Shown: positions 1 to 64,000 of the stretch, piece by piece | Layout: the number at the start of each line of letters is the position of its first letter | How positions within the stretch are numbered: the first letter of the stretch is position 1 | Source: Flavobacteriales bacterium | GTDB taxonomy: Bacteria; Bacteroidota; Bacteroidia; Flavobacteriales_F; PHOS-HE28 | DNA: 64,000 bases | Assembly: GCA_016788295.1 (NCBI GenBank) | Contig: JAEUSY010000030.1 | Location: forward strand, 62,001 to 126,000 | Reading direction: 5' to 3' | Notes under the pieces: model-generated | Seen by the model: the letters and a program-made list of their open reading frames with translations, nothing else | What the model was told of the DNA's origin: nothing | Database searches by the model: none | Position numbers and translations under genes: made by a program

Positions 1-262
1 CGAAGCAGCACTATACCGGCGCGTGGCTACGCTATACCGTTACGATGCAGTGCTATACCGGCGCGTGGCTGCGCTATACCGGCGCGACACAGCGCTATAC
101 CGTCACGACGCAGCGCTATACCGGCGCGAAGCAACGCTATACTGGCGCGTGGCTACGCTATACCGGCGTGTGGCAACCCTATACCGTTACGATGCAGCGC
201 TATACCGTCGCGACGCAGCGCTATACCGGCGCGACGCAACTCTATACCGGCGCGTGGCCACC
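1..262. repeat. 21-bp tandem repeat array, 12 units, open at left edge
   Basis: Twelve copies of a degenerate 21-bp unit run from the left edge, each with the core CTATACCG. The first TATAC is at base 12 and the last at 243, which is exactly 11 x 21 bp, so the register never slips. Units differ mostly between a GGCGCG and a GTCACG/GTTACG half. Because 21 is a multiple of three the array is open in several frames and gives LYRR-like heptads, but no gene signals accompany it. It lies just past the 3' end of the minus-strand response regulator and may continue beyond the window. Confidence 0.9.
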
Positions 263-301
263 CCATGGCGCACCCACGGGGCTCATCCGCCCCTCTCGTC
301 C

Positions 302-1006
302 TTAGAGCTGCACAATGCCCACGCGAATGGCGGCCACCACCAAGGCTACACGACCGGTAACGCCGAAGCGTTCGCACAGCGTGCGGATGTGGCTCTCCAC
401 CGTGCGCCGGCCGATCTTCAGCTTCCTGCCCAAGGCCTCGTTGGTAAGGTGCGGAAAGGCCACCAGGGCCTTCAACACCTCCAGCTCGCGGGCGCTCAGC
501 TGGGCCAGCAAACGTTGCTGCCGGCGCTCCTCGGGCGTAAGGCCATCGGGGTTCTCCAGCAGCAGGCGCTGCGTGTCGGGCGTGTGTACCACAGCGCCCT
601 CCATGGCCGTGGCCAGGGCGTGCAGCACCGTGTTCGGCTCCATGCCATCGTACACCAGCGCCTGCACCCCACTGCGGAAGGCACGGATCGTGGTGGCCTC
701 ATCCTTCCGGTGCGTGTAGGCCGTGCAGCGCAAGGCCGGGCGTTCGTCCTTTATCCGCTCCAAGGCCTTGAACCCCGCCTCGTCCGGCGGCCGCAGCGCC
801 AGCACCACCATGTCCGGGCGCAGGCCCTTGTCCATCGCGGCCATCAGTTCCTCCACCCGGGTGCCGCTCCAGTTCACCGCATAGGGACCATTGTTCACCA
901 ACCAATAGCCCAGTGCTTCGCGCAGCACATGGTGCTCGTCCAACAAGGCCAGGGTATGGCGTTCCGTCTTCGTGTTGCGGGGCATGCTATTGGGTTGATG
1001 GTTCAT
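302..1006 (-). CDS. LuxR/NarL-type response regulator with degenerate receiver domain
   Basis: A 234-aa two-domain regulator. Residues 17-130 look like a CheY-type receiver: the acidic pair is present (D23, E24), but the phospho-acceptor position in the strand ending VVLALRPP is Ala70 rather than Asp, and the conserved Lys after the fifth strand is Tyr119 (ALVYDG). Residues 170-230 are a clear LuxR-type helix-turn-helix (LSARELEVLKAL, then TVESHIRTL). It probably binds DNA as a dimer without being controlled by ordinary phosphorylation. No histidine kinase is adjacent. Translation could start at Met1 or Met8. The family call is firm; loss of phosphorylation is inferred from the two substitutions. 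Confidence 0.85.
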   Translation of the reverse strand: MNHQPNSMPRNTKTERHTLALLDEHHVLREALGYWLVNNGPYAVNWSGTRVEELMAAMDKGLRPDMVVLALRPPDEAGFKALERIKDERPALRCTAYTHRKDEATTIRAFRSGVQALVYDGMEPNTVLHALATAMEGAVVHTPDTQRLLLENPDGLTPEERRQQRLLAQLSARELEVLKALVAFPHLTNEALGRKLKIGRRTVESHIRTLCERFGVTGRVALVVAAIRVGIVQL

Positions 1007-1137
1007 TATTGGCGAGGATGCCCATCAATAGGTATGGACCTGTGGAACAACGGCGTTCGCCACCCCGAAAGGGGATCCGCCCGCCATCCAGGAAGGTGCT
1101 CCTCTCCCGTTCATACAGCGTGCTCAATGGCTTGCGC

Positions 1138-2451
1138 TTAAATGGCCACGGTGAACTTCAACAACACGATGTTGTGCACATCCGGACTGCTCACCAGCAA
1201 GGGTATACCGCGCTCGTCGTATGCGCCCGTGAACGACCGCGCCGGTGCGTGATCATACAATACCCTGTAGGATAGCCCCATGCTCACCTCCTTATTACTG
1301 GCGTCATCGTCATTGTCCATCGCAATGGAGACCTCGAACTGCGAGTCCAGGCGCCAGTCGTATCTCCGGTCCTCGTACTCCTCGCCGCCCAAGGTCTTGC
1401 CGGTAACGATGCTCGTCATATCCCATGTAGGTAGCACGAAATACGGGTTCCACTTCACCGTGAACCGGTGGGTGGGGCTCCAGCGAACGAACGGGCGCAT
1501 CTCGAACCGCAACCGCATGGTTGTCTCGGGCGCATAGCTGAACGCGGTCAGCACATCCCCAACGAACAGACTGTCCTTCACGGTCCCATTGCGCTCCACC
1601 TCGCCCATCACCCCGAACAGGATGCCCGTACGCCATTTGGATCCATCCTTCTGCAAAGTGGCTTTAGCCCGGTTGTGGGCTTCTCGTATGGCTTCCAGAT
1701 CGTCCTTGCTCAAGGTATCCGCCATCATCGCCCGAGCGATACGGTTCACCGGCCGAACAGCGAGCGTATCGTGCAGCAAGACCTTTCCGATCTGGGTTTC
1801 CTTTTTCACCACCTTCTCCTGTAGCGCATCGGAATACCAGGCGAGTACCCTGCCCAATACCAGTTCATACCGTTGCTCTATGTTCAGGAAGTTGTCCGAG
1901 AACCGGGACAGGTAGGAGAAATTCTCCCACCGAAGCCGGTCTCGCTCCTTAATTATCGATGTGCCCTTCCTCACCTTTTCCAGCGAGTCCCTTCTCGCGT
2001 AAGAGGTGGCAGCGCTCACGTTCGGGTGGTAGTCGTAAGAGATCCTTACCTCCGAGATGTTCTCTTGGAACTCGCCGTTCTGCAAGGTGATGGCCACACC
2101 GGCGGCAACCCGTAATTGACTCGGGAACGAGCCGCGCGAGAGCTCAACGGAACCGAACATCTTGAACAGGTCGTTCCCGGGCTGGAAGTCCCCATTGTAT
2201 CCAATGGTGGTCTTGCCGGTCATCTGCCGCTGGTCCTCCCAGCTCTTCTTGATGGCCTTCAGGCCCTTGAAGTACGCCCGCAAGGCAAGCGTATCTGCCG
2301 TCAATTTGAAACCCTGTTGCAGGCCGATGACCCGTTCCAATCGGTCAGTAGTGGTCGGCTCTTGGGCAAGGGCCAGGAGCGGAACCTTGAACAGCAGGAA
2401 CAACACGACCAGGCGTAGGTCGAACAGCACAGCGATGCTTCGGTTGAACAT
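1138..2451 (-). CDS. Exported hypothetical protein, possibly outer-membrane associated
   Basis: 437 aa, starting at the ATG just ahead of a hydrophobic signal segment (residues 5-30, ending ALAQ). The open frame extends much further upstream, but that part lies antisense to the neighbouring nuclease gene and is not credible coding. The mature part is rich in alternating polar/hydrophobic segments and ends in a hydrophobic strand (LLKFTVAI), which would suit a surface or barrel-like protein. No known domain was recognised. It lies 38 bp downstream of the endonuclease/exonuclease/phosphatase gene on the same strand, so the two could be co-transcribed. Confidence 0.6.
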   Translation of the reverse strand: MFNRSIAVLFDLRLVVLFLLFKVPLLALAQEPTTTDRLERVIGLQQGFKLTADTLALRAYFKGLKAIKKSWEDQRQMTGKTTIGYNGDFQPGNDLFKMFGSVELSRGSFPSQLRVAAGVAITLQNGEFQENISEVRISYDYHPNVSAATSYARRDSLEKVRKGTSIIKERDRLRWENFSYLSRFSDNFLNIEQRYELVLGRVLAWYSDALQEKVVKKETQIGKVLLHDTLAVRPVNRIARAMMADTLSKDDLEAIREAHNRAKATLQKDGSKWRTGILFGVMGEVERNGTVKDSLFVGDVLTAFSYAPETTMRLRFEMRPFVRWSPTHRFTVKWNPYFVLPTWDMTSIVTGKTLGGEEYEDRRYDWRLDSQFEVSIAMDNDDDASNKEVSMGLSYRVLYDHAPARSFTGAYDERGIPLLVSSPDVHNIVLLKFTVAI

Positions 2452-2489
2452 GATCGTCCGCGTTGAATGGTTGTCAGGCAAGCCTTCGC

Positions 2490-3566
2490 TCACAGCTCCA
2501 CATCCACCCACACGGCGGCATGGTCGCTGGCGTGGTTGCTGTAGCTGGTCACACTGGGGAATGGCTTTACTCCGGTGATGTCCTCCACACCGTGGATGCC
2601 GCGGCGCTCCACACCGGCCTGCACAAAAGCGTCCTTCAGCGGACGGCTGATCAGCAGGTAGTCGATCTGGTCCAGCTGGTTGCGGTACTTGTAGGTCCAG
2701 CGCTGCTGCATGTCGTTGCCGAACTGCAGCTTCAGGGCATCGTACAGGTTCGCCTTGCCCAGCAGCTTCTGCAGCGTGGCGCTCGTGGGCGTGTCGTTCA
2801 TGTCGCCGGCCACCACCACCAGGTCGTTGCGCAGGTCGAACTTCTCGGTGAGGATCTCCGCAATGCGGTCGGCCTGCAACTTGCGGCGCGTATCGCTGGC
2901 CGCATCGTTGTTCATCTTGCTCTTCAGGTGGTTGCACAGCAGGTGCAGCGTGCGGCCATCGGGCAGCAACAGCTCCACGTGCAGGCAATCGCGACTGAAC
3001 AAGGCCGTGCTGCCGCTCTTCTCGAACATGTGCGTGTGCACCGGGCCGATGGGCAACTTGCTCAGCACGCCCACATCAATGCCCCGCTGGTCGTTGCCAT
3101 CGATCAGGAAGGGGTAGTCGAAGCGCGTGGCGCCCGTGAGCATCTCGCTGTTGAAGCTCTTCAGCACCGGGCGGCTCTCCGCCTCCACCACGCAGCACAC
3201 ATCGGCCTTCACCGCCTTCATCACCGCCGCCGTGCTCTTGCGCGCGCCATCGGCCACCTTCTCCTGGTTGAAGGTGATCTCGCCATCCCAATCGCCCTTG
3301 CCACTGGCGGCCACCTTGCTGGTGCCCTGCCCGCTGAAGAGCTTGCCCCGGTCCTCGCGCACGCCGGCATAGCCCTTCAGGTCGGCGCTGAGCTGCACGA
3401 TCTTGGCTTTGTCGGCCGCCGTGTAGCTGCTCTTCTTCAGCACGGCCTGCAATTGGTCCACCAGCCCCAGCAGGCGAGTGGTCTCGGCGCGGTCCTCCAG
3501 GTTCAGCAGTTTGGCGCGGCGGAACAGGTTCTCCACATTGAAGCTGGCGATGCGTAGTGTGCTCAT
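2490..3566 (-). CDS. Endonuclease/exonuclease/phosphatase family protein
   Basis: 358 aa. The start is placed at the ATG of MSTLRIASFNVENLF, the classic EEP opening; an upstream in-frame start would add 13 residues with no homology signal. Family motifs follow in order: ASFNVEN with the first metal-binding Asn, a VVEAESRP segment in the position of the metal-binding Glu, an LCNHLKSK segment, GDMNDTP with the catalytic Asp/Asn pair, and a C-terminal SNHASDHAAVWVD carrying the catalytic His. These proteins cleave phosphodiesters in nucleic acids, lipids or nucleotides with divalent metal; the substrate cannot be read from sequence. No signal peptide is visible, so it is probably cytoplasmic. 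Confidence 0.85.
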   Translation of the reverse strand: MSTLRIASFNVENLFRRAKLLNLEDRAETTRLLGLVDQLQAVLKKSSYTAADKAKIVQLSADLKGYAGVREDRGKLFSGQGTSKVAASGKGDWDGEITFNQEKVADGARKSTAAVMKAVKADVCCVVEAESRPVLKSFNSEMLTGATRFDYPFLIDGNDQRGIDVGVLSKLPIGPVHTHMFEKSGSTALFSRDCLHVELLLPDGRTLHLLCNHLKSKMNNDAASDTRRKLQADRIAEILTEKFDLRNDLVVVAGDMNDTPTSATLQKLLGKANLYDALKLQFGNDMQQRWTYKYRNQLDQIDYLLISRPLKDAFVQAGVERRGIHGVEDITGVKPFPSVTSYSNHASDHAAVWVDVEL

Positions 3567-3603
3567 GGTTTTCGGGGGTTGGGTTCCGGTCAAAGGAACG
3601 ACC

Positions 3604-3621
3604 ACACCCCCCGGGGGGTGT
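3604..3621. repeat. Perfect 18-bp palindrome
   Basis: ACACCCCCC is followed directly by its reverse complement. It sits 37 bp upstream of the start of the endonuclease/exonuclease/phosphatase gene, so it could be an operator or a structured leader for that gene. Confidence 0.7.
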
Positions 3622-3830
3622 TAACGTCTTTTTCACAGGGTAGCCCCCCTTTTTATCAACGATCAGGGCGCCCAAAATGGTTGATAACCCCACCCCTCCT
3701 GCCCCATTGGCGCGCATGCCATTCCCGCTGTACCCCTTGCCAGCTGGCCGTTCGGCCCTGCCTCGGGCACGCAGCTCCACCACCTATGGACCAACGACCA
3801 ATGGCCCACGGACCGGACCGGCGTTCGCCA

Positions 3831-3989
3831 GGTGCGCGGAGCGCAAGTGGCTTTATGGTCCTTGGCAACGAAGCTGTGCGGCCTGCTAGCCTCTTGGCCT
3901 GGCCTCCGGCAAGCAGGTGTGCCACCCTGGCTTGGGCCATCGGCCATAGGCCTCTTGGTGCCCGCCATGGGTGCGCGGAGCGCAAGTGG
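3831..3989. repeat. Direct repeat pair, 20 bp identical, 139 bp apart
   Basis: The 20-mer at 3831-3850 (GGTGCGCGGAGCGCAAGTGG) recurs exactly at 3970-3989, and similarity continues loosely afterwards (a TGGCTT- or TGGTCTT-like stretch, then CTTGG). It looks like a decayed tandem duplication inside the intergenic region. Confidence 0.8.
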
Positions 3990-4102
3990 TCTTTTGGCTT
4001 CTTGGGCCGGTGGCTTTTCGGCCCGAACGGATCGGCACGTGTGCACCGTTGGGCCCGCACGCTTCCCCTTCACCTTATTCCCGCTCAAGCTTTCGCCTCC
4101 GG

Positions 4103-4120
4103 CATATCCCTTTGGATATG
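4103..4120. repeat. Short inverted repeat (7-bp arms)
   Basis: CATATCC, four bases, GGATATG. It is A/T-rich compared with its surroundings and lies about 180 bp ahead of the defence operon; it may be an operator, but there is no direct evidence. Confidence 0.4.
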
Positions 4121-4297
4121 AGGCTATTGAGCTACCATACACCCCCCCTTTTCCACAGTCGTTCTTAATAACTTCCTGCTCCGACCACGTCTTTTTCACA
4201 CCCCCCCGGATCCAACGGGCCGTTAGCTTGCGACCGCCATTGCAGCACCCCCTACGACACATTTTGGCAAAGTGGGGGTGCTATTTTGAGGCCCCGA

Positions 4298-4612
4298 ATG
4301 AGCGACCACGAACACCAGCTGCTCTCCCTCTTGACCCAGCACACCAGCCTGGGCCCCAAGCAGGCGGCCACTGCCTTGGGGTGGACCAAGGAGCAAGTGG
4401 CCCAGGCCAAGGAATCCATGGCCTCCAAAGGCCTCATCCGCCTGGGCAAGGGCGGCAGCATGCAGGTGGCCAAGGGCCAAGAAGCCGGTGTGCCACTGGC
4501 CGGTAACCTATTGGCCCCTGAAACTACAATGCCTGTGACCAAGCAACGCCGCGAAGTGGAGAGGCTTTTAGCCCACAAGCCTCCAAGCCCAACGGCCAAG
4601 ACAAGCCCATGA
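4298..4612 (+). CDS. Small winged-helix-like protein coupled to hsdM
   Basis: 104 aa, started at the ATG at 4298 (a TTG four codons upstream is less likely). Residues 3-60 resemble a winged helix: LLSLLTQHTSLGPKQAATAL, then WTKEQVAQAKESMASKGLIRL and a basic GKGGSMQVAK wing. The tail is Lys/Pro-rich. Its TGA overlaps the hsdM start codon (ATGA), so the two are probably translationally coupled. A DNA-binding protein at the head of a restriction-modification operon would be a natural controller of it, comparable in role but not in sequence to C proteins; this role is inferred. Base composition matches the GC-rich hsdM rather than the AT-richer genes further down. Confidence 0.65.
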   Translation: MSDHEHQLLSLLTQHTSLGPKQAATALGWTKEQVAQAKESMASKGLIRLGKGGSMQVAKGQEAGVPLAGNLLAPETTMPVTKQRREVERLLAHKPPSPTAKTSP

Positions 4613-6303
4613 GCACCGACAACGAACAAGCCTTCCTCCGCGAGCTCGACAAGAAGCTCTGGACCGCCGCCGACCGCCTGCGTTCCAGCCTCGATGCCGC
4701 CGTGTACAAGCATGCTGTGCTCGGCCTCATCTTCCTCAAGTACGTCAGCGACAGCTTCGAGCTGCGGCAGCAGGAAGTGGAGAAGATGCTGAAGGACCCG
4801 AAGAGCGACTTCTTCATTGATCCCAAGGATTTCAAGGCCTCTGAGATGTACGAGGCTGCGATAGCGGCCGAGCTGGAGCTGCGCGACTACTACACCCAGC
4901 AGAACGTGTTCTGGGTGCCCGCACTCGCGCGATGGAAGAATATCCAAGGGAGCGCAAAGCTCCCGCCCGGCTCCAAGATCTCCTTGGGGCCGGTACGGGC
5001 GGATGATCATCCGCCCGCGAAGGATGGCGGGCAGGGCACCTACACCATCTCTTCCCTCGGCAAGCTCATCGACGATGCGCTGGACGCCATCGAGCGCGAG
5101 AACCCCAAGCTGAAGAACGTCCTCAACAAGACCTACACCCAGCTCCAGCTCGACCCCGCGAACCTCGGCTCGCTCATCGACCTCATCGCCACCATCCCCT
5201 TCGTGCACGGCTCCTTGCACGCCAAGGACATCCTGGGCCACGTGTACGAGTACTTCCTGGGGCAGTTCGCGCTGGCCGAGGGCAAGAAGGGCGGGCAGTA
5301 CTACACGCCCAAGAGCATCGTGAGCCTCATCGTGCGCATGCTGGAACCCTACAAGGGCCGCATCTACGACCCCGCCATGGGCAGCGGTGGGTTCTTTGTA
5401 CAAAGCGAGGAGTTCATCGAGCAGTTCGGCGGCCGGCTGGGCGACATCAGCGTGTACGGCCAGGAGAGCAACCCCACCACCTGGCGGCTGGCGGCCATGA
5501 ACATGGCCATCCGCGGCATCGACTTCAACTTCGGCAAGGAGCCCGCCAACACCTTCACCAACGACCAGCACCCCGCCCTGCGCGCGGATTATGTGATGGC
5601 CAACCCGCCCTTCAACGTGAAGGAGTGGTGGGATGCGCGGCTGGAGGGCGATGCGCGTTGGGCCTACGGCACGCCCCCGCAAGGCAACGCCAACTTCGCG
5701 TGGCTGCAGCACATGCTGCACCACCTGGCGCCCAAGGGCAGCATGGCCCTGCTGCTGGCCAATGGCAGCATGAGCAGCAACACCGGCGGCGAGGGCGAGA
5801 TCCGCCGCAAGCTGGTGGAGGCCGATCTGGTGGAATGCATGGTGGCCCTGCCCGGCCAGCTCTTCACCAACACGCAGATACCAGCGTGCATCTGGTTCCT
5901 TACTAAGAACAAGAAGGGCGGCGGTGGGCGGCGCGACCGGTCAGGCGAGGTGCTCTTCATCGACGCACGGAACCTGGGCTATATGAAGGACCGCGTGCTG
6001 CGCGATTTCACGTTGGAGGACATCGAGCGGATCACCGGGGCCTTGCACAAGTGGCAAAGAGGGAAGGACCATGCGGACGTGCCCGGCTTCTGCAAAGGCG
6101 CCTCGCTGGATGAGATCACCAAGCACGATTTCGTGCTGACGCCGGGGAGGTATGTCGGGGCTGGAGAAGCTGACGACGACGGCGTTCCAATCAAACAGAA
6201 GCTAGCCGAGTTAACCGACGACCTCGAGGCACAGTTCGACGAAGCCGCACGACTCGAGAAGAAGATCAGGAAATCGCTTGAAACTCTTGTGTTCAATGAC
6301 TGA
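4609..6303 (+). CDS. hsdM: Type I restriction-modification system methyltransferase subunit HsdM
   Basis: 564 aa. The N-terminal HsdM helical domain (residues 1-140, with KYVSDSFELRQQEVEKML) precedes an N6-adenine methylase fold with the AdoMet motif DPAMGSGGFF at about residue 254 and the catalytic NPPF at about 332. HsdM pairs with HsdS to methylate adenine in a bipartite site, and with HsdR to cut unmodified DNA. Compared with the usual family pattern, where SAKLP runs almost straight into IGKLIDDA, roughly 30 extra residues (about 120-150) are present; at their centre lies a perfect 22-bp palindrome. Start overlaps the upstream regulator by 4 bp and the end overlaps hsdS by 8 bp. Confidence 0.95.
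   Translation: MSTDNEQAFLRELDKKLWTAADRLRSSLDAAVYKHAVLGLIFLKYVSDSFELRQQEVEKMLKDPKSDFFIDPKDFKASEMYEAAIAAELELRDYYTQQNVFWVPALARWKNIQGSAKLPPGSKISLGPVRADDHPPAKDGGQGTYTISSLGKLIDDALDAIERENPKLKNVLNKTYTQLQLDPANLGSLIDLIATIPFVHGSLHAKDILGHVYEYFLGQFALAEGKKGGQYYTPKSIVSLIVRMLEPYKGRIYDPAMGSGGFFVQSEEFIEQFGGRLGDISVYGQESNPTTWRLAAMNMAIRGIDFNFGKEPANTFTNDQHPALRADYVMANPPFNVKEWWDARLEGDARWAYGTPPQGNANFAWLQHMLHHLAPKGSMALLLANGSMSSNTGGEGEIRRKLVEADLVECMVALPGQLFTNTQIPACIWFLTKNKKGGGGRRDRSGEVLFIDARNLGYMKDRVLRDFTLEDIERITGALHKWQRGKDHADVPGFCKGASLDEITKHDFVLTPGRYVGAGEADDDGVPIKQKLAELTDDLEAQFDEAARLEKKIRKSLETLVFND
4996..5017. repeat. Perfect 22-bp palindrome inside hsdM
   Basis: The arm CGGGCGGATGA is followed immediately by its reverse complement. 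It is in frame, encodes part of a Gly/Pro/Asp-rich insertion (VRADDHPPA) absent from the usual HsdM pattern, and leaves the frame open. Confidence 0.85.
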
Positions 6304-7528
6304 GCGCTGGGTAGATTTCGAGCTTCACGAAATCGCTGCGCCGCAGCGTAATGCGCTTGTTGGCGGTCCGTTCGGATCCAACCTGACTACCCGGGACTTC
6401 GTCGGTGCCGGTGTACCTGTTATTCAGGGTAAGAACATGCAGGCCCGCTATATAGGGGGAGACTTTGTATTTGTGTCGAACGACAAGGCCGATGAACTGG
6501 CTGCAAACTGGGCTCGACCTGGGGATGTGATCTTTACCCAAAGAGGAACACTTGGCCAAGTGGCCCTTGTGCCAGATGGGGCCTATCCCGTATACATCAC
6601 GTCTCAAAGTCAAATGAAGCTGACTCCCAATCTGGAGTTAGCAGACCCGCTGTTCTTGTATTATCTGTTCAGATCGCCTGAACAGCAACAATACGTCTTC
6701 ACCAATGCGATTAGGGTCGGCGTACCCCATACCAATTTGGGTATTCTGAAGCGCACGCCTGTTTCACTGCCTCCTCTTGAAACGCAACGTTCCATTGCGT
6801 CCATCCTCGGCGCGCTGGATGACAAGATCGAGCTAAACCGGCGGATGAACGGCACCTTGGAGGCGCTGGCGCAGGCGGTGTTCAAGGAGTGGTTCGTGGA
6901 GGGTGGACGCCGAAGCTTCAGCGAAGGCGGCAAGGCGGAGGAGGGGTGGAAAACGATGATGTTGGATGAGGTCGCCTACTATCGGAATGGCCTAGCGCTT
7001 CAGAAGTTCCGTCCGAAGGACGGTGAAGAAGCATTGCCTGCGGTCAAGATCGCTCAAATGCGGACCGGGCTTCCTGATTCGGGGGAGTGGGCTTCGCCAA
7101 GCATCGACCCGGAGTGCATCCTAGATGACGGAGATGTGGTGTTCTCCTGGTCGGGATCACTGATGGCGATCCTTTGGTGCGGCGGCAAGGCCGCGCTGAA
7201 CCAGCACCTCTTCAAGGTCACTTCAGATAAGTTCCCGAAGTGGTTCTACTACCTGTGGACCCAGCATTATATGCCCGAGTTCCAAGGCATCGCGTCGAAC
7301 AAGGCGACGACCATGGGGCACATCAACCGGAATCACTTGAAGGTACCTGTTCCTATACCACCATTCGAACTGCTGAAGCGCGGGGATGAAGTGATCGCGC
7401 CGCTGCTTGACCGAATGGTGGCGAACAATCTTGAAACGCGAACCCTCACCGCGCTGCGTGACACGCTGCTGCCGAAGCTGATGCGGGGGGAGGTGAGGGT
7501 GAAGGCAGCGCATAAGACCGTAGCATGA
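6296..7528 (+). CDS. hsdS: Type I restriction-modification system specificity subunit HsdS
   Basis: 410 aa from the ATG at 6296, which overlaps the end of hsdM by 8 bp. The layout is classic: a first target-recognition domain (residues 1-150), a central conserved helix (ETQRSIASILGALDDKIELNRRM, then LAQAVFKEWF), a second recognition domain (about 225-370) and a C-terminal helix (ALRDTLLPKLMRGEV). HsdS sets the DNA sequence read by the HsdM and HsdR complexes; the target cannot be predicted here. A short Gly/Ser/Glu linker (GGRRSFSEGGKAEEG) after the central helix is encoded by an imperfect palindromic element. The 3' end overlaps the next gene by 4 bp. Confidence 0.93.
   Translation: MTERWVDFELHEIAAPQRNALVGGPFGSNLTTRDFVGAGVPVIQGKNMQARYIGGDFVFVSNDKADELAANWARPGDVIFTQRGTLGQVALVPDGAYPVYITSQSQMKLTPNLELADPLFLYYLFRSPEQQQYVFTNAIRVGVPHTNLGILKRTPVSLPPLETQRSIASILGALDDKIELNRRMNGTLEALAQAVFKEWFVEGGRRSFSEGGKAEEGWKTMMLDEVAYYRNGLALQKFRPKDGEEALPAVKIAQMRTGLPDSGEWASPSIDPECILDDGDVVFSWSGSLMAILWCGGKAALNQHLFKVTSDKFPKWFYYLWTQHYMPEFQGIASNKATTMGHINRNHLKVPVPIPPFELLKRGDEVIAPLLDRMVANNLETRTLTALRDTLLPKLMRGEVRVKAAHKTVA
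6907..6929. repeat. Imperfect palindromic element inside hsdS
   Basis: CGCC and GGCG outer arms enclose GAAGCTTCAGCGAA, which can form a second short stem (GCT/AGC). It encodes RRSFSEGG in the linker between the central conserved region and the second recognition domain. From memory this peptide string recurs in unrelated proteins of Bacteroidota metagenomes; that was not checked here. Confidence 0.55.
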
Positions 7529-9237
7529 GGATATCGCGCATACAGATCGACAACTTCAGATCGGTTCGCCAGCTTGACTTGGAGGTGCCCGAGGTCCTAT
7601 GCTTAGTAGGTCCGAACAATGCTGGCAAAAGCAACATTCTCCAAGCTCTTCATCGTGTTCTCGGCGGTGGATGGCTCAGCGTGAACTCCTTTGAGGAGTC
7701 GGATGTATACGCGCACAAGACGGATTCAGATATCTCGATCAAGGTCTCTTTCGAACCCGCCATACCCTATAGGAAGCTGAAGGATGCTCCTACCGTAGAT
7801 GTGCGAACCCTTTCATTCGATTACACCCGGTATAAGGTTGGGGCCGATAAAGGAACACGTCGCTTCGAGCAGAAGTGCCTTGGGGATGACGGTGAGTCAC
7901 CCACGGTATGGGCAGGCGTGCCCAAGAAAGGCGTGCCGCCAAAGTTTGAAAGACTGGTGAACATCCCGGCAGAAGTGCGCGATGGTGTCCCGCTGATCTA
8001 CATAGGCACCAATCGTTCGCTCAAGGATCACTTGCCGGGTGCGCGCTTTTCGATGCTTCGACAGCTGTTCACCGACATCGACAAGGAACTGAGCGACCCA
8101 GGGCAGACTGTCAAGGTTCGGAAAGCCGATGGGACGGAACACGATGTACAACGTTTGGAGCGCTTCCGACAGTTGATGGAGCATGCGGTCAAACTCTTGC
8201 GGACGAAGTCTTTCGATGATCTAGAGACTTCGATAAAGCAGAATGCGCTCAGGCAATTGGGGCTTGACCCGATACTTGACGCTGACAAGCTCGACCTCTT
8301 CTTCTCTCCCTTTAGCACCATGGACTTTTACAAGTCTTTGGATCTGCGGGTACGTGAATGCGACTATTCTGTGAGCGCAACGGAACTTGGTGAGGGCATT
8401 CAGAACGCCTTGGTTCTATCGATCCTACAGGCCTTTGAGGAGCGGAGAAAGAAGGGAGCGATCCTATTGATTGAAGAACCCGAGATGTTCTTGCATCCAC
8501 AAATGCAACGGTCACTGTACAAGACCATTCGGGAGATCGCATTGACGAATCAGGTCATCTATACTACTCACTCGCCGCATTTTGTGTCGGTCCCCAACTA
8601 TCACGAGGTCGCGTTGGTGCGAAAGGAAAGCGATGGTACCGCTGTTCGAAAGTCCGACTTGCCAACCAATGACAAGTTCAAGGAGAAGCTCATCAAGGAA
8701 CTCGACCCCGAAAGGAATGAACTCTTCTTCGCCAAGCGACTCTTACTGGTCGAAGGAGACACGGAGAAACTTGTCCTTCCGGAGTATGCCAAGCAACTCG
8801 GGCTTGACCTGGACCGTGAGGGCGCAACCATCGTTGAAGTTGGAGGGAAGCGTAACCTACCTGACTTCGCGAGCATTGCCATTTCATTCGGCATCCCCAC
8901 GGGCATTGTCTATGACGAGGACGCCGGCGACTTCGACAACAAGCGGGAAGAGGAGAAGGAGTTCAACAAGGCCTTGGACGGACTAGCACGTCAAGATGGA
9001 ACCGTACAGGTTTGGTGCTTCAAGAAGAAATACGAGGACCATTTGAGGGCAGCACTTACAGAGCCTGTCTACCAGAAGCTCTGCCAGAAGTTCGCCCAAA
9101 CCGGCAAGCCAACGAAGGCGCGTTTGATCGCCATGGAACCAGGTCTGACGATTCCAGAACCAGTGCCCGCCATACTGCGCTGGCTTGCTGGCAAGAGCCC
9201 CGCCGGACACGCTTCAACTACAACCTCTACAGCATGA
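7525..9237 (+). CDS. OLD-family ATPase with TOPRIM nuclease domain
   Basis: 570 aa. The N-terminal ABC-type ATPase has Walker A GPNNAGKS at residues 29-36, Walker B LLIEEPEMFLHP at about 313, and the H-loop TTHSPHFV. A TOPRIM domain follows, with LLVEGDTEKLVLP at about residues 406-418 (catalytic Glu) and the acidic YDEDAGD at about 463. This architecture is that of OLD nucleases such as P2 Old and GajA. No UvrD-like GajB helicase is nearby, so a Gabija system is not supported; a class 1 OLD is the better fit. The start overlaps the hsdS stop (ATGA) and its own stop overlaps the next small gene the same way, so it is firmly part of the hsd operon. Confidence 0.88.
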   Translation: MRISRIQIDNFRSVRQLDLEVPEVLCLVGPNNAGKSNILQALHRVLGGGWLSVNSFEESDVYAHKTDSDISIKVSFEPAIPYRKLKDAPTVDVRTLSFDYTRYKVGADKGTRRFEQKCLGDDGESPTVWAGVPKKGVPPKFERLVNIPAEVRDGVPLIYIGTNRSLKDHLPGARFSMLRQLFTDIDKELSDPGQTVKVRKADGTEHDVQRLERFRQLMEHAVKLLRTKSFDDLETSIKQNALRQLGLDPILDADKLDLFFSPFSTMDFYKSLDLRVRECDYSVSATELGEGIQNALVLSILQAFEERRKKGAILLIEEPEMFLHPQMQRSLYKTIREIALTNQVIYTTHSPHFVSVPNYHEVALVRKESDGTAVRKSDLPTNDKFKEKLIKELDPERNELFFAKRLLLVEGDTEKLVLPEYAKQLGLDLDREGATIVEVGGKRNLPDFASIAISFGIPTGIVYDEDAGDFDNKREEEKEFNKALDGLARQDGTVQVWCFKKKYEDHLRAALTEPVYQKLCQKFAQTGKPTKARLIAMEPGLTIPEPVPAILRWLAGKSPAGHASTTTSTA

Positions 9238-9497
9238 TTGAAATCCGAACCAAGCTCTTGAGCAAGCCGAGCGGCGCGAATATTGGAGATTCCATCACGG
9301 TAGCGGCCGCGAACGCAGCCACTGAAGGAATGGCCGACTCGATCAAGAAACATGTGCGCGACAAGTCATGCGCTCAGCATAAGCCTGGGCGGGGGACCAT
9401 CACGTTGATCGCGGACAAGCAGAAGATGTTCACGGTGCAGAAGTCTGGCTTCTGCTGCAAGGACTTCGAGAACAGCATTGTGATCGAAACAAAGTGA
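9234..9497 (+). CDS. 87-aa hypothetical protein coupled to the OLD nuclease gene
   Basis: Starts at the ATG overlapping the OLD stop codon (ATGA). The protein is small and basic, begins MIEIRTKLLSKPSG, contains an Ala-rich stretch (ITVAAANAATEGMA) and has three Cys residues (KSCAQH and GFCCKDF). There is no signal peptide, membrane segment or recognised domain. Tight coupling implies it acts with, or controls, the OLD-type nuclease. It could also be the first gene of the following TIR/ThsA group, which starts 33 bp later. Function unknown. Confidence 0.65.
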   Translation: MIEIRTKLLSKPSGANIGDSITVAAANAATEGMADSIKKHVRDKSCAQHKPGRGTITLIADKQKMFTVQKSGFCCKDFENSIVIETK

Positions 9498-9530
9498 GCA
9501 CGGGGTTAATGCACGAAGCGTGAGTATCAG

Positions 9531-10178
9531 ATGGCGAAGTATGAACCATATGACGATTGGGAGCCGGTCTCCATCTTCCTAAGTCACGAAGCGAAGTATG
9601 GCCCGCAGATCATGGCCCTGAAGGAGGAGCTTGAGTACTACGGTACTTCATGCTTTGTGGCGCACGAGGACATAGCACCTTCACGGGTCTGGCTGAAGGA
9701 GATCAATCGGTCCATCAAGGAATGTGATGCGCTTGTGGCCTTGCTCACTCCTGACTTTCACCAGAGCCTTTGGACAGATCAAGAGATCGGGATCGCCTTG
9801 GGCCGAAAGAAGCCAGTCATTCCCGTAAGCCTGGGTACCATACCTTATGGCTTCATGGGTGACATACAAGCTTTGAAGGGTGACCTGAACCACCCCAGGG
9901 AGCTTGCGGAAGCCATTGTGCGCGTTCTACTGGAGCATGATGTTACGTGCGCCAGTATGCAGCAAGCACTCGTTGATGCACATTACAACGCGTCAAGCTT
10001 CATGACATCGCGAAGGACGTCAAAGGTGCTTTCGTCGCTTGATGAGATTACACAGGAGCAATACGATCTGCTGTATGACGCCAACGAAGGGAATGACCAA
10101 GTGTATGACGCCGGTGGCGTCTACGACAGCATGGAAGAGTTCTTGGAGAATGTTGAAATCGTAGAGGTAGAGGAGTAG
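9531..10178 (+). CDS. thsB: TIR-domain protein, candidate Thoeris ThsB (first of four)
   Basis: 215 aa. Residues 11-100 form a TIR fold: VSIFLSHEA in the first strand, SCFVAHEDIAPSRVW in the BB-loop region, CDALVALLTPDF, and WTDQEIGIALG carrying the expected catalytic Glu85. The C-terminal 100 residues are acidic and not recognised. In type I Thoeris, TIR proteins sense infection and convert NAD+ to a cyclic ADP-ribose signal that activates ThsA. This gene is the only TIR gene upstream of thsA (53-bp gap). It belongs to a different TIR subgroup from the two tandem copies downstream. Confidence 0.85.
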   Translation: MAKYEPYDDWEPVSIFLSHEAKYGPQIMALKEELEYYGTSCFVAHEDIAPSRVWLKEINRSIKECDALVALLTPDFHQSLWTDQEIGIALGRKKPVIPVSLGTIPYGFMGDIQALKGDLNHPRELAEAIVRVLLEHDVTCASMQQALVDAHYNASSFMTSRRTSKVLSSLDEITQEQYDLLYDANEGNDQVYDAGGVYDSMEEFLENVEIVEVEE

Positions 10179-10231
10179 CAACCCTCATGGCGTGAATCAC
10201 GAGTGCGCGGACCAATTCCAATCCCCATCAA

Positions 10232-11680
10232 ATGACAATGCGTGAAGACATAGACTCGGGAACGTTCATCCGGGATTATCTCAAGGCCCTACACAGTAAG
10301 AACGCGGCAGCATTCATTGGTGCTGGCTTATCCATCCCAGCTGGCTATTTGGATTGGAAAGGGCTGCTCGATGATGCGATCAAAGACCTACGCCTTGATC
10401 CGGACAAAGAGCAGGATCTCGTGACCGTCGCCCAGTACTACATAAACCAAACGGGAAGCAAGACAGGGTTGACGCAGAGAATCGTGAGCGAGTTCAAACG
10501 CTATGGTTCACCTCAGAGAAGCCACCTCATCCTTGCTGAGCTTCCCCTTCAGGTCTATTGGACAACCAACTACGACCAACTGATAGAGCAAGCTCTCAGG
10601 CAGGTGAAGAAGACTCCTGATGTTAAGTACAATGCCAAACAACTACGGGTCACGAGCCCTGATAGAGACGTGACGGTTTATAAGATGCATGGTGATGTTG
10701 ACCTAGCGGAGGACGCTGTGATAAGTAAGGATGACTATGAGCGCTACCCCCGGAAAATGGAGGCCTTCGTTCAGGCCTTGAGTGGAGACTTCATTGAGCG
10801 CACCTTCCTTTTTCTGGGGTTGAGCTTCACCGATCCCAATATCGACTACATCCTTGGCCGGATCCGCTCAGGACACACCGGCGATCCTCGGCAGCACTAT
10901 TGCATAATGAAGAGGGTTGCCAAGGAACCGGGCCAAGCCGCTGGTACTTTGAACTATGACGAGCTCCGGCAACAGTACTTCATCAAAGACCTGAAGCGGT
11001 TCGGCATTCTAACTGTGCTCGTTGACACGTACCCGGAAATAACATCATTACTAGAGAAGGTTGCCACACAGTATAAACGAACGTCTGTGTTCATTTCAGG
11101 AGCCGCTCATGAGTATGGTGCTTGGACTCGGGACAACGCCCTTCAGTTCACACATGACCTGAGCTACGCTCTGGCCACGGCCCGCAATCGGATCATCACA
11201 GGGTTCGGCGTTGAGATCGGCAGTGCGGTGATCAACGGCACCTTGGCCTATTTGGACAACGCCGGCAAAACCGTTACAGATGAAGATCTGGTCATGCGCC
11301 CATTCCCCCAGGTCATAACCGGCGGCATTGATCGCGCCGCAAAATGGACAGCCTACAGAAAGGCCATGTTGGCGTATGCAGGAATCGCAGTCTTCATTTT
11401 CGGCAACAAGCTTGAAGGGGGAACGACAGTCCTGTCGAATGGTGTTGACGAGGAGTTCACCATAAGCAGTGCCCAAGGCATTAAACCTATAGCGGTTGGC
11501 GCAACTGGCTTTATGGCCGAAGAAATATGGAAGAAAGTGCAAGGGGACTGGGACACCTATTTTCCTGGAGCATCGCCTGCGTTCAAAACTGACTACGCAA
11601 TTCTAGGGGACAAGTCAAAGACCCCAGCCGAACTCATTCAAGCCGTGATGCGCTTGGTCAAGGAACTTCAGAAGAACTGA
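10232..11680 (+). CDS. thsA: Thoeris effector ThsA: SIR2 NADase fused to SLOG domain
   Basis: 482 aa, close to the size of known type I ThsA. Residues 22-275 are a SIR2-like NADase: AAFIGAGLSIPAG in the Rossmann start, TTNYDQ with Asn113 and YKMHGDV with His153, which correspond to the catalytic Asn/His pair of characterised ThsA. Residues 284-482 are the SLOG signal-binding domain (VFISGAAHEYGAW, ITGFGVEIGSAVI, VFIFGN). On binding the cyclic ADP-ribose made by the TIR proteins, such effectors tetramerise or open and deplete NAD+, stopping phage growth. It is followed after 2 bp by a second TIR gene. There is no transmembrane or macro domain, so this is type I rather than type II Thoeris. Confidence 0.93.
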   Translation: MTMREDIDSGTFIRDYLKALHSKNAAAFIGAGLSIPAGYLDWKGLLDDAIKDLRLDPDKEQDLVTVAQYYINQTGSKTGLTQRIVSEFKRYGSPQRSHLILAELPLQVYWTTNYDQLIEQALRQVKKTPDVKYNAKQLRVTSPDRDVTVYKMHGDVDLAEDAVISKDDYERYPRKMEAFVQALSGDFIERTFLFLGLSFTDPNIDYILGRIRSGHTGDPRQHYCIMKRVAKEPGQAAGTLNYDELRQQYFIKDLKRFGILTVLVDTYPEITSLLEKVATQYKRTSVFISGAAHEYGAWTRDNALQFTHDLSYALATARNRIITGFGVEIGSAVINGTLAYLDNAGKTVTDEDLVMRPFPQVITGGIDRAAKWTAYRKAMLAYAGIAVFIFGNKLEGGTTVLSNGVDEEFTISSAQGIKPIAVGATGFMAEEIWKKVQGDWDTYFPGASPAFKTDYAILGDKSKTPAELIQAVMRLVKELQKN

Positions 11681-11682
11681 AC

Positions 11683-12195
11683 ATGGCAATCAAGCAGTCG
11701 GAAATCCTGGCATTCTCAAATCGGGCCTCCACACCTTCTGCCTCGTTGCTTTGGGAGGCGAAGCGACAAGGAAGGCAAACGGCCTTTCTATGCCACAGTC
11801 ACAAAGACAGGGAGCTTGCGAAATGCGTGCAGGCCTTCTTGGCCTCGGTTGGTTTTGACCTGTACATCGACTGGGAGGATGCGAACATGCCCAACCACCC
11901 GAATCAAGAGACGGCAGCGCGCATTCAATCAAAGATTGAGGAACTGCATTGGTTCCTTTACCTGGCTACCGAGAACTCAGCGCCCAGCCGCTGGTGTCCT
12001 TGGGAAATTGGGTACGCTGATGGAGTAAAGCCTACCGAACGCATTCTCATTCTGCCGACCGAAAAGAACTACACGACCTATGGTGCGGAATACCTCGGCC
12101 TATATCGGCACATCGACGCCCGTTCTGTAGGCGTGCCAGTCGTAGTTCGAAATTTGGATGGCACCATCACGGAGATGAAGTCAATGCGAGTTTGA
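11683..12195 (+). CDS. thsB: TIR-domain protein, candidate Thoeris ThsB (second)
   Basis: 170 aa. After about 30 N-terminal residues comes a TIR domain: TAFLCHSHKDRELA, GFDLYIDWEDANMP, WFLYLATENSAPSRWCPWEIGYADG with the putative catalytic Glu108. It starts 2 bp after the thsA stop, so co-translation is likely. The sequence differs clearly from the first TIR gene and from the two that follow; having several sequence-divergent ThsB proteins around one ThsA is a known Thoeris arrangement, thought to widen the range of phage triggers. Confidence 0.86.
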   Translation: MAIKQSEILAFSNRASTPSASLLWEAKRQGRQTAFLCHSHKDRELAKCVQAFLASVGFDLYIDWEDANMPNHPNQETAARIQSKIEELHWFLYLATENSAPSRWCPWEIGYADGVKPTERILILPTEKNYTTYGAEYLGLYRHIDARSVGVPVVVRNLDGTITEMKSMRV

Positions 12196-12209
12196 CTTTG
12201 TATGGACCA

Positions 12210-12707
12210 ATGGCCAGACGAGTATTTTACAGCTTCCATTACAAGGCGGACAACTGGAGAGCGTCGCAGGTGAGAAACATGGGTGTAGTATCAGGAAACC
12301 GACCAGCTACCGACAATGACTGGGAAGCCGTCAAGCGCGGAGGTGACCCTGCTATCGAACGATGGATTCGAACTCAATTGCACGGTAAGTCCTGCACGGT
12401 TGTGCTGATTGGGGAAAAGACGGCGGGTAGGAAGTGGATCACGTTCGAGATAAAGGAGAGCTGGAGACAAGGCATGGGAGTCCTCGGCATTCACGTTCAC
12501 AAGCTCAAGGATCGACTCGGCCGAACGGGTTCTGAAGGCTCAAGTCCCTTTACCGGGTTGAGCGTTGACGGCGTTAACCTGTCTTCGGTGCTGCCTACGC
12601 ATGACCCGGCTTGGTTCCTTGGTAGCAGTACCGACGCTTATCGCACAATTGCTGCGCGACTACCGAATTGGATCGAAGAGGCCATTCGGATCCGATCCGA
12701 ACACTGA
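12210..12707 (+). CDS. thsB: TIR-like (DUF1863-type) protein, candidate Thoeris ThsB (third)
   Basis: 165 aa from the ATG at 12210, 14 bp after the previous stop; a TTG 18 bp upstream would overlap that stop but reads through unconserved residues. Features are RVFYSFHYKADNWRASQVRN at the N-terminus, GKSCTVVLIGEKTAGRKWI, and FEIKESW with putative catalytic Glu80. This is the TIR subgroup of the founding B. cereus ThsB. It is a close paralogue of the next gene: 57 of the first 101 positions match in a hand alignment without gaps. Confidence 0.87.
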   Translation: MARRVFYSFHYKADNWRASQVRNMGVVSGNRPATDNDWEAVKRGGDPAIERWIRTQLHGKSCTVVLIGEKTAGRKWITFEIKESWRQGMGVLGIHVHKLKDRLGRTGSEGSSPFTGLSVDGVNLSSVLPTHDPAWFLGSSTDAYRTIAARLPNWIEEAIRIRSEH

Positions 12708-12730
12708 AAAACCACCAATAAGTACCCATC

Positions 12731-13240
12731 ATGGCAAAGCGCAAGGTTTTCTACAGCTTCCATTTCGCCAACGACTTCTGGCGGACACAACAAGTTCGGA
12801 ACATCGGTGTCATCGAAGGTGATGCACCTGTTTCTAAGAACGACTGGGAAGAAGTCAAGAAGAAGGGGGACGCCAACATTGAGAAGTGGATTGAAGATCA
12901 CTTAAGTGGCAAGTCATGTTTGGTTGTGCTCATCGGCAGCGAAACTGCCAGCAGGAGGTGGATCAAGCATGAGATCAAGAGAGCGTGGTCATTGGGGAAG
13001 GGAGTTGTGGGCGTTCGCATCCATAATCTCAAGGATCAGGATAGCAAACAGAGTACGGCAGGCAGTAATCCCTTCTCCACATTCACGCTGTGCGATGGCA
13101 AGGTTCAGATGGATAGTGTGGTTGACGTCTACAACCCACCATACTCAACAAGCACGGACGTTTACAACTACATCGCGAACAACATCGAGACCTGGATCGA
13201 GAATGCGATCAAGACTCGGAATGACTTCAAGTGTCCTTAG
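12731..13240 (+). CDS. thsB: TIR-like (DUF1863-type) protein, candidate Thoeris ThsB (fourth)
   Basis: 169 aa, paralogous to the preceding gene (KVFYSFHFANDFWRTQQVRN, GKSCLVVLIGSETASRRWI, HEIKRAW with putative catalytic Glu81). The gap to the third copy is 23 bp. Its stop lies 26 bp before the chosen hsdR start, and an alternative GTG start for hsdR overlaps it. Divergence between the copies is spread along the whole protein, so this is an old duplication or two separate acquisitions rather than a recent copy. Confidence 0.87.
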   Translation: MAKRKVFYSFHFANDFWRTQQVRNIGVIEGDAPVSKNDWEEVKKKGDANIEKWIEDHLSGKSCLVVLIGSETASRRWIKHEIKRAWSLGKGVVGVRIHNLKDQDSKQSTAGSNPFSTFTLCDGKVQMDSVVDVYNPPYSTSTDVYNYIANNIETWIENAIKTRNDFKCP

Positions 13241-13266
13241 GAGGGGCCGTTACCTTGCCTTTCCGC

Positions 13267-16200
13267 ATGATCACCGAATCCCAGCTCGAGCAACTCGCCC
13301 TCTCCTGGTTCCAGGAGGTCGGCTGGGCGCATGCCGCTGGACCGGACATCGCCCCAGATGGCCCGGTACCCGAGCGCACGAGCTACAACGAGGTGGTGCT
13401 GCGCGAGCGCTTGCGTGAAGCCTTGGAACGCCTGAATCCACAACTGCCGTCCGAGGCCATCGCGAAGGCCCTGCACGCAGCCACCACGGTGAACGAGCCC
13501 ACCTTGGTGAAGCGCAACCAGGCCTTCCACCGCCTGCTGCTGGATGGCGTGCCGGTGGATTGGCGCGAGGGTCGGGATCCCGGCTCAGGGCCGGGATACG
13601 ACCACGCGCGACTGCTAGACTTCCAAAACCCGGACAACAACGACTTCCTGATCGTTGACCAGTTCACCATCACGGGAACGAAGCAGCCGAGAAGGCCCGA
13701 CCTCATCGCCTTCGTGAACGGCCTGCCGCTGGCGGTGATCGAGCTGAAGAACCCGGTGGACGAGGACGCCGACGTGTGGCATGCTTACCACCAGCTCGCC
13801 ACCTACAAGGAGCAGATCGACCCGCTCTTCACCAGCAACGTCGCGCTGGTGGTGAGCGATGGGTTCAACGCGCGCATCGGCAGCCTCAACGCCACGCCCG
13901 AGTGGTACATGCCCTGGCGCGTGGTGAAGCACGAGGACGATAAGCCCAGCGTGGAGTTCGAGCTGGAAACGCTGGTACGCGGCTTCTTCGACCGCGCGCT
14001 GCTGCTGGACTACCTGCGCTACTTCATCCTCTTCGAGAAGGACGGCGACCGGCTGATCAAGAAGATCGCGGGCTACCATCAGTTCCACGGGGTGCGCGAG
14101 GCGGTGAAGGCCACGCTGATCGCCAGTCGGGCACCGGATAAGGGCATCGTTGCAGAGCCGCGCGCCACCTACGGCCGCGAAGTGGAACCAGGCAGCCGCA
14201 AGGCCGGGGTTTTCTGGCACACCCAGGGCAGCGGCAAGAGCATCAGCATGGCCTGCTACGCGGGCAAGCTGTTGCAGCAGCCCGAGATGCAGAACCCCAC
14301 CCTGGTGGTGGTCACCGACCGCAACGACCTGGATGGCCAGCTCTTCCAGCAGTTCAGCAACGCGCAGGACCTGCTGAAGCAACAGCCCGTGCAAGTGGAG
14401 AGCCGCGACGAGCTGCGCGAGAAACTGGCGGCCGTGCAGAGCGGAGGCATCTTCTTCACCACGGTGCAGAAGTTCGGCCTGCAGGAGGGTGAGGGCGCGC
14501 ACCCCGTGCTGTGCGAGCGCAGCAACGTGGTGGTGATCAGCGACGAGGCGCACCGCAGCCAGTACGGCCAGAAGGGCCGCCTGAACACAAAGACCGGCGA
14601 GTACGTCTTCGGCTTTTCCAAGTACATGCGCGATGCGCTGCCTAACGCCAGTTTCATCGGCTTCACGGGCACGCCCATCAGCACCAAGGACAAGGACACG
14701 CGCCGCGTCTTCGGTGATTACGTGAGCATCTACGACATCCAGGATGCCGTGGACGACAAGGCCACCGTGCCCATCCTCTACGAGAGCCGCCTGGCCAAGC
14801 TGGACGTGAACGCCGCGCAGATCGAGCAGCTGAACAAGGAGGTGGATGAGGTGGTGGAGGACGAGGAGAGCGTGCTGCTGCGCGAGAAGACCAAGAGCAA
14901 GTGGGCCGAGCTGGCGAAGCTGGTCGGGGCCAAGCCTCGCCTGGAACAGGTCGCGGCCGACCTCGTGAAGCATTTCGAGACGCGCACCGCTGCGTTGGAG
15001 GGCAAGGCCATGATCGTGTGCATGAGCCGCCAGATCTGTGTGGACCTCTTCAACGAGTTGGTGAAGCTGCGTCCGCAATGGGCGGGCACCCTGGAGCCCG
15101 GCAAAGGCTACAGCGCCAGCGATGGTGCCCTGCGCGTGGTGATGACCGGCAACGCCACGGACGAGGCGCAGCTCCAACCGCACCTCTATACCAAGCAACA
15201 GCGCAAGGAGCTGGAGAAGCGCTTCAAGAAGCCGGACGATACGCTGCGCCTGGTTATCGTGCGCGACATGTGGCTCACCGGCTTTGACGTGCCGTGCTGC
15301 CACACCATGTACGTGGACAAACCGATGCACGGTAGCAACCTGATGCAGGCCATCGCCCGTGTGAACCGCGTGTTCGCCGACAAGCCCGGGGGGCTGGTGG
15401 TGGACTACATCGGCATCGCCAGCGATCTGCGCAAGGCGATCAAGGAATACACCGATGCGCAGGGCAAGGGCGATCCCGCCGCGCAGGTGCAGGAAGCCTA
15501 CAAGCAGTTGCTCGGCAAGCTTGGCGTGGTGCGCGAGCTCTTCCGCGGTTTCGACTACAGCGCCTACGCCACCAAGCCCCTACCCCTCCTGGTGCCCGCC
15601 ACCAACCACATCCTGGCTACGGATGAGCGGAAGAAACACTTCCTGGATGAGATGGCGGCCGTGAGCGTGGCCTACTCCTTCTGCAACAACCTGGACGAGG
15701 TGGAACCGCTGAAGAAGGAGATCGCCTTCTTCGAAGCCATCAAGGCGGTGATCATGAAGAACACCGTGGTGGACAAGCGCCTGAGCGAAACGCAGAAGAA
15801 CAGCCTGCTGAAGCACATCCTGGACAATGCCGTGGTGGCCGAGGGTGTCACCGACGTGTTCGCACTGGCGGGGCTGGACAAGCCGAACATCGGCCTACTG
15901 GACGCGAAGTTCCTGGACGACCTGCGCCACCTGCCGCAGAAGAACTTCGCGGTGGAGCTGCTGGCCCGCCTGCTGCGCGACGAGATCAAAGCACGCAGTC
16001 GCAACAATGTGGTCCAAGAACGCACCTACAGCGAGCGCCTGCTGGAAAGCCTGCGCCGCTACCATAACCGTGCGATCGAGAGCGCGCAGGTGATCGAGGA
16101 ACTGATCAACATGGCCAGGGACCTCAAGTCCGCACTGGAGCGCAACGAGCACCTGGGCCTGAACACGGACGAGATCGCCTTCTACGACGCGCTGGCCGCC

Positions 16201-16440
16201 AAGTCCGAGGTGCTCCTGGCCATGGGAGATGAGACCTTGAAGAAGCTGGCCGTGGAGCTCACCGAGCGCATGCGCAAGAGCACCACCGTGGACTGGCAGC
16301 ACCGCGAGAGCGTGCGCGCCAGCATGCGGCTGATGATCCGGCAACTACTGAAGAAGTACAAGTACCCACCCGAGGGCCAGGAGGACGCCGTTGCCTTGGT
16401 GATCAAGCAGGCGGAGGTGCTGGCGGAAGGGTGGGGGTGA
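13267..16440 (+). CDS. hsdR: Type I restriction endonuclease subunit HsdR
   Basis: 1057 aa from the ATG of MITESQLEQLALSWF; GTG (13231) and TTG (13255) starts are possible, the TTG having AGGAGG about 10 bp upstream. The N-terminal PD-(D/E)XK nuclease has D145 (RRPDLIAF) and E159-L-K161 (VIELKNP). The superfamily 2 motor follows: HTQGSGKSISM at about 320, ISDEAHRSQYG at about 425, GFTGTPI, and LIVRDMWLTGFDVPC; the C-terminal third is helical. It translocates and cuts DNA lacking HsdM methylation. In this locus it is separated from hsdS by six other genes. Base composition (40 of 60 G/C at 14281-14340) matches hsdM, unlike the genes between. Confidence 0.94.
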   Translation: MITESQLEQLALSWFQEVGWAHAAGPDIAPDGPVPERTSYNEVVLRERLREALERLNPQLPSEAIAKALHAATTVNEPTLVKRNQAFHRLLLDGVPVDWREGRDPGSGPGYDHARLLDFQNPDNNDFLIVDQFTITGTKQPRRPDLIAFVNGLPLAVIELKNPVDEDADVWHAYHQLATYKEQIDPLFTSNVALVVSDGFNARIGSLNATPEWYMPWRVVKHEDDKPSVEFELETLVRGFFDRALLLDYLRYFILFEKDGDRLIKKIAGYHQFHGVREAVKATLIASRAPDKGIVAEPRATYGREVEPGSRKAGVFWHTQGSGKSISMACYAGKLLQQPEMQNPTLVVVTDRNDLDGQLFQQFSNAQDLLKQQPVQVESRDELREKLAAVQSGGIFFTTVQKFGLQEGEGAHPVLCERSNVVVISDEAHRSQYGQKGRLNTKTGEYVFGFSKYMRDALPNASFIGFTGTPISTKDKDTRRVFGDYVSIYDIQDAVDDKATVPILYESRLAKLDVNAAQIEQLNKEVDEVVEDEESVLLREKTKSKWAELAKLVGAKPRLEQVAADLVKHFETRTAALEGKAMIVCMSRQICVDLFNELVKLRPQWAGTLEPGKGYSASDGALRVVMTGNATDEAQLQPHLYTKQQRKELEKRFKKPDDTLRLVIVRDMWLTGFDVPCCHTMYVDKPMHGSNLMQAIARVNRVFADKPGGLVVDYIGIASDLRKAIKEYTDAQGKGDPAAQVQEAYKQLLGKLGVVRELFRGFDYSAYATKPLPLLVPATNHILATDERKKHFLDEMAAVSVAYSFCNNLDEVEPLKKEIAFFEAIKAVIMKNTVVDKRLSETQKNSLLKHILDNAVVAEGVTDVFALAGLDKPNIGLLDAKFLDDLRHLPQKNFAVELLARLLRDEIKARSRNNVVQERTYSERLLESLRRYHNRAIESAQVIEELINMARDLKSALERNEHLGLNTDEIAFYDALAAKSEVLLAMGDETLKKLAVELTERMRKSTTVDWQHRESVRASMRLMIRQLLKKYKYPPEGQEDAVALVIKQAEVLAEGWG
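13577..13597. repeat. Short hairpin element inside hsdR
   Basis: ATCCCGGC, a five-base loop, GCCGGGAT. It encodes a Gly/Pro-rich stretch (RDPGSGPGYD) in a surface-loop position between VPVDWR and LLDFQNP, where related HsdR proteins appear to carry a slightly shorter Gly/Asp linker. Confidence 0.5.
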
Positions 16441-16480
16441 AAGCCGGAAGGAAAAAAGAATAGCTTGCCTGGAACAAGTC

Positions 16481-17224
16481 ATGGCTGATCCCAAGACCAT
16501 CGAAATACTCGGCGCTTTAGCTGCCGGGTGCGATCCCGAGACCGGGGAAGAGTTTGAACCCACCCACGTGCTGCGTAGGAAGCAGGTCACCAAGGCGTTG
16601 AACGATGCATTGAAAGCACTCGGCGGTGCGCCAACGAAAAGTCCTCGGCGTCCGATCATCAAGAGCGAATACTTCAGCGGCGCACTTTTCAATCGGATCA
16701 GTGCGAAGAGTAGGCATGCGTTGGCCGAGCGTGTGCTTCAACTTCCGATGACCTATCCCTTGGATCAAACGAATTCGCGCGTTGTTCGGACCGAGCACGC
16801 CCGCTCCCAGGAGCCATGGCGTGCTGCCGAACAGGACCTACTGGCCAAGGTGCTTCCCAATACGAACGACCTGAAGTTCCTGAGCATCGTGTTCCAGCGC
16901 AGCGAGAAAGCCATACAGATGGAGGCCCGGCGCTTGATGGCCGAACGACAGGACCTCCGCAAGGCACTTGCCATGGAGCCGGAACCACCGCTACAACCTG
17001 CTTCGGTGAACGAGGAAAAGGCCAAATCCTATTCAGTGGCACTGATCAGGGAGCAACACAGCATGGCCTACGCGCCATGGACAACCGAAGATGATGAAAA
17101 GTTGGAGCGCCTGTTCTGCGAAGGCAAGAAGCCCAAGCAGCTCGCTGTAGTCTTCGGCAGGCAACCCAGTGCCATTACCTCACGCATTAAAAAGCTGGAG
17201 CTCCGGGAGAAGTACCGGCAATAG
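16481..17224 (+). CDS. Myb/SANT-like helix-turn-helix protein, hypothetical
   Basis: 247 aa. The N-terminus (ILGALAAGCDPETGEEF, then HVLRRKQVTKALNDALKAL) is a motif seen ahead of various DNA-acting proteins. The middle has two charged helical stretches around NDLKFLSIVFQRSEKAIQMEARRLMAE, itself HTH-like. The C-terminal 55 residues resemble a Myb/SANT HTH: YAPWTTEDDEKLERLFCEG, KQLAVVFGRQPSAITSRIKKLEL. It probably binds DNA. It starts 40 bp after hsdR and may belong to the same transcript. No enzymatic motif was seen. Confidence 0.7.
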   Translation: MADPKTIEILGALAAGCDPETGEEFEPTHVLRRKQVTKALNDALKALGGAPTKSPRRPIIKSEYFSGALFNRISAKSRHALAERVLQLPMTYPLDQTNSRVVRTEHARSQEPWRAAEQDLLAKVLPNTNDLKFLSIVFQRSEKAIQMEARRLMAERQDLRKALAMEPEPPLQPASVNEEKAKSYSVALIREQHSMAYAPWTTEDDEKLERLFCEGKKPKQLAVVFGRQPSAITSRIKKLELREKYRQ

Positions 17225-17302
17225 TGCTCCGGGCAAATGAAGCGCGAACATCTCGGAACATCCGTCATTCAACGTCTCGAACGACCACCCGAAAACAGGA
17301 CC

Positions 17303-17677
17303 ATGAACACGACCCAACTCCAAGAGGCCAAACGACAGGCCGCTGCCCTTCAGGCCGGCTGGCTGGCACACCAAGGCCGCCGTGCAGCCTTAATGATGCT
17401 GGAGGCCATCTTCTACATCCTTGCCCTGCTCCTGCTGTTAGGCGACATGGCCCTGATCGGCATGGGCGATAAGTTGCTCGTAGCCAAGGCAAGCAATGGC
17501 ACCACACACGCCAGCACCACCATACAGGACGACCGCGTATCGGCGGTGCTGATGGTGGTGTATATCCTGCTGGGCCTATTGGCGCTGGGCAGCTTCATCA
17601 TCGCCCGGCTCATCAGCAAGTCGCGGAAGCGCCGGGCACAGGTGCAGGCGTTGTGCGAGACAGTGGAACGCATTTAA
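17303..17677 (+). CDS. Small membrane protein, two transmembrane segments
   Basis: 124 aa from the ATG at 17303 (an in-frame ATG at 17237 would add 22 basic residues). Two hydrophobic stretches are visible, residues 29-49 (MLEAIFYILALLLLLGDMAL) and about 77-100 (VLMVVYILLGLLALGSFII), separated by a polar loop; the C-terminus is basic (SKSRKRRAQ). No family was recognised. It sits between a DNA-binding protein and a nuclease-like gene, all on the plus strand. Confidence 0.6.
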   Translation: MNTTQLQEAKRQAAALQAGWLAHQGRRAALMMLEAIFYILALLLLLGDMALIGMGDKLLVAKASNGTTHASTTIQDDRVSAVLMVVYILLGLLALGSFIIARLISKSRKRRAQVQALCETVERI

Positions 17678-17692
17678 GACCCCCTAACGGCC

Positions 17693-18322
17693 ATGGCACA
17701 ATGCACCACTTGCGGCGCCTACACTAAATACGAGGGTGGGCTTTGCTATACATGCTATACGAAGTCCAAGGGCCGCACTGCAGATGAAGAGGAGGAGGAT
17801 GCACCAACAGGTGGGCTCAGTGATCGCGAGTGGACGCGCCGATACAATATGATCAAAGGCCGTATCGCTGAGACCTTGGTCCAGGAACTGTTCCTCAGCC
17901 TTGGTTACAGTGTGTTCCGCTACGGTATGGAAAACACCATACCGGCGATCATGGATCTCTTGCGCCATGTGCGCAGCGACGTGGCCATGCATATCCGCCG
18001 CATGCCCGACTTCGTCGTGCAGAATCCGAAGGACAACAGTGTCCACTTTGTAGAAGTAAAGTTCCGCGCGAGTGGAAGCTTCGAGGAAAAAGACCTCCAG
18101 AAAGACTATCCCTACGACAATGCGTTGATCGTGGTAGTGAGCAAGAAGCACATCAAGTGCATCTCCGTACCAGAACTAAGGGCGGGCAAGGCCATCTCCC
18201 CCACCTGCCGCAATTACCTCGGCAGCCGCAAGGAATTCGAATTGGACAAGGAGACCATCAAGGACTTCTGTGTGTTCGCCGTCATGTTCTTTGAGAGCGT
18301 GGAAGACCCAAAGACTAAGTAG
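17693..18322 (+). CDS. Zinc-ribbon plus PD-(D/E)XK nuclease-like protein
   Basis: 209 aa. The N-terminal 30 residues carry two CxxC pairs (CTTC and CYTC), a probable zinc ribbon, followed by an acidic linker. The rest looks like a restriction-endonuclease fold: a helix around RIAETLVQELFLSLGYSVFRYG, then MPDFVVQN with the catalytic Asp and VHFVEVKFR with the E-x-K pair. Such small nuclease-like proteins are common cargo of defence islands; Holliday-junction or archaeal-type nuclease homology is also possible. It lies 15 bp after the membrane-protein gene and is convergent with the next gene. Confidence 0.7.
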   Translation: MAQCTTCGAYTKYEGGLCYTCYTKSKGRTADEEEEDAPTGGLSDREWTRRYNMIKGRIAETLVQELFLSLGYSVFRYGMENTIPAIMDLLRHVRSDVAMHIRRMPDFVVQNPKDNSVHFVEVKFRASGSFEEKDLQKDYPYDNALIVVVSKKHIKCISVPELRAGKAISPTCRNYLGSRKEFELDKETIKDFCVFAVMFFESVEDPKTK

Positions 18323-18338
18323 TAGACCGCGATTGGTC

Positions 18339-19064
18339 TTAATGACCATGGAGTGCCTTTAGCATCTCCACCTCCACCATATGCGCATCCCTTCCGAGTG
18401 CCTTGGTGCGATGCCGCAGGTTGGCATGCCGCAGGCTGGGGTGGATGAGCGACACCACTGTGCATTGCGGTAGGCCATCAGCGAACTGCACGCCTTCCAC
18501 GCGCGTGGCACCAGCGCGATCGATGTCACCCAGCCGGGCATTGCGCCAAGGCTTCAATTGTGGTGCGAGCGGCGCGATCAGCGAGGGCACCTCGCTGCCC
18601 AACACCACTACGGCGCGCGGCCGCTGGATGCGCAACTGGTACAGGAAGAATTCGGAGCAACGCTGAACGAAGGCCGGGTCCTTGCGCCCTGGGAAAGGAC
18701 CAGTGGTCTCCTTCCCGGCACGCAGCCCCATGAAGAAGTTGGTGAAGAAGCATTGTTGGAGCGGCACTTCTGCGGTTTCGAGCAGGCTACGCAGGTTGCG
18801 CCACGTGGGGGCGTTGAGGTCTTCTTCGCCGCGCTTTCGTGAGGCTTCGTATTCCTCCTTGGAGTGGAAATCATGTCCGAGGATCATGATGCCACCATCA
18901 GGAAAGAAGGGCACCTCCTTATCCATCCAAAGCCCATGTCCGCCGGGGAAGAAGGCGGTGCCTGCGATGGGTGCTGGAATGGGCAGAACGCCCTTGGGAT
19001 ACTCCTCATTCGCGGGCAAGGCCATCCGCAATTGAAGGGATGGATGAAGGGCGTCGTTGGTCAT
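18339..19064 (-). CDS. Uracil-DNA glycosylase superfamily protein
   Basis: 241 aa from the ATG of MTNDALHPS, 17 bp after the upstream gene; an earlier in-frame start overlaps that gene by 7 bp. It has the layout of UDG-fold proteins: GGIMILGHDFHS in the active-site strand, APTWRNLRSLL, CFFTNFFMGLR, RPRAVVVLGSEVPSL, and VVSLIHPSLRHAN, the HPS motif near the C-terminus. The catalytic water-activating residues of classical family 1 or 4 enzymes are not obvious, so the substrate is uncertain; many such relatives in islands are uncharacterised. Co-directional with the GIY-YIG gene, likely one transcript. Confidence 0.7.
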   Translation of the reverse strand: MTNDALHPSLQLRMALPANEEYPKGVLPIPAPIAGTAFFPGGHGLWMDKEVPFFPDGGIMILGHDFHSKEEYEASRKRGEEDLNAPTWRNLRSLLETAEVPLQQCFFTNFFMGLRAGKETTGPFPGRKDPAFVQRCSEFFLYQLRIQRPRAVVVLGSEVPSLIAPLAPQLKPWRNARLGDIDRAGATRVEGVQFADGLPQCTVVSLIHPSLRHANLRHRTKALGRDAHMVEVEMLKALHGH

Positions 19065-19081
19065 GGTGTCATGGATACAGT

Positions 19082-19750
19082 TCACCACCCGAGCTCCTGC
19101 AAGGACACCCAGTCCTTGTGTTCGTTACGTGCCCACCAGAAGGTTCGGCCGTTGGTTCCGCGCTTGGTCACGGCTCGGCCTGCGGCAGAAACGGAGGAGT
19201 AGATCCGTCCGTTCATCTTCACCAACCCGTCCGGCCTCCAAGTGGCCCGGTAAGTCTTTCCCTTGTAATCGCGCCGCAGGTAGATCGTGCGTGTTCCGTT
19301 GTCGGCCGCCTTCACCTTGTCCGGCTTTTTCTCCTTCACGGCCTTGCGCCCGAACAACCCGCTGAGCTCTTCGTGCATCAAGGCCTTGGTCTCTTGGAAC
19401 ATCTCGCGCTTCATGTCCCTTGAGCCACGAAGCTTCCCTTTAACCCGGTTCCCTTCCGGCAGGCTGATGCGCAGGATGAGCGATTCCATCTCCTTCAGGA
19501 AGCGGTCGCCTTGGGTGAGGTAGGCGCTGAAGTGGTCCCACGCTCCGGCATGCCGGTCCCGAAGGTGGTCCTTCAACCGGCCCTTCAGGTTCCGGGCCAG
19601 ACCTACATAGTAGAGGTCCGTGCCCCGGTACAGGGCATAGAGCCCGTTGCGCTTATCCACGTAGCGCGTGATCACGGTGGAATAGCGCTCGAACATCTCC
19701 GCCTTGATGCCCTCAAGGTGTTCGACCACCAGGTGGTGCTTGCTGGCCAT
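19082..19750 (-). CDS. GIY-YIG nuclease with C-terminal RAMA-like domain
   Basis: 222 aa. Residues 36-110 form a GIY-YIG domain: GLYALYRGTDLYYVGLARNLKGRLKDH carries the paired motifs and the catalytic Arg, with ESLILRIS supplying the metal-binding Glu. Residues about 150-222 (TIYLRRDYKGKTYRATW, GRIYSSVSAAGRAVTKRGTNG, WWARN) match the RAMA domain, a DNA-modification-associated adaptor found with restriction enzymes and methylases. The combination suggests a nuclease aimed at particular, possibly modified, DNA. It precedes the UDG-like gene on the same strand. Confidence 0.82.
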   Translation of the reverse strand: MASKHHLVVEHLEGIKAEMFERYSTVITRYVDKRNGLYALYRGTDLYYVGLARNLKGRLKDHLRDRHAGAWDHFSAYLTQGDRFLKEMESLILRISLPEGNRVKGKLRGSRDMKREMFQETKALMHEELSGLFGRKAVKEKKPDKVKAADNGTRTIYLRRDYKGKTYRATWRPDGLVKMNGRIYSSVSAAGRAVTKRGTNGRTFWWARNEHKDWVSLQELGW

Positions 19751-19802
19751 GGCCCCAATTTTACAGCTCCTGTGGTGAATGGAAGCAGATGAGGCAACCT
19801 CC

Positions 19803-20234
19803 TTACCCCCGCTTATGCTCCCGCAAGTTCACACCGCCCATGGTCTTGCGCACCTGCTTGGCCATCTCCCGATCGTAGAAGGTATCAGAATCCACCTGGT
19901 GTGAACTGTGCATGGCGTCGCCGTGCTTCTCTTCGATCTCCTTACGTTTCAAATAGCGCCACCAGGCAGCCGCATGGTTCTCGTTGGGCGGTCTATCGCC
20001 ATGCACAGCAGCAACGAACGCTATTTGCTCGTTCGTAAATGGTGTAAGGTCACCACTGGAAAGACCTTGGTACCAATACCCCCAACGCCTGATGAGTAAA
20101 TACTGCTCCTCGCTGAACAACCGCGGATCGCATTCGAACGGAAAATCCCTTTTGCGAGCAAGCACGATGTGTTGTTGGCGCAATGACTCCATTGCAGCAA
20201 GATAGCGGAGTATCTGGTCGCATTCCACTATCAT
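19803..20234 (-). CDS. MaoP-like (DUF413) protein
   Basis: 143 aa. The central part aligns with the gammaproteobacterial MaoP/DUF413 pattern: FSEEQYLLIRRWGYWYQGL, SGDLTPFTNEQIAFVAAVHG, DRPPNENHAAAWWRYLKR, compared with an L-x-GY-x-L-x-G-x-P-x-T-x-E-x-FVA-x-G-x-R-x-P-x-W-x-Y signature recalled from E. coli MaoP. MaoP takes part in organising the Ori macrodomain there; what relatives do in Bacteroidota is unknown. If Met1 is used, the start codon is only 7 bp from that of the divergent DUF559-like gene; Met15 would give a 128-aa protein and more promoter space. Confidence 0.6.
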   Translation of the reverse strand: MIVECDQILRYLAAMESLRQQHIVLARKRDFPFECDPRLFSEEQYLLIRRWGYWYQGLSSGDLTPFTNEQIAFVAAVHGDRPPNENHAAAWWRYLKRKEIEEKHGDAMHSSHQVDSDTFYDREMAKQVRKTMGGVNLREHKRG

Positions 20235-20241
20235 TGGAGAA

Positions 20242-21069
20242 ATGAAGGAGCCGGAGATCGTTCTGGATACGGAGGAGAACCATGTCCTTGTGGCCTACTT
20301 ACCCACAACAAAGGACCTCGCCCTTGCTCAGCGTGAAGGTTGGTATCGGATCCCTGTTGAGCATGCACCCAAGCTGATCAGTGAGGGGAAGGCCACATAC
20401 ATTGCGTTCTACCAGCCGCGTGCCTTCGATGACGACAGGTACACCGTGCGGTGGTATTCACCAATAACCGGCCTTGCCATCCGGAAACGTATTGAGTTCC
20501 TGCCGGACGAACCGCATGACCCGAACGCGCACAAGGACTATTACGTGGTGGGTTGTGAACGCCTGCAACAGCTTCCGCACCCAATCCGCAGTAAGCGGCC
20601 CCGCCGCCCCATCTTCTTCCCCACAACGCTGAAGCGTTTGTTCACGGCCAAGGACATCAATCAGCTGTTCAATGACAGCCCATTGGAGAACCTTCTGTGG
20701 AACGAGCTCTGTGCTGCCGGCATACCCGCCGAAAGGCAGTTCGAAGTACGAGCCGGTGACCGTTGGTTCAAGTTGGACTTTGCCATCTTCTGTATGAAGA
20801 ACAACCTCGGCATTGAGTGCGATAGCGATAAGCACCACATTGACCCCGTGTCCGTTGAAAAGGACAAACGGCGCATGAACTTGCTTGCAACAGCAGGCTG
20901 GCACATCCTGCCTCTTACCTCGAGCATGTTGCGCAAGGAAATGCCAGCTACCATGCACATGGTGCGAGAGGCCATTGCCAAGTATGGTGGTTATCAAGAC
21001 CCAGCCGATCCGAGTGGTTTCAAATACCCTGTGGAACCCGGTGATCCACAGCCGCGTCTGTTCGACTGA
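20242..21069 (+). CDS. DUF559/Vsr-like endonuclease-domain protein
   Basis: 275 aa. The N-terminal 120 residues are not recognised. Residues about 145-235 have the DUF559 very-short-patch-repair-like nuclease pattern: SPLENLLWNELCAAGI, FKLDFAIFCMKNNLGIECDSDKHH (catalytic Asp and Glu-x-Asp), DKRRMNLLATAGWHILPLTSSML. This fold cuts DNA, often near mismatches or within mobile or defence cargo. It is divergent from, and almost touching, the MaoP-like gene, and ends the accessory run; the following genes are more ordinary. Confidence 0.75.
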   Translation: MKEPEIVLDTEENHVLVAYLPTTKDLALAQREGWYRIPVEHAPKLISEGKATYIAFYQPRAFDDDRYTVRWYSPITGLAIRKRIEFLPDEPHDPNAHKDYYVVGCERLQQLPHPIRSKRPRRPIFFPTTLKRLFTAKDINQLFNDSPLENLLWNELCAAGIPAERQFEVRAGDRWFKLDFAIFCMKNNLGIECDSDKHHIDPVSVEKDKRRMNLLATAGWHILPLTSSMLRKEMPATMHMVREAIAKYGGYQDPADPSGFKYPVEPGDPQPRLFD

Positions 21070-21157
21070 AAGACGACAAGGTCGTGTATCTTCTCCTTAT
21101 CCAAGTATACAGGATGCAGGTTGAAGATTGTCGTGCGGTATTATAGTCATCGCCCTC

Positions 21158-21898
21158 CTACCCCATCTCCCGAATCACCTCAAGGAACCCCTGCACCAGC
21201 TCGCGGGTCCGGGCGTAACCTGCGCTGCGTTGGTCGCTGCCGGGTTCCAGGTACAGGGCGCGGTTCACCTCCAGCATGATGGAGCGCACGCGGGCATCGG
21301 TGCCGTACCAGGGCGTGGGCACCAGGGTGCCGCGGTAGGGCCGGTCGATGGCGAGCGGGTAACCCTGCGCGGCGAAGTAGGCCACTGCGGCGGCGATGAG
21401 CTCCGGCGGGGTGTGCAGCGGATCAGTGCCGATGCTGAAAGCGGGCCGGCATGGCGTTCGGTCCAGGTCGCGCAGCAAGGGCGCATCGGGATACGAATGG
21501 CAGTCCACCACCAGCGCCGTGCCCAGCTGCTGCAGCTGGTGTTGCACGGCGGCCCGCAGGCGCGCATGGTGCGGCTGGTACCAGGTGTGCAGGATGTGTT
21601 CACGCAGCGTTGGGTCCACGTGGCGCATCGTTGTGCCATCGTCGGTGTGCGTGTACAGCACACCCATGCCGCGCGCGGCCATCACCTCCTGTGCATCGTC
21701 GGTGAAGCGCTCCGCATCGCAGAATATGCGCGAGAACGGCGCCAACACGGCGATGTCGGTGGCGTTGGCATAGAGGTGGTCCGTATGCCAGTCGGTGAGC
21801 AGCAGCAGTTCATGTTGCAGCACGACATCGTCCACCAGGTAACCGCTCCGGTCGGGGATGGCGGTGGAGGCGTGGGGGATATGGAGAATGAGGGGCAT
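21158..21898 (-). CDS. N-formylglutamate amidohydrolase family protein
   Basis: 246 aa, full length. Motifs are LILHIPHASTAIP at the N-terminus (metal-binding His), LLTDWHTDHL, FSRIFCDAERF, VVDCHSYPD (metal-binding Asp/His) and IMLEVNRALYLEPG. Family members hydrolyse N-formylglutamate to glutamate and formate at the end of one histidine-degradation route; others act on different N-acyl substrates. No other hut gene lies here, so the physiological substrate is uncertain. It is 34 bp downstream of a hypothetical gene on the same strand. Confidence 0.88.
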   Translation of the reverse strand: MPLILHIPHASTAIPDRSGYLVDDVVLQHELLLLTDWHTDHLYANATDIAVLAPFSRIFCDAERFTDDAQEVMAARGMGVLYTHTDDGTTMRHVDPTLREHILHTWYQPHHARLRAAVQHQLQQLGTALVVDCHSYPDAPLLRDLDRTPCRPAFSIGTDPLHTPPELIAAAVAYFAAQGYPLAIDRPYRGTLVPTPWYGTDARVRSIMLEVNRALYLEPGSDQRSAGYARTRELVQGFLEVIREMG

Positions 21899-21932
21899 GG
21901 GCGTGTGTTGTGTGGCTTCGAAGTCCCCCGGT

Positions 21933-22493
21933 TCAATTGCCTTCCCAATGCCCCAGCTCCTCCAAGCGGATGAAACGCCCGTGCATGGCGTGGTGCAGCA
22001 GCAGCAGCACCTGCCACTCCAGCTCGCGGGAGTAGGGCGGCAAGGCGATGCGCAGCGGGGGCAGCGTGGCGTTGGCGCGCAACCAGCTCACCTCCGTGTG
22101 GAAGCGGCGCGGGTGCTTCCACGGCAGGGCGGTGATCAGGGGTTGGCCGCTGTGGGCCCGGTCCAGGGCCTCCTCCATGTCCTGCGTAAAGACCCGTGTG
22201 TTGCCGTCGTCGGCGGCCATGGCGCGTTGCAGCACGGGCAGCAGGTCGGCGATCCAACTGGCCTGCTCGTACAGATCGCGCAGCAGCAGGTCGCGCTTCT
22301 CGTCGCCCAGCGGTCCTTCCAAGGTGGCGCCCGCCGCCGCCATGAAGCCGGGCATGAAGAGGCTGGTGTGCAGCAGCCCGAAGGGGTGTACCAGCTGCAC
22401 CACCAGCTGGCGGCGGTTGCGCATCACCTCGCGGCCGGTGATGCGTTGGCCCTTGTGTTCAATGGAGAAAAGCGGTTGTTCAAGCGTGTTCAT
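21933..22493 (-). CDS. Hypothetical protein, 186 aa
   Basis: No family was recognised. It is a soluble-looking protein with mixed helical segments (RDLYEQASWIADLLPVLQRAM) and a C-terminal Leu/His-rich stretch (EWQVLLLLHHAMHGRFIRLEEL). There is no signal peptide. It is co-directional with and 34 bp upstream of the N-formylglutamate amidohydrolase gene, suggesting co-transcription. A perfect 16-bp-arm hairpin lies 24 bp upstream of its start codon and could structure the 5' leader. Confidence 0.6.
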   Translation of the reverse strand: MNTLEQPLFSIEHKGQRITGREVMRNRRQLVVQLVHPFGLLHTSLFMPGFMAAAGATLEGPLGDEKRDLLLRDLYEQASWIADLLPVLQRAMAADDGNTRVFTQDMEEALDRAHSGQPLITALPWKHPRRFHTEVSWLRANATLPPLRIALPPYSRELEWQVLLLLHHAMHGRFIRLEELGHWEGN

Positions 22494-22517
22494 GGGTGTT
22501 GGGATGTTCGTGGTCGG

Positions 22518-22562
22518 GGACTTTTTTGCACCCTTCGAGCGCCTCAGGGTGCAAAAAAGTCC
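22518..22562. repeat. Perfect hairpin, 16-bp arms and 13-base loop
   Basis: Arm GGACTTTTTTGCACCC, loop, arm GGGTGCAAAAAAGTCC. The T/A run lies within the stem, so it is not a standard terminator. The loop belongs to the local TTCGAGCGCCTCA repeat family. It lies just upstream of the minus-strand 186-aa gene. Confidence 0.85.
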
Positions 22563-22764
22563 AGCAGAACATCCAGCAACGGCGGGGCCCGGGGGCCTTG
22601 GCCCCGTACGGAACGAACAAGTAACGTTGGTCCTCGACCTTCGTTGACCTCATGGGGCCCGCATCATTTGCCCACCGTGGCGTCGTTACCCGGTTGGTGT
22701 CGCCCAGCAGATGCTGAACGAGCTCTGGATGCTCGGTGCGAAGATAGGCCGCTTTGGGCTGCCC

Positions 22765-22797
22765 GCACCCTGAGGCGCTCGAAGTGTCGAAGGGTGC
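22765..22797. repeat. CCTGAGG..TCGAAGG palindromic repeat
   Basis: GCACCCTGAGGCGCTCGAAG followed by TGTCGAAGGGTGC; outer arms GCACCC/GGGTGC. Member of the interspersed family. Confidence 0.6.
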
Positions 22798-22820
22798 ATC
22801 TACAACGGTTGGTGTGAACC

Positions 22821-22869
22821 GGGGCCTGAGGCGCTGCACTGAGCCTGTCGCAGGGCGCTCGAAGGCCCC
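22821..22869. repeat. CCTGAGG..TCGAAGG palindromic repeat, nested
   Basis: Outer arms GGGGCC/GGCCCC enclose TGAGGCGCTGCACTGAGCCT and GTCGCAGGGCGCTCGAA, apparently one repeat inserted in another. Confidence 0.55.
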
Positions 22870-22904
22870 GGTGATAGCGGCTCCGAGAACCCCGGTGGCA
22901 TAGC

Positions 22905-22925
22905 GCCCTGAGGCACTCGAAGGGC
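22905..22925. repeat. CCTGAGG..TCGAAGG palindromic repeat, short
   Basis: GCCCTGAGG, CACT, CGAAGGGC. It lies about 22 bp downstream (minus strand) of the sorted surface protein's stop, where it may also act as a transcript end. Confidence 0.55.
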
Positions 22926-22947
22926 AGCCGCCGGGGTTCAGCCCCCC

Positions 22948-25191
22948 CTACTCCTTCACCACCCTCATCCCCCACCCTTCGCCTTCCGCGCTGAGCACGT
23001 AGAGGCCCGCCGGCAGGTGCTCCAGAGTGAGCAGGGTGCTGGGGCCGGTGCTGCGTTGCTGGAGGAGCAGGCGGCCCTGCAGGTCGTGCAGTTGCAGCAG
23101 GCGCGGACGCACCTCGGCGAAGCGCAGTTGGTAGGTGCCGGTGCCGGGGTTCGGGTAGAGCAGCGGCGCAGCGGTGGTGGGCGTTTCCACGTCGGTAATG
23201 ACCACCTGCACCGGTGCCGAGGGCGCGCTGGTGCAGCCCAGCGCATCGGTGACCACCACGGTGTAGGTGCCCGGCTCGGTGGCGGTGATGCAGGGCCACG
23301 TGGCCGTGGGCAGCGGCTCGCCATTGAGGTACCACTGGATGGTGGGGCGGTAGGCAGTGCAGAGGGTGTTGCCGCTCTGCAGCACGGCGGGGATGTGCGG
23401 CGTGGTGGGACAACCCAGCGCGGCGCGGAACACATCACCATGGTCGCCCACGGCCAGCAGGGCGCCGTCCACCAACTGGGCGTCGTTCATGCCCACATCG
23501 AAGGGCGCGGGCACCACCTCGTCCCAGCTGTCGCCGCCATCGGTGGTGCGCAGCACGTAGCCGCTGTACTGCACGGCATAGCCGGTATCGGGGTCGGTGA
23601 AGAAGATGCTCATGGTGAACTGCGGCAGCTCGGGAAGCAGCGTCCAGGTGTCGCCGCCATCGGTGGTGCGTGCCCCGCCGTTGCCCGCGAAATAGCCCAG
23701 CGTATCGTTGAGGAAGAAGAGGCTGTGGATGTCGGAATTGGTTGGGCTGGTCAGCCACTCCCAGGTAATGCCGCCGTCGGTGGTGCGTGCCAGTCCACCA
23801 CCCTGCCCGCCGCAGAAGCCGAGCTGGTCGTTCACGAACCAGATGTCGTAGATGTTGCCGCCCGTGAGCACCTGCTGCCAGGTGCTGCCGCCGTTGGTGG
23901 TGCGGTAGCAGCCGCCGTTCACGTAGCCGCCGCCCACAATGGCGGTGCTCGCGCTGAAGGCCCAGGTGCTGCGGATGGCCACGTTGGGTCCGGGGTGGTT
24001 GGTGCTGGTGGCGAAGTAGTTGCTGGTGCTGCGGTTGGCGCCCACGCCGCCGCCCAGCCAGCCCACGCCATCGGCCCGCAGGTGGATGCCGCCCCAAGTG
24101 GCGCTGCCGGTGGTGGCGTTGGCCCAGTGGCGGCCGCCATCGGTGGTGCGGACCACGCCGTTCTCCAGGCCGCCCATGGTCTGCCAGCCGGCCGCGGCGC
24201 CCAGCTGGTCGGTGCCGAAGCTCACCTTGGTCAGCTTGGTGTGGAAAGTGCCGATCTGCACGGCGGTCCAGGTGGCGCCATGGTCGGTGGTGCGGTACAC
24301 GCGTGCCTCGCCGGTGAGCAGCCCGATGCCGCTGGGGTCGATGTACGCGCTGTAGAGGTCCTGGTTCGTTTCGAGCACCTGCGCGCTCCACGTATCGCCG
24401 CCGTTGGTGCTGCGCATCACCACGCCGCCATTGCCCACGGCGATCAGCAGGTTGTCGCGCACGAAGAGGTTGAGCAGGCTGTTGGTGGTGGGGCTGGGCT
24501 GTTGGGTCCAGGTGAGGCCCGCATCGGTGGTGCGGATGATCTCGCCCCCGATGCCCACGGCCAGTCCGGTGAACGCGTCGAAGAAGTGGAAGGCGCGCAT
24601 GTTGTAGGTGATGGGCGCGGTGATGGGCGACCACGTATCGCCGCCGTTGCTGGTGCGCAGCAGCACCGCCCCGGTGCCCGAAGCGAAGCCCAGCGTGTCG
24701 TTCACGAAGTACAGGCCCACCAGCGCGTTGGTGGTGCCGCTGGTCTGCAGGGTCCAGGTGGCGCCGCCGTCGGTGGTGCGCGCGATCTTGCCGCTCTCGC
24801 TGGCGGCCCAGCCCAGTTGGTCGTTCACGAAGCTGAGGCGGCCCGCATTGCCGAAGCCGTTCAGGATCACGGTGGTGAAGCTGTTCCAGTTGTTGGTGGT
24901 GCGGTAGAAGCGCCCGATGTCGGCCCCGATGATGCCGCGCTGGTCGTCGAACATCACCAGGCAGCGCGGCACATCGATCATGTTGAAGGGCATGCGGTCC
25001 CAGCTATCGCCGGCATCGCTGGTGCGCAGCACGTAGCCCAGGGTGCGGTCGATGGTGATGGCATCGGTGGGGCTGTGCAGGTGTACGGCGGCCAGGTCGC
25101 TGCGGGTCTTCACGGGGGTGACCAGCTCCCACGTTTGGGCGTGCAACAGGTGTGCGGCAAGCAGCAGCAGGAAGGTGGAGGGCGTGCGCAT
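22948..25191 (-). CDS. Secreted YCF48/BNR-repeat protein with T9SS sorting domain
   Basis: 747 aa from the ATG of MRTPSTFLLLLAAHLLHA, a clear signal peptide. About a dozen repeats follow, each with RTTDGG(A/D)TW or a close variant plus FVNDQLGFA-type strands, which build a beta-propeller of the YCF48/HCF136 and BNR kind. Residues about 600-670 look like an Ig/PKD-type module (YTVVVTDALGCTSAPS). The last 75 residues are a type A T9SS sorting domain (LLYPNPGTGTYQLRF, LHDLQGRLL, GLYVLSAEG). It is probably exported by the type IX system and anchored or released at the surface. Role unknown; many Bacteroidota encode such proteins in large numbers. Confidence 0.87.
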   Translation of the reverse strand: MRTPSTFLLLLAAHLLHAQTWELVTPVKTRSDLAAVHLHSPTDAITIDRTLGYVLRTSDAGDSWDRMPFNMIDVPRCLVMFDDQRGIIGADIGRFYRTTNNWNSFTTVILNGFGNAGRLSFVNDQLGWAASESGKIARTTDGGATWTLQTSGTTNALVGLYFVNDTLGFASGTGAVLLRTSNGGDTWSPITAPITYNMRAFHFFDAFTGLAVGIGGEIIRTTDAGLTWTQQPSPTTNSLLNLFVRDNLLIAVGNGGVVMRSTNGGDTWSAQVLETNQDLYSAYIDPSGIGLLTGEARVYRTTDHGATWTAVQIGTFHTKLTKVSFGTDQLGAAAGWQTMGGLENGVVRTTDGGRHWANATTGSATWGGIHLRADGVGWLGGGVGANRSTSNYFATSTNHPGPNVAIRSTWAFSASTAIVGGGYVNGGCYRTTNGGSTWQQVLTGGNIYDIWFVNDQLGFCGGQGGGLARTTDGGITWEWLTSPTNSDIHSLFFLNDTLGYFAGNGGARTTDGGDTWTLLPELPQFTMSIFFTDPDTGYAVQYSGYVLRTTDGGDSWDEVVPAPFDVGMNDAQLVDGALLAVGDHGDVFRAALGCPTTPHIPAVLQSGNTLCTAYRPTIQWYLNGEPLPTATWPCITATEPGTYTVVVTDALGCTSAPSAPVQVVITDVETPTTAAPLLYPNPGTGTYQLRFAEVRPRLLQLHDLQGRLLLQQRSTGPSTLLTLEHLPAGLYVLSAEGEGWGMRVVKE

Positions 25192-25309
25192 GGTGATCAA
25201 AGATGGGGAACAGTTGCGGGAGGGTCATACGGGAGCAAGTTCACGGTGAATGGCCGCGGGCCCATACCCACTAATGGGTGTTTCGCGGTCACCGCGGCCG
25301 GACAACCCC

Positions 25310-25317
25310 TATCTTCG
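25310..25317 (+). promoter_or_regulatory. Bacteroidota-type -7 element, TATCTTCG
   Basis: One mismatch to TAnnTTTG, 54 bp upstream of the ATG of the following secreted protein. Pattern match only. Confidence 0.4.
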
Positions 25318-25371
25318 GGACAGTGCCTTGCGGGCGCTGCCTGTTCCACCCACGAAAACCCTTTTCCTACC

Positions 25372-26442
25372 ATGCGTCCTCGCTCACTCGCGGCCTTGGG
25401 CCTGTTATGCGCAACGTCGGTATCGGCCCAACCGGGCCCCTTCCTGCACGCCGACCTGCAGTATGCCACGCACGTGTGTACCGACACGGTGTACAGCACC
25501 GGTGCGCTGCAGGGCGGTGTGGGCACCGTGGAAGACCTCGGCATCACCAACCGGGGCTGCATGTTCGGCAACGAACGCCAAGGGGTGTGGATGCACTTCC
25601 AAGTGGCTTCGGCCGGGCGAGCGGGCTTCACCATCACACCCACGCAGACCGCCGACTACGACTTTGGCGTGTGGGGCCCCTTCGCGGAGCCACCGTGGAT
25701 GGTGGAGAACGCACCGGTGCGGTGCAGCTATTCCGCGCTCGCGGGCGCAGGCGGTCTCAACTACACTGCGATGGACCTCAGCGAGGCCGCTGCGGGCGAT
25801 GGCTGGGCGCGCTACCTGGACGTGCAGCCCGGCGAATGGTACCTGCTTTACGTGGACAACTTCAGCATGAACGGGGTCGGCTTTGCGCTCACCTGGCAGT
25901 TGCAGGGCGGTGCCACACTGGCCTGCCTTGAAGCACCGGTGCCCGAACTGGCAGCACCCGTTGCACCTGTATTACCCGGCACATCTGTGGACCTAACGGA
26001 CGAGAGCGGCAACCACCCCTATGCTTGGTACTGGGAATTCCCCACGGGCGTGCCGGCCACCAGCATGGAGCGCGATCCACAAGGCATTGTCTTCAACACG
26101 CCGGGATGCCATACCGTGCAGCTCAAGGTGTACAACGCGGCCGGGAGCGCCACCAACGCATGGCCGTGCGCCGTACAGGTTGAGCTGGGCACGGGTGTGG
26201 CCAACATGGAACCAGCTGCCTTTGGTCTGCGGCAATTGGCCGACCAGCTGCATGTGGTGCCCACGGACCGATCGAGCACGGTGGAGGTGTGTCTCCTTGA
26301 TGCGCGCGGAAGGGTGGTGTCCGTGCATACCGGCAGTGGCGAGCTGGTGATACCGGTAGGTCACATTTCCCCCGGACCCTACACCGTTCAGGTGCTGAAC
26401 AACGGTATGCGCGGCACACGGTCCGTGATGTTGGGCCATTAG
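25372..26442 (+). CDS. Secreted PKD-type protein with T9SS-like C-terminal domain
   Basis: 356 aa, started at the ATG of MRPRSLAALGLLCATSVSAQ, a signal peptide; the open frame extends far upstream antisense to the previous gene and is not coding there. Residues about 30-185 form a beta-sandwich-like domain (GVWMHFQVASAGRAGFTI, DYDFGVWGPF, WYLLYVDNF) of the kind found in T9SS cargo. A PKD-like module follows (DESGNHPYAWYWEF, CHTVQLKVYNAAGSAT). The C-terminus (VEVCLLDARGRVVSVH, GPYTVQVLNNG) resembles a sorting tail. Probably secreted; function unknown. Confidence 0.8.
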   Translation: MRPRSLAALGLLCATSVSAQPGPFLHADLQYATHVCTDTVYSTGALQGGVGTVEDLGITNRGCMFGNERQGVWMHFQVASAGRAGFTITPTQTADYDFGVWGPFAEPPWMVENAPVRCSYSALAGAGGLNYTAMDLSEAAAGDGWARYLDVQPGEWYLLYVDNFSMNGVGFALTWQLQGGATLACLEAPVPELAAPVAPVLPGTSVDLTDESGNHPYAWYWEFPTGVPATSMERDPQGIVFNTPGCHTVQLKVYNAAGSATNAWPCAVQVELGTGVANMEPAAFGLRQLADQLHVVPTDRSSTVEVCLLDARGRVVSVHTGSGELVIPVGHISPGPYTVQVLNNGMRGTRSVMLGH

Positions 26443-26507
26443 TCAGCGCGTTCGACCGATGGACTTTCAAGCCACTGACATTGCCGGCCGTGCATAAGGC
26501 CAAGCGC

Positions 26508-26570
26508 ACCCTGTGGACCATGAGGCGCTGTCCGAGCCTGTCGAAGGGCTCTCTAAGGGTCGAAGGGTGC
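26508..26570. repeat. CCTGAGG..TCGAAGG palindromic repeat
   Basis: CACCCTGTGG, TGAGGCGCTG, GAGCCTGTCGAAGGGC and GGGTCGAAGGGTG in succession, another nested copy of the family, in the 200-base gap before the cyclase gene. Confidence 0.55.
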
Positions 26571-26641
26571 GTGATGTATGCTCCAAGTACCCCGGTGACC
26601 TCGTTCTGGAGCACCTTGGACAATTGCCTACCATTGATACC

Positions 26642-28576
26642 ATGAACCAGCTCAGAAGCGCCATCGTCCTCATCCTGGCCTGCCTCGCGCTGGTCGGTGA
26701 GGCCCAACCACCGCTCGACTCCCTGCGCGCCGTGCTTTCGTGAGCCGGCCGCGACAGCAGCGCCGTGCGCGCGTTGAACGCGCTCGCCGTGGCCTATTCG
26801 CGCGAGCTGCCGGACAGCACCGTGGCGCTGGGCACGCAGGCGCTCGCCCTCGCCGAAGCCATCGGCGACAGGCCCGGCATGGCCGAGGCGCTGAAGAACA
26901 TCGGCGGGGGCCATGCCGCCGGTCAGCGCTTCGCCATCGCACGCGCCTATTACGACCGCTCCTTCGAGCAATGGTCCACCCTCGGTGATCGCGGGCAGAT
27001 GGCAAGCCTTCAGCGCAAGATGGGCCACGTGGCCGAGTCGCAGGGCGACATGCCCGAGGCCCTCAAGCAGAACCTGGCCGCCTTGCGTTACTACGAGGCC
27101 GCGCACGATACCACCACCGTGGCCAAATTGAAGTCGGCGCTGTCCAACGTGTACTACCGCATGGACCAGGGCGGGCAGGCCGTGGCCCTGCAGCGCGAGG
27201 CCCTCGCGCTCTTCGAGGCACTGCACGACACGCTCGGCATCGCACAATCCAGCAACAACCTGGGCAACATCCTCGACGAGCTGGAGCGCTACGACGAGTC
27301 GCTCCCCTACCTCGAGCGTGCGCTGGCCATGGCGCGTGCGCTGGGCAACCCCTTCGGCGAGGTCATGTGCATGGGCTCCATCGCCAATCACTACCAGCTC
27401 ATGGGCGACATGGCCACGGCCTTGCAGCGGAACGAGCAACTGCTCCCCCTCGTGAAGCAGCTCGGATCGCCGTACCACGAGGCGGCGCTCCACATCAACA
27501 TGGGCGAGATCCTTACAGCGCTGAAGCGGTACGACGAGGCCCGGACCCAGTTGGAGCAAGGGGTCGCGTTCGCCCGCTCGGTGGGCGCGCAGGAGTGGCT
27601 CCGCAACGGGCACGCGGCCTTGTACGAGCTGGCCGAGGCACAGGGCAACACCGCCGCCGGCCTGGAGCACTTCAAACTCTATGTCGCCTACCGCGACAGC
27701 ATCGAGAACGAGGCCAACACGCGCAAGGCGGTGCAGGAGCAGATGCAGTACGACTTCGAGAAGAAGGAGGCCGTGGCGAAGGCGGCGCACGAGCAGGAGC
27801 TGCGGCGCCAGAAGCTGGTGCGCAACGGCTTCATGGGCGGCTTCGCCCTCGTGGCGCTCTTCGCCGGCGTGTTCTTCTTCCAGCGCAACCGCATCAGCAA
27901 GGAAAAGGCGCGCAGCGAGGAGCTGCTGCTCAACATCCTTCCGGAGGAGGTCGCGGAGGAACTGAAGGCGAAGGGCTCAGCCGAGGCCGTGCACATCGAC
28001 CAGGTCACCGTGCTCTTCACCGACTTCAAGGGCTTCACCGCGATGAGCGAGACGCTCAGCCCACAGGAGCTGGTGCGCGACCTCAACGAGTGCTTCAGCG
28101 CCTTCGATCACATCACCGCCAAGTACGGCATCGAGAAGATCAAGACCATCGGCGATGCGTACATGGCCGCCGGTGGACTGCCGGACCCGCAGCACGGATC
28201 GCCCGCCGACGTGGTCTGCGCCGCGTTGGAGATGCAGCAGTTCATGCGCACGCACAAGGCCGAACGCGAGGCACAGGGCAAGCCCTACTTCGAGATGCGC
28301 GTGGGCATCCACAGCGGTCCTGTGGTAGCCGGCATCGTGGGCGTGAAGAAGTTCCAGTACGACATCTGGGGCGACACGGTGAACACGGCGAGCCGCATGG
28401 AGAGCAGCGGGGAGGTGGGGCAGGTGAACATCAGTGAGGCGACGTATGCGCTGGTGAAGGATGCCTCGACCCCGGTCGGCACCCCTGCATTCATGTTCAC
28501 CCCGCGTGGAAAAGTGCAGGCCAAGGGCAAGGGGGAGATGGAAATGTATTTCGTAAGCCGCGCCGAGCACGCCTGA
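26642..28576 (+). pseudogene. TPR-repeat class III adenylate cyclase, interrupted by in-frame TGA
   Basis: A 645-codon frame starting at ATG 26642 with a signal peptide (MNQLRSAIVLILACLALVGE) is stopped at codon 34 by TGA (26741-26743) and then continues in the same frame for 611 codons. The rest has TPR-like repeats (about residues 45-370), one transmembrane helix (NGFMGGFALVALFAGVFFF), and a class III cyclase domain: VTVLFTDFKGFTAMSE and KTIGDAYMAAGG with the two metal Asp, IKTIG with the base-selecting Lys, and YDIWGDTVNTASRMES with the adenine Asp. All catalytic residues look intact. A GTG at 26765 could start a version lacking the signal peptide. Alternatives are a sequencing error or a recent nonsense mutation. 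Confidence 0.8.
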
Positions 28577-28674
28577 TGTGAACGACCACGATCCTGCTGC
28601 CCTTGTTCACAATGCTCTTGATGGACGCACAGAAGCGCCCATGCAGGCGCACAGGACCAACGCGCGCCACCTGC

Positions 28675-29163
28675 TCAACCGAGGCGCTTGAGCTGGGTGC
28701 CGTAGAGCGCGGTGATGGCCACGGTCATGAGCGGCCCGAAGGTGCCGAGCAGGCTCCAAGGCAGCACGATGTGCGGCAGGAAGAGGCCCACGAGCTGCGC
28801 GCCAGCGTAGAGGTAGAAGCCGCTGCGCTTGCCGCGCCAGATGCCGATGGCGCCCATGAGGCGGGCCACGGTGCGCAGCAGGTAGATGAGCATGAGCGTG
28901 GTGCCGCTGGCGTGCAGGATGCGGGCAATGGCATCGAACTGCTCCTTGCCCTCGTCGGGCAGGTAAGTGCCGGCGGCGTCCATCACCAGGGTCACGAACT
29001 CGTCCACCGGCATCTGCGACACGCCCACCATGCCGATGAGGCCGATGGCGTAGATGAGGACGAAGACACCCGTGTTGATGAAGGTGAGGATGCCGAGCAC
29101 ACTGATCAGGTCGGGGCGTTTGGTCTCACCGGCATCATCGGGCAGGAAATGGGTCTCGGCCAT
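28675..29163 (-). CDS. Hypothetical integral membrane protein
   Basis: 162 aa from the ATG of MAETHFLPDD; longer in-frame starts run into the repeat-rich intergenic region. There are about four hydrophobic stretches: LISVLGILTFINTGVFVLIY, a Gly/Val-rich continuation, LMLIYLLRTVARLMGAIGI, and the C-terminal LVGLFLPHIVLPWSLLGT plus a further segment. No family was recognised. It is convergent with the cyclase gene and stands alone. Confidence 0.65.
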   Translation of the reverse strand: MAETHFLPDDAGETKRPDLISVLGILTFINTGVFVLIYAIGLIGMVGVSQMPVDEFVTLVMDAAGTYLPDEGKEQFDAIARILHASGTTLMLIYLLRTVARLMGAIGIWRGKRSGFYLYAGAQLVGLFLPHIVLPWSLLGTFGPLMTVAITALYGTQLKRLG

Positions 29164-29259
29164 GGGGATGGAAGGGGTTGCGTGTGCCGCGAATGTAGCG
29201 ATGAGCGTTGCTGGACGATGTGAACTGTGATGGGTGGTAGAATGTGAACCGGGAATGAA

Positions 29260-29280
29260 CCTGCCTACCGGCAGGCAGGC
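29260..29280. repeat. CCTGCCT..AGGCAGG palindromic element, intergenic copy
   Basis: CCTGCCT, ACCGGC, AGGCAGG, C. A near-identical copy lies in frame inside the glycosyltransferase gene at 33824-33845, and both are preceded by GAA. Confidence 0.75.
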
Positions 29281-29282
29281 GG

Positions 29283-29355
29283 GAATGGACGGGAATGCTC
29301 CCCTAGCCGAACATCCGGTCCGGAGGCCCTCATTCACGTTCATTCCCGTCCATTC
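29283..29355. repeat. 15-bp inverted repeat with 43-base spacer
   Basis: GAATGGACGGGAATG at 29283-29297 and its exact complement at 29341-29355, immediately next to the CCTGCCT palindrome. Confidence 0.7.
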
Positions 29356-29517
29356 ACGGTTAGGACACACCGGCTACCTGGAAGGGATCTCCTGCGCTCC
29401 GGTCCCTTGGGAGCGGCCGCACTTCCCTGTTGATCGCTCACTAGGTGTGCAACGTATCGCCAGAAATGGGTGGCAGCACTGAGCGGCACCGATGCGTTCG
29501 CCCAAGGCCCTGATGTT

Positions 29518-29552
29518 CCGTAGGGCCCTGAGGCTCTCGCAGGGCCCTACGG
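29518..29552. repeat. Perfect hairpin, 13-bp arms, 9-base loop
   Basis: CCGTAGGGCCCTG, loop AGGCTCTCG, CAGGGCCCTACGG. It lies 15 bp upstream of the lpdA -7 element and could be an operator or an interspersed repeat of the CCTGAGG family. Confidence 0.8.
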
Positions 29553-29567
29553 TTCTCCACGGGCACT

Positions 29568-29575
29568 TACCTTCG
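29568..29575 (+). promoter_or_regulatory. Bacteroidota-type -7 element for lpdA, TACCTTCG
   Basis: One mismatch to TAnnTTTG, 25 bp upstream of the lpdA ATG. The same 8-mer precedes the glycosyltransferase gene at 32964. Confidence 0.45.
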
Positions 29576-29600
29576 CCCCGCTAAACGCTATTCAACCGCA

Positions 29601-30989
29601 ATGACCTACGATCTGATCGTTCTCGGCAGTGGCCCCGGTGGCTATGTGGCCGCCATCCGCGCCAGCCAACTGGGCCTGAAGACCGCCATCGTTGAAAAGG
29701 AGGCCCTGGGCGGCATCTGCCTCAACTGGGGTTGCATCCCCACCAAGGCGCTGTTGAAGAGCGCACAGGTGTTCGAGTACATCCAGCATGCCAAGGACTA
29801 CGGCATCACCGTGGCCGCCGGCACGCCGGACATGACCGCCATTGTGCAGCGCAGCCGCGATGTGGCCAAGGGCATGAGCAACGGCGTGCAGTTCCTGATG
29901 AAGAAGAACAAGATCGATGTGGTGATGGGCACCGGCAAGCTGATGCCCGGCCGCAAGATCGAAGTGACCGGCGCCGACGGCAAGAAGCAGGTGCTGGAGG
30001 CCAAGAGCATCATCATTGCCACCGGTGCCCGCAGCCGTGCCCTGCCCGCCCTGCCGCAGGATGGCAAGAAGATCATCGGCTACCGCGAGGCCATGGTGCT
30101 CCCCACCCAGCCCAAGAGCATGGTGGTGGTGGGCAGCGGTGCCATCGGCAGCGAGTTCGCCTACTTCTACAACGCCATCGGCACCAAGGTGACCCTGGTG
30201 GAGTTCATGCCCAACGTGGTGCCCGTGGAGGACGAGGAGGTGAGCAAGCAGCTGGAGAAGAGCTTCAAGAAGCAGGGCATCGAGGTGATGACCAGCGCTG
30301 AAGTGACCAAGGTGGACACCAGCGGCAAGGGCTGCAAAGTGACCGTGAAGAGCGCCAAGGGCGAGCAGGTGATCGAGTGCGACATCGTGCTGAGCGCCGC
30401 CGGTATCGTGGCCAATATCGAAGGCATCGGCCTCGAGGAGGTGGGCATCATCACCGACAAGGGCAAGATCAAGGTGGACGACTTCTACGCCACCAACATG
30501 CCGGGCTACTACGCCATTGGCGACGTGACCCCCGGCCAGGCATTGGCACACGTGGCCAGCGCCGAGGGCATCATCTGCGTGGAGAAGATCGCCGGCCACC
30601 ACCCCGAGAAGCTGGACTACAACAACATTCCCGGTTGCACCTATTGCAGCCCGGAGGTGGCCAGCGTGGGCCTCACCGAGAAGCAGGCCAAGGACAAGGG
30701 CCTCGCCATCAAGGTGGGCAAGTTCCCCTTCAGCGCCAGCGGCAAGGCCAGCGCGGGCGGCAACAAGGACGGTTTTGTGAAGCTCATCTTCGATGCCAAG
30801 TACGGCGAACTGCTGGGCGCGCACATGATCGGTGCCAACGTGACGGAGATGATCGCCGAGTGCGTGAGCATCCGCAAGCTGGAGACCACCGGCCACGAGA
30901 TCATCAAGACCGTACACCCCCACCCCACCATGAGCGAGGCCATCATGGAGGCCGCCGCCGCCGCCTACGGCGAGGTGATCCACCTCTGA
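29601..30989 (+). CDS. lpdA: Dihydrolipoyl dehydrogenase
   Basis: 462 aa, full length. It starts with the FAD-binding VLGSGPGGYVAAIRA; the redox disulfide is GGICLNWGCIPTKALL (Cys40, Cys45); the NAD-binding VVVGSGAIGSEFAYF follows, and the C-terminal interface domain carries HPHPTMSEAIMEA with the catalytic His-Glu pair. It reoxidises dihydrolipoamide in the 2-oxoacid dehydrogenase complexes or the glycine cleavage system, using NAD+. No E1/E2 genes are adjacent. A strong palindromic terminator follows the stop. Confidence 0.96.
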   Translation: MTYDLIVLGSGPGGYVAAIRASQLGLKTAIVEKEALGGICLNWGCIPTKALLKSAQVFEYIQHAKDYGITVAAGTPDMTAIVQRSRDVAKGMSNGVQFLMKKNKIDVVMGTGKLMPGRKIEVTGADGKKQVLEAKSIIIATGARSRALPALPQDGKKIIGYREAMVLPTQPKSMVVVGSGAIGSEFAYFYNAIGTKVTLVEFMPNVVPVEDEEVSKQLEKSFKKQGIEVMTSAEVTKVDTSGKGCKVTVKSAKGEQVIECDIVLSAAGIVANIEGIGLEEVGIITDKGKIKVDDFYATNMPGYYAIGDVTPGQALAHVASAEGIICVEKIAGHHPEKLDYNNIPGCTYCSPEVASVGLTEKQAKDKGLAIKVGKFPFSASGKASAGGNKDGFVKLIFDAKYGELLGAHMIGANVTEMIAECVSIRKLETTGHEIIKTVHPHPTMSEAIMEAAAAAYGEVIHL

Positions 30990-31011
30990 CCCCGTACCCA
31001 CGTACCAACCG

Positions 31012-31039
31012 AAAGGCCGAAGGAATTCCTTCGGCCTTT
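31012..31039 (+). terminator. Rho-independent terminator after lpdA
   Basis: AAAGGCCGAAGGAA is followed by its exact complement, ending in TTTT. It lies 22 bp past the lpdA stop and 27 bp before the asnB start. Confidence 0.85.
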
Positions 31040-31053
31040 TGCATTCGTACATG

Positions 31054-31061
31054 CACCTTTG
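31054..31061 (+). promoter_or_regulatory. -7-like element for asnB, CACCTTTG
   Basis: One mismatch to TAnnTTTG, 5 bp from the ATG; if used, the transcript would be essentially leaderless. Confidence 0.3.
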
Positions 31062-31066
31062 CCACC

Positions 31067-40144: not shown

Positions 40145-43021
40145 ATGCCTGCGCACCGAACGAACGTGAAGGACAAGACCAAGGCGACAAGCGCCCCCGG
40201 GCCGACCACCGGCGACGAGTACATTGAGGTACTGGGGGCTAGGGTGCACAACCTGAAGAACGTGGACGTGCGCATACCGCGCGATCAGTTGGTGGTGATC
40301 ACCGGCCTCAGCGGCAGTGGCAAGAGCAGTTTGGCCTTCGACACCATACATGCCGAGGGCCAGCGCCGCTACATTGAGACCTTCAACGCTTACGCGCGGC
40401 AGTTCCTCGGTGGCATAGAGCGTCCCGATGTGGACCTGATCTCCGGCCTGAGCCCGGTGATCGCCATTGAGCAAAAGACCATCAGCCGCAATCCGCGGAG
40501 CACGGTGGGCACCATCACCGAGATCTACGACCTGCTGCGCCTGCTCTACGCCCGCGTGGCCGACGCCTTCTCCTACGTGACCGGCGAACCCATGGTGCGC
40601 TACACCGATGCGCAGATCCTGGAACTGGTGACCACCACCTTCGAGGGGCAGGACGTGCTGGTATTGGCCCCCCTGGTGCGCGGCCGCAAAGGGCACTACC
40701 GCGAACTGTTCGAGCAATTGCTGCGGCAGGGTTTCCTGCGGGCACGCGTGAACGGTGAAGTGATCGACCTGACCACGCGCCCGCGCCTTGATCGCTACAA
40801 GGTGCATGATATTGAGCTGGTGGTGGACCGCCTGAAAGTGACCCCGGGCACCACGAAGCGCCTCGCCGAGACCATTGCCACGGCCATGAAGTACGGCAAG
40901 GGCAGCTTGATGGTGACCGGCCCGAAAGGTGGCAACGCCCGTTTCCTGAGCCGACACCTGATGTGCCCCACCAGCGGCGTGGCCTACGAGGAACCCGAGC
41001 CGAACCTCTTCAGCTTTAATAGCCCATACGGCGCCTGCCCGCGTTGCAGCGGTCTGGGCCAGGTAACGGACGTGTCGTTCGACAAGATCGTGCCCGACCG
41101 GCGCAAGAGCATTCGCAAAGGCGCCATCGTGGCGCTGGGCACAGCGAAGAGCACATGGATCTTCAAGCAGTTGGAGGCCGTGCTTCAGAACTTCGGTCAT
41201 GATCTGGACACGCCGGTGGAGGACATGGACGATTCGGTGCTGTCCGCTCTATTGAACGGATCGGACGAACCCTTGCGTGTGAGCAGCAGTGTGGGCCTGA
41301 GCGACCGCACCGTGCAGTTCGAGGGGATCATCCCCTTCATTCTGGAACAAGCGCGCGAGGGCACCAAGGCCATGCAGAAATGGGCCGCCAGTTTCACGCA
41401 CATGGTGGCCTGCCCGGAATGCCGTGGTGCACGCCTGAAGAACACCGCCCTCTTCTTCAAGGTGGACGGCCGCACCATCAGCGAACTGGCCAACCTCTCC
41501 ATCCGCGACCTGCACGACTTCATGGGGGGCCTTACCGAACGGTTGGACGAGAAGAAGGCCGTGATCGCCCGCGAAGTGGTGAAGGAAGTGACGGCCCGTA
41601 GCAGTTTCCTGCTGGACGTGGGCCTGGACTACCTGACCTTGGACCGAAGTGCACGCACCCTGAGCGGTGGCGAGGCACAGCGCATTCGCCTGGCCACGCA
41701 GATCGGCAGCCAGCTAACCGGCGTGCTCTACATCCTGGACGAGCCCAGCATCGGTCTGCACCAGCGCGACGACCAGCGCTTGATCGGCAGCCTGCGCAGC
41801 CTGCGCGACGGTGGCAACAGCGTGCTGGTGGTGGAGCACGACAAGGAGATGATGATGAGCGCCGACCACCTGATCGACATCGGTCCCGGGGCCGGCGAAC
41901 ACGGTGGGCGCATTGTGGCGCAGGGCCACCCCAAGGAACTGGCGCTCGGCGAGAGCACCACGGCACGTTACCTGCGCGGCGACCTGCGCATACCCGTGCC
42001 TGCCACACGGCGACCGGGTAATGGGCACCGCCTGTTGCTCACCGGTGCCACCGGCAACAATCTGAAGGACGTGGACATCGACTTCCCGCTGGGCAAGTTC
42101 ATCTGCGTTACCGGCGTAAGTGGCAGCGGCAAGAGCACGCTGATCGGCGACACGCTCTACCCCATCCTCAGCAAACACTTCTACCGCAGCGAGGCGCAGC
42201 CCATGCCCTACACCGCGATCAAAGGGCTGGAGCACATCGATAAGGTGATCGAAGTGGACCAGAGCCCCATCGGTCGCACGCCTCGCAGCAACCCTGCCAC
42301 TTACACCGGTCTTTTCGACCACATCCGCGAACTGTTCGCGCAGTTGCCCAGTGCCAAGATCCGCGGCTACAAGGCCGGGCGCTTCAGCTTCAACACGCCG
42401 GGTGGGCGCTGCGAGTCCTGCAAGGGCGCGGGCGTGCGCACCATCGAGATGAACTTCCTGCCCGATGTGGACGTGCCCTGCGAGACCTGCCGTGGCAAAC
42501 GATACGACCGCGAGACCTTGGAGGTACGCTACCGCGGCAAGAGCATTGCCGATGTGCTGAACATGCCCGTGGAAGAGGCCGCCGAACTCTTCGCCGACAT
42601 CCCGCAGATCAACCTGAAACTGCGCACACTACTGGACGTGGGGCTTGGCTATGTGACGCTCGGCCAGAGCAGTACCACCCTTAGCGGAGGCGAAGCGCAA
42701 CGCATCAAACTCGCCACCGAGCTGAGCAAGCGCGACACCGGCAAGACCTTCTACATCTTGGACGAGCCCACAACCGGACTGCACTTCGATGATGTGAAGC
42801 AGTTGATACACGTGCTGGACCGCTTGGTGGAGCATGGCAACACGGTGCTGGTGATCGAGCACAATCTGGACATCATCAAGGTGGCCGACCATGTGATCGA
42901 CATGGGTCCCGAGGGCGGAGCTGGTGGCGGACAGGTGGTGGCACGCGGCACGCCCGAAGAGGTGGTGCTGATGGGCCGCGGACATACCTGGCCCTTCCTG
43001 AAGGACGAACTGGCCGCCTGA
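40145..43021 (+). CDS. uvrA: Excinuclease ABC subunit A
   Basis: 958 aa, full-length UvrA. There are two ABC ATPase modules with Walker A GLSGSGKSSLAF and GVSGSGKSTLIG, signature motifs LSGGEAQRI in each half, and Walker B ILDEPSIGLH and ILDEPTTGLHFDD. Zinc-binding Cys pairs are present (GACPRCSGLG with CPECRGARL; CESCKGAG with CETCRGKRY). It is the damage sensor of nucleotide excision repair, loading UvrB. It starts one base after the transglycosylase stop, so it is probably read from the same transcript. Confidence 0.97.
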   Translation: MPAHRTNVKDKTKATSAPGPTTGDEYIEVLGARVHNLKNVDVRIPRDQLVVITGLSGSGKSSLAFDTIHAEGQRRYIETFNAYARQFLGGIERPDVDLISGLSPVIAIEQKTISRNPRSTVGTITEIYDLLRLLYARVADAFSYVTGEPMVRYTDAQILELVTTTFEGQDVLVLAPLVRGRKGHYRELFEQLLRQGFLRARVNGEVIDLTTRPRLDRYKVHDIELVVDRLKVTPGTTKRLAETIATAMKYGKGSLMVTGPKGGNARFLSRHLMCPTSGVAYEEPEPNLFSFNSPYGACPRCSGLGQVTDVSFDKIVPDRRKSIRKGAIVALGTAKSTWIFKQLEAVLQNFGHDLDTPVEDMDDSVLSALLNGSDEPLRVSSSVGLSDRTVQFEGIIPFILEQAREGTKAMQKWAASFTHMVACPECRGARLKNTALFFKVDGRTISELANLSIRDLHDFMGGLTERLDEKKAVIAREVVKEVTARSSFLLDVGLDYLTLDRSARTLSGGEAQRIRLATQIGSQLTGVLYILDEPSIGLHQRDDQRLIGSLRSLRDGGNSVLVVEHDKEMMMSADHLIDIGPGAGEHGGRIVAQGHPKELALGESTTARYLRGDLRIPVPATRRPGNGHRLLLTGATGNNLKDVDIDFPLGKFICVTGVSGSGKSTLIGDTLYPILSKHFYRSEAQPMPYTAIKGLEHIDKVIEVDQSPIGRTPRSNPATYTGLFDHIRELFAQLPSAKIRGYKAGRFSFNTPGGRCESCKGAGVRTIEMNFLPDVDVPCETCRGKRYDRETLEVRYRGKSIADVLNMPVEEAAELFADIPQINLKLRTLLDVGLGYVTLGQSSTTLSGGEAQRIKLATELSKRDTGKTFYILDEPTTGLHFDDVKQLIHVLDRLVEHGNTVLVIEHNLDIIKVADHVIDMGPEGGAGGGQVVARGTPEEVVLMGRGHTWPFLKDELAA

Positions 43022-43117
43022 TCATTCAGGTCGCGTGGTTGATAACCTCGGGCACCTGCGGTGAACGATGGGCGCGTGTGTGCGTTGCTTCGCAGACCAC
43101 ACCCGCACAATTCGACC

Positions 43118-43849
43118 ATGAAGAAGGACGCCAAGGCCCACGAAGAGAGCGAACGTCGCATCATCAAAGCGTTCAAGCGCAGGGGATGGAGCGAAGTGAA
43201 GGCCAACGACAGCTGGGCCATCTTCAAGATCATGAGCGAGTTCGTTGAGGGCTTCGAGGCCATGCAACGCATTCGGCCATGTGTAAGCATCTTCGGCAGC
43301 GCACGCACCAAGCCCGAGGCCGTGGAATACAAGCTGGCCGAAGAGATCGCGTTCCAGCTCACCGGCAATGGTTATGGGGTGATCACCGGCGGTGGACCGG
43401 GCATCATGGAAGCCGCCAATAAAGGCGCACAGCGTGGCGGTGGCACCAGTGTTGGCCTCAACATCGACCTGCCCTTCGAGCAACAGCCCAACCCTTACAT
43501 CGACAAGGAGAAGAGCATCAACTTCGACTACTTCTTCGTGCGCAAGGTGATGTTCATCAAGTACAGCCAGGGCTTCATTGTACTGCCCGGTGGCTTTGGC
43601 ACCTTGGATGAGCTCTTCGAGGCGCTCACACTGATCCAAACGCAGAAGATCGGTCGCTTCCCCATCATCCTCGTGGGCCGCAAATACTGGCAGGGCCTGT
43701 TGGATTGGATCAAGCACACCATGGGCGACAAGTACGCGTATATCAACCCCACCGACATGGATCTTATCAGTGTCGTGGACAAGCCCGAAGAGGCCGTGGC
43801 CGTGATCAATGCGTTCTACAGCAAGTACATGCTGAAGCCCAATTTCTAA
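43118..43849 (+). CDS. LOG-family protein (TIGR00730-like Rossmann fold)
   Basis: 243 aa from the ATG at 43118; an upstream in-frame GTG adds 19 residues lacking conservation. Motifs are CVSIFGSARTKP, VITGGGPGIMEAANKGA, and PGGFGTLDELFEALTLIQT, the PGGxGTxxE motif of cytokinin-activating phosphoribohydrolases. These hydrolyse N6-modified AMP or related nucleotide monophosphates to base and ribose 5-phosphate. The stop codon TAA is also one copy of the target duplication of the MITE that follows. Confidence 0.88.
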   Translation: MKKDAKAHEESERRIIKAFKRRGWSEVKANDSWAIFKIMSEFVEGFEAMQRIRPCVSIFGSARTKPEAVEYKLAEEIAFQLTGNGYGVITGGGPGIMEAANKGAQRGGGTSVGLNIDLPFEQQPNPYIDKEKSINFDYFFVRKVMFIKYSQGFIVLPGGFGTLDELFEALTLIQTQKIGRFPIILVGRKYWQGLLDWIKHTMGDKYAYINPTDMDLISVVDKPEEAVAVINAFYSKYMLKPNF

Positions 43850-44010
43850 GAGCCTGTTCGGGATCTGCTCTTTTGAAGCGAGCGATGAGGATCTGGCGAC
43901 CAGACGAGGCGCGGAACCGGAGCATAGCTGAGCTACGTGACGGCTTCCGCAACGAAGTATGGTCGACAAAGACCATTGCGCAGCCAAATGCGGAGATCCC
44001 GAACAGGCTC
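43850..44010. mobile_element. MITE-like element with IS5-type ends
   Basis: 161 bp. Perfect 17-bp terminal inverted repeats, GAGCCTGTTCGGGATCT at 43850-43866 and its complement at 43994-44010, are flanked by TAA on both sides (43847-43849, 44011-44013), a 3-bp target duplication of the TNA type. The inside is an imperfect long palindrome centred on TAGCTGAGCTA (CGCGGAACC/GGCTTCCGC, GGCGACCAGA/TATGGTCGAC). There is no ORF. Ends and target size fit a non-autonomous relative of IS5/IS1031-type elements; no transposase is in the window. Confidence 0.85.
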
Positions 44011-44177
44011 TAAGGGACTTCAGCACTGCGTGGCGCGTGTGATACAGCATGCTACCGCGCCTCTCAACACCCACCTGTTCGTATTGAGCACTGCGTGCGC
44101 GCCGATCAGCGCAACAGGCCCGGATACTTTTGGACGCAAGCCTTTGGTGTGCTTCCGTTCATTCAATCCGTCCGCTC

Positions 44178-45629
44178 ATGATCTCGAAACTGGTGTTGCT
44201 CGCGAACCTCTTTGGCCTCTTCATCATCAAGGCCTTCTTCCTCGCCGACCTCAGCATCACCCAGAACATCCCCGCGAGCATGGCGCCCGGAAGCGAGGTG
44301 CGTGTTACGGTGAACATCGAAAAGGGCGAACTCACCGGCTTCGCCAAGTTGCAGATCGACCTGCCCAACGGCATGAGCGCCACGGCCATCGAGACCAAGG
44401 GCGCTTCCTTCACCTTCGCCGATGGCAAGGCCAAGTTCATCTGGATGTCGCTTCCTGCCAGCCCATCCTTCAAGGTGACCTACACCTTGAGCGCTGATGC
44501 CAGCGCTTCGGGGGTTCAGCAGATCCGCGGTCGACTGAGCTACATTGAGGACAACGAGCGAAAGACCCATGAGCTCGCTCCATCCACCATTGACCTCGGT
44601 GCTGCTGTTGCACCCGCTGTCGCCGTTACGGAGACCACTATCAACGAGACCGAGGAGCCCGCCAACATCAACGATCTTGTGAGCGCTGCCGGCGGTGCTC
44701 CTGTAGGTCAGGTGCCCGTGGCCGTGATCGACAACTTCGCAGGAACCCCGGCCATCCAAGGTGCAGGTGGCGTTTCCGGTACGCGCATCATCACTCCTAT
44801 CACGGAAAAGGAAATGCTGGTGGAGGTCACTGTGAAGAAAGGTGACATCCGTGGTTTTGGCAAACTGCAAGAGACCGTTCCTCCTGGTTTTACGGCGTTG
44901 GAGAAGAGCAGCGACGAGGCCATATTCACCGCTCAGGACCGCATTGTGAAATTCGTTTGGTTGAACCTGCCTGCACGCAACGAGGTGAAGGTGGTGTACA
45001 AACTGCGTGCGAACGAAAAGCCTGATGGCGAGTACGTGATCGATGGTGAGTTCGGTTACCTGTTGAACGACGAGACCCAGAAGGCCGTAGTGGGCTCCAG
45101 TAGGTTCTTTGTTGGCGCGAAGGCATTGGAACTCATCGCGCAGGACGCATCCAAAGTGGAGCCAGTGACCAACCCGGATGCGGAACTGGCGCTCCGACTG
45201 AAGCAGGATGCCGAACGCAAGGCCCAGGAGCAGGCCAACGCACAGGCCGCACAACGCGAGCAGGAGGCCCAGCGCCAAAAGGCCGAGTCCTCAGCACAGA
45301 AGTCGGGTAGCGTGACGCCGAAAGTGACCGCGCCTGAGAAGGGCATTACCTACAAAGTGCAGATCACCGCGGCGCACCGCGAAGTGGGCAAGTCCTACTT
45401 CAGCGCCCGTCACCGTTACTCAGGAGCCTTCTCCATTGAGCGCCACCAAGGCTGGATCAAATATGTCACCGGAAGCTTCGGCGAATACCGTGAGGCACGT
45501 GACCAGCGCGTGCGGTTCGTGGAGGCCGGGCACGACTTCCCCGGTCCTTTCGTGACCGCTTACAATAATGGTGAACGCATCACCGTGCAGGAGGCCCTGC
45601 TGATCACCAAGCAACAGTGGGTGCAGTGA
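44178..45629 (+). CDS. Exported protein with two repeated beta domains and a SPOR-like tail
   Basis: 483 aa from the ATG of MISKLVLLANLFGLFI, a signal or anchor segment. Two related domains of about 100 residues occur at roughly 20-125 and 205-315: each opens with VEVTV.KG.I.GF.KLQ-type strands followed by P.G, and each holds KF(I/V)W(M/L).LPA and a V.YKL-type strand. After a Gln/Ala/Glu-rich helix (about 355-390) comes a SPOR-like domain (YKVQITAAHREVGKSYF, WIKYVTGSFGEYREARDQ). SPOR domains bind denuded peptidoglycan. It is 22 bp upstream of another SPOR protein. Confidence 0.75.
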   Translation: MISKLVLLANLFGLFIIKAFFLADLSITQNIPASMAPGSEVRVTVNIEKGELTGFAKLQIDLPNGMSATAIETKGASFTFADGKAKFIWMSLPASPSFKVTYTLSADASASGVQQIRGRLSYIEDNERKTHELAPSTIDLGAAVAPAVAVTETTINETEEPANINDLVSAAGGAPVGQVPVAVIDNFAGTPAIQGAGGVSGTRIITPITEKEMLVEVTVKKGDIRGFGKLQETVPPGFTALEKSSDEAIFTAQDRIVKFVWLNLPARNEVKVVYKLRANEKPDGEYVIDGEFGYLLNDETQKAVVGSSRFFVGAKALELIAQDASKVEPVTNPDAELALRLKQDAERKAQEQANAQAAQREQEAQRQKAESSAQKSGSVTPKVTAPEKGITYKVQITAAHREVGKSYFSARHRYSGAFSIERHQGWIKYVTGSFGEYREARDQRVRFVEAGHDFPGPFVTAYNNGERITVQEALLITKQQWVQ

Positions 45630-45651
45630 CCCGCTGATCGAACCGCACAAC

Positions 45652-47745
45652 ATGAACGCGACCTTCGGCCTTCAGCGCGTATTCCGCAGGACCCTCCTGT
45701 GCGCATTGGTCGTTACCGTTCAACAAGTGGGGTCCGCCCAAACGGACAGCACCGCAACTGCGCCACCACCGGCCGCACCTGCCCCTTTGCCCATCACCAC
45801 GTTGAAGCCGAGCATCGGCTTGGGAACGGGCATGCTCGCTTTTTTCGGCGACGTGGGCGGAAGCCATGCAACATACAGCCCGCTTGTGACCCGCGTTGGG
45901 TTCGACCTGCGCGGATCGGTACCTATTACGCCCTGGCTGAAAGGTGGCCTGTACGCCATGCACGGTCGGCTCGGCGTGAATGAGCGGAGCAGCACACGCA
46001 ACCTCAACTTCGAGTCGCGCATTACGACCGGAGGTCTTTACCTGCGCTACAATTTCCTGCAACTGCTGAACCCGTCGCGCGTAGTGGAACCGTACGTCTC
46101 CGTAGGCTTCGGGTCCATGGAGTTCCTTTCCAAGACGGACTTGCGCGATGCCAACGGCGCCACTTACCACTACTGGAGCGACGGCACCATACGGGACATA
46201 GCCGAGGACGCACCGAATGCGGGACAGGCGCAGGAGATCCAACGCGACTATGTGTATGAGAGCGATGTGCGCGAGACCAATGCCGACGGCTTTGGCAAAT
46301 ACCCCGAGCGCACGTGGTCCATTCCCTTGGGTGTTGGTGCACGCATGGACCTGGGCGGAGGTTTCGATTTCCGCATCGGTGCCACCATGCACTACACCCT
46401 CACTGACCTCATTGATGGCGTGACACCTGACAGTCGTGGTGATCGTGCAGGTACCTCGGGCAATGATATGGTGCTTTACTCATCCTTCTCGATCGGCTGG
46501 GCCGTACCCATGGCGCCCCGAGAGAAAAAGCGGCGTATGACACCGCTCAGCGAAGAGGAGCTTGACCTTATTGTACTGAACGATGACGAGGACGGCGATG
46601 GCGTAAAGGACATGATGGACCAATGCCCCGGCACGCCTACGGGTGTTCCAGTGGATGCGAACGGTTGTCCGTTGGACGGTGATGGCGATGGTGTTCCCGA
46701 TCACTTGGATGACGAACTGAACAGCGCACCAGGAGCCATGGTGGACATGCGTGGCGTGACCATTGATGACGCCGCCTTCCTGAAGCGCCATCTGAACTAC
46801 TTGGATTCGGGCAACGTGAACACCGTGATTACACGCGTGGAATCGTTCGGGCCGGTGAAACGTCCAGCAGCACCCAAGCGCGTGTACGTGGTGAAGGTGG
46901 GCACTCAGGTGGAAGGCATCAGCGAGGACCTGATCCAACGCATCCTAAGTATTCCCGAAGTGCGCACCATCGAGAAAGGTGATACCACCTTCTATGTGGT
47001 GGGTAACTATGAGTCGATCCCAGAGGCCCTGCGCCGCGAACTGGAATTGCGCGGAATGGGCATCGAAAGCGTGGTGATGGCCGAGGAGAACGGAAAGCTG
47101 ATCGATGTGAGCAAGGAACTGGCGGCTGATCGTGCCCGCATGCGCGGTATGGGCGCCGGCGACGATAGCCGTGATGTGATCGTACGAGTACAATTGGGCG
47201 CGTTCAGGAAAAAGCTCTCGGAAGACATCTTCCGCTCGGTTCCGGACCTTGTGGTGATCAAAGGCGATGATGGACTTACCCGTTACTACACGGGTTCATT
47301 CACCGATGTCAACCAAGCCGCAGCGCACAAGGTGCAGATGCTGCTTAACGGTTTCGAGGGTGCCTTCCTGGTGGCATTCCGCGAAGGCAAGCGTGTGAGC
47401 ATGAAGGAAGCTGGAGCACGCCTTTCGGGCCCCGAGGACCTGCGCACATTGCCTAGTGGAGCCGTGAGCAAGGACAAGCTGCGCTACAAAGTACAGGTAG
47501 GCACCTTCGCAGGCAACATCCCGATGGACACCATGGGCAAGCTGATCGAAATGGGAGATGTGACACCCGTGACCAGTGCCGATGCCGTACGTTACTTCTA
47601 CGGTAGCTTCAAGGACCGCGCTTCGGCCGAGGAAGCCAAACAGACCATACAGGCCAAGGGATTCCCCGATGCCTTCGTGGTGGGCGAAATGAACGGCCAC
47701 ATCATCACCGCCGATGATGCCGATGGCCTGTTGGGCAAGCCCTGA
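45652..47745 (+). CDS. Outer-membrane-type protein with TSP3 and three SPOR-like repeats
   Basis: 697 aa. A signal segment (TLLCALVVTVQQVGSAQ) precedes a beta-barrel-like region (about 45-290: GLGTGMLAFFGDVGG, LYLRYNFLQLL, VGFGSMEF). A calcium-binding thrombospondin type 3-like stretch follows (DDEDGDGVKDMMDQCPGTP, DGDGDGVPDHLDD). Three SPOR-like modules then run to the end: YVVKVGTQVEGISEDL, VIVRVQLGAFRKKLSED and RYKVQVGTFAGNIPMDT, each closing with a YxxGxFxD/S-type strand. The design is OmpA-like but with SPOR units in place of the OmpA peptidoglycan-binding domain. Probably paired with the previous gene. Confidence 0.78.
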   Translation: MNATFGLQRVFRRTLLCALVVTVQQVGSAQTDSTATAPPPAAPAPLPITTLKPSIGLGTGMLAFFGDVGGSHATYSPLVTRVGFDLRGSVPITPWLKGGLYAMHGRLGVNERSSTRNLNFESRITTGGLYLRYNFLQLLNPSRVVEPYVSVGFGSMEFLSKTDLRDANGATYHYWSDGTIRDIAEDAPNAGQAQEIQRDYVYESDVRETNADGFGKYPERTWSIPLGVGARMDLGGGFDFRIGATMHYTLTDLIDGVTPDSRGDRAGTSGNDMVLYSSFSIGWAVPMAPREKKRRMTPLSEEELDLIVLNDDEDGDGVKDMMDQCPGTPTGVPVDANGCPLDGDGDGVPDHLDDELNSAPGAMVDMRGVTIDDAAFLKRHLNYLDSGNVNTVITRVESFGPVKRPAAPKRVYVVKVGTQVEGISEDLIQRILSIPEVRTIEKGDTTFYVVGNYESIPEALRRELELRGMGIESVVMAEENGKLIDVSKELAADRARMRGMGAGDDSRDVIVRVQLGAFRKKLSEDIFRSVPDLVVIKGDDGLTRYYTGSFTDVNQAAAHKVQMLLNGFEGAFLVAFREGKRVSMKEAGARLSGPEDLRTLPSGAVSKDKLRYKVQVGTFAGNIPMDTMGKLIEMGDVTPVTSADAVRYFYGSFKDRASAEEAKQTIQAKGFPDAFVVGEMNGHIITADDADGLLGKP

Positions 47746-47843
47746 CAGGTTCCCTTCCATTTTGTTGCGTGCCCTGCAATAGGCATACGGAGGTGTACGT
47801 TGTCCCACCGCCCTCCTACCTTTCCCTCACTTTTCCCGCCACC

Positions 47844-50800
47844 ATGCCCAACCGGTCCCGCCTCACGCGCGTCCTCGGCGCTGCATTGCTCCTATGCGCC
47901 TGCTTCATCACCTCATGTAAACGCAGTCCATCGGCAGGGCCCGACGCTGCCTACACGCCCTATATCTCCGCATTCACCGCAGGCCATGTTTCCGCCACGT
48001 CATCCATACTCGTGCGCGTGGCCGACGACCAGCAGTGGAAGGATACGGCCTCCATTGATCCTCAGTCCCTTTTCGATCTGAAGCCATCGACCAAAGGCAC
48101 TGTCACGTGGTACGACCGGCAGACCTTGGAATTCACGCCCAGTGAACGGCTGGCACAGAACACCGAGTACGCCGTGAGCTTCAATTTGGGCGAACTGATC
48201 GAGCTCCCAAGCGGGCTCAGCGTGTTCACCTTCCAGATCACCACGTACGCACAGGGTGTAGATGTCCGCGTAAGCGACCTGCAACCGCTCTCCACCACTG
48301 ACCTTACCTGGTCGCGCGCCATTGTGCAGGTCTACACCAGCGACGTGGCCGTTAGCACCGACCTGGAAGGTTGCTTCAGTGCAGTGCAGAAAGGACGTAA
48401 ACTCAACCTTACATGGGAGCACGAGCCCAACGGCCGCTATCACCGCTTTGTTGCGGACAGTGTGCAGCGTGGTGATGCCGCTTCGCTCGTGGAATTCAGC
48501 TGGGATGGCAAGGCCATTGGTGCCAGCGACAAAGGCACGCTACCCTTTGATGTGCCCGCCATTGGCGACCTCGCACTGATCAGTGCCACCACCTTCAGCG
48601 ATGGCGAGCAATACGCCACTCTCCTCTTCTCCGATCCGCTGGACCCCGCGCAGGACCTTACCGGAAGAGCCGGCATTACCGGTGCCGATGATGTGCGCAT
48701 CACCATCGACGGGAACAAGCTCCTCCTCTACCCCCAGCAACGCCTCAGTGGCGACCAGCAGGGATTCGTTTCGGCCAAACTGCGCAACGTGAACGCCCGC
48801 ACACTGGGCAAGGACATTGTGGTGGACCTGCTCTTCGAAGAGCTGAAACCCGCGGTGCGCATGGTGGGCAAAGGCGTTGTGCTGCCAAGCACCGATGGAC
48901 TGGTGCTCCCCTTCGAATCGGTGAACCTGAGGGCCGTGGAAGTGCGTGTGATCCGCATCAACGGCTCGAACGTGGGCCAGTTCCTGCAAGTGAACGCACT
49001 GGACGGCCAACGAGAACTGGCACGCGTAGGCCGGTTGGTATCGCGCAAGACCATTTCACTGAAGACCGCCGATGGACCCGACCTGGGCCGCTGGAACCGC
49101 TTCTACCTCGACCTTGAGCAACATATCAAAGCAGAGCCCGGGGCCATTTATCGCGTTCAGTTCTCCTTCGATCGCAAGCATGCCGTGTACCCCTGCGAAG
49201 GTGCCGTGGCGGAAGAAGGACCCGAGCGCGAAAGGTCGTGGGAGTCAGAACAGGCCGAGTACGACCAGGCACGTGACTACTGGTACGAGGACGAATGGGA
49301 CTACGGCTACGACGAGGAATACGTGTACTCCGAGCGAAACGACCCGTGCAAGCCCTCCTACTACGCGCGCAACACGGCCGTGGCCCGGAACATCATTGCC
49401 TCCGATATCGGACTGATCGGCAAACGCGGTAACGATGGCTCGCTGCTGATCGCGGTGAGCGACCTGCGGACCACAGTGCCCATGAGCGGCGTGAAACTGG
49501 AGGTGCTCGACTTCCAGAAGCAGGTGATGGTGAGCGCCATCAGCGACCGCGAGGGCCTGGTGACCTTCCCCGGCACCGTGAACAAGGCCTTCATGGTGGT
49601 GGCCAGCAAGGGCGAACAGCGCGGCTACCTCAAAATGGACGATGGCTCCTCGCTCTCGGTGAGCGAACTGGACGTGAACGGGCAGGCCGTGGACAAAGGC
49701 CTGAAAGGCTTCATCTACGGAGAGCGCGGCGTGTGGCGCCCCGGCGATTCGCTCTACATCGCCTTCATGCTGCAGGACCCCGGCAAGCGGCTGCCCAAGG
49801 ACCATCCCGTGGTGCTGGAACTGACCGACCCGCGCGGCAAACTGCAACAGAAGCATGTACGCACCAATGCGGTGAACGGCGTGTATGCCTTCCGCATGGC
49901 GACCGCCGCCGATGCGCCCACCGGCTACTGGGGAGCCCAAGTGCATGTGGGAGGCACCACCTTCCACAAGCCGATACGGATCGAAACGGTAAAGCCCAAT
50001 CGTCTGAAGATCGCACTGGACCTGCCGGAGCGTTTGGAGCGGGAACAGGAGCGGAACATCGAACTGCGGTCCAACTGGCTGCACGGATCACCGGCACGCA
50101 ACCTGAAGACCCGGGTCACCGTGACCACCACGGCAGGCACACCTTCCTTCAAAGGGCTGGAGAAATTCACCTTCGACGACCTGCGCACCTGGTCACCAGA
50201 GGAAGAGCAGGTGGTGTTCGAAGGCAACCTGAACGAAGCAGGCGTGGCCAACTTCCCGCTGGACCTGGAGGTGGGCACCAATGCACCGGCCGTGCTCAAT
50301 GCCAATATTGTTACCCGCGTGTTCGAGGCCGGTGGCGATGCCAGCATGGACCGCGTGAACGTGCCGTACTACGCGTACAGCAGCTACGCGGGCATCAAAG
50401 CCCCGCCCACGCGCACCAGTTGGGGCACGCTCTTCACCGACACCACATATCGCATTGAAGTTGCCTCGGTGGAAGCCAATGGCAAGGTCATCGCAGGCCG
50501 CAAACTGAAGGCCCAGATCTACAAACTGAACTGGAACTGGTGGTGGGACGGCAGCCTCAACGGCACCAACAACTACATCCGCTCGGCCAGCGTGGAACTG
50601 CGCTCCGAACAGGAGGTCACCACGGATGCCAAGGGGCGCGCCACCGTGAAGTTCCGGATCGACCGGCCCGACTGGGGACGCTTCGCCGTGCGTATAACCG
50701 ATCCCGGCAGCGGCCACAGCAGTGCCATTCAAGTGTACATGGATTGGCCGGGATGGGAAGGTCGTTCGCGCCGGGAGGATCCCGAACAGGCCGCGCTGCT

Positions 50801-53438
50801 GAGCTTCAACAGCGACAAGCGCAACTACAACGTGGGCGAGGAAGTGGTGCTCACCATCCCCAGTTCAGGAACGGGACGCGCACTGGTGAGCCTGGAAACG
50901 GGCAGTCGTGTATTGGATGCTGTGTGGGTGGAACTGAAGGACAAAGAGACCAAGCACAAGTTCCAGGTAACAGCGGACATGGCGCCCAACATCTATGCGC
51001 ATGTGACCGTGGTGCAACCCCATGCGAACACACGCAACGATCTGCCCATCCGCCTCTACGGGGCCATCCCCATCATGGTGGAAGACCCCGCCACGCATAT
51101 CCATCCCGTGGTGAACCTGCCCAAGGAACTGCGCACCGATGTGCCCTTCGAAGTGGAAGTTAGCGAGCAGAACGGCGATGCCATGACCTACACCCTCGCC
51201 ATTGTGGACGAAGGCCTGTTGGACCTGACACGATTCAAGACACCCGACCCGTGGTCGCATTTCCATGCCCGCGAGGCCTTGGGCGTGCGCACATGGGACA
51301 TCTACGACCAGGTGATCGGAGCCTTCGGAAAGCAGATGGAACGCGTGCTGGCACTGGGTGGCAGCGATGACGCCGGACCTGCCGCCGGAGCGAAGGCCAA
51401 CCGGTTCAAGCCCGTGGTGCGCTACGTAGGGCCCTTCAAGCTGGAACGTGGCAAGAAGGCAAAACATGCCTTCACCATCAGCAACTACGTGGGCTCGGTG
51501 CGTGTGATGGTGGTGGCCACCGATGGCGTGAAGGCCTACGGCAATGCAGAACGCACCGCACCCGTGAAAAAGCCTTTGATGCTCCTCGCCACCCTGCCGC
51601 GCGTGCTGGCACCCGGCGAAGTGGCCGACCTTCCGGTAACGGTGTTCGCCATGGACCCGGCGGTGAAGAACGTGAGCGTGAAGCTGGAGCCCAACGCCCT
51701 GCTTGTACCCGAAGGACCGGCCGAAAAGAGCCTCCGATTCAACTCCACCGGAGATCAGGTGGTGACCTTCAAAGTGCGTGTGAAGGAGGCCATTGGCGTG
51801 GCCAAAATGAAAGTAACGGCCACCAGTGGCAAGGAGAGCGCACAGGAACGTATCGAACTACAGGTGCGTCAACCCAACCTGCCTCGTACCGAAGTGACCG
51901 AGATCGCCCTGCAACCCGGAGCGGAGCAACGCTTGGTGGCCGCACCGCTTGGTGTGATGGGAACCAATAGTGCCTATGTGGAGATCAGCACGATACCACC
52001 GGTGGACCTCGGCCGTCGCCTGCAATACCTGATCGACTATCCGCACGGTTGTTTGGAACAGACCACCTCCAAAGCCTTCCCCCAGCTCTTCCTGGCACAG
52101 GTGATGGAACTGCCCGACCGCACCGTGCATGCCATGCGCGCCAATGTGGAAACAGCGATCCAGCGCATGGTACAGTTCCAGCGCAACGATGGCAGCTTCA
52201 ACTACTGGCCCGGTGGTGACCACTACGACAACTGGACCTCCATCTATGCAGGCCACTTCCTGGTGGAGGCCGAACGCCAAGGCTTCAAAGTGCCCATCAG
52301 CCTGCGTAACAATTGGCTCGCCTTCCAGCGCAAGGCCGCGCGCGAATGGAACGGCGTGGTTGCCACTGGCTGGAACCGTGAGAGCGTGCAGTTCGTGCAG
52401 GCATACCGGCTTTACGTGCTGGGCCTGGCCAAACAACAGGAGCTCGCATCCATGAACCGCCTGCGCGACCAGCCCGACCTATCCGTGCGTACACGCTGGG
52501 TGTTGGCCGCTGCATATGCCCAAGTGGGGCGCACCGATGTGGCCCGTACGCTGGTGCAGGGCCAGGAGACCACCATTCGCCCATACACCAACGATTGTCG
52601 CACCTATGGCAGCGACCTGCGCGATGAAGCGCTCGTTATCGATGCGCTGCTGAAGATGGGCGACCTGCCCCAGGCCACCGGTCTTGTGCAGCATATTGCC
52701 AAGCGCCTGAGCTCCGACGATTGGTACAGCACCCAGAGCACCGCCTTCGGACTGCTGGCCGTTGCACGTCTGGCAGAAAAAGCACCGGTGGGCAAGGGCA
52801 TGGACATCAGCTGGGCAGAGGATGGTAAGGCTGCGCAACAACGCCACAGCGACAAGGCCATCATGCGCATGGATCTGGCCGCACCCGATGGCAAACGCGG
52901 ATATACCCTGCGCAACACCGGCAAGGGCCTGCTGTACGTGCGCTTGGTGCGAACGGGAACCCCGTTGGCCGGCGAAGAGACGGCCAGTTCCAGCAACCTG
53001 TCCATGGAAGTGAAGTATGTGGGACAGAACGGCACCCCGATAGACCCCACCAGACTTGCGCAAGGCACCGACTTCACGGCTGTGGTCACGATCAAGCACC
53101 CTGGAGCAGGTTCCGCGTACGAGCAGCTCGCGCTCACGCAGATCTTCCCCTCGGGCTGGGAGATCCGCAACACGCGTATGGAAGGCACCGAGGAGAACGT
53201 GCCCAACAGTCCGTTCACCTACCAGGACATCCGCGATGACCGAGTGCAGACCTACTTCAACCTGTGGAAAGGCAACACCATGACCTTCCGCGTGCGCTTG
53301 AACGCATCGTACACCGGACGCTACTACCTGCCCGCACCCACCTGCGAGGCCATGTACGATAACCTGATCTACGCCCGCGGCAAAGGCCAGTGGGTGCAGG
53401 TGGTATCAGCTGATGATGGGACCACGGCAGAGCAGTGA
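47844..53438 (+). CDS. Bacterial alpha-2-macroglobulin lipoprotein
   Basis: 1864 aa from the ATG of MPNRSRLTRVLG; the lipobox Cys lies in ITSCKRS. Early MG-type domains include LRAVEVRVIRINGSNVGQFL and FIYGERGVWRPGDSLYIAF, the hallmark of YfhM-type proteins. The alpha-2-macroglobulin region (VKKPLMLLATLPRVLAPGE) leads to the thioester motif CLEQ at residues 1403-1406 (DYPHGCLEQTTS) and a helical thioester domain. It would trap attacking proteases at the cell surface. The next gene encodes PBP1C, its well-known genomic partner. An unusual Tyr/Asp/Glu-rich stretch (DQARDYWYEDEWDYGYDEEY) lies at about residues 473-492. Confidence 0.93.
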   Translation: MPNRSRLTRVLGAALLLCACFITSCKRSPSAGPDAAYTPYISAFTAGHVSATSSILVRVADDQQWKDTASIDPQSLFDLKPSTKGTVTWYDRQTLEFTPSERLAQNTEYAVSFNLGELIELPSGLSVFTFQITTYAQGVDVRVSDLQPLSTTDLTWSRAIVQVYTSDVAVSTDLEGCFSAVQKGRKLNLTWEHEPNGRYHRFVADSVQRGDAASLVEFSWDGKAIGASDKGTLPFDVPAIGDLALISATTFSDGEQYATLLFSDPLDPAQDLTGRAGITGADDVRITIDGNKLLLYPQQRLSGDQQGFVSAKLRNVNARTLGKDIVVDLLFEELKPAVRMVGKGVVLPSTDGLVLPFESVNLRAVEVRVIRINGSNVGQFLQVNALDGQRELARVGRLVSRKTISLKTADGPDLGRWNRFYLDLEQHIKAEPGAIYRVQFSFDRKHAVYPCEGAVAEEGPERERSWESEQAEYDQARDYWYEDEWDYGYDEEYVYSERNDPCKPSYYARNTAVARNIIASDIGLIGKRGNDGSLLIAVSDLRTTVPMSGVKLEVLDFQKQVMVSAISDREGLVTFPGTVNKAFMVVASKGEQRGYLKMDDGSSLSVSELDVNGQAVDKGLKGFIYGERGVWRPGDSLYIAFMLQDPGKRLPKDHPVVLELTDPRGKLQQKHVRTNAVNGVYAFRMATAADAPTGYWGAQVHVGGTTFHKPIRIETVKPNRLKIALDLPERLEREQERNIELRSNWLHGSPARNLKTRVTVTTTAGTPSFKGLEKFTFDDLRTWSPEEEQVVFEGNLNEAGVANFPLDLEVGTNAPAVLNANIVTRVFEAGGDASMDRVNVPYYAYSSYAGIKAPPTRTSWGTLFTDTTYRIEVASVEANGKVIAGRKLKAQIYKLNWNWWWDGSLNGTNNYIRSASVELRSEQEVTTDAKGRATVKFRIDRPDWGRFAVRITDPGSGHSSAIQVYMDWPGWEGRSRREDPEQAALLSFNSDKRNYNVGEEVVLTIPSSGTGRALVSLETGSRVLDAVWVELKDKETKHKFQVTADMAPNIYAHVTVVQPHANTRNDLPIRLYGAIPIMVEDPATHIHPVVNLPKELRTDVPFEVEVSEQNGDAMTYTLAIVDEGLLDLTRFKTPDPWSHFHAREALGVRTWDIYDQVIGAFGKQMERVLALGGSDDAGPAAGAKANRFKPVVRYVGPFKLERGKKAKHAFTISNYVGSVRVMVVATDGVKAYGNAERTAPVKKPLMLLATLPRVLAPGEVADLPVTVFAMDPAVKNVSVKLEPNALLVPEGPAEKSLRFNSTGDQVVTFKVRVKEAIGVAKMKVTATSGKESAQERIELQVRQPNLPRTEVTEIALQPGAEQRLVAAPLGVMGTNSAYVEISTIPPVDLGRRLQYLIDYPHGCLEQTTSKAFPQLFLAQVMELPDRTVHAMRANVETAIQRMVQFQRNDGSFNYWPGGDHYDNWTSIYAGHFLVEAERQGFKVPISLRNNWLAFQRKAAREWNGVVATGWNRESVQFVQAYRLYVLGLAKQQELASMNRLRDQPDLSVRTRWVLAAAYAQVGRTDVARTLVQGQETTIRPYTNDCRTYGSDLRDEALVIDALLKMGDLPQATGLVQHIAKRLSSDDWYSTQSTAFGLLAVARLAEKAPVGKGMDISWAEDGKAAQQRHSDKAIMRMDLAAPDGKRGYTLRNTGKGLLYVRLVRTGTPLAGEETASSSNLSMEVKYVGQNGTPIDPTRLAQGTDFTAVVTIKHPGAGSAYEQLALTQIFPSGWEIRNTRMEGTEENVPNSPFTYQDIRDDRVQTYFNLWKGNTMTFRVRLNASYTGRYYLPAPTCEAMYDNLIYARGKGQWVQVVSADDGTTAEQ

Positions 53439-53495
53439 CGAGGATGGACCGAAGGCCACGCTGCGGTGCACGCTGAATCATTGACCTGAGCGGTG

Positions 53496-55856
53496 ATGCT
53501 GCGGTGGTGCATCTCCTTCCTCGCGCGGAACCACCGCACGATGCGAGCGATGGCCGTGGCTGCGCTGTTGCTCGTGCTCTGGGCGAAATGGGGACCCATG
53601 CGGCCGCTGTTCGATGTGCCGCACAGTACGGTACTGATGGACCGCAACGGCCAGTTGCTCGGCGCCACGGTGGCCGAAGATGGGCAGTGGCGCATGCCGG
53701 CAATTGAACACGTGCCCGCACGTTTTGAACGTTGCCTGCTCACCTTCGAGGACCGCCACTTCAGGGAGCACTGGGGCATCCACCTGCCCTCGCTGGTGCG
53801 GGCCGCAGTGCAGAACCAACGCTACGGACGCAAGGTGAGCGGAGGCAGCACACTGACCATGCAGGTGGCGCGCATGGCGCAGGGGAACAAACCACGCACC
53901 TATTGGAACAAGCTGGTTGAAATGTTGGGGGCATTGCGCCTTGAGATCCGCTTCAGCAAGGACGAGATCCTGCGCGCCTATGTATCCAACGCACCGTTCG
54001 GAGGCAACGTGGTGGGCGCCGAAGCAGCCGCTTGGCGCTGGTTCGGCAGGCCCTTGGAAACACTGAGCTGGGGCGAGAACGCCTTGCTCGCCGTACTGCC
54101 CAACTCGCCCTCGCGCATGCACCCCGGTAAGAACCGGGATGCGCTGCAGGCCAAGCGCGACCGACTGCTGCAACGGCTGCTGAACGATGGCCACATCGAC
54201 AGCCTGCAATGGTCGTTGGCCATGGATGAACCGCTGCCTGAAGCCCCGATGGCCATGCCACGCCACGCGCCGCACTTGCTGGCCACACTGCAATTGAACG
54301 GGTACGAAGGGCAACGCATACGCACCACACTGGATGCGGAATTGCAGATGCGCGCCAGCACCATCATGGACCGCCACGGCAACAGTTTGCGCGCCAATGA
54401 AGTGCACAACGCCGCCTTGCTGATCATGGACGTGCCCACCGGAGCGGTGCTGGCCTACGTGGGCAACCTGCCATCGGCCTCCGCCGCCGAGGCTGGTCAA
54501 GTGGACATCGTACGCGCACCACGCAGCACAGGCAGCCTACTGAAACCCATCCTGTACGCGGCCATGCTGCAGAACGGTGAACGGACACCGCGCCAGATCG
54601 TGGCCGATGTGCCCACGCGTTACGATGGCTTCGTTCCGGAGAACTACGACCGCACATACAGCGGCGCGGTGTCTGCGGACGTGGCCTTGGCGCGTTCGCT
54701 GAACATTCCCGCCGTGCGGGCCTTGCGCGAACATGGTGTGGAACGGACGCTGGCCACCTTGCGGTCCATGGGGTTGGCACAGATCGATCGCAGCGCCGAC
54801 AACTATGGTTTGTCACTGGTGGTGGGTGGCGCCGAAAGCACGCTCTGGGAGCTCACCGGGGCCTACGCCTCCATGGCACGCATCGTTCAAGCCACCCCGG
54901 CCGACACCTTGGGCCCCTTGGTGCATGCCCCTTATGTGATCGCGGACCGCCCTATTACCGGTGCCTACCGCACGCCCCCACTGCGCCCTGCCGCATTGTA
55001 CCACACCATGGAGGCCCTGCGCACACTGAACCGGCCCGAGAGCGAGATCGGTTGGGAGAGCTTTAACAGTGCGGGTGCGATCGCATGGAAGACCGGCACC
55101 AGTTTCGGACACCGCGATGCATGGGCCATAGGGGTTACACCACGCTACGCAGTAGGTATATGGACAGGGAATGCCAGCGGCGAGGGACGTCCCGGGCTTA
55201 CCGGATCATTGGTCGCGGCCCCGCTCCTCTTCGAGCTGTTCCATGTGCTTCCGCGCTCTGCGGCGTTCGATGCGCCTTACGACCAAATGGAGCGCATGGC
55301 CATCTGCCGCAGCAGCGGACATCGTGCCGCACCCGACTGCGACCTTATCGACACGCTTTGGACGATCAAGGAAGCAGAACGCACACGTCCCTGCCCCTAC
55401 CACGTCACCATTCTCACCGACGCCACAGGTCACTTCCGCGTATTGCCGGGCAACGATGCCGTACGTCGAAGTTGGTTGGTGCTGCCACCCGCAATGGAAG
55501 CGTTCTACACGGCCCGCCAGACCAGCTATAGACCGTTGCCACCTTGGCGAGAAGGTACTGACGAAGGAACCGACGACCAGGTGATGGAGATGCTCTACCC
55601 GGAGCCCCATACCCGCATCGTGGTGCCCCGCACCTTCGCTGGCACCTACACCCAGGTGGTGTTCCATGCCACCCATCGCGACCCTGGCGCCACCGTCCAT
55701 TGGGACCTGGATGGCGCGCACATGGGCTCCACGGACCGCGACCACCGCATGGCCCTTGACCTTGGCACCGGTACACACGTGGTGACCCTAACAGACTCAC
55801 GCGGGAAACGCATCGCCGTGCCCTTCAGCGTGCAGCGCAGTGGTGCAGACCGTTAG
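53496..55856 (+). CDS. pbpC: Penicillin-binding protein 1C
   Basis: 786 aa from the ATG at 53496. One N-terminal membrane helix (MAVAALLLVLWAKW) is followed by a GT51 glycosyltransferase (LLTFEDRHFREHWGIH with catalytic Glu85; GGSTLTMQVARM). The transpeptidase has S347-LLK350 (TGSLLKPILY) and KTGTS starting at Lys532. A C-terminal BiPBP-type beta domain follows (TRIVVPRTFAGTYTQVVF). PBP1C builds peptidoglycan and is found next to alpha-2-macroglobulin in many Gram-negatives, where the pair is thought to repair and protect breached envelopes. The gap to the previous gene is 57 bp. Confidence 0.94.
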   Translation: MLRWCISFLARNHRTMRAMAVAALLLVLWAKWGPMRPLFDVPHSTVLMDRNGQLLGATVAEDGQWRMPAIEHVPARFERCLLTFEDRHFREHWGIHLPSLVRAAVQNQRYGRKVSGGSTLTMQVARMAQGNKPRTYWNKLVEMLGALRLEIRFSKDEILRAYVSNAPFGGNVVGAEAAAWRWFGRPLETLSWGENALLAVLPNSPSRMHPGKNRDALQAKRDRLLQRLLNDGHIDSLQWSLAMDEPLPEAPMAMPRHAPHLLATLQLNGYEGQRIRTTLDAELQMRASTIMDRHGNSLRANEVHNAALLIMDVPTGAVLAYVGNLPSASAAEAGQVDIVRAPRSTGSLLKPILYAAMLQNGERTPRQIVADVPTRYDGFVPENYDRTYSGAVSADVALARSLNIPAVRALREHGVERTLATLRSMGLAQIDRSADNYGLSLVVGGAESTLWELTGAYASMARIVQATPADTLGPLVHAPYVIADRPITGAYRTPPLRPAALYHTMEALRTLNRPESEIGWESFNSAGAIAWKTGTSFGHRDAWAIGVTPRYAVGIWTGNASGEGRPGLTGSLVAAPLLFELFHVLPRSAAFDAPYDQMERMAICRSSGHRAAPDCDLIDTLWTIKEAERTRPCPYHVTILTDATGHFRVLPGNDAVRRSWLVLPPAMEAFYTARQTSYRPLPPWREGTDEGTDDQVMEMLYPEPHTRIVVPRTFAGTYTQVVFHATHRDPGATVHWDLDGAHMGSTDRDHRMALDLGTGTHVVTLTDSRGKRIAVPFSVQRSGADR

Positions 55857-55959
55857 CGGGCATCGTTCCATCCGCTATGGCCTGTTCACCGATCTTAACG
55901 TTCGGCAGGGAACCAACGTCGCTTGCCGCCGTTACTTTGTAGAACATTTCACTTCCCTG

Positions 55960-57561
55960 ATGCTCATTCGTTCCCTTTCGTTCCTCGGCCTCCTGCTGGT
56001 CGTTCCTGCCTTGGTGGTTGCGCAGCAAGGCGCCGACCCCGCAACCACGGGCAAGATCGAATCGTTGCTCTACCACATCGACCGCCAGTACGTTGACCCC
56101 GTGGACAAGAAGAAGCTGGTGGATGCGGCCATTGTGAGCATGCTGCAGGAACTGGACCCGCATTCCATCTACATCCCCAAAGAGGAACTGGAAGAGGTGA
56201 ACGAGCCGCTCAAGGGCAACTTCGAAGGCGTGGGCATCCAGTTCAATCTGGTGAAGGACACGATCTACGTGGTGGATGCCATTGCCGGTGGACCTTCGGA
56301 ACGCTTGGGCATCCGCTCGGGCGACAGGATCATTGGCATTGATGGCGAGAACGCGGCCGGCGTGGGCTTCAAGAACAGCGACGTGATGAAGCGCCTGCGT
56401 GGGAAGAAAGGCACCAAGGTGAAGGTGGACATCATGCGAAAAGGCGAACCCCAGCCCTTGGAATTCACCATCACGCGGGACAAGATCCCCATCTTCAGTG
56501 TGGAGGCGGCATACATGGCAACGCCAACGGTGGGCTACATCAAGGTGAGCCGGTTCAGCGCCACCACCATGAAGGAATTCCGCGACAAGCTGGACGAACT
56601 GAAGGGCAAGGGCATGCAGGACCTGATATTGGACCTGCAAGGCAATGGTGGCGGCTACCTGCGCACCGCGATCGAAATGGCCGATGAGTTCCTGATCGAT
56701 CGTCGCTTGATCGTGTACACCGAAGGCCGCAATTCGCCCCGAGAGGACACGTATGCCACACGCGATGGACGCTTTGAGAAAGGTCGATTGGCCGTGCTGG
56801 TGGATGAAGGTTCGGCCAGTGCCAGTGAGATCGTGAGCGGTGCCGTACAGGACTGGGACCGCGGCCTCATCGTGGGTCGCCGCAGCTTCGGCAAGGGACT
56901 GGTGCAGCGACCGGTGATGCTGCCCGATGGTTCGGCCGTACGTCTTACTGTTTCGCGGTACTACACGCCCTCGGGTCGATCCATCCAAAAGCCATATGCG
57001 GATGGCGTTGAAGCCTACCAGCGCGAACGCGTGGAGCGATTCGCCAAAGGAGAGATGACCTCAGCCGACAGCGTTCATGTTCAGGACACCGTGAAGTACT
57101 ATACCGTGAATAAGCGTGTGGTGCACGGAGGTGGAGGCATCACGCCTGATGTGTTCGTGCCCATCGATACCACCCAGAGCTCGGAGTACTTCAGCCGATT
57201 GGTGCGCAACGGTATCCTGAACACCTTCGCGCTGACCCAGGTGGACGCCAACCGTGCCGCCCTGCTGGCCCAATACCCCGACCCCGATACCTTCCGCCGC
57301 AAGTTCGTGGTGGATGAAAAACTGCTCGGCCAATTGCAAAAGGCTGCAGAACAGGAGGGCATCGCCCCCGACAGCACCGGCCTGCAACGTTCCAAGGACC
57401 TTATTTCCCTGAGGCTCAAGGCCCTGATCGCCAGGGACCTGTGGGATACCTCGGCCTATTGGCAGGTGATCAATGCGGAAAACAGCGTGGACAAAAGCTT
57501 CCAAAAGGCACTGGAGGCCTTGCAGGACAACACCTACCAGCGCCTCGGCATGGCCAAGTGA
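55960..57561 (+). CDS. S41-family carboxy-terminal processing protease
   Basis: 533 aa from the ATG of MLIRSLSFLGLLLVV, a signal peptide. A PDZ domain (about 90-165: GVGIQFNLVKDTIYVVDAI, GIRSGDRIIGIDG) precedes the S41 core: DLILDLQGNGGGYL, VDEGSASASEIVSGA with the catalytic Ser, and VGRRSFGKGLVQ with the catalytic Lys. The C-terminal extension (about 370-533) is helical. CtpA-type proteases trim periplasmic or envelope proteins. No regulator lies alongside. Confidence 0.92.
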   Translation: MLIRSLSFLGLLLVVPALVVAQQGADPATTGKIESLLYHIDRQYVDPVDKKKLVDAAIVSMLQELDPHSIYIPKEELEEVNEPLKGNFEGVGIQFNLVKDTIYVVDAIAGGPSERLGIRSGDRIIGIDGENAAGVGFKNSDVMKRLRGKKGTKVKVDIMRKGEPQPLEFTITRDKIPIFSVEAAYMATPTVGYIKVSRFSATTMKEFRDKLDELKGKGMQDLILDLQGNGGGYLRTAIEMADEFLIDRRLIVYTEGRNSPREDTYATRDGRFEKGRLAVLVDEGSASASEIVSGAVQDWDRGLIVGRRSFGKGLVQRPVMLPDGSAVRLTVSRYYTPSGRSIQKPYADGVEAYQRERVERFAKGEMTSADSVHVQDTVKYYTVNKRVVHGGGGITPDVFVPIDTTQSSEYFSRLVRNGILNTFALTQVDANRAALLAQYPDPDTFRRKFVVDEKLLGQLQKAAEQEGIAPDSTGLQRSKDLISLRLKALIARDLWDTSAYWQVINAENSVDKSFQKALEALQDNTYQRLGMAK

Positions 57562-57615
57562 ACATGCCCTGTTAATGAGCCGTTAATTCCGCGGCCCGGG
57601 TGTGCCCGATCAGCC

Positions 57616-57623
57616 TATTTTCG
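57616..57623 (+). promoter_or_regulatory. Bacteroidota-type -7 element, TATTTTCG
   Basis: One mismatch to TAnnTTTG, 39 bp upstream of the DUF1573 start. Confidence 0.4.
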
Positions 57624-57662
57624 CGTCCCGTTGAAGCAACCACTCCGAACATTCCTACGACC

Positions 57663-58181
57663 ATGAAAGACAAGATCCAGATCGCATTGCTCGCCGTGAT
57701 CGCCGTGGCACTTTCCGCCTTGGCCGTAAAACAGTTCAGCGGCAGCGAAACCACCACCGCTCCTGTTGTGGCCGCAACCAGCAGCACGTCGGCCACACCG
57801 GCCACACCGGCGGCCACCACCTTCGATCCGTTGGCACAGACCGGCGAAGTGGTGGACAACAAGCCCAAGACCACGATCAACTTCGGTAACTACGAACACG
57901 ACTTCGGCAATGTGAAGCAGGACAGCGAGAACAAGTACGTGTTCACCTTCAAGAACACCGGTACCGAACCCCTGATCATTGAGCAGGCCAATGGCAGCTG
58001 CGGTTGCACTGTGCCCAGCTACCCAAAGAGCCCCATCCCTCCCGGTGGTTCCGGCGAGATCGAGGTGGAGTACAAACCCGGCAAGCAGGAGAACGCACAG
58101 ACCAAGGAGGTCACTGTGATCGCCAACACCGAGCCCCGCGAGACCAAATTGCGCATCAAGGCCTTCGTTCAGAAGATCTGA
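57663..58181 (+). CDS. DUF1573 domain protein, exported
   Basis: 172 aa from ATG 57663 (MKDKIQIALLAVIAVALSAL, membrane anchor or signal). A Ser/Thr/Ala/Pro linker (about 25-65) leads to the DUF1573 Ig-like domain: HDFGNVKQDSENKYVFTFKN, GTEPLIIEQANGSCGCTVP with the typical SCGCT, PPGGSGEIEVEY and TKEVTVIANTEP. Such proteins are abundant in the Bacteroidota envelope; their exact task is unknown. A bidirectional terminator follows. Confidence 0.9.
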   Translation: MKDKIQIALLAVIAVALSALAVKQFSGSETTTAPVVAATSSTSATPATPAATTFDPLAQTGEVVDNKPKTTINFGNYEHDFGNVKQDSENKYVFTFKNTGTEPLIIEQANGSCGCTVPSYPKSPIPPGGSGEIEVEYKPGKQENAQTKEVTVIANTEPRETKLRIKAFVQKI

Positions 58182-58202
58182 TCCAGTTCATCCAGAACGT
58201 AT

Positions 58203-58236
58203 AAGCCCCGGTGGACCTTTCCACCGGGGCTTTTTA
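58203..58236. terminator. Strong hairpin terminator between convergent genes
   Basis: AAGCCCCGGTGGA, loop CCTT, TCCACCGGGGCTT, then TTT. The A-rich left side lets it serve the minus-strand pterin dehydratase gene as well. Confidence 0.88.
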
Positions 58237-58252
58237 CTTTCAGGTGTTGCGA

Positions 58253-58495
58253 TCAGGCCAACAATGCATCAATGGCGGCGGCAAGGGCGTGATCACGGTG
58301 CGTGATCCGTCCGACCGCATCGTGGGTGCTTAACCATATCTCCACGAGTCCATAAGTATTGGTCCACGTGGGGTGATGGTCCATCCTTTCGGCTACCTCG
58401 GCCACGCGCATCATGAATGCGAACGCCTCGGTAAAGTCCTTGAACTGGAAGCGACGGTACAGGGCGCCTTCGCGTTCCTCCCAAGCACTGTTCAT
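58253..58495 (-). CDS. 4a-hydroxytetrahydrobiopterin dehydratase
   Basis: 80 aa from the ATG overlapping the S46 peptidase stop (ATGA). It has the core pterin carbinolamine dehydratase pattern: [39 protein letters not shown] (paired His), and [15 protein letters not shown]. It is slightly short for the family (about 95-110), starting at WEER. It recycles the pterin cofactor of aromatic amino acid hydroxylases, or acts as a moonlighting co-activator. Coupling to a secreted peptidase gene is odd. Confidence 0.88.
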
Positions 58496-60675
58496 CGGTG
58501 CAGCGGAAGGGCAATGGTCTGCATGGCAGGCTGCACGAGCACCATCTCTTCCAACAGATGCCCCGCTCCAGCGAACTTGTCGATGAGGAACAGCAGGTAG
58601 CGCACATCCACACAGATGTTCCGGCACTTGTCCGGATCGAACTGGATGTCGCTCATGGTACTTTCCCACGTGCGATCGAAGTTGAGGCCGATGAGCTCGC
58701 CCCGGCCGTTCAACACGGGGCTGCCACTGTTTCCACCCGTGGTGTGAAGCGAGGAGGTGAAACAAACGGGCAACGATCCATTCACGCCGTAGCGACCGTA
58801 ATCCTTTGCGCGATAGAGCTCGATCAAGCGCTGTGGCACATCGAATTCCACGTCACCGGGCACATACTTCTCCAATACACCGTCCAGCGTGGTGAAGGCT
58901 TCGTAGGTAACGCCATTGCGCGGCCGGCTGCCTTCCACTTTACCATAGGAAAGGCGGAGCGTGCTGTTCGCATCGGGCCAGTAGGTCTTCTCGGGATACA
59001 GCACCATCATGCCCTTCACGTAGGTACGCATGGCCGTCTCGATCTGGTCGCTGAGGGCGGCGTGCGTGGGACGTACTTGTTCCAGGAAACTGCGGAAGAA
59101 ACTGCGCGTGGCACGGAACAACGGGTCCTTTGCAAGCTTCTTCATGGCACCGGCACTGGGGTTGCGGAAAGCCTTCCGAAGACGCTCCTCGTCCACGAAC
59201 ACGCTCTTCGCGTAAAGCGCATCCACCCAGGCATCGCTGTTCCCTTTGAACCGGGCATCGATCTCCTTCAGCACATCGGGGGCCAGGTTGGCCGGCACAT
59301 GCTTGCGGTAAATGGGCAGCAGCGCCTTGAACACGGCCTTGTCCACCTCCACATCGTAGTTCTGGAAATAGCTCTCGGAAGCAGTAAGGCGTTCGCTCAA
59401 TGCCTGTGCGTATTTGCCTTCGGAGGTAAGCTTGCCATGCTCTTCCACCACCTCACGGAACCCGTCGGTAAAGCGCAGCACTTCGGGGCCGTAGTAGACC
59501 ATCTCCACGAACATGTCGCGCGCTGTGGCATAAGGGACATACTGTCCATAAAGGCCCTCCAAGGTGGTCAAGGCCTTCGCGTATTCGGCCTGCCCTTCCG
59601 CCTTGGCCTTGGCGGTGTATGCGGCCTCGTAGTCCTGTTTCCGTTGCAGGGTGTTCAGTTCCTTCAATCCACGTACCTCGCCGATCCACTTCTTCCATGC
59701 GTTGCTAATACCGGCCTGCTTGTCGGCGTACTGCAACCGGGTGCGGTCGCTGGTGCGCATGGCCGCATCGATAACGCCCAGGCTGGCGGTGCGCATGGCG
59801 ATGCGCATGGGGTCGGCAGTGTTCTGCACATAATTGACGGCGTAGGAACTGAGGTAGCGCTGGGTGTTGCCGGGGAACCCGAAGATCATGGCGTACTCCC
59901 CTTCGCGAGGCCCTTCAAGGCTCATGGGCAGCACGTGGCGGGGAATCATGGGTACGTTGGCATCGGCGGGATCGGCCGGTCTACCATCGGGGCCGGTGTA
60001 AATACGGAATAAGCTGAAGTCGGCATTGTGACGCGGCCACATCCAGTTATCCGTATCGCCGCCGAACTTGCCGATCGCACTGGGAGGTGCACCCACCAGA
60101 CGCACATCGCGGAAGGTCTCCGTGACAATGAGGAAATAGGAGTTGCCATAGTTGAACGGGCGCACCACGGCCTTGTAATGCGTGCCAGCCACCGCTTCCT
60201 TGGTGATGCCCTCTGCGAGCTTGTTCACCGCATCGCGTCGTTGCGCCTCATTGAGACCGGCCTCCAACAACGGCAGGATCCGATCGGAGACATCCTCCAT
60301 GCGTACCACGAAGGTGGCGGTAAGGCCGGGGTTCCGCAGCTCCTCACTGAGCGAGGCGGCCCAGAATCCGTTCTTCAAGCGGTCATTCTCAACGGTACTG
60401 TGGTCCGTAATAGCCCCGAAGCCGCAGTGGTGGTTGGTAAGGATCAACCCCTTCTGCCCAATGACCTCGGCCGTGCATCCCCCTCCGAACAGCACGATGG
60501 CGTCCTTCAGGCTACCCTTGTTGATGCTGTAGATATCCTCTGCCGTAAGCTGCAACCCTGCGGCCTGCAGGTCTCCTTCGATGCTCTTGAGCAGGGTGGG
60601 CAGCCACATGCCCTCGTGGGCGTTGGCCAGTAGAGCGAGCGCAAAGCTCCAGAGCGTGATGATCCGTTTCAACAT
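58492..60675 (-). CDS. S46-family dipeptidyl-peptidase (DPP7/DPP11 type)
   Basis: 727 aa from the ATG of [20 protein letters not shown] (signal peptide). Close to full length for the family. The N-terminus [25 protein letters not shown] and [13 protein letters not shown] supply the catalytic His; [20 protein letters not shown] supplies the catalytic Ser; [13 protein letters not shown] follows. Unique to S46, these periplasmic enzymes cut dipeptides from peptides imported for nutrition. Whether it prefers acidic (DPP11) or hydrophobic (DPP7) residues cannot be settled by eye. Confidence 0.93.
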
Positions 60676-60740
60676 GGCAGGTCCGTTCGGGTTTTCCGCA
60701 GGTAAGGACGCGAAAAATAGTCCGTGGGCCCGGATCACGC

Positions 60741-61007
60741 TCAATCCACCTGCTCGTGTAATTGATCTTGGGATGCTGGGGACACATGCCGATCACTGGC
60801 CACCTCTGTGATCAACCAAGTGATAAGCACGATGATGAGCAGCGCGATGAAGGCCTTGGGGTCCTTGTACAAGGGTTTGCGATGCAACGCACGCGTGGCC
60901 TTATGGTAGTTGTAGACCAAGCGCTTCGGGTCGCGGTACCGGGCGATCTCAGCGTCGGTGGGCTCGGGCTGGCGGCCTTCGGGCGATATGCGGTAACGTC
61001 GGTTCAT
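60741..61007 (-). CDS. Small single-span membrane protein after ECF sigma factor
   Basis: 88 aa. The N-terminal 50 residues are basic and cytoplasmic-looking (RYRISPEGRQPEP, YRDPKRLVYNYHKATRAL); one transmembrane helix (FIALLIIVLITWLITEVA) and a short polar tail follow. The start codon overlaps the sigma-factor stop (ATGA), so the two are made together. That is the usual place for an anti-sigma factor, but no zinc-binding or FecR-like signature is present; an anti-sigma role is only inferred. Confidence 0.7.
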   Translation of the reverse strand: MNRRYRISPEGRQPEPTDAEIARYRDPKRLVYNYHKATRALHRKPLYKDPKAFIALLIIVLITWLITEVASDRHVSPASQDQLHEQVD

Positions 61008-61540
61008 GCCCTGGGCGAAAGGTAGGTGCGTAACGTGGCCAGCACCCTGTGGGTCCTCATTTTGGCGGCATCCTCGGCAATGCCCAATACCTGTCCGAGC
61101 TCAGCGAAGCTCATTCCATCCATATAGCGCAGTTCGATCAGGCGGGCCCGGTCCTCGTCCAACCGGCCCAGAGCGACCTCCAACTTCCGCAGGCCATCAT
61201 CCCCCTCAGGTAGTCCCATTTCCTCGGTTAGTCCCCGTACCTCAGCATAGCTCATGTCGATCACCACTTCCTTGCGCTTCCGCCAGTGCATTTTCAGTTC
61301 GTTCAATGCCACCCGGAAAAGGAACGCTTTGAAGGGGTATCCTTTCGGTTCATAGCGAGGTAGGGCGAGCATGGCCTTTAAAAAGGTCTGTTGGGTAAGG
61401 TCGGCCGAGAGCTCCCTGTCCCCTGCCCTACGATGGATGAAGCGGAATATGGCTGCGAAATGCAGCTCATAAAGCGGCGCGAACGCATTGGGGTCGCGCT
61501 TGGCACGTGCGATATGCAGTTCCTCTTCCGCTCGTTCCAT
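61004..61540 (-). CDS. ECF RNA polymerase sigma factor
   Basis: 178 aa from the ATG of MERAEEELHIARAKRD; an in-frame ATG 18 codons earlier is possible. Region 2 has ELSADLTQQTFLKAMLAL and YPFKAFLFRVALNELKMHW; region 4 has LIELRYMDGMSFAELGQVLG and AKMRTHRVLATLRTYL. It would redirect RNA polymerase to a small regulon in response to an envelope or surface signal. It overlaps the small membrane protein gene by 4 bp. Confidence 0.92.
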   Translation of the reverse strand: MERAEEELHIARAKRDPNAFAPLYELHFAAIFRFIHRRAGDRELSADLTQQTFLKAMLALPRYEPKGYPFKAFLFRVALNELKMHWRKRKEVVIDMSYAEVRGLTEEMGLPEGDDGLRKLEVALGRLDEDRARLIELRYMDGMSFAELGQVLGIAEDAAKMRTHRVLATLRTYLSPRA

Positions 61541-61681
61541 GACCAATGCCTGTACAATGCCAGCCCGGACGGAAAGTAACGCTGCCTCAAGCAATTAGGT
61601 AACCCGTTCGTCCCCGGCGGCGTACAACGGCCCGCTCAACAAGGCCTGGACAACCTTGTAACAGAGCCAACTGAACATACA

Positions 61682-64000
61682 ATGCCCACTACTCTCAGGC
61701 ATTATCAGCGCCCTTGTTCAAGGGCATTCTTACTCAGCCTAGTGCTGCTTGCAGTGCTATCGGCCATGGCCCAACCCACCTCCTGGAACTGGAGCCGGGC
61801 AGCCGACTCCGGCTCCGATGAACTGATCAAGGACGTTGCGATCGATCCTGCAACAGGCGATATCTATGCTGTGGGGAGCTATGAGGCTGCGGGGCCTTTC
61901 GGCCTGAACGCTCCTGCTGGCAGCAGCGACGGCTTCCTGGTCAAATTCGATGCGAACGGCACCCTGCTTTGGAGCTTACCCATCGGAGGTTCAGGAGAAG
62001 ACAAGGCCTATGGTGTGGCATTTGACCCTGGCGGTCGGGTCTATGTTACAGGCTTCTTCCGCTCCACACTTGTCACGCTCGTCGCATCAACACCACAAAG
62101 CATCTCGAGCCTTGGTGGTGCGGACATGTTCCTTTCCTGCTTCAACACCAGCGGCCAATTACAATGGATGGAACGCGGAGGAGGAAATGGGGACGACATG
62201 GGCTACGCTGTGGCCACCAACACCTCGGGTGTTTTCGTACATGGTGTCACAAAGGGGAACGTCACCTTCGGCAACATCGCAATCACCCAACCCAATTCAC
62301 TGAATGATCAAATTTTTGTGACCAGGTATCCATTGGCCGGAGGACCGCCCACTTGGTTGGTCACAGGAGGCGAAGATGGTCAGGACCTGGCGGGACGTAT
62401 GGCCGTTGATGCCAGCAGCGTTCATGTCATCGGGCGATATGAAGGGAACACGTTCACCTGGCGCTCGGCCACTGGCACGGCAGTATCGAGCACAGCGGCC
62501 AGTAATGACCAGAAGAATGGCTATGTGGCCCGTATCTCAAACACTGGGAGCATATTGTGGACCCGTGTGATCGATACGCCAAGCGGATCAGAACCTGGGT
62601 TCAATGCCATTGGAACGGATGGCACCACTTGCTACATCGGCGGGCGCGCCCCTGCGGGAACCGTTTTCCCAGGTATTGCAACGACCGTAGTTTCCTCCGT
62701 GCAGGACGCAATGTTCATTGCAGCATTGGATGCCAGCAATGGCAATGGACTTTGGCTTCGCACAGCCCAAGGGTCCAATAGCGAACAGACCGAGGTCTTC
62801 GACATTGCAACAGGACCTGCGGGCCAAGTCTACCTCAGTGGCGCGTACGACCTGAACATGGTGTGGGATGATGGCACAACACATACCGGTTCGAATGGGC
62901 GTGAACTCTTCGTTTGCAGGATGACCACCACGGGACAGTTGCTCTGGTTCATGAAAGAGGCCGCAACTGGTCATGAACTACCATTCGCAATTGCCACTGG
63001 CGCAATGAACAAAGTGGCAGTGGCCGGGGCGTATACACAACAACTCCGTCTGACGCCATTGAGCTATGCGCACGGTTCATCAACGAATGCGTTCGTAGGG
63101 CTTCTGACCGATCCCGTACAAATAACCACTACGCCTTCAGCGGCGCAATGGAAAGTGATGGGGCCAATATGCTCTAGCTCCGACCCGATTGACCTCAACA
63201 GCCGTTTGCGCGGGTATGCAGACACATGGGTGGGCAGCCCATTGGACATTAATTCACAATCGCTTGCACTTGGCGGCCCTGATGGTACCGGGGCCATTTT
63301 CGCCGTACCGGGTGCCAATGGTGTGCTTGACCTTGGCGACACAGCGATGGCCGGTTCCGCTCTATTGCTCAGGGTACGGTCCCAAACGGGCGGCATGCCA
63401 TCCAGACTGGAGACCGCCTTCTCCATTGATGGTTCCAATTGGAGCATCTTCAGTGGTAACCCGCAAGTGAACAGTGCCACATGGACCGACCTTTCGATCA
63501 CATCACCGGTCACCTACCGCTTTGTGCGTATCAGGCTTTCAACCTCAGCGCCTAACTCACCATTCCTGCTCGATGGTATCACCTACTTGAATGAGACCCA
63601 GACCGGGGGCACATGGTCGGGACCTGGCATGAGCGCTACCGGGATCTTCACCCCGAACGGGTTGGCCGGTTGGCAGACCATCACCTACACCGTTACGGTG
63701 AGTTCGAACCCGGTTGCCCGTTCGAGGTCCATTTGGGTGAGTCCTGAGCCAAGTGCCGCGATCACCGGAACATCAGTCGTTTGTCCTGGTTCAACTGGAA
63801 CACTGTTGAACTTGACCGCACTCTCTCCACTAACCTCCGTAGCGGGGTGGGGCACCAGCCCCGATGGAGTGAACTGGAGCGTAGTACCCGGTGCTGATCT
63901 TTCGTTCACCACAGGTCCGATCACTGGAACGCTGCATGTAATGGCGCGGATGTTCAGCATTGGCTGTGGTGCGCGGAATACGCCAGTACATCTGATCACC
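61682..64000 (+). CDS. Exported SBBP-type beta-propeller protein, incomplete at right edge
   Basis: The frame is open for 773 codons from ATG 61682 to the window edge with no stop. A signal peptide (FLLSLVLLAVLSAMAQ) is followed by repeated propeller blades (GDIYAVGSYEAAG, GFLVKFDANGTLLW, GRVYVTGFF, VHVIGRYEG, GQVYLSGAYD) of the SBBP kind. After about residue 460 comes a more Ser/Thr-rich region with Ig-like character (FVRIRLSTSAPNSPFLLDGI, ITYTVTVSS). A T9SS sorting tail would be expected beyond the window. Its DNA is more AT-rich than the genes before it (26 of 60 G/C at 62281-62340). Confidence 0.85.
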   Translation, partial: MPTTLRHYQRPCSRAFLLSLVLLAVLSAMAQPTSWNWSRAADSGSDELIKDVAIDPATGDIYAVGSYEAAGPFGLNAPAGSSDGFLVKFDANGTLLWSLPIGGSGEDKAYGVAFDPGGRVYVTGFFRSTLVTLVASTPQSISSLGGADMFLSCFNTSGQLQWMERGGGNGDDMGYAVATNTSGVFVHGVTKGNVTFGNIAITQPNSLNDQIFVTRYPLAGGPPTWLVTGGEDGQDLAGRMAVDASSVHVIGRYEGNTFTWRSATGTAVSSTAASNDQKNGYVARISNTGSILWTRVIDTPSGSEPGFNAIGTDGTTCYIGGRAPAGTVFPGIATTVVSSVQDAMFIAALDASNGNGLWLRTAQGSNSEQTEVFDIATGPAGQVYLSGAYDLNMVWDDGTTHTGSNGRELFVCRMTTTGQLLWFMKEAATGHELPFAIATGAMNKVAVAGAYTQQLRLTPLSYAHGSSTNAFVGLLTDPVQITTTPSAAQWKVMGPICSSSDPIDLNSRLRGYADTWVGSPLDINSQSLALGGPDGTGAIFAVPGANGVLDLGDTAMAGSALLLRVRSQTGGMPSRLETAFSIDGSNWSIFSGNPQVNSATWTDLSITSPVTYRFVRIRLSTSAPNSPFLLDGITYLNETQTGGTWSGPGMSATGIFTPNGLAGWQTITYTVTVSSNPVARSRSIWVSPEPSAAITGTSVVCPGSTGTLLNLTALSPLTSVAGWGTSPDGVNWSVVPGADLSFTTGPITGTLHVMARMFSIGCGARNTPVHLIT

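Follow-up and report, generated by a model that had tools for sequence, protein, structure and literature searches.

The window, a stretch of 64,000 nucleotides from a Flavobacteriales contig, carries a type I restriction-modification (R-M) operon between whose hsdS and hsdR genes lie a type I Thoeris system, an OLD-family gene and a small orphan gene (Table 1). As the list of open reading frames had indicated, TIR1, thsA and TIR2 to TIR4 are co-directional, with hsdS upstream and hsdR downstream; the original prediction of short gaps between these two borders stands as regards the placement, but requires correction in that the OLD gene and the 87-aa gene separate hsdS from TIR1. By the coordinates of the reading frames, TIR1 and thsA are 53 bp apart, thsA and TIR2 2 bp and TIR3 and TIR4 23 bp, while TIR2 and TIR3 overlap by 4 bp. 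The overlap of the OLD and 87-aa genes is an ATGA at 9234-9237, which sets the latter gene at 9234-9497, and since the DNA homology of hsdR to two related loci (L041 and L153) begins at 13267/13268, its start is most likely the ATG at 13267, leaving a 26-bp gap after TIR4 and no overlap.

Table 1. Genes of the R-M operon and its nested cargo, in coordinates of the window.
Feature	Position	Strand	Assignment and evidence
Small upstream ORF, 108 aa	4286..4612	+	Overlaps hsdM; Pfam HTH_67 E 0.0086, below cut-off
hsdM	4609..6303	+	Type I DNA methyltransferase; Pfam N6_Mtase 2e-109, HsdM_N; motifs DPAMGSG, NPPF
hsdS	6278..7528	+	Specificity subunit; Pfam Methylase_S; start provisional; stop overlaps next start (ATGA)
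OLD	7525..9237	+	OLD-family ATPase/TOPRIM nuclease, slot cargo; Pfam AAA_15 4e-36, OLD-like_TOPRIM 8e-20
87-aa orphan gene	9234..9497	+	Overlaps OLD stop
TIR1	9531..10178	+	TIR, probably of a family mostly without ThsA; conserved Glu85
thsA	10232..11680	+	Predicted SIR2-SLOG (STALD) NADase effector
TIR2	11683..12195	+	ThsB, TIR_2 class, Glu108; PDLC00419 7e-60; 8btn E 3e-16
TIR3	12192..12707	+	ThsB, DUF1863 class, Glu86; PDLC00433 3e-62; Pfam ThsB_TIR 4e-25
TIR4	12731..13240	+	ThsB, DUF1863 class, Glu81; PDLC00433 2e-75; 8wcf E 9e-51; 6lhy E 2e-15
hsdR	13267..16440	+	Type I restriction subunit; TIGR00348 593 bits; start moved from 13231

The sequence motifs of HsdM, HsdR and the OLD protein are intact, and HsdS is assigned by family match only. 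The 108-aa upstream ORF is a possible regulator of the operon, in view of its weak helix-turn-helix similarity. From the start-stop overlaps and the cargo gaps of at most 53 bp, TIR1 to TIR4 and thsA are likely to be co-expressed with the operon; a scan of positions 3600-17300 for sigma-70 promoters and terminators gave no excess over shuffled sequences, and the Bacteroidota-type promoter pattern had 0 matches at the window locus. For the OLD protein, 385 Bacteroidota genomes yielded a single further close relative at a limit of E 1e-40, and plasmids yielded none at that threshold; apart from copies of the window locus, the loci compared contain nothing related to the 87-aa gene.

By its sequence, the thsA product is a genuine type I ThsA: it matches the PADLOC model PDLC00407 over its full length (607 bits), contains the Pfam domains STALD (215 bits) and SIR2_2, and aligns with BcThsA (6LHX) at E 1e-132. 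In agreement with the initial reading of a SIR2-SLOG protein with an Asn113/His153 pair, these residues correspond to the NADase residues Asn112 and His152 of BcThsA and are invariant among 10 aligned ThsA, and R376, K393 and E408 correspond to R371, K388 and E403 of the BcThsA SLOG messenger pocket, so that catalytic and pocket residues are all conserved. The predicted fold (model pLDDT 70.6) matches that of BcThsA, the SLOG part having a TM score of 0.92 against the 3'cADPR-bound domain 7uxs. TIR2, TIR3 and TIR4 match ThsB models (all at or below 7e-60) with the catalytic Glu present; in TIR4 the motif khEi aligns with ryEi of ThsB, which pairs the catalytic Glu, and the ThsB residue numbered 85 falls beside this Glu, probably through construct numbering.

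Three of the four genes originally taken for thsB are thus ThsB by model, the exception being TIR1. This protein is a TIR by Pfam TIR_2 (1e-15), its best ThsB model match is only 9e-6, a single one of nine fetched Bacteroidota relatives lies near ThsA, and three of six inspected plasmid relatives are without an annotated ThsA within 6-7 kb. By these comparisons TIR1 probably belongs to a different TIR family, mostly occurring without ThsA. The system of the window shares its effector domains, its catalytic and pocket residues and the pairing of a single effector with several TIR sensors with the type I Thoeris of Bacillus cereus MSX-D12 and Staphylococcus aureus ThsA-B1-B2, but differs from these in its nesting within an hsd operon, its separate ThsA clade, and the presence of three ThsB together with an extra TIR, probably from another family.

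The predicted nesting of Thoeris in a type I R-M operon is borne out, and the same arrangement is found in several phyla. The ThsA tree, with 91 members (of a quick kind, without bootstrap, and with two long rows, L039 and L040), included 80 of the 524 genome loci found, namely those closest to the window, the other 444 lying outside it. All loci seen with the order hsdS-thsA-hsdR sit in one 11-member ThsA clade (SH-aLRT 100), spread over four phyla and paired with two unrelated hsd families that are 25-30% identical. The nested order was found in five of six evaluable loci of this clade, compared with 0 of 53 others, a count that may be too low because the HsdR model misses some families (HsdR was missed in L035, which has an annotated hsdR, and in L051, which by Pfam reads hsdM-hsdS-hsdR-thsA); many ThsA loci come from metagenome bins, and some lie on short contigs, L043 (5 kb) among them. 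L042, L046, L047 and L074 belong to the clade but are not sited between hsdS and hsdR. Wherever thsA directly follows hsdS (four of four loci: L043, L045, L048 and L049), the hsdS stop and the thsA start overlap as ATGA. A chance neighbourhood in one bin was rejected, the same nesting being present in a second species of the window's genus (L041/G416) and in other phyla. On the evidence of this tree, the hsdS-hsdR junction is a recurrent location of the clade that includes the window ThsA.

The nested order also calls for an hsdS upstream of thsA; outside the clade, the models used detected one on the same strand only in L051, L069, L077, L086 and L087, all with hsdR before thsA. Six non-nested Thoeris loci beside type I R-M (these five and L039) have hsdR directly upstream of thsA. 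Relatives of ThsA with 41-44% identity were also observed in seven viral loci, in which the models used gave no hsd match. Within Verrucomicrobiota, the nested ThsA clade was found in one of 288 genomes, namely the query genome.

Of the 17 hsd loci of the window's own genus that could be assessed, 16 have hsdS and hsdR at least 900 bp apart, and the slot between them holds varying cargo from many unrelated systems, according to a scan that left out the slot ORFs of L163, L165 and L167 and single ORFs elsewhere, such as a 219-aa frame adjoining hsdR in L153. Three of 21 slots contain leftover pieces of the hsdS 3' end or the hsdR 5' end, situated between cargo genes; repeats in L154, L157, L158 and L165, which barely exceed their own shuffles, were not counted as remnants, and the window's own slot has no hsd remnant. 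The expectation that the Hsd and Thoeris genes are inherited as one composite unit is not borne out in that form. The exact order of the window occurs in no other fetched locus, and in G422 (a short contig, with hsdS not on it) an hsdR start 85% identical at the DNA level is preceded by other genes. Across loci, which are mosaic, the identities of TIR, ThsA and Hsd proteins do not rise and fall together, and on this ground, together with G422, a fixed inherited unit was rejected. The GC3 of hsdM and hsdR (0.87 and 0.89) also contrasts with that of the OLD, TIR and ThsA genes (0.58-0.65) and of hsdS (0.66); this contrast is also found away from the slot, ThsA and TIR genes falling below hsdM and hsdR in the non-nested L069, L077, L086 and L087 as well.

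We consider it likely that thsA and the three thsB genes of the window form a type I Thoeris cassette which, with the OLD gene, the small gene and a further TIR, occupies a swap-in slot between hsdS and hsdR. In the likely mechanism, HsdMSR would restrict unmodified DNA; when a phage escapes restriction, a ThsB would sense a phage product and make a cyclic ADP-ribose isomer, which would bind the SLOG pocket of ThsA, upon which the SIR2 domain would destroy NAD+ and the infected cell would be stopped. The R-M operon would provide transcription, translational coupling and a transfer route. Gene identities, residue conservation, the nested clade, the turnover of cargo and the hsd-end remnants of related loci are read directly from sequence, whereas we infer this activity and its triggers, as we do co-transcription and recombination at the hsd ends; the proposed division of labour, in which restriction comes first and killing follows if it fails, is plausible. 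As to how the slot is filled, we tentatively suggest that there may be recombination seams at the 3' end of hsdS and the 5' end of hsdR, at which incoming genes carrying a short copy of an end could integrate and leave a remnant, so that the operons would be growing cassette arrays, start-stop coupled to hsdS, with one ThsA clade resident across phyla.

A closer coupling, both physical and functional, would be implied if the nested Thoeris watched the Hsd complex and fired upon phage inhibition of restriction, as PrrC does in EcoprrI, and this we regard as unlikely. PrrC, encoded in a type IC hsd locus and switched on by inhibition of the enzyme, provides a precedent, as do the rlo genes of Campylobacter hsd loci for an abortive gene nested in this way (PMC12707154 and PMC2610378). 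Encoding of Thoeris within the hsd operon, as membership of the PrrC type asks, the single clade of nested ThsA and the start-stop coupling of thsA to hsdS are in line with such a role. However, phage capsid proteins are the ThsB triggers described for S. aureus and Streptococcus (PMC12578639), and the same ThsA clade pairs with both hsd families. Moreover, the slot accepts many unrelated systems, and hsd linkage is not constant, as illustrated by L042 and L046, which belong to the same clade and are without an hsd match in about 10 kb upstream (downstream, 2.3 and 1.4 kb were covered); coupling of the kind seen in PrrC is hypothetical here.

Defence genes cluster generally, and the un-nested loci described above, as well as the many cargos of the slot, would be compatible with an ordinary defence island in which Thoeris and R-M adjoin by chance and nesting carries no meaning. 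This is improbable, given that nesting is limited to one clade across phyla in the sample examined, that hsdS and thsA overlap start to stop, that the same slot is used in two hsd families, and that remnants of hsd ends lie at cargo borders. That the SIR2 and TIR genes form some other SIR2 or TIR defence can be dismissed almost entirely: TIR1 is no standard ThsB, but the full-length PDLC00407 match, the BcThsA alignment with its kept NADase and pocket residues, the predicted fold and the adjoining ThsB-class TIRs identify type I Thoeris, as first proposed.

Under the preferred reading of a swap-in slot, the recurrence of nesting in several phyla suggests that restriction operons are docking sites for other defences, and the hsd-end remnants offer a concrete route by which they may gather them. 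Thoeris, a signalling system, here shows a clade tied to the hsdS-hsdR slot across phyla, and a search rule follows: the hsdS-hsdR gap should be inspected for new defence systems. Defences nested there have so far been described singly, and turnover of the slot is now seen at the level of a genus. In the coli RptR island a foreign defence unit occupies the identical type I R-M slot, one repressor acts on the island promoter and the site is called a potential recombination hotspot by the authors; its cargo is a toxin-antitoxin pair rather than Thoeris, and the window's small ORF is only a candidate regulator (PMC12255303). Likewise, the TgvAB genes on VPI-2 of Vibrio cholerae lie within a type I R-M operon and act without need of HsdR cleavage, but encode a modification-dependent nuclease (PMC11411939), in contrast with the signalling system of the window.

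The type I restriction-modification operon of the window runs from 4286 to 16440, on the + strand throughout, in the order small ORF, hsdM, hsdS, OLD, a gene for an 87-aa protein, TIR1, thsA, TIR2, TIR3, TIR4 and hsdR. The genes within the hsdS-hsdR slot (the cargo) are tightly packed, with a widest gap of 53 bp and ATGA overlaps at the hsdS/OLD and OLD/87-aa gene junctions; hsdR probably begins at 13267/13268, since its DNA homology to relatives sets in there. The small ORF (4286-4612), which overlaps hsdM, shows weak helix-turn-helix similarity, occupies the same position as RptR in E. coli and may encode a regulator of the operon. At the window edge (1-263), 12 tandem copies of a 21-bp repeat (76% matches) read as a repetitive peptide.

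The original prediction of a SIR2-SLOG ThsA is borne out, with the PADLOC ThsA model covering the full protein (607 bits), matches to Pfam STALD and SIR2_2 and to solved ThsA structures, and retention in the alignment of the residues that the structural papers assign to the NADase site of Bacillus cereus ThsA (Asn112 and His152; PMC7272460) and to the ThsA pocket (R371, K388 and E403; PMC10022894). Foldseek places ThsA entries at ranks 1-12 for the AlphaFold2 model of this protein (pLDDT 70.6), the SLOG part of which has a TM score of 0.92 to 7uxs. TIR2, TIR3 and TIR4 are ThsB proteins by model match, each keeping the Glu at the catalytic position, and TIR2 and TIR4 also match solved relatives. 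A second SIR2-type protein of the same genome (G000:C55:66730-67416; 1225-aa frame), with a weak match to the ThsA model (7e-10), is perhaps a DSR-type defence.

The proposal that all four TIR genes belong to Thoeris holds for TIR2, TIR3 and TIR4, but is weakened for TIR1, the family of which usually occurs without a nearby ThsA. This family, with a Glu invariant across 10 aligned members, has representatives at E 1e-10 in 10 of 390 Bacteroidota genomes, counting the window's. Nine of its 10 places outside the window were fetched: one relative has a ThsA about 1.5 kb away (L182), one is separated by a single gene from a type IIG enzyme (L185), and around six others neither ThsA nor hsd genes were matched by models. 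At the remaining locus (L183; G274:C16, about 3.1-10.8 kb) the order is hsdM, hsdS, TIR1 homologue, 241-aa ORF and hsdR, with no ThsA and with hsd genes of another family (HsdR 651 bits). The TIR1 family thus also occupies an hsd slot from which ThsA is missing, and could be a separate defence in its own right. Near three plasmid relatives inspected, of six found, there is no annotated SIR2 gene.

Scanning 84,980 species genomes turned up 524 relatives of ThsA. The tree of 91 ThsA proteins takes in the 80 of these closest to the window, 8 plasmid loci, one viral contig, the genome locus L002 and the window itself. The window's ThsA falls in a clade of 11 (the window, L041-L049 and L074; SH-aLRT 100 in a quick tree) spanning six phyla, labels to be taken with caution because most of the hsd-linked loci among them are metagenome bins. 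The window's genome (the window is G000:C22:62001-126000) is placed in the Bacteroidota, since its nearest ThsA relative is L041, in a Flavobacteriales bin, and a species of the window's genus (G416) carries the same thsA gene with features at identical spacing. Nesting, defined as hsdS upstream and hsdR downstream on one strand, occurs in five of the 59 loci flanked by 4 kb or more on either side, namely the window, L041, L045, L048 and L049, every one in this clade (5/6 evaluable clade loci versus 0/53 others in the nearest-80-based set; Fisher 1.2e-6, uncorrected for relatedness), and needs two changes by parsimony on the ThsA tree. Two short clade loci are consistent with nesting: L043 (hsdS end, ThsA, TIRs, hsdR) and L044 (hsdM, hsdS, TIR, ThsA, then the contig end). 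In L043, L045, L048 and L049 the thsA start lies within the hsdS stop as ATGA. Upstream of the non-nested clade members are an Eco57I/DrmMI-type methylase (L074) and a Prok-E2/ThiF/JAB protein (L042); L046 and L047, with sequence short on one side, gave no hsd match.

Thoeris joins type I systems in more than one arrangement, as hsdR lies immediately upstream of thsA in six loci (L039, L051, L069, L077, L086 and L087) and more distant hsd genes occur in L035 and L098. In a viral contig (IMGVR_UViG_3300044948_000910; L032/L195), ThsA and two TIR genes directly follow two large genes, one resembling a DNA methylase and the other an ATPase by eye; modification-based systems of other kinds may also harbour nested Thoeris.

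The nested loci draw on two hsd families. The first comprises the window and L041 (HsdM 74%, HsdR 78% identity) and the second L044, L045, L048 and L049 (HsdM 70-90%; HsdR 74-79% among the three possessing it), whereas in L043 HsdR is present just as a fragment, which shares 50-56% identity with the second-family proteins. Across the families, HsdM and HsdR are merely 25-30% identical, as against 50-58% for ThsA. The second-family parts are not parallel in identity: L044 and L048 share 90% in HsdM and 57% in ThsA, L048 and L049 81% in ThsA and 33% in TIRa, L043 and L049 82-83% in TIRa and 52% in ThsA, and L043 and L048 82% in TIRb and 52% in ThsA.

Slot contents also vary within the genus (45 genomes, window's included), where an HsdR relative is found in 16 genomes at E 1e-50 (23 match rows, 21 genes) and the window's ThsA clade in two, the window's and G416. 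The hsd regions compared numbered 21 (19 fetched genus regions, the window and L041); hsdS and hsdR were both visible on one strand in 17, with L152, L153, L166 and L170 not assessable. The hsdS-hsdR spacing is at least 900 bp in 16 of the 17 and absent in L168. Cargo ORFs, one or more per slot, were scanned in 13 slots, and 10 of these contained a clear PADLOC defence family; GmrSD-like genes recur in the cargo of several. Weak partial matches alone were seen in L169, and no PADLOC family in the single ORF tested of L164. A second type I locus of the window's own genome (L160; G000:C5:13000-27000), its HsdR sharing about 34-41% identity with that of the window, has a 5.8 kb slot; the single cargo frame searched there, of 449 aa, has no match among Pfam or PADLOC families. 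In G422 (L153) the hsdR start shares 85% DNA identity with the window's, but one of the genes upstream encodes a DUF4062/HATPase protein. In Verrucomicrobiota, four of 276 genomes have a second-family HsdR (E 1e-150), the query's among them, and the three further loci (L202, L203 and L204) carry different frames ahead of hsdR.

Cargo of hsdS-hsdR slots and hsd-end remnants at cargo borders, by locus.
Locus	Cargo	Scan	Remnant	Remnant position
Window	Thoeris/OLD	PADLOC		
L041	Thoeris + GmrSD + others	PADLOC	74-bp hsdS tail	immediately ahead of thsA, after inserted DUF4145 gene
L041			37 bp of hsdR start, 84%	behind GmrSD gene
L043			202 bp of hsdR start, 89%	between TIRa and PD-(D/E)XK gene
L154	HerA	PADLOC		
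L155	nucleotide cyclases + GmrSD	PADLOC		
L156	PDC-S39 + GmrSD	PADLOC	33 bp across hsdR start codon, 94%	immediately behind 176-aa frame
L157	SoFic	PADLOC		
L158	GmrSD-like Orf5/HEC-06	PADLOC		
L159	HEC-05	PADLOC		
L161	GajB-like + Orf5/HEC-06	PADLOC		
L162	PDC-M19A	PADLOC		

Copies of each slot's own hsdS 3' 200 bp or hsdR 5' 300 bp were sought in 21 slots and compared with the best of 20 shuffles. Four clear remnants, each well above the best shuffle and all at gene junctions, were found in three slots; the other 18, the window's included, have no clear remnant, and repeats slightly over their own shuffles in four of these were left out of the count. In L041 the stop of the hsdS-tail frame overlaps, as ATGA, a start codon that thsA may use. 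Remnants of an hsdS tail and an hsdR head thus flank the Thoeris-GmrSD block of L041, which looks as though an earlier hsdS-Thoeris-GmrSD-hsdR operon had gained further genes on either side. We infer that cargo is integrated through recombination at the hsd ends; much the same traces would remain if an hsd gene in between had been deleted.

Defence genes lodged in the hsdS-hsdR interval, or within hsd loci more broadly, have been published: DarTG2 (PMC12255303), TgvAB (PMC11411939) and PrrC and the rlo genes (PMC12707154, PMC2610378). A literature search covering few subscription papers yielded, in the text available, no account of Thoeris within an hsd operon, nor of remnants of hsd ends at the edges of cargo, the nearest parallel to the latter being RloC of G. 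kaustophilus, which adjoins an hsdR relic (PrrC/rlo literature).

Judged by the families present, Hsd restriction would form the first line, while ThsB would sense, cyclic ADP-ribose would signal and the ThsA NADase would act. Because ThsB1 of S. aureus is described as binding the phage capsid protein and recruiting ThsB2 (PMC12578639), and because both TIR classes of the window often occur together in one locus (8 of 10 loci in the clade, 32 of 79 outside it), a two-class TIR sensor is possible in the window.

Composition separates the operon's parts, with window GC3 values of 0.87 for hsdM and 0.89 for hsdR against 0.66 for hsdS, 0.58-0.65 for OLD, the TIR genes and thsA, and 0.74 for the 87-aa gene, a contrast of hsdM/hsdR with hsdS/cargo that is repeated in L041, L045, L048 and L049. 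The GC3 of ThsA and TIR genes is likewise below that of hsdM/hsdR in the non-nested L069, L077, L086 and L087, and the gap therefore argues for separate histories rather than for the slot as such.
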